12,148 nucleotides of DNA from Candidatus Altimarinota bacterium (lineage in GTDB: Bacteria > Patescibacteriota > Gracilibacteria > RBG-16-42-10). The notes under the pieces were generated by a model that made no database searches, was not told where the DNA came from, and saw nothing but the letters and a program-made list of their open reading frames with translations. The DNA lies in the NCBI GenBank assembly GCA_017984655.1, contig JAGNZB010000036.1:1-12148 (forward strand). Reading direction: 5' to 3'. The first letter of the stretch is position 1, and every line of letters begins with the position of its first letter. Of this stretch, positions 1 to 12,148 are shown in pieces. The position numbers and the translations under genes were made by a program.

Positions 1-58
1 CGAGTTCTACGGCGTAATTGGGGTGGGCTATTATTCTGCGCAAGATTTTTTGATACAT
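1..58 (-). CDS. Possible 5' end of a divergent gene (partial)
   Basis: Reading leftwards from an ATG at 58-56, the frame stays open to the window edge and gives a basic N-terminus beginning MYQKILRRIIAHPNYAVEL. The sequence has the look of a real start, but only 19 codons are visible and no family can be named. A promoter-like pair lies upstream at 119-147, which would make 59-215 a divergent control region. Two forward frames are also open across this stretch (from base 1 to the TGA at 151, and from base 2 to about 135), so it could instead be the tail of a forward gene. This is a guess from reading frame only. Confidence 0.25.
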   Translation of the reverse strand, partial: MYQKILRRIIAHPNYAVEL

Positions 59-65
59 TTGATGA

Positions 66-104
66 GGGAGTTATTGAGCTTAAGCACTCAAATAATAACT
101 TCCC
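66..104. other. Imperfect inverted repeat / hairpin upstream of the AAA+ gene
   Basis: The left arm GGGAGTTATTGAG (66-78) pairs with the right arm CTCAAATAATAACTTCCC (87-104), with small bulges and the loop CTTAAGCA. No T-run follows on the forward strand, so a classical intrinsic terminator is not supported. If the divergent gene at 1-58 is real, the hairpin would sit in its 5' leader, a few bases before its ATG. If an upstream forward gene ends here, it could be a factor-assisted terminator. Confidence 0.4.
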
Positions 105-118
105 CCAACTCTTTGTTA

Positions 119-147
119 AATATAACCCTTTTTTGATCTCACTCCAA
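119..147 (-). promoter_or_regulatory. Weak candidate promoter for the divergent reading frame
   Basis: On the minus strand, TTGGAG (147-142) and TATATT (124-119) are separated by exactly 17 bases. The -10 matches consensus at 5 of 6 positions but the -35 keeps only TTG. It points towards the ATG at 58. The region is AT-rich, so chance matches are likely. Confidence 0.2.
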
Positions 148-186
148 TTGTGATGAAGCTCGATCCTTTTCCTGGATGCGTATTTA

Positions 187-195
187 TGAGATAAT
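187..195 (+). promoter_or_regulatory. Candidate extended -10 promoter of the AAA+/VWA unit
   Basis: TGAGATAAT reads as an extended -10 element (TGN followed by GATAAT, 5 of 6 matches). No convincing -35 lies 17 bases upstream, which is tolerated for extended -10 promoters. Transcription would begin near 201-203, leaving a leader of only about 13 bases before the ATG at 216. That agrees with the absence of a Shine-Dalgarno sequence there. This is inference from motif and spacing only. Confidence 0.3.
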
Positions 196-215
196 GACTA
201 GATTAAATAATCACT

Positions 216-3200
216 ATGGGTTTTGGTAATACTGGCAAGGTCAATGTTGGTGGAGCGCCGAATCCGGCCCCAGTTGCTCCTATAAAACCTAGATCATCTC
301 TAGTCCCCGAAGCTCTCACCAGTCATCCAGCTCTCACAGTAGTGCAGAGATCAGCTCGTCCCTTATTGACAGCAGACTTATTGATTGATCGCAATAAGTG
401 TTTTGTGGACGGGTTCAAAGATTTTAGTATTGTAGCAGCCAAGGAACAGGTAACAGTCTATGATCTTCGGGGTGAGGCTGAGGCAACTTACAGGATGCCA
501 GAACCTTTACCCAATGCATTTCTCTTCAAAACTAGCCCATCAAGATCTGAGGCTGCAATAATCATTGCTTCTACTAAAGGGAACTGTCCTATTTGTAAGG
601 CAACATTCTCTCCCAATGAGGCTGATCATCCTGATCGTTGGCGTTGGGAGCATAGTCAAAACACTGGTGCCCTATCTATGGGGCGTAGCGGTGCAGTGGG
701 AATGTTGAAAATTACCAAAGATGAGCTCAAATTTACGGTTTCTGGTGCTCGGGAATCCGTTTATCATGATCAACTATTTGGTTACGAGAAAATCGGTGAC
801 AATTTCTTTTTAATGAATTCTGCTGTTGGTGTTGATGATGTGTACTATGCCAAAAAAGAAAGGCCCAAGAAAATTACAAAAGTGAGCATATTTGAGCCAT
901 CAGGTGGCAACCCTGCTACGGCCAGCCGCTCTGATCTTACATTGCAGGAGGGATACCCTTCTTTAGCTCATCTTTCTGCAGTCGGTCATGGGACAACGTT
1001 GATGATAGCTGAGGCTGACGGTAATGTGGTCTTTATTGATAGTACTACTGGTCACGAGGTAGCCAGAGTGCCCAACTTTTATCATCTTCATTACGATACA
1101 GCAAACAATCAGATCAAAGGTTTTGATGGCCAGGGACATCTCGTAGTCTGTACAATCAATATTCCTCAACTAACAGCAATCCAATCCGCTGCTGCCCAGG
1201 TCAGAAATCTAGCCAAAGTAGATATTGGTGCCTTAGTAGCCGATGAGCGTGGACAGGTGGAGCGGATTATGGACATGACGCTTCGGGCTCAGTTAGCTAC
1301 TCGGCAAGGCGAAATATATGCGCAATTCCTTGCTCCTTTATCGCGCTGCACGACTCTGGCCGCGATTAATCAAGTTGAGACGCAAGTTGCCAAGGCAAAA
1401 GCAGATTTGATTGCGAAGCATGTGGCTCCAGAAGCCGCAGATATATTGTTAGAAATGGTGACGCTCGAATTGGAGGGTAAGAAAAAAGCAGTTATTGCTA
1501 CAGAGATGCGTCAGAAACTGGATCTTGTTGAGAATATTCTGGTGCAAGGAATTAGTATGACTAGTATCGTGGATATTCAGACGAAGATAAATGAGATTAG
1601 CACCAATGAGCAATTCCTTGATCTAAGTGAGAAGGGACGTTTGCAGGGGTGTGAGCGAAAATTTCAACTAGACATCCATGCACTCTACCAAAGAGCGACC
1701 GACGAGATCCGTCGTGACCTTGATAGTATTCACAATTTGATTACGACTAGGTTGACTGCTGTTGGTTCAAATCAAGTAGCATTTGATCGTTGGTGTCGAG
1801 ATGAGTGGCCAGTACAACAAAGAAGATTGCGAGCGATGCAAAGTAGCTGTCCAATTGGGGCTGTTGATGCGTATAAGCTTATTGCGGATGCGATCGAGCA
1901 GTCTGAACAACAAGTGAATGATGCTCGTCTCCAATTTGATCAGGCAGCTGAGCTTGCACGGTTAGCTACCGTCAGTCATGAAGCAGCTATGATCGCGACT
2001 ACAAAGGCAGATATCAAGATGCTTGTTACTCACATTGGTCGTCAGCAGTTTAGCGATGTTGCCCATGGGCAAGCTTGGGTCACGCAACAATCAGAATATT
2101 TGATGATCCTTGATTCAATTACTGGCCTCAGACAAAGAAGTCCTGCTCGTGCAGATGAACTAGAGCGTGTGTTGTTGACTGAGGTTGCGAGCGCTCTCGA
2201 TCGAAAGCAGCGTATGCAGCAAATGACTGTCACTGCTGGTAGCCATCGGATGATTCGTTTTGGTCAGGAAGAATTTCCGGTATGGGAACAGCCGTTGGTG
2301 CAAGCCCCAAAAGCAGCAGTGGCTGTTGATGTGGTGTTTGTTGCTGAACCAAATCAAACCGGTGTTCGTCCCAATGATCGTATGGGAAAGATCATGTTGG
2401 CTACTACTACGGATGGTAAAGCTACAGCTACGGTGGATATGTGGAGCGATGCTGGTCGTCATGCTGACAGTCTCAGAATGGGAGCTAGTACGTATCGTGG
2501 TGCTGAAATTCCTGCAAGTATCATGTCAGTTGCTGACTACAAGCGGTTCAAAGCAGACCAGACAGATTGGAACAAAGGGCCAGTTCTATCAGCACTCCGT
2601 CTCAAGGAGCATGCCCTGAGAATGGCTTTACATGCACTGCATGACCAAAGGAAAAATATCGCTCCAGCAACTGGGCTGAGAAAGATGGATGCTGCCTGGG
2701 AAGCAAAGTACCAAGCTGCGTATGATGAGTTAGCCAAATTCTGTAGTGAACATCATATTGCCCTAATCCGTCATATTGATCGAATCAGTCCTCAGCTAAA
2801 AGTTGGCAAGGCTCCTAAGAGTCTGGGGGGAGTGCCTGAGTGGCAACCTCACTGGGTGCTGGACGGTGAGACGGAGGGCATGCTTGAGCAGCTAGCAACT
2901 GCACTGAAGATGCAAGGGCGTCTCAAAGAAGGTCTTGTCAATCTCAAAGGTCATGCTGGAACCGGTAAAGATGTCTTGATCAAGATGTTTTGTAGTCTAG
3001 CGCAGCGGCCATATTTTGCATTTGATTGTAGTAAATGGACGACTGAGTACGAGCTGGCTGAAGATGTGCAGCTTGTGGCGGTGGATGGGGTGACTACTAC
3101 TGTCAAAGTACCATCTGCAGTATTGGCAGCGATTACCACACCGGGGGGTGTTTGTTATTTTAATGAGTTTAATGCGATGCCAGAGCAATCACAAATCTTC

Positions 3201-3881
3201 TTGCACGCATTGTTTGATGAGAAACGTTCTATGACAATCAAGACTCGCTCAGGAGCGACAATCAAAGCCGATCCCAATGTTTTGTTCGTTTCTTCAATGA
3301 ATCCTGGTTATCCTGGTACTTTTCCAGTGCAGTTTGCGACAAAAAGTAGAACGGTATCACTCGAAGTGGGCTATCCAGCTGAAAAGACTGCTGACGGCAA
3401 ATATAGTTCTACTGAGGCTTGGCGTATCGCTCGTGGTGTTGAATCATTGTTTCGTTTTACGCTCAGTGGTGATAGTACCAACAATGACTTTGTCAAAATC
3501 TGGAATAGTGAGATGAATCTCTCTACTGCTACTGATACTCCAATTATTGATGAAGTTGCTAAATTTGATCTTAAAGTAGTGGCAGCATTGGTGCAATTTG
3601 GAAACAAATTGCGCGCTGAGTTCATGCGTCATTATGACAAAAGTGCCCGAGCCCCTGGTGGTGCAAAACCTCTGCTCGTGACTCAGCCATTGACTGGCCG
3701 TGAAATGCGTCGTTTTGCTGATCGTCTCAATCAAATACCAGATGGTGAAAAACTGACAGCAGATCCGGAGAAGGTGGCTCGACAGTTGATTTATGTTCTA
3801 TTTCTCACGCACATTGATAATATAACTGACCGTATGGCTATTTGGGATGCTATGAACCGCTGGACAGTAGAAAAGTTATAA
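216..3881 (+). CDS. Large MoxR-type AAA+ ATPase with beta-rich and helical N-terminal regions
   Basis: This is probably the ATPase half of a MoxR/VWA pair, which in known cases (CbbQ/CbbO, NorQ/NorD, RavA/ViaA) remodels or activates a target protein. The AAA+ module is at the C-terminus: Walker A GHAGTGKD (912-919, Lys918), a Walker B-like VCYFNE (979-984) with Asn983 where Asp is usual but Glu984 kept, sensor 1 SSMNPGYPGT (Asn1029), a likely Arg finger Arg1045, and a sensor-2-like GREMRR (from 1161). Residues 1-50 are Pro-rich. Residues 50-330 are beta-rich with a propeller-like GNVVFIDSTTGHEVARV stretch near 269. They include CPIC (124-127) followed by His138 and His146, a possible zinc site. 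Residues 340-900 are mostly helical. There is no signal peptide or membrane segment, so it is likely cytoplasmic. Most MoxR proteins are far shorter (about 300-500 residues). The ATG at 216 is the first possible start, because an in-frame TGA lies at 195. A remote link to DUF3686 'DNA repair ATPase' proteins, which share a similar plan, is possible but untested. Confidence 0.85.
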   Translation: MGFGNTGKVNVGGAPNPAPVAPIKPRSSLVPEALTSHPALTVVQRSARPLLTADLLIDRNKCFVDGFKDFSIVAAKEQVTVYDLRGEAEATYRMPEPLPNAFLFKTSPSRSEAAIIIASTKGNCPICKATFSPNEADHPDRWRWEHSQNTGALSMGRSGAVGMLKITKDELKFTVSGARESVYHDQLFGYEKIGDNFFLMNSAVGVDDVYYAKKERPKKITKVSIFEPSGGNPATASRSDLTLQEGYPSLAHLSAVGHGTTLMIAEADGNVVFIDSTTGHEVARVPNFYHLHYDTANNQIKGFDGQGHLVVCTINIPQLTAIQSAAAQVRNLAKVDIGALVADERGQVERIMDMTLRAQLATRQGEIYAQFLAPLSRCTTLAAINQVETQVAKAKADLIAKHVAPEAADILLEMVTLELEGKKKAVIATEMRQKLDLVENILVQGISMTSIVDIQTKINEISTNEQFLDLSEKGRLQGCERKFQLDIHALYQRATDEIRRDLDSIHNLITTRLTAVGSNQVAFDRWCRDEWPVQQRRLRAMQSSCPIGAVDAYKLIADAIEQSEQQVNDARLQFDQAAELARLATVSHEAAMIATTKADIKMLVTHIGRQQFSDVAHGQAWVTQQSEYLMILDSITGLRQRSPARADELERVLLTEVASALDRKQRMQQMTVTAGSHRMIRFGQEEFPVWEQPLVQAPKAAVAVDVVFVAEPNQTGVRPNDRMGKIMLATTTDGKATATVDMWSDAGRHADSLRMGASTYRGAEIPASIMSVADYKRFKADQTDWNKGPVLSALRLKEHALRMALHALHDQRKNIAPATGLRKMDAAWEAKYQAAYDELAKFCSEHHIALIRHIDRISPQLKVGKAPKSLGGVPEWQPHWVLDGETEGMLEQLATALKMQGRLKEGLVNLKGHAGTGKDVLIKMFCSLAQRPYFAFDCSKWTTEYELAEDVQLVAVDGVTTTVKVPSAVLAAITTPGGVCYFNEFNAMPEQSQIFLHALFDEKRSMTIKTRSGATIKADPNVLFVSSMNPGYPGTFPVQFATKSRTVSLEVGYPAEKTADGKYSSTEAWRIARGVESLFRFTLSGDSTNNDFVKIWNSEMNLSTATDTPIIDEVAKFDLKVVAALVQFGNKLRAEFMRHYDKSARAPGGAKPLLVTQPLTGREMRRFADRLNQIPDGEKLTADPEKVARQLIYVLFLTHIDNITDRMAIWDAMNRWTVEKL

Positions 3882-3888
3882 ATACTGT

Positions 3889-6800
3889 ATGAAGAATATT
3901 GCTGAGGGCATAGAGTGGAAAAATTACGGCAAGGCATTCAAAGTGCAGCTGGAAGCACAGCATGCTGCGTCCGGTCTGCCAGTTGTGCCTGGTGCGCGCT
4001 GGGGATTTTTCTATGCTGATGGTACTCCAGCTTCCTGGGCCCAAAAAATTCTTGATGGTGATCTAAATGCTGTCCATCTTGGCGAGCAGATGCGTCCTAA
4101 AGCAATGATTTATGACCAGTCGCTAGTAGCTGATCCAGTACTGAGGCCCACTATTGTACCTACAGTACGCGCCACTGCTTATATAGCTAGTAATACTGAT
4201 TATGACCGTGTTGCACGTTTTGTAATGGACTGCAAAGAAAAGCATCTCTCCGTTCCTGAGATCTTTACTATTCATGATAGTTTGGCCGAAAATGCTTTGT
4301 ATGCCCAGGCCTTACAAAAACTTGGTTCTACTGGTAGAAAAGATATCAACACGGTAGTTGCCAATCGTGCACATGTCATTGCTGATGAACTGGCTGCGAC
4401 TGTCGGGATCGATAGAATTCTCAAGAGCTTGCAGCTCTCATCAATGGTCAATGACTTTGGTAACTCGCCCAGCTTACTACCTGCGCTTGCCTGTCTTAGT
4501 GATGCCGAGCAAGCGATGGTCCAAGTGCTCTTTGAGCCCTACCGTCGATTTGTAGCTTCGTACGATGAACCTTCATGGCAGGCAGTAATTGAGCCACTAC
4601 TAGCGACTATTCCACCACGACCACCAAAACCAGAAGAGGAGCAAGCGATCAATGATCAGTTTGAACAACAAGTCACTGAACAAGACAACCATGATGCGAT
4701 CGCTCCTGAAGATCGTGATGAGTATGACACGCCACCATTACCGCCAGATAGTCCTCCTCCAGGGCAGGGACCTGCGGAAAGTAATGACAAACTGCCAGAT
4801 ACGATTTTCTTCCGAGTCGCACCAAAGCTCCCTGGGCAGGCTCCTTTAGGTGGGTACTACATCACTGGTCGCAATAGCTATTATGATCGTGATACTAAAA
4901 CCTGGTCCAAACGGAAGCAATTAACTGCTCATGTAGATAAGCCGTTGGCTGCTGATAGATATATTCTGACTGCCAATCTCAAGCCTGGCATTACCGCAAT
5001 CCCATTACCACAAGGGTATGGCATTGTAGCTACGTCAGCTGCTAATATTAGCTTTTCTGAAGATCAATATGGTTGTGTCTATGCCAATGTGAGTCAGTTT
5101 GTGACTGCCAAAATTGAGTTCGGTAAGCTCCAAGGTGCGGTCGGTATGGCACCACCAATACCAGATGATATGGTTCCCTTGCATCCTGGTGTCTATGAAC
5201 AGAAAATTGAACAATTACTGCAATGTCTCCAAGGAGATCATGTCACCCGAGCGCATCGTGCAGGCAAATGGATCAAAACTAATAAATCATATCCCAAAGA
5301 CTTAAAGGCCGCTCATGCAGTGCAGTTGCGTTTGCGTACCCAGTCTACAAAAGATAATTACTTGCCTACTTTAGCAGCTTCACCAGAACTGGAGTGTTAT
5401 TCATCGGCCACTTTATTTTTGGATTGGGCTAGAAGATTGGGCATTCCCGCTCGTTTGGTGCTCGGACACATGATTCAAAAGGCTCAACAAGGACAATGCT
5501 TCATGACGAGTGAAACAGGGCATGCTTGGGGTGAAGTGTGGGATGGTAAAAAGTGGCGTCGTATTGATGTCACCCCGCCAAAGAAAAAAGATGACGAAGA
5601 ACAAGATGGTGACAAAGGGGATTCACCACCAGAAGAAGATATGGACAATGCTCAAGATGATGCGATTGATGTCTCTCCAGAGCAAGATCTTTCCGAGAAG
5701 ATCCAAGACCGCCAAGATCAAGCTGCCAAACAGATGGAAGACGCTATCTCTGATGCCGAGATGCAGTCTGCGAAACAAAATATGGACAAAGTCCAAAAAG
5801 CAATGGAACAAGCCGAGAAGAGGAAAAAACAGCTGGAACAACAAATCAATCAAGCTCAGTCATTTCAAGATCTCAACAATAAGCAGCAAGAACAGGCTGC
5901 CGATCCACAACTCTTTGATGAGATGCATGATGAGTTGCAAAAAAAGTTAGACCAAAAAAAAGAAGCAATGAAGGATGCATTGCAAAAGCAGCTCGATAGT
6001 TTAGCAGAACAGGGTTTTATCGAAGATAAAGATCGTGAGCAGCTTCAGAAGGAAATTGATCAGGAGGGAAATGCTCGTAAGCTGGATAAATTAGCTGAGC
6101 GGGTCAAATTGGAGTCGAGTTTGGAAATGGCATATGAGAAAATTGTCGAAGACCTGACTCCGTTGGTGGATGAATGGTATCAGAAGTTCTTGGAGATATT
6201 GCCAAAGCAAAAGGAGCCTGACTTTGATTTTGATACCGTAGCACGTTCTTCACATTTGGATCGTCATGCGATTACTCGTCCGCGAGCGATCACGACTGGT
6301 CTCTATCGTAACCCGCGTGAATACGAGGAGAATCTAATTCCGAAGTTTATTGCGTCCATTCTTGTCGATGTCAGTGGTTCGATGAATCAACCACGTGGGC
6401 GTCTTGGTCAGCCAAAAATTCTGATTGCTTTGATGACGTTAGTTTTTTATGCTGAGCTTTTTAGTAAGATTGCGAAAGAGCATGATTATCTCCGTTTTGC
6501 TATCTCGGTATTTGACGATACATTGCGAGTGATCAAGGGGTATGAACAAAAGTATGATGAGAATATTTTTTATGATTATGATCAAGGAGCAAATGCAGTG
6601 AGGACTACAGTGAAGGCTCGTATCATGAAAGCAGTCCAGGCTGGTACGGGTACCAATATGTTGGATGCCCTGGTCGAGACTGCCCAGCGACTGACAGATG
6701 TGGTGCAAGGTGATCGTGAGTATGCGTCAGCTCTCTATTTGATTGGTGATGGTGGCGATAGTTATGGTAACGAAAGGTTAATCAAAAAGCTGGTTTCACC

Positions 6801-6996
6801 AGACTATCGTGATGAATCAGGTGAACATATGTACGCAGCATTAGTTCTTGGTAATGAGGATGAGCGCCGTATTTTGGCAGCGATGTTTGGCGATCAACGC
6901 ACTGCAGTGGCTGATGACTTTGAAAGTATGATTACGATCGCCATGCAACAATTCCAAGAAGATATTGTCGGTTATCTAGAGGCAAAAATGCGGTAA
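3889..6996 (+). CDS. Transglutaminase-like / coiled-coil / VWA fusion protein
   Basis: This is the probable partner of the AAA+ protein encoded 7 bases upstream; the spacing suggests one transcript and perhaps translational coupling. An N-terminal globular part (1-235, unrecognised) is followed by a Pro/Glu-rich linker (241-303) and a beta-rich segment (304-430). Next is a transglutaminase-like core (about 495-565) with a complete Cys503/His545/Asp560 triad, in the contexts LECYSSA, GHAWGEVW and RIDVTPP and with the family's RxLGIPARLV strand. Then come an acidic linker, a long Lys/Glu/Gln-rich coiled coil (about 600-745) and a C-terminal VWA domain (about 820-1035). The VWA metal site is intact: DVSGS (827-831), Thr922 in GTGTN, and Asp954 in GDGGDS. 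No signal peptide or membrane helix is visible, unlike membrane-bound TgpA-type transglutaminases. The transglutaminase-like domain may act as a protease or only bind; the sequence cannot say. There is no Shine-Dalgarno before the ATG. Domain calls are firm, biological role unknown. Confidence 0.85.
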   Translation: MKNIAEGIEWKNYGKAFKVQLEAQHAASGLPVVPGARWGFFYADGTPASWAQKILDGDLNAVHLGEQMRPKAMIYDQSLVADPVLRPTIVPTVRATAYIASNTDYDRVARFVMDCKEKHLSVPEIFTIHDSLAENALYAQALQKLGSTGRKDINTVVANRAHVIADELAATVGIDRILKSLQLSSMVNDFGNSPSLLPALACLSDAEQAMVQVLFEPYRRFVASYDEPSWQAVIEPLLATIPPRPPKPEEEQAINDQFEQQVTEQDNHDAIAPEDRDEYDTPPLPPDSPPPGQGPAESNDKLPDTIFFRVAPKLPGQAPLGGYYITGRNSYYDRDTKTWSKRKQLTAHVDKPLAADRYILTANLKPGITAIPLPQGYGIVATSAANISFSEDQYGCVYANVSQFVTAKIEFGKLQGAVGMAPPIPDDMVPLHPGVYEQKIEQLLQCLQGDHVTRAHRAGKWIKTNKSYPKDLKAAHAVQLRLRTQSTKDNYLPTLAASPELECYSSATLFLDWARRLGIPARLVLGHMIQKAQQGQCFMTSETGHAWGEVWDGKKWRRIDVTPPKKKDDEEQDGDKGDSPPEEDMDNAQDDAIDVSPEQDLSEKIQDRQDQAAKQMEDAISDAEMQSAKQNMDKVQKAMEQAEKRKKQLEQQINQAQSFQDLNNKQQEQAADPQLFDEMHDELQKKLDQKKEAMKDALQKQLDSLAEQGFIEDKDREQLQKEIDQEGNARKLDKLAERVKLESSLEMAYEKIVEDLTPLVDEWYQKFLEILPKQKEPDFDFDTVARSSHLDRHAITRPRAITTGLYRNPREYEENLIPKFIASILVDVSGSMNQPRGRLGQPKILIALMTLVFYAELFSKIAKEHDYLRFAISVFDDTLRVIKGYEQKYDENIFYDYDQGANAVRTTVKARIMKAVQAGTGTNMLDALVETAQRLTDVVQGDREYASALYLIGDGGDSYGNERLIKKLVSPDYRDESGEHMYAALVLGNEDERRILAAMFGDQRTAVADDFESMITIAMQQFQEDIVGYLEAKMR

Positions 6997-7008
6997 AAAA
7001 ACGTTTTT

Positions 7009-7036
7009 AATTAGGAAGTAGGAATTAGTAATTAGG
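7009..7036. repeat. Four heptamer repeats at the left edge of composite repeat 1
   Basis: Four consecutive 7-base units in perfect register: AATTAGG, AAGTAGG, AATTAGT, AATTAGG. They begin 12 bases after the VWA gene stop. After them come a T7-A-G7 run and an unmatched stretch to about 7083. The same arrangement, reversed, closes composite repeat 2 (10277-10304, with a C6 run at 10267-10272). Confidence 0.85.
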
Positions 7037-7083
7037 AGTTTTTTTAGGGGGGGCTCATCTCACACGAGGAGACACTCCCCATC

Positions 7084-7170
7084 ACTTTTACATTTACCTT
7101 CACGTTTACCTTTCATGAGCGAGGAAGTCCAGAAAGAAACGTAAAAGTAAAAGTGAACGTGAAGGTAAAA
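7084..7170. repeat. Composite repeat 1: inverted hexamer arrays around a conserved core
   Basis: The left arm (7084-7114) is built of TTYACN hexamers and the right arm (7137-7170) of the complementary NGTRAA hexamers. The strongest pairing is 7093-7109 with 7153-7169, 16 of 17 bases. Between the arms lies a core starting ATGAGCGAGGAAGTCC (7115 on). From 7115 to 7145 it matches the core of composite repeat 2 (10197-10227) at 27 of 31 positions in the same orientation. The DNA or RNA can fold into a long hairpin. Its place between convergent genes would suit a two-way transcription barrier, but no T-run supports an intrinsic terminator. No protein is encoded. Confidence 0.8.
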
Positions 7171-7181
7171 CAGCACAGCTA

Positions 7182-7210
7182 AAGGATCCTGCCTCGCATC
7201 TCGGTTCAGC
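7182..7210. repeat. Shared module of composite repeat 1 (degenerate hairpin)
   Basis: The stretch with GGATCCTGCC, then CATCTCGGTTC, lines up with GGACCTTGCC, then TAGCTCGGTTC at 10109-10136. In the second copy CCGAG/CTCGG forms a clean hairpin. Here the left half has become CCTCG, so the hairpin is lost. The module follows the hexamer core in this copy but precedes it in copy 2. Confidence 0.55.
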
Positions 7211-7232
7211 CTGCTTCCTATCCCCAATCAAT

Positions 7233-7260
7233 CACCTTTACCTTCACTTTTCCCTTTACT
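7233..7260. repeat. Extra left-type hexamer array
   Basis: A further run of TTTACC/TTCACT/TTTCCC-type hexamers without a matching right arm on its far side. TTTACCTTCAC at 7237-7247 is an exact inverted match to 7159-7169, so it competes with 7093-7109 for the same right arm. It is followed by GGTCCC (7267-7272), which also borders the right-hand heptamers of composite repeat 2. Confidence 0.6.
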
Positions 7261-7274
7261 ATTATGGTCCCTTC

Positions 7275-7916
7275 TTAATCCTCATCTCTATAAAAACAGT
7301 GTCCGCACTCAGCTTCGATATCGTCTAGTGCTTGTATTACAAAGTTCTTCAAGAAGTCTGGTAGTGTCTCGTATTTCACTTTGGCGAGTAGCCATTGTCT
7401 CCAAATGGCTACAGTGATCTTTCGTGTTCGGTAATAGTCTAGTGTGGCGTGTGGGACCGCCAGGGTGGGAATGAGTTTGTCCATCAAGTTTACAAACATG
7501 GCTTCCAGTGAAGATTTGGGCTCATACTCACTAATTGCCGCCTGCATATCTTTGAACTCTCCGTACTGCTCTCTCAATTTCTGGTAAGCAACAGCTTCTT
7601 TTTCTTGCTTGGCCACTAAGTTCTCAGCTGATCCATGTGCATCAGTATCTCCAGCAAACACCTCTACCAAGTCATGGGTGAGAGCAAATTTGAGAATAAG
7701 CTCGTCTTTGAGTCCGAGGTGATACTGTTCATTTGCCGCCCAACACGCCATTGCTAGCTGGTAGCTATGTTCAGCATCATTCTCGAAGTGTCCTGGTCGA
7801 TAGCTATTGGCCCGATAGGTTTTGGCGAATGCCATTGTTAGTAGCACAATGGGGAAGACTTTTTTCATAGGATGGTGATACGGATCGTTTGGTGAGGAAT
7901 GCGAGTACGGTAGCAT
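7275..7916 (-). CDS. HD-domain phosphohydrolase (YfbR/HDDC2-like)
   Basis: This is a metal-dependent HD-superfamily hydrolase, probably acting on a nucleotide such as a 5'-deoxynucleotide, judged by similarity to YfbR/HDDC2 proteins. The visible signature is ENDAEHS (His50), THDLVEVFAGDTD (His81-Asp82, Glu85, Asp90) and Asp146 in NLMDKLIP, giving the usual H...HD...D metal ligands. The length of 213 residues fits the family. The start is uncertain. The ATG at 7916 adds a 16-residue His/Pro/Ser-rich leader unlike family members, and the ATG at 7868 (MKKVFPIVLL) is at least as likely. Neither has a Shine-Dalgarno. It lies 19 bases after proS on the same strand, so co-transcription is likely. 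Its stop codon sits where a degenerate copy of the heptamer repeat would be expected. The fold is clear; the substrate is inferred. Confidence 0.85.
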   Translation of the reverse strand: MLPYSHSSPNDPYHHPMKKVFPIVLLTMAFAKTYRANSYRPGHFENDAEHSYQLAMACWAANEQYHLGLKDELILKFALTHDLVEVFAGDTDAHGSAENLVAKQEKEAVAYQKLREQYGEFKDMQAAISEYEPKSSLEAMFVNLMDKLIPTLAVPHATLDYYRTRKITVAIWRQWLLAKVKYETLPDFLKNFVIQALDDIEAECGHCFYRDED

Positions 7917-7935
7917 TCCGGTACTAGAGGAACAA

Positions 7936-9192
7936 CTAGGAGTGATTCTGAATGACGGAGATGATATCGCTGAGCGGGTGAGTGCTACTGTCTTTGCTAG
8001 TGCGTCCTTTTAGCTCAAACACCGCCTTCTCAAAAGTTCGTTTAGAAATAGTGACGCGTAGCGGACAGCCAATCAGATCAGCGTCAGCAAATTTCTCACC
8101 AATACTAACACCACGACGATCATCATAGAGGACTTCGATTTGGTTGTCTGTGAGGAGTTCGTAGACTTGATTGGCTTGGTCCAAGATGTTTTGATCATCA
8201 CTATTGAGCACTACCAAATGTACCGTAAATGGCGCAAGTGATCGTGGCCACACAAGGCCAGTATCATCTGAAAGTAATTCGGCTACGGTGCCAATCAAGC
8301 GGCTGATACCGATACCATAGCAGCCCATGACAACAGGCATTGGTTTACCTTCACTGTTGGTATATGTCAGTCCAAAGGCGTCTGAGAACTTGGTTTGGAG
8401 CTTGAAGATATTGCCGACCTCGATCCCCTTATCTTCTATCAGTTCAGGATTGTGACATTGTGGACAGCTGTTTTGTTCAGTAATGATCTCGCGATTGATG
8501 GCGATATGGCAGGATCGACAGATGTAGATGATATCTTCACCGGCATCACATAAGGTTTGGAATTCATGAGAATACTTTGAGAAGGCACCACCGGAAGCAT
8601 ACGTCATATAGGTCTTGTCTCCGATGCCAGCTTCAGCGAAAATCTGTTTGTAGGCTTCAGTTTGAATCTCATAGTAGCGATCAAGATCAGCCTGGTCAGT
8701 ATGAAATGAATAAAGATCTTTCATCAGAAACTCCTTACCCCGTAGTAGACCTGACTTGGCACGTTTTTCATCGCGAAACTTATTCTGAATCTGATAGACC
8801 GCTTTTGGTAAGTCTTTGTAGCTATGTACAAATTTCTGCAGTAGTGGTGTGACTACTTCTTCATGCGTAGCACCGAGGGCGTACTCAGACTTGGTCCAAT
8901 GGGTGATGAAGCGTACTAGGCTATCCATGCTATCCCAACGCTGAGTTTGTTCATAAATTCCTTTTGGCTGCAGGGATGGCATTAGTACTTCGATCCCACC
9001 ATGGATATCCATGTGTTTGCGGACCAGTGTTTGGGTCTTTTGCAGAACACGGAGCCCAAGAGGCAAAAAAGTGTAAACTCCAGCCATGAGCTTGTCTACA
9101 AAGCCAGCACGGATGAGCAGTTGAGCATTCTTTGATTCTTCGTCCTTGCTAGGATCACGAGTGGTTTTGATCAATGAATTTGTAAAACGCAT
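7936..9192 (-). CDS. proS: Prolyl-tRNA synthetase, short form without editing domain
   Basis: It charges tRNA-Pro with proline in the cytoplasm. Class II signatures are present: motif 1 around LPLGLRVL (43-50), GATHEE (107-112), motif 2 FRDEKRAKSGLLRGKEF (139-155), and motif 3 GCYGIGISRLIG (290-301), followed by an anticodon-binding domain. At 418 residues it is about 150 shorter than the E. coli enzyme. The INS editing domain (YbaK-like), which normally splits the middle, is absent, and two Cys pairs that usually flank it are close together (Cys225/228 and Cys243/246). They may bind zinc. Short ProRS of this kind is known from alphaproteobacteria and mitochondria. Editing of Ala-tRNA-Pro would need a separate protein, not seen here. 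The ATG at 9192 begins MRFTNSLIKTTRDPSKDEE, the expected N-terminus. A leader of about 215 bases precedes it. Confidence 0.96.
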   Translation of the reverse strand: MRFTNSLIKTTRDPSKDEESKNAQLLIRAGFVDKLMAGVYTFLPLGLRVLQKTQTLVRKHMDIHGGIEVLMPSLQPKGIYEQTQRWDSMDSLVRFITHWTKSEYALGATHEEVVTPLLQKFVHSYKDLPKAVYQIQNKFRDEKRAKSGLLRGKEFLMKDLYSFHTDQADLDRYYEIQTEAYKQIFAEAGIGDKTYMTYASGGAFSKYSHEFQTLCDAGEDIIYICRSCHIAINREIITEQNSCPQCHNPELIEDKGIEVGNIFKLQTKFSDAFGLTYTNSEGKPMPVVMGCYGIGISRLIGTVAELLSDDTGLVWPRSLAPFTVHLVVLNSDDQNILDQANQVYELLTDNQIEVLYDDRRGVSIGEKFADADLIGCPLRVTISKRTFEKAVFELKGRTSKDSSTHPLSDIISVIQNHS

Positions 9193-9293
9193 AAATAAAG
9201 TTAGAAATTTGTAAGAATGTATTGCGTATACTTGCTGTTTTCTCTGTGCTTACTTTTGGTAACGTCCCACTTCCATCACAAATAGCCCCTCTG

Positions 9294-9355
9294 AGCCCTA
9301 AGTGCTGAAGAGTTCTGTTTGTACGTGTACAGTCTTTCCTTCACCGCTTAGCGCT
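9294..9355 (-). ncRNA. Structured element in the proS 5' leader
   Basis: Read on the minus strand, AGCGCTAAG (9355-9347) pairs with CTTAGGGCT (9302-9294) at 8 of 9 positions. Inside that, TGAAG pairs with CTTCA, and a short apical stem forms from CTGT/ACAG or from the exact palindrome TGTACACGTACA. The result is a long stem with internal loops lying between the predicted promoter and the proS start. No U-run follows, so it is not a plain terminator. It matches no riboswitch or T-box I can recognise. It could be a cis-regulatory RNA or an RNA-stability element. Confidence 0.4.
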
Positions 9356-9415
9356 GGCTAGTCTTGCTGGGGAAGAGTGTGGGGTACTGAGAAAGTGTGT
9401 GCTTCATACCGAGAT

Positions 9416-9443
9416 ACTATAGCAAATCAGTTTTAGTTGGCAA
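9416..9443 (-). promoter_or_regulatory. Promoter of the proS-HD unit
   Basis: On the minus strand, TTGCCA (9443-9438) and TATAGT (9421-9416) are separated by 16 bases; the -35 matches TTGACA at 4 of 6 positions and the -10 matches TATAAT at 5 of 6. It starts 18 bases beyond the end of the preceding gene. Transcription would begin near 9409, giving a leader of about 215 bases before the proS ATG. This is the best sigma-70-like promoter in the window. Confidence 0.5.
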
Positions 9444-9462
9444 TTTTGTATTCAGAAATCGC

Positions 9463-9927
9463 CTATCCGTTCTCTGGCTTGGGCTTGAGATTGGCCCTGC
9501 TCTGAATAATCTGATCGAGTCTTGCTTGAGGATTGCTCCAGTCGTCTTCTTCATAGGGACTCGCTGAGCTCATTTGTTGGTAGAGCTTCCACTGACCAGC
9601 TACTTGGTGAAATCTAGCGACTGTGATCGCGACTTGGGTAGTTTCCTCACCATTGATACCGATCGTGATTGAGGACACAAAATAGTAGGCAGCCCAGTCA
9701 CCATCCTCACGAACCCCAATCCCTTTGTCCTCACTGATCTCAGGATAGAGCTCAGTCTTCATCCATTGTTTCTTTTCCGGTGAGGCCCACAATGACCGAA
9801 ACATCTCCGAAGCACTTGCCGGTAGCCCAGTTTGATCCAATAAGCCCAGTGCCGCATCGGCAGTCGGTTGATCAAGTGCCTGTCGGAAAGAAAGATAATG
9901 CGTGAATAGTTGTTGTTGGAGAGACAT
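9463..9927 (-). CDS. Hypothetical protein, 154 residues
   Basis: I do not recognise this protein. The N-terminal 60 residues look helical. A central beta-rich part follows (about 70-120), with alternating strands DWAAYYFVSSITIGI and TTQVAITVARFHQVAGQWKLY, and then a charged C-terminal helix and tail. A helix pair followed by a curved sheet ending in 'GQWKLY' recalls NTF2/SnoaL-like domains, but that is a weak impression. There is no signal peptide or membrane segment, so it is likely cytoplasmic. It is flanked by composite repeat 2 upstream and by the proS promoter downstream, and probably forms its own unit. The ATG at 9927 gives a plausible N-terminus (MSLQQQLFTHYLSF) but has no Shine-Dalgarno. 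That it is coding is fairly safe, because the frame is long and has balanced composition. Confidence 0.75.
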   Translation of the reverse strand: MSLQQQLFTHYLSFRQALDQPTADAALGLLDQTGLPASASEMFRSLWASPEKKQWMKTELYPEISEDKGIGVREDGDWAAYYFVSSITIGINGEETTQVAITVARFHQVAGQWKLYQQMSSASPYEEDDWSNPQARLDQIIQSRANLKPKPENG

Positions 9928-9962
9928 TGAAGTGAGGGAGAGTTATGTTGGTGTACTGGGGG

Positions 9963-9990
9963 AATTATAAATTACAAATTACAAATTATA
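9963..9990. repeat. Four AATTAYA heptamers at the outer edge of composite repeat 2
   Basis: Exact 7-base units in register: AATTATA, AATTACA, AATTACA, AATTATA, followed by a degraded unit AATGAAA. They share period and first five bases with the AATTAGG units that begin 16 bases later. They overlap the likely promoter of the 154-residue gene. Confidence 0.85.
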
Positions 9991-9992
9991 AA
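9964..9992 (-). promoter_or_regulatory. Candidate promoter of the 154-residue gene, inside the heptamers
   Basis: On the minus strand, TATAAT (9969-9964, a perfect -10) lies 17 bases after TTTATA (9992-9987, 4 of 6 matches to the -35). The start of transcription would be near 9957, about 29 bases before the ATG at 9927. A second TATAAT created by the other AATTATA unit makes the exact choice uncertain. Confidence 0.35.
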
Positions 9993-10005
9993 TGAAACGG
10001 GAGTT

Positions 10006-10040
10006 AATTAGGAATTAGGAATTGGTAATTATGAATTGTG
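10006..10040. repeat. Five AATTAGG-type heptamers in composite repeat 2
   Basis: Units in register: AATTAGG, AATTAGG, AATTGGT, AATTATG, AATTGTG, decaying from left to right. They are the inverted counterpart of the CCTAATT units at 10277-10304, so composite repeat 2 is bounded by heptamers pointing towards each other. Confidence 0.85.
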
Positions 10041-10090
10041 GCTGCCGGAAGCTTGGATTGTGGGCTGACCTACATCCTTTTTTCATCCAG

Positions 10091-10136
10091 CCATCCTGAG
10101 CGTAGCCGAAGGACCTTGCCGAGTAGCTCGGTTCCC
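10091..10136. repeat. Dispersed-type repeat with hairpin inside composite repeat 2
   Basis: CCTGAGCGTAGCCGAAGGAC (10095-10114) resembles the CCTGAGCGAAGCGAAGGAT-type intergenic repeat common in many bacterial genomes (recalled, not searched). It is followed by CCGAG-TAG-CTCGG (10119-10131), a perfect 5-base-pair hairpin with a 3-base loop. The part from 10109 to 10136 recurs in degraded form at 7182-7210. Confidence 0.55.
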
Positions 10137-10161
10137 CACTTTCTCCCATAATCAAAGTTCA

Positions 10162-10252
10162 TTTCACCTTTCCCTTTACTTTCACCTTCACCTTGTATGA
10201 GCGAAGCAGCCCGGAAAGAAACGTAAAGGGAAAAGTAAACGTGAAAGTAAAA
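10162..10252. repeat. Composite repeat 2: inverted hexamer arrays around the conserved core
   Basis: The left arm (10162-10192) is made of YTTYMC hexamers and the right arm (10222-10252) of GTRAAR hexamers. The segment 10163-10179 pairs with 10223-10239 at 15 of 17 positions, including 11 consecutive bases. The core begins ATGAGCGAAGCAGCCC at 10197 and ends in GGAAAGAAACGTAAA. It matches copy 1 at 27 of 31 positions in the same orientation. No coding potential is evident. Together with the flanking heptamers and the dispersed-type repeat it fills the 371 bases between the peptidase and the 154-residue gene. Confidence 0.8.
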
Positions 10253-10276
10253 AACACAACTAAGTGCCCCCCTGGT

Positions 10277-10304
10277 CCCAATTTCTAATTCCTAATTCCT
10301 AATT
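10277..10304. repeat. Four inverted heptamers overlapping the peptidase 3' end
   Basis: Units in register: CCCAATT, TCTAATT, CCTAATT, CCTAATT, the reverse complement of the AATTAGG type. The last unit contains the stop codon of the C39-like gene (TAG, 10301-10299 on the minus strand) and its final Asn codon, so the repeat defines the end of that protein. Confidence 0.85.
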
Positions 10305-11018
10305 TGAGCCACTTTTTGTCTTCGAGTACACCACGATTCCTTTATGAGCGAAAAATTTCTCAAAATCTACAAATGCTATTGCTGCATGCCTTTGTGTACT
10401 CGTCTTGGTGCCGCTGGGATTGTGGAAGTAAAGTAATTGCTTATGTTTGTCATATCCTGTGATCAGGACTAGGTGTCCACCTTTCTTGGTTGGGGTGTTT
10501 TGGGGATTACGGATTTCATAATTGACTGATGCGATCACATAGTGGTGCTGCGCGGTATGATGGAGGATTTGTGCTATTGAGAGTGCTGAGATTGCTTTTG
10601 CCTCCAGTTGGTAGGTTTTTTTTACAAATCGACAAAATGGTTTGTAGAACAAGCCTGGTGAACTGGCGAGGGGTTTTTGGTAGCCACCATAGCTAAGACA
10701 TTGTTTGGCTAGCGTCACTAATGGTACTTGAATGCCTTGTTTGGCGAGGATCATTTTGAGGCAGGCCATGCCACAGCCATTCCAGCTCCACTCTGCATAT
10801 TCATCTGCGGAAGCAGCACCTGATCGTCGCCACTGAGGGTCGGCTTGAGCTTCTATCGTCTTGGCTAGTATCTGCTCAGCCAATGCTGGGGATTCCCACT
10901 GACTATAGTAAGGAATTGCAGTAATTTTGAGGGCTTGGGGATCATTGTGGGACTGAGCAGTAGCCTTGAAGTGAGAGTAGGTCAGGCGAAGATGCTGGAG
11001 GATTTGAGCTGGTCTCAT
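10299..11018 (-). CDS. C39-like cysteine peptidase (Peptidase_C39_2 type)
   Basis: This is a papain-fold, probably hydrolytic, protein of the C39-like superfamily. The sequence shows WSWNGCGMACLKM with the likely nucleophile Cys82, KKGGHLVLITGYD with His182, and LYFHNPSG with Asn200 at the position of the third catalytic residue (Asp in many relatives). The length of 239 residues fits a stand-alone domain; there is no transporter fusion, signal peptide or membrane helix. The ATG at 11018 begins MRPAQILQHL and lies 9 bases after the D-Ala-D-Ala ligase stop on the same strand, so the two are probably co-transcribed. A role in wall or peptide processing is suggested by the neighbour only. The last codons (Asn-stop) come from a heptamer repeat, so the original C-terminus may have been replaced. 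It has no Shine-Dalgarno. Confidence 0.8.
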   Translation of the reverse strand: MRPAQILQHLRLTYSHFKATAQSHNDPQALKITAIPYYSQWESPALAEQILAKTIEAQADPQWRRSGAASADEYAEWSWNGCGMACLKMILAKQGIQVPLVTLAKQCLSYGGYQKPLASSPGLFYKPFCRFVKKTYQLEAKAISALSIAQILHHTAQHHYVIASVNYEIRNPQNTPTKKGGHLVLITGYDKHKQLLYFHNPSGTKTSTQRHAAIAFVDFEKFFAHKGIVVYSKTKSGSN

Positions 11019-11027
11019 ACATGATGG

Positions 11028-12148
11028 TTATGCTGCTTTGGCTCCGCCGACTTTTTGTAAGATCTCAGAATGGAATGTATAAGTGGTTTGTTGATTGGCT
11101 GCAAATTTCTCATCAGCGAGAGCGATCAGTTTGGTAATGAGATCGACTCCTGATATACCCTTTTTGCGCCAGTTGTGATGATAGAGACTACCTGGTAGCG
11201 TGTTGATTTCGTTGACATAGACTTGGCCGGAAGCGCTATCGATCAAGAAGTCGATGCGTGCAATACCCGAGCACCCCAGGGTCAAAAATGTCTGCTTACC
11301 ATATCGCTCCACTTGCTCAGTGAGCTCTGGGGCAATGTTGGCTGGTAGCTCACTATAGTTGCTATTGGCACCACTTCCCTTTTTACCACCGCCGAGATAC
11401 TTGTCATTGAAATCAAAAAACTCAGTTTTGTTCAGCGGTCTCTCGATCAATCCCAGTTCGAGATCATTATTACCCATCACTGGCAAAGTGACTTCGATCA
11501 AGTTCTCGACCCCTTCTTCTACCAGTACCTTCTCGTCATAATGGAAAGCGACTTCGAGGGCATTTTGGAGCTCAGAGAATTGTTTGATTTTGGTGATACC
11601 GATACTTGATCCCAAGTGTACAGGCTTGATAAATAGTGGAAACTTGAGCTTCATGATCTTGTCTGTCCACGCTTTGGGATCACGCTCCCAATCAGTCTTG
11701 GTAAACCAAACATAAGGCACGATTGGTACCTGCTCAGCTGCCAAGACTTGCTTTGCTAGTACTTTGTCCATTGCTACTGCTGATGCAAACAGATCACAAC
11801 CAACGAAAGGAATATTGGCCAATCGCAAGAGTCCCATCAGACTACCGTCCTCTCCAAAAGTGCCATGCATTGATGGGAAGGCGATATCGATTTTGACGGT
11901 CTTTGGCAACAATCCGGGCCAGATTAACTGGAGACCTTGATCAAATGCTAGCTGTACTTTCTTTTGTTTGGTGAGCTGGGTTTCAAAGTCAGATTGTTTG
12001 AAGTAGGCTAGGTCATTCATCGCTTGATCAGCGTACCAAGAGCCATCCTTGGCAATGTACACCGGCCAGATCTCAAACTGATTCGTAGCCTGAAGCGACT
12101 GAATAATCGGCGTGTGCGCTGTAATGATCGAGACATCATGTTCTGCAC
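11028..12148 (-). CDS. ddl: D-alanine-D-alanine ligase, 5' end beyond the window
   Basis: This ATP-grasp ligase joins two D-alanines for peptidoglycan precursor synthesis in the cytoplasm. Family motifs visible on the minus strand are AEHDVSIITAHTP next to the window edge, HGTFGEDGSLMGLL (about 11867-11830), the ATP-binding KPVHLGSSIG (about 11629-11597), DKYLGGG (about 11412-11391) and NEINTLPG (about 11213-11190). The Tyr in DKYLGGG is typical of ligases that make D-Ala-D-Ala rather than D-Ala-D-lactate. A GTG at 12062 could be taken as the start, but the frame stays open upstream and encodes the conserved AEHDVS strand. The gene therefore runs off the right edge, and only the first few tens of residues are probably missing. 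A Gly/Lys/Ser-rich stretch follows DKYL. The C39-like gene follows 9 bases after the stop. The assignment is firm. Confidence 0.95.
   Translation of the reverse strand, partial: AEHDVSIITAHTPIIQSLQATNQFEIWPVYIAKDGSWYADQAMNDLAYFKQSDFETQLTKQKKVQLAFDQGLQLIWPGLLPKTVKIDIAFPSMHGTFGEDGSLMGLLRLANIPFVGCDLFASAVAMDKVLAKQVLAAEQVPIVPYVWFTKTDWERDPKAWTDKIMKLKFPLFIKPVHLGSSIGITKIKQFSELQNALEVAFHYDEKVLVEEGVENLIEVTLPVMGNNDLELGLIERPLNKTEFFDFNDKYLGGGKKGSGANSNYSELPANIAPELTEQVERYGKQTFLTLGCSGIARIDFLIDSASGQVYVNEINTLPGSLYHHNWRKKGISGVDLITKLIALADEKFAANQQTTYTFHSEILQKVGGAKAA

Follow-up and report, generated by a model that had tools for sequence, protein, structure and literature searches.

A gene pair in a Candidatus Altimarinota bacterium encodes an ATPase with a predicted beta-propeller and a transglutaminase-VWA protein, and we put at about even the chance that the two form one ATP-driven remodelling machine akin to NorQ/NorD and CbbQ/CbbO, equipped with a propeller selector and a transglutaminase-fold enzyme. 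The window (the whole 12,148-nt stretch analysed, contig JAGNZB010000036.1 of assembly GCA_017984655.1, with positions 216 to 6996 as the region studied) holds ORF1, a propeller-stalk-AAA+ ATPase of 1221 aa (216..3881), and ORF2, a transglutaminase-VWA protein of 1035 aa (3889..6996); these and all features below lie on the forward strand. The intergenic gap of 7 bases (3882..3888) is consistent with a single operon, and the two-gene AAA+/transglutaminase-VWA arrangement reported in an earlier note on this DNA is confirmed in the sequence. Recoding of TGA was considered and set aside: the standard code was kept, as the genome has prfB, and both reading frames are free of internal TGA. TGA is used as a stop by 0/7 genes of the window, and in-frame TGA occurs in two genomes of the same class.

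The structure model of ORF1, which begins at residue 26, places a WD40-like beta-propeller of 24 strands (predicted; residues ~36-317, 321..1166) ahead of a long helical stalk (residues ~350-670, 1263..2225), a small beta domain with helices (residues ~678-866, 2247..2813) and the AAA+ module with its CbbQ/NorQ fold (residues ~867-1218, 2814..3869). That this beta-rich and helical N-terminal region could act as a sensor, as the earlier note suggested, is plausible now that it is modelled as a propeller on a stalk. The same note called the ATPase MoxR-type; the AAA+ assignment stood, while structure and profile comparison refined it to the CbbQ/NorQ (AAA_5) kind, with CbbQ the nearest AAA structure by Z (22.3). 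NorQ and NorD are among the closest structural relatives of the docking modules of ORF1 and ORF2, respectively. A hairpin (residues ~949-966, 3060..3113; model strands 924-931 and 934-941) appears to correspond in position to the helix-2 insert of NorQ, which touches the VWA finger (PMC13036017). When Foldseek matches were ranked by E-value, dynein chains came top for ORF1 with very large rmsd, some aligning from model residue ~569; the extra aligned part is helical and matches no better than helical bundles do, and a dynein-like linker is not claimed.

Changes in both Walker motifs, on which the earlier note did not remark, characterize the ORF1 family. Walker A reads GHAGTGKD (residues 912-919, 2949..2972), with Asp replacing the usual Ser/Thr, and Walker B reads YFNE (residues 981-984, 3156..3167), with Asn replacing the usual Asp and the catalytic Glu retained. 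GHxGxGKD was present in 110/110 ORF1 homologues and YFNE or YLNE in 109/110 (the pattern found none in the remaining one); the canonical combination of GK[ST] and DE was absent from all 110. The Walker A Asp and Walker B Asn could mean weak or absent ATP hydrolysis, and the paired Ser/Thr-to-Asp and Asp-to-Asn change (109/110) makes it possible to test directly how much latitude AAA+ motors have in binding magnesium. One of the 110 homologues, P0087, carries the source name Syntrophomonadaceae, a group outside Patescibacteria.

The ORF2 model is of moderate quality (mean pLDDT 78.8, pTM 0.44, 19 sequences) and shows a mostly helical N-terminal domain (residues 1-265, 3889..4683) followed by a TgpA-like beta domain and transglutaminase core (residues ~267-567, 4687..5589), long helices that are probably a coiled coil, with weak matches to coiled-coil proteins (residues ~610-770, 5716..6198), and a VWA domain (residues ~820-1034, 6346..6990). 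As the earlier note held, transglutaminase and VWA are fused in one polypeptide, which is probably soluble and without a membrane segment, and the triad and the metal site are intact. Transglut_core was found in 17/17 family proteins, and the Cys-His-Asp triad within this fold (Cys503, 5395..5397; His545, 5521..5523; Asp560, 5566..5568; each catalytic by its position) is invariant in 19/19 sequences, which argues for catalysis. The triad indicates a transglutaminase fold and likely activity, and does not tell a protease from a transamidase or deamidase. The MIDAS metal site (Asp827, Ser829, Ser831, Thr922, Asp954) is mostly conserved across the family (DxSxS in 16/17, Thr in 15/17, Asp in 17/17), with locus L010 lacking DxSxS and L021 and L022 lacking Thr922. 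Before the first VWA strand, at what may be the place of the NorD finger, the model has a hairpin (residues ~773-816, 6205..6336; strands 773-778 and 811-816) whose tip is of low confidence and whose sequence is similar in most family members, L060 diverging; the ORF2-NorD match begins at residue 376-382 of NorD, N-terminal to its finger (403-448).

ORF1 and ORF2 homologues were adjacent and in the same order in 15/15 other loci, so that the pair is not routinely unlinked in relatives, a check that the earlier note had proposed. Fourteen of these loci came from a scan of 84,980 GTDB genomes with two exact peptide patterns, which misses members with altered motifs and contigs of <3,000 bases, and one from another genome; where record titles of pair-bearing loci were informative, they named Patescibacteria. 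The pair is rare and patchy in distribution: the ORF1 profile matched 2 of 286 genomes of the phylum, namely the source genome itself and one different AAA. A protein search with ORF2 returned 4 matches in ~8,000 scored candidates and missed known relatives, which reflects a word-sampling limit and gives no count. Divergence of ORF1 and ORF2 was correlated between loci, and the gene trees group Roizmanbacteria with Levyibacteriota, and the two Peregrinibacteria with each other, but do not group the source sequence with L060 of the same class. Among close relatives, divergence of ORF1 concentrates in the propeller, and one close pair involving L017 shows an exchange-like break, whereas the L010/L011 pair shows none. 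This signal rests on few close pairs because stalk and propeller diverge almost equally among distant homologues (mean identity 0.31 for the stalk vs 0.29 for the propeller). Positive selection on the propeller is not claimed: for the pairs that allowed a calculation, dN/dS is elevated yet well under 1 (0.18 for L010/L011; 0.13 for L009/L010, at dS 2.5).

Related pairs occur more widely in Patescibacteria. Phylum-wide, ORF2 (A2) matches were found in 55/379 genomes, most of them weak and confined to the transglutaminase core or coiled coil. Sixteen broader loci besides G029 were compiled (13 from these matches, 2 from elsewhere, and 1 a second place in G218), and a P-loop gene was adjacent or one gene off in 11 of the 16 (L061-L066, L070-L073 and L076), with Pfam AAA confirmed in the 5 genes tested; L067 and L068 lie at contig ends, and L069, L074 and L075 have no nearby P-loop gene. 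In the seven of them that were aligned, the beta domain and transglutaminase are homologous to those of ORF2 (hhalign 99.9%). The D.SGS motif was present in L061-L068 and L070 and absent from L069 and L071-L076; among the loci with an AAA gene adjacent or one gene away, L061-L066 and L070 thus share the VWA motif with ORF2. Their transglutaminase proteins are shorter, however (838-930 aa where complete, vs 1035 aa), their ATPases carry canonical GKS or GKT P-loops where ORF1 has GKD, five of these ATPases align with ORF1 in the AAA part only (79%), and some loci contain an extra gene of ~260-340 aa.

Among characterized systems, NorQ/NorD resembles the pair in its adjacent genes, its AAA+ fold and the place of its helix-2 insert, where ORF1 has a hairpin, and in a partner with a C-terminal VWA domain, a MIDAS and, as far as the ORF2 model goes, a finger-like element. 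NorQ, however, is a bare AAA module of ~270 residues, to which ORF1 adds a propeller and stalk of ~860 residues, along with a Walker A ending in Asp and a Walker B with Asn; NorD is described as N-terminal domain, linker and VWA, to which ORF2 adds a transglutaminase module. CbbQ/CbbO (Rubisco activase) offers the nearest AAA structure and a partner with a C-terminal VWA, but lacks the same additions, and CbbQ has canonical GKS and LDE at the places aligned to the ORF1 Walker motifs. No description of the propeller-AAA+/transglutaminase-VWA architecture was found in the literature searched, which took in few subscription papers.

The earlier note left a remodelling machine and a conflict or defence system as undecided alternatives. 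Beside the even chance given to the remodelling machine, a conflict system (defence or inter-microbial) is a tentative possibility, in which the propeller would recognize an invader protein, the motor set a threshold and the transglutaminase-fold enzyme serve either as effector or as the protease that does the processing, along the lines of the scheme put forward for MoxR-vWA ternary conflict systems. MoxR-vWA pairs are the core of these candidate systems, which comprise VMAP, iSTAND, FtsH, beta-propeller and TERNS3 types (PMC7159879, PMC8195603); transglutaminase-like peptidases are rare in VMAP proteins (PMC7159879), and a circularly permuted one occurs in TERNS3 systems (PMC8195603). The shared MoxR-clade AAA and vWA core, the beta-propellers and transglutaminase-like peptidases of some types, the rare and patchy pair, the fast-diverging propeller with its one exchange-like break, and the type II methyltransferase and restriction enzyme at L017, the locus of that break, all point this way. 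As far as those sources go, however, their systems have a third component, variable effectors typically C-terminal to the vWA, a propeller also C-terminal to the vWA and, in the propeller and FtsH types, a P-loop GXXXTAKS; here the enzyme is constant and N-terminal, the VWA ends the protein, the propeller sits on the AAA protein, the P-loop is GHxGxGKD, and no third conserved gene recurred beside the pair in ORF lists of the 15 loci (>=100 aa, inspected by eye, some cut by contig ends). ORF1 matched no PADLOC model and ORF2 matched in its helical region only (residues 566-774). The 142 neighbour proteins of 120-899 aa at the 15 loci, among which no single Pfam family appeared in >4, matched 16 PADLOC families at 1e-10: besides the L017 pair, the only plain defence system traced, these were an NYN/HEC-09 protein in L019, one in L011 to DndA/SspA, which we read as a common cysteine desulfurase, and, among the matches not traced to a protein (7 other families), 4 PDC-S04 models, PDC-S07, PDC-S24, SoFic and mad models. 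Defence genes do not regularly accompany the pair (1/15 loci has restriction-modification genes), a point that the earlier note had raised for checking. Viral or plasmid origin was also considered and rejected: the phage and plasmid records and IMG/VR contigs searched contained no full-length copy, ORF1 matched phages and plasmids in the AAA core only (<=18% query coverage), ORF2 had no match in viral contigs, and top matches in a viral protein structure library were mostly AAA-type. The gene trees, too, keep some relatives from the same host group together, although the source sequence and L060 do not group.

A dedicated maturation chaperone like NorQD, inserting metal or cofactor or assembling a complex, with its transglutaminase-fold domain limited to binding or trimming the client, seems unlikely. 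It would fit the structural kinship of both docking modules with NorQ and NorD and the mostly conserved MIDAS, which in NorD is required for active nitric oxide reductase and not for NorQ binding (PMC9976466); against it stand the apparently catalytic triad and, as a weak point, the lack of a recurring metalloenzyme among the 25 commonest of 151 neighbour families, although client genes may lie elsewhere. Least probable of all is a soluble fused descendant of a MoxR-DUF58-transglutaminase locus serving the cell envelope. The TgpA-like module and the linkage of AAA, VWA-like and TgpA-type functions recall the MoxR/DUF58/transglutaminase clusters described in bifidobacteria (PMC12067865), but there the genes are separate and the TgpA transglutaminase domain is periplasmic, whereas ORF2 is fused and probably without a membrane segment; the ORF1 AAA is of the CbbQ/NorQ kind, and the genome (~93% complete) gave 0 matches to TgpA_N and 0 to AAA_3 (MoxR proper). 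FtsW/RodA, MreB or FtsZ/tubulin genes, partly named by hand, flank 5/15 loci (L010, L016, L019, L020 and L021) where <1 would be expected over ~170 kb of flanks (a hand estimate from copy numbers in 39 genomes), but these families were picked after looking and 0/16 broader loci have them in their flanks, making the wall and division neighbourhood only a lead.

The remodelling machine overlaps with both the conflict and the maturation-chaperone explanations, and no client gene is visible beside the pair, which we count against it. In such a machine, ORF1 would form a AAA+ ring, presumably a hexamer, on which the ORF2 VWA may dock by analogy, its finger-like hairpin in the pore and its MIDAS metal contacting the client; the propeller on its long stalk would pick the target protein, which the TgpA-like cysteine enzyme would cut or modify (by deamidation or crosslinking) while the motor strains it. 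Quality control, a service to the envelope and conflict are all candidate roles. It is a more doubtful proposal that the pair represents a new class of ATP-driven proteolytic or modifying machine in Patescibacteria, a propeller-addressed ring whose P-loop has taken over the magnesium-binding acid of Walker B, working with an enzyme-bearing VWA co-factor and retargeted by propeller exchange. If true, joining a AAA+/VWA remodeller to its own enzyme and to an address domain that can be swapped would amount to a new route to a programmable protein-processing machine, and one found in bacteria with very small genomes.

In the window, a 12,148-base contig, ORF1 (the ATPase, 216-3881) and ORF2 (the transglutaminase-VWA protein, 3889-6996) are both complete frames and are separated by seven bases. 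Two exact peptide patterns, run against 84,980 GTDB genomes, returned 14 loci. The earlier note had asked whether the two genes stay adjacent in relatives, and they do: in 14/14 scanned loci an ORF2 relative (1,024 to 1,124 aa) follows the ORF1 relative on the same strand, and L060, the locus of a same-class genome, has the same arrangement (1,291 and 1,047 aa, 7-base gap). By the ORF calls made here, the gap was 4 to 81 bases in the scanned loci with the exception of L015, where the earliest possible start gives a one-base overlap and the start adopted a gap of 5. Locus titles were Parcubacteria, Taylorbacteria, Uhrbacteria, Roizmanbacteria, Levyibacteriota, Peregrinibacteria or Patescibacteria in 11 cases and “bacterium” only in three (L013, L017 and L020). 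One of 110 ORF1 homologues, P0087, carries a source name outside Patescibacteria (Syntrophomonadaceae), possibly through a binning error. An ORF1 profile search of phylum genomes matched 2 of 286, the window's own and one with a different AAA. A partial homologue of ORF1 (source name Candidatus Gracilibacteria) showed 94% identity across 78% of the query. Distances of ORF1 and ORF2 were correlated (Spearman 0.78 to 0.96), and quick trees of the two genes, which have long branches and several open forks, resembled each other; both would also be expected from shared ancestry alone. In the transglutaminase-VWA copy at L010:13029-16145, the stretch with the DxSxS motif is missing and the frame is open.

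The genome of the window (92 contigs, 1.05 Mb, ∼93% complete) yielded no second transglutaminase core and neither AAA_3 nor TgpA_N. Downstream of the pair, the intergenic stretch 7082-7275 holds four overlapping inverted-repeat pairs (arms 19 to 39 nt, 77 to 90% complementary). The rest of the window (7275-12062) lies on the other strand and encodes an HD-domain protein, a putative proline-type class II tRNA synthetase (418 aa), a 154-aa protein, a C39-like peptidase and a D-Ala-D-Ala ligase. The genome has prfB, yet TGA terminates none of the seven genes in the window.

The nucleotide site of ORF1 is altered. Where CbbQ has GKS and LDE at the aligned places, the ORF1 homologues have GHxGxGKD as Walker A (110/110 of those listed) and Y[FL]NE as Walker B (109/110, the remaining one not being matched by the pattern). 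From these two substitutions, we infer that an acid has shifted from Walker B to the P-loop. The Walker B Glu, Asn1029, Arg1045 and Arg1162 were invariant in a 24-row alignment, and their presumed roles follow from position.

Mean identity over 14 rows was lowest in the propeller (0.29), with the stalk close behind (0.31), against 0.51 for the transglutaminase, 0.56 for the VWA and 0.60 for the AAA region, and the contrast between the propeller and other regions was stronger among close relatives than over all 14 rows. The window and the homologue P0005 share 84% identity overall and 50% at residues 101 to 200. Between L010 (9170-13021) and L017 (6150-10010), fourfold-site and protein identity fall sharply over approximately the first 420 ATPase residues (propeller 0.60, remaining regions 0.81 to 0.94; fourfold sites 35/105 up to residue 420 versus 199/318 beyond, Fisher P = 2.5 × 10−7; ORF2 241/374). 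This P value is optimistic because the split at residue 420 was chosen from the profile itself and no other split scanned did better. The break was weaker for L011/L017 (35/91 versus 174/304, P = 0.0018) and absent for L010/L011 (80/134 versus 189/319). We read this pattern as exchange of the N-terminal propeller module in one lineage. At L017, which is the locus with the propeller break, a type II restriction-modification pair lies downstream.

An ORF2 profile search found shorter transglutaminase proteins in other Patescibacteria. Among 16 such broader stretches retrieved, a P-loop gene was adjacent or one gene off in 11 and absent in three; two reached a contig end. Seven of the proteins were aligned with ORF2 and matched its beta domain and its transglutaminase core (99.9% probability) but not its VWA, although all seven have a DKSGSM motif of their own; five of their ATPases aligned to ORF1 over the AAA part only (79% probability). 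Linkage between transglutaminase-VWA proteins and AAA genes thus recurs, with different motors. Across L061 to L076, which hold these further transglutaminase/AAA pairs, some have an additional gene of ∼260 to 340 aa, present in L073 and L076 as two copies flanking the ATPase.

Among 142 neighbor proteins (120 to 899 aa) at 15 loci, 16 PADLOC defense families were matched at 1e-10. When 10 of the 142 were scanned, some of these families could be placed: type II methyltransferase and type II restriction enzyme at L017, NYN and HEC-09 both on one protein at L019, and DndA and SspA both on one protein at L011. Phage, plasmid and IMG/VR searches found no full-length copy. FtsW/RodA, MreB, FtsZ or tubulin genes flank L009, L010, L016, L019, L020 and L021, including a putative dcw-like run at L009 and, at L019, ftsA-like and ftsZ-like genes on either side of the pair; wall and division genes were not seen at the 16 broader loci.

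MoxR-vWA ternary conflict systems are defined by a third component and variable effectors (PMC7159879), neither of which was found within the extent of the loci. Transglutaminase-like peptidases near MoxR-vWA have precedents, rarely in VMAP proteins (PMC7159879) and also in TERNS3 systems, there in circularly permuted form (PMC8195603). ORF1/ORF2 fall outside NorQ/CbbQ on Walker motifs and domain make-up, yet may operate in the same manner. For NorQD, two papers propose that the motor twists the VWA cofactor and that the MIDAS or linker touches the client (PMC13036017, PMC9976466). By analogy, the ORF1 AAA ring would work via the docked ORF2 VWA, the propeller would grip a client, and the transglutaminase-fold site of ORF2 would act on the client so held. 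That ORF1 and ORF2 form such a machine, a step from anatomy to function, seems to us an evenly balanced proposition.
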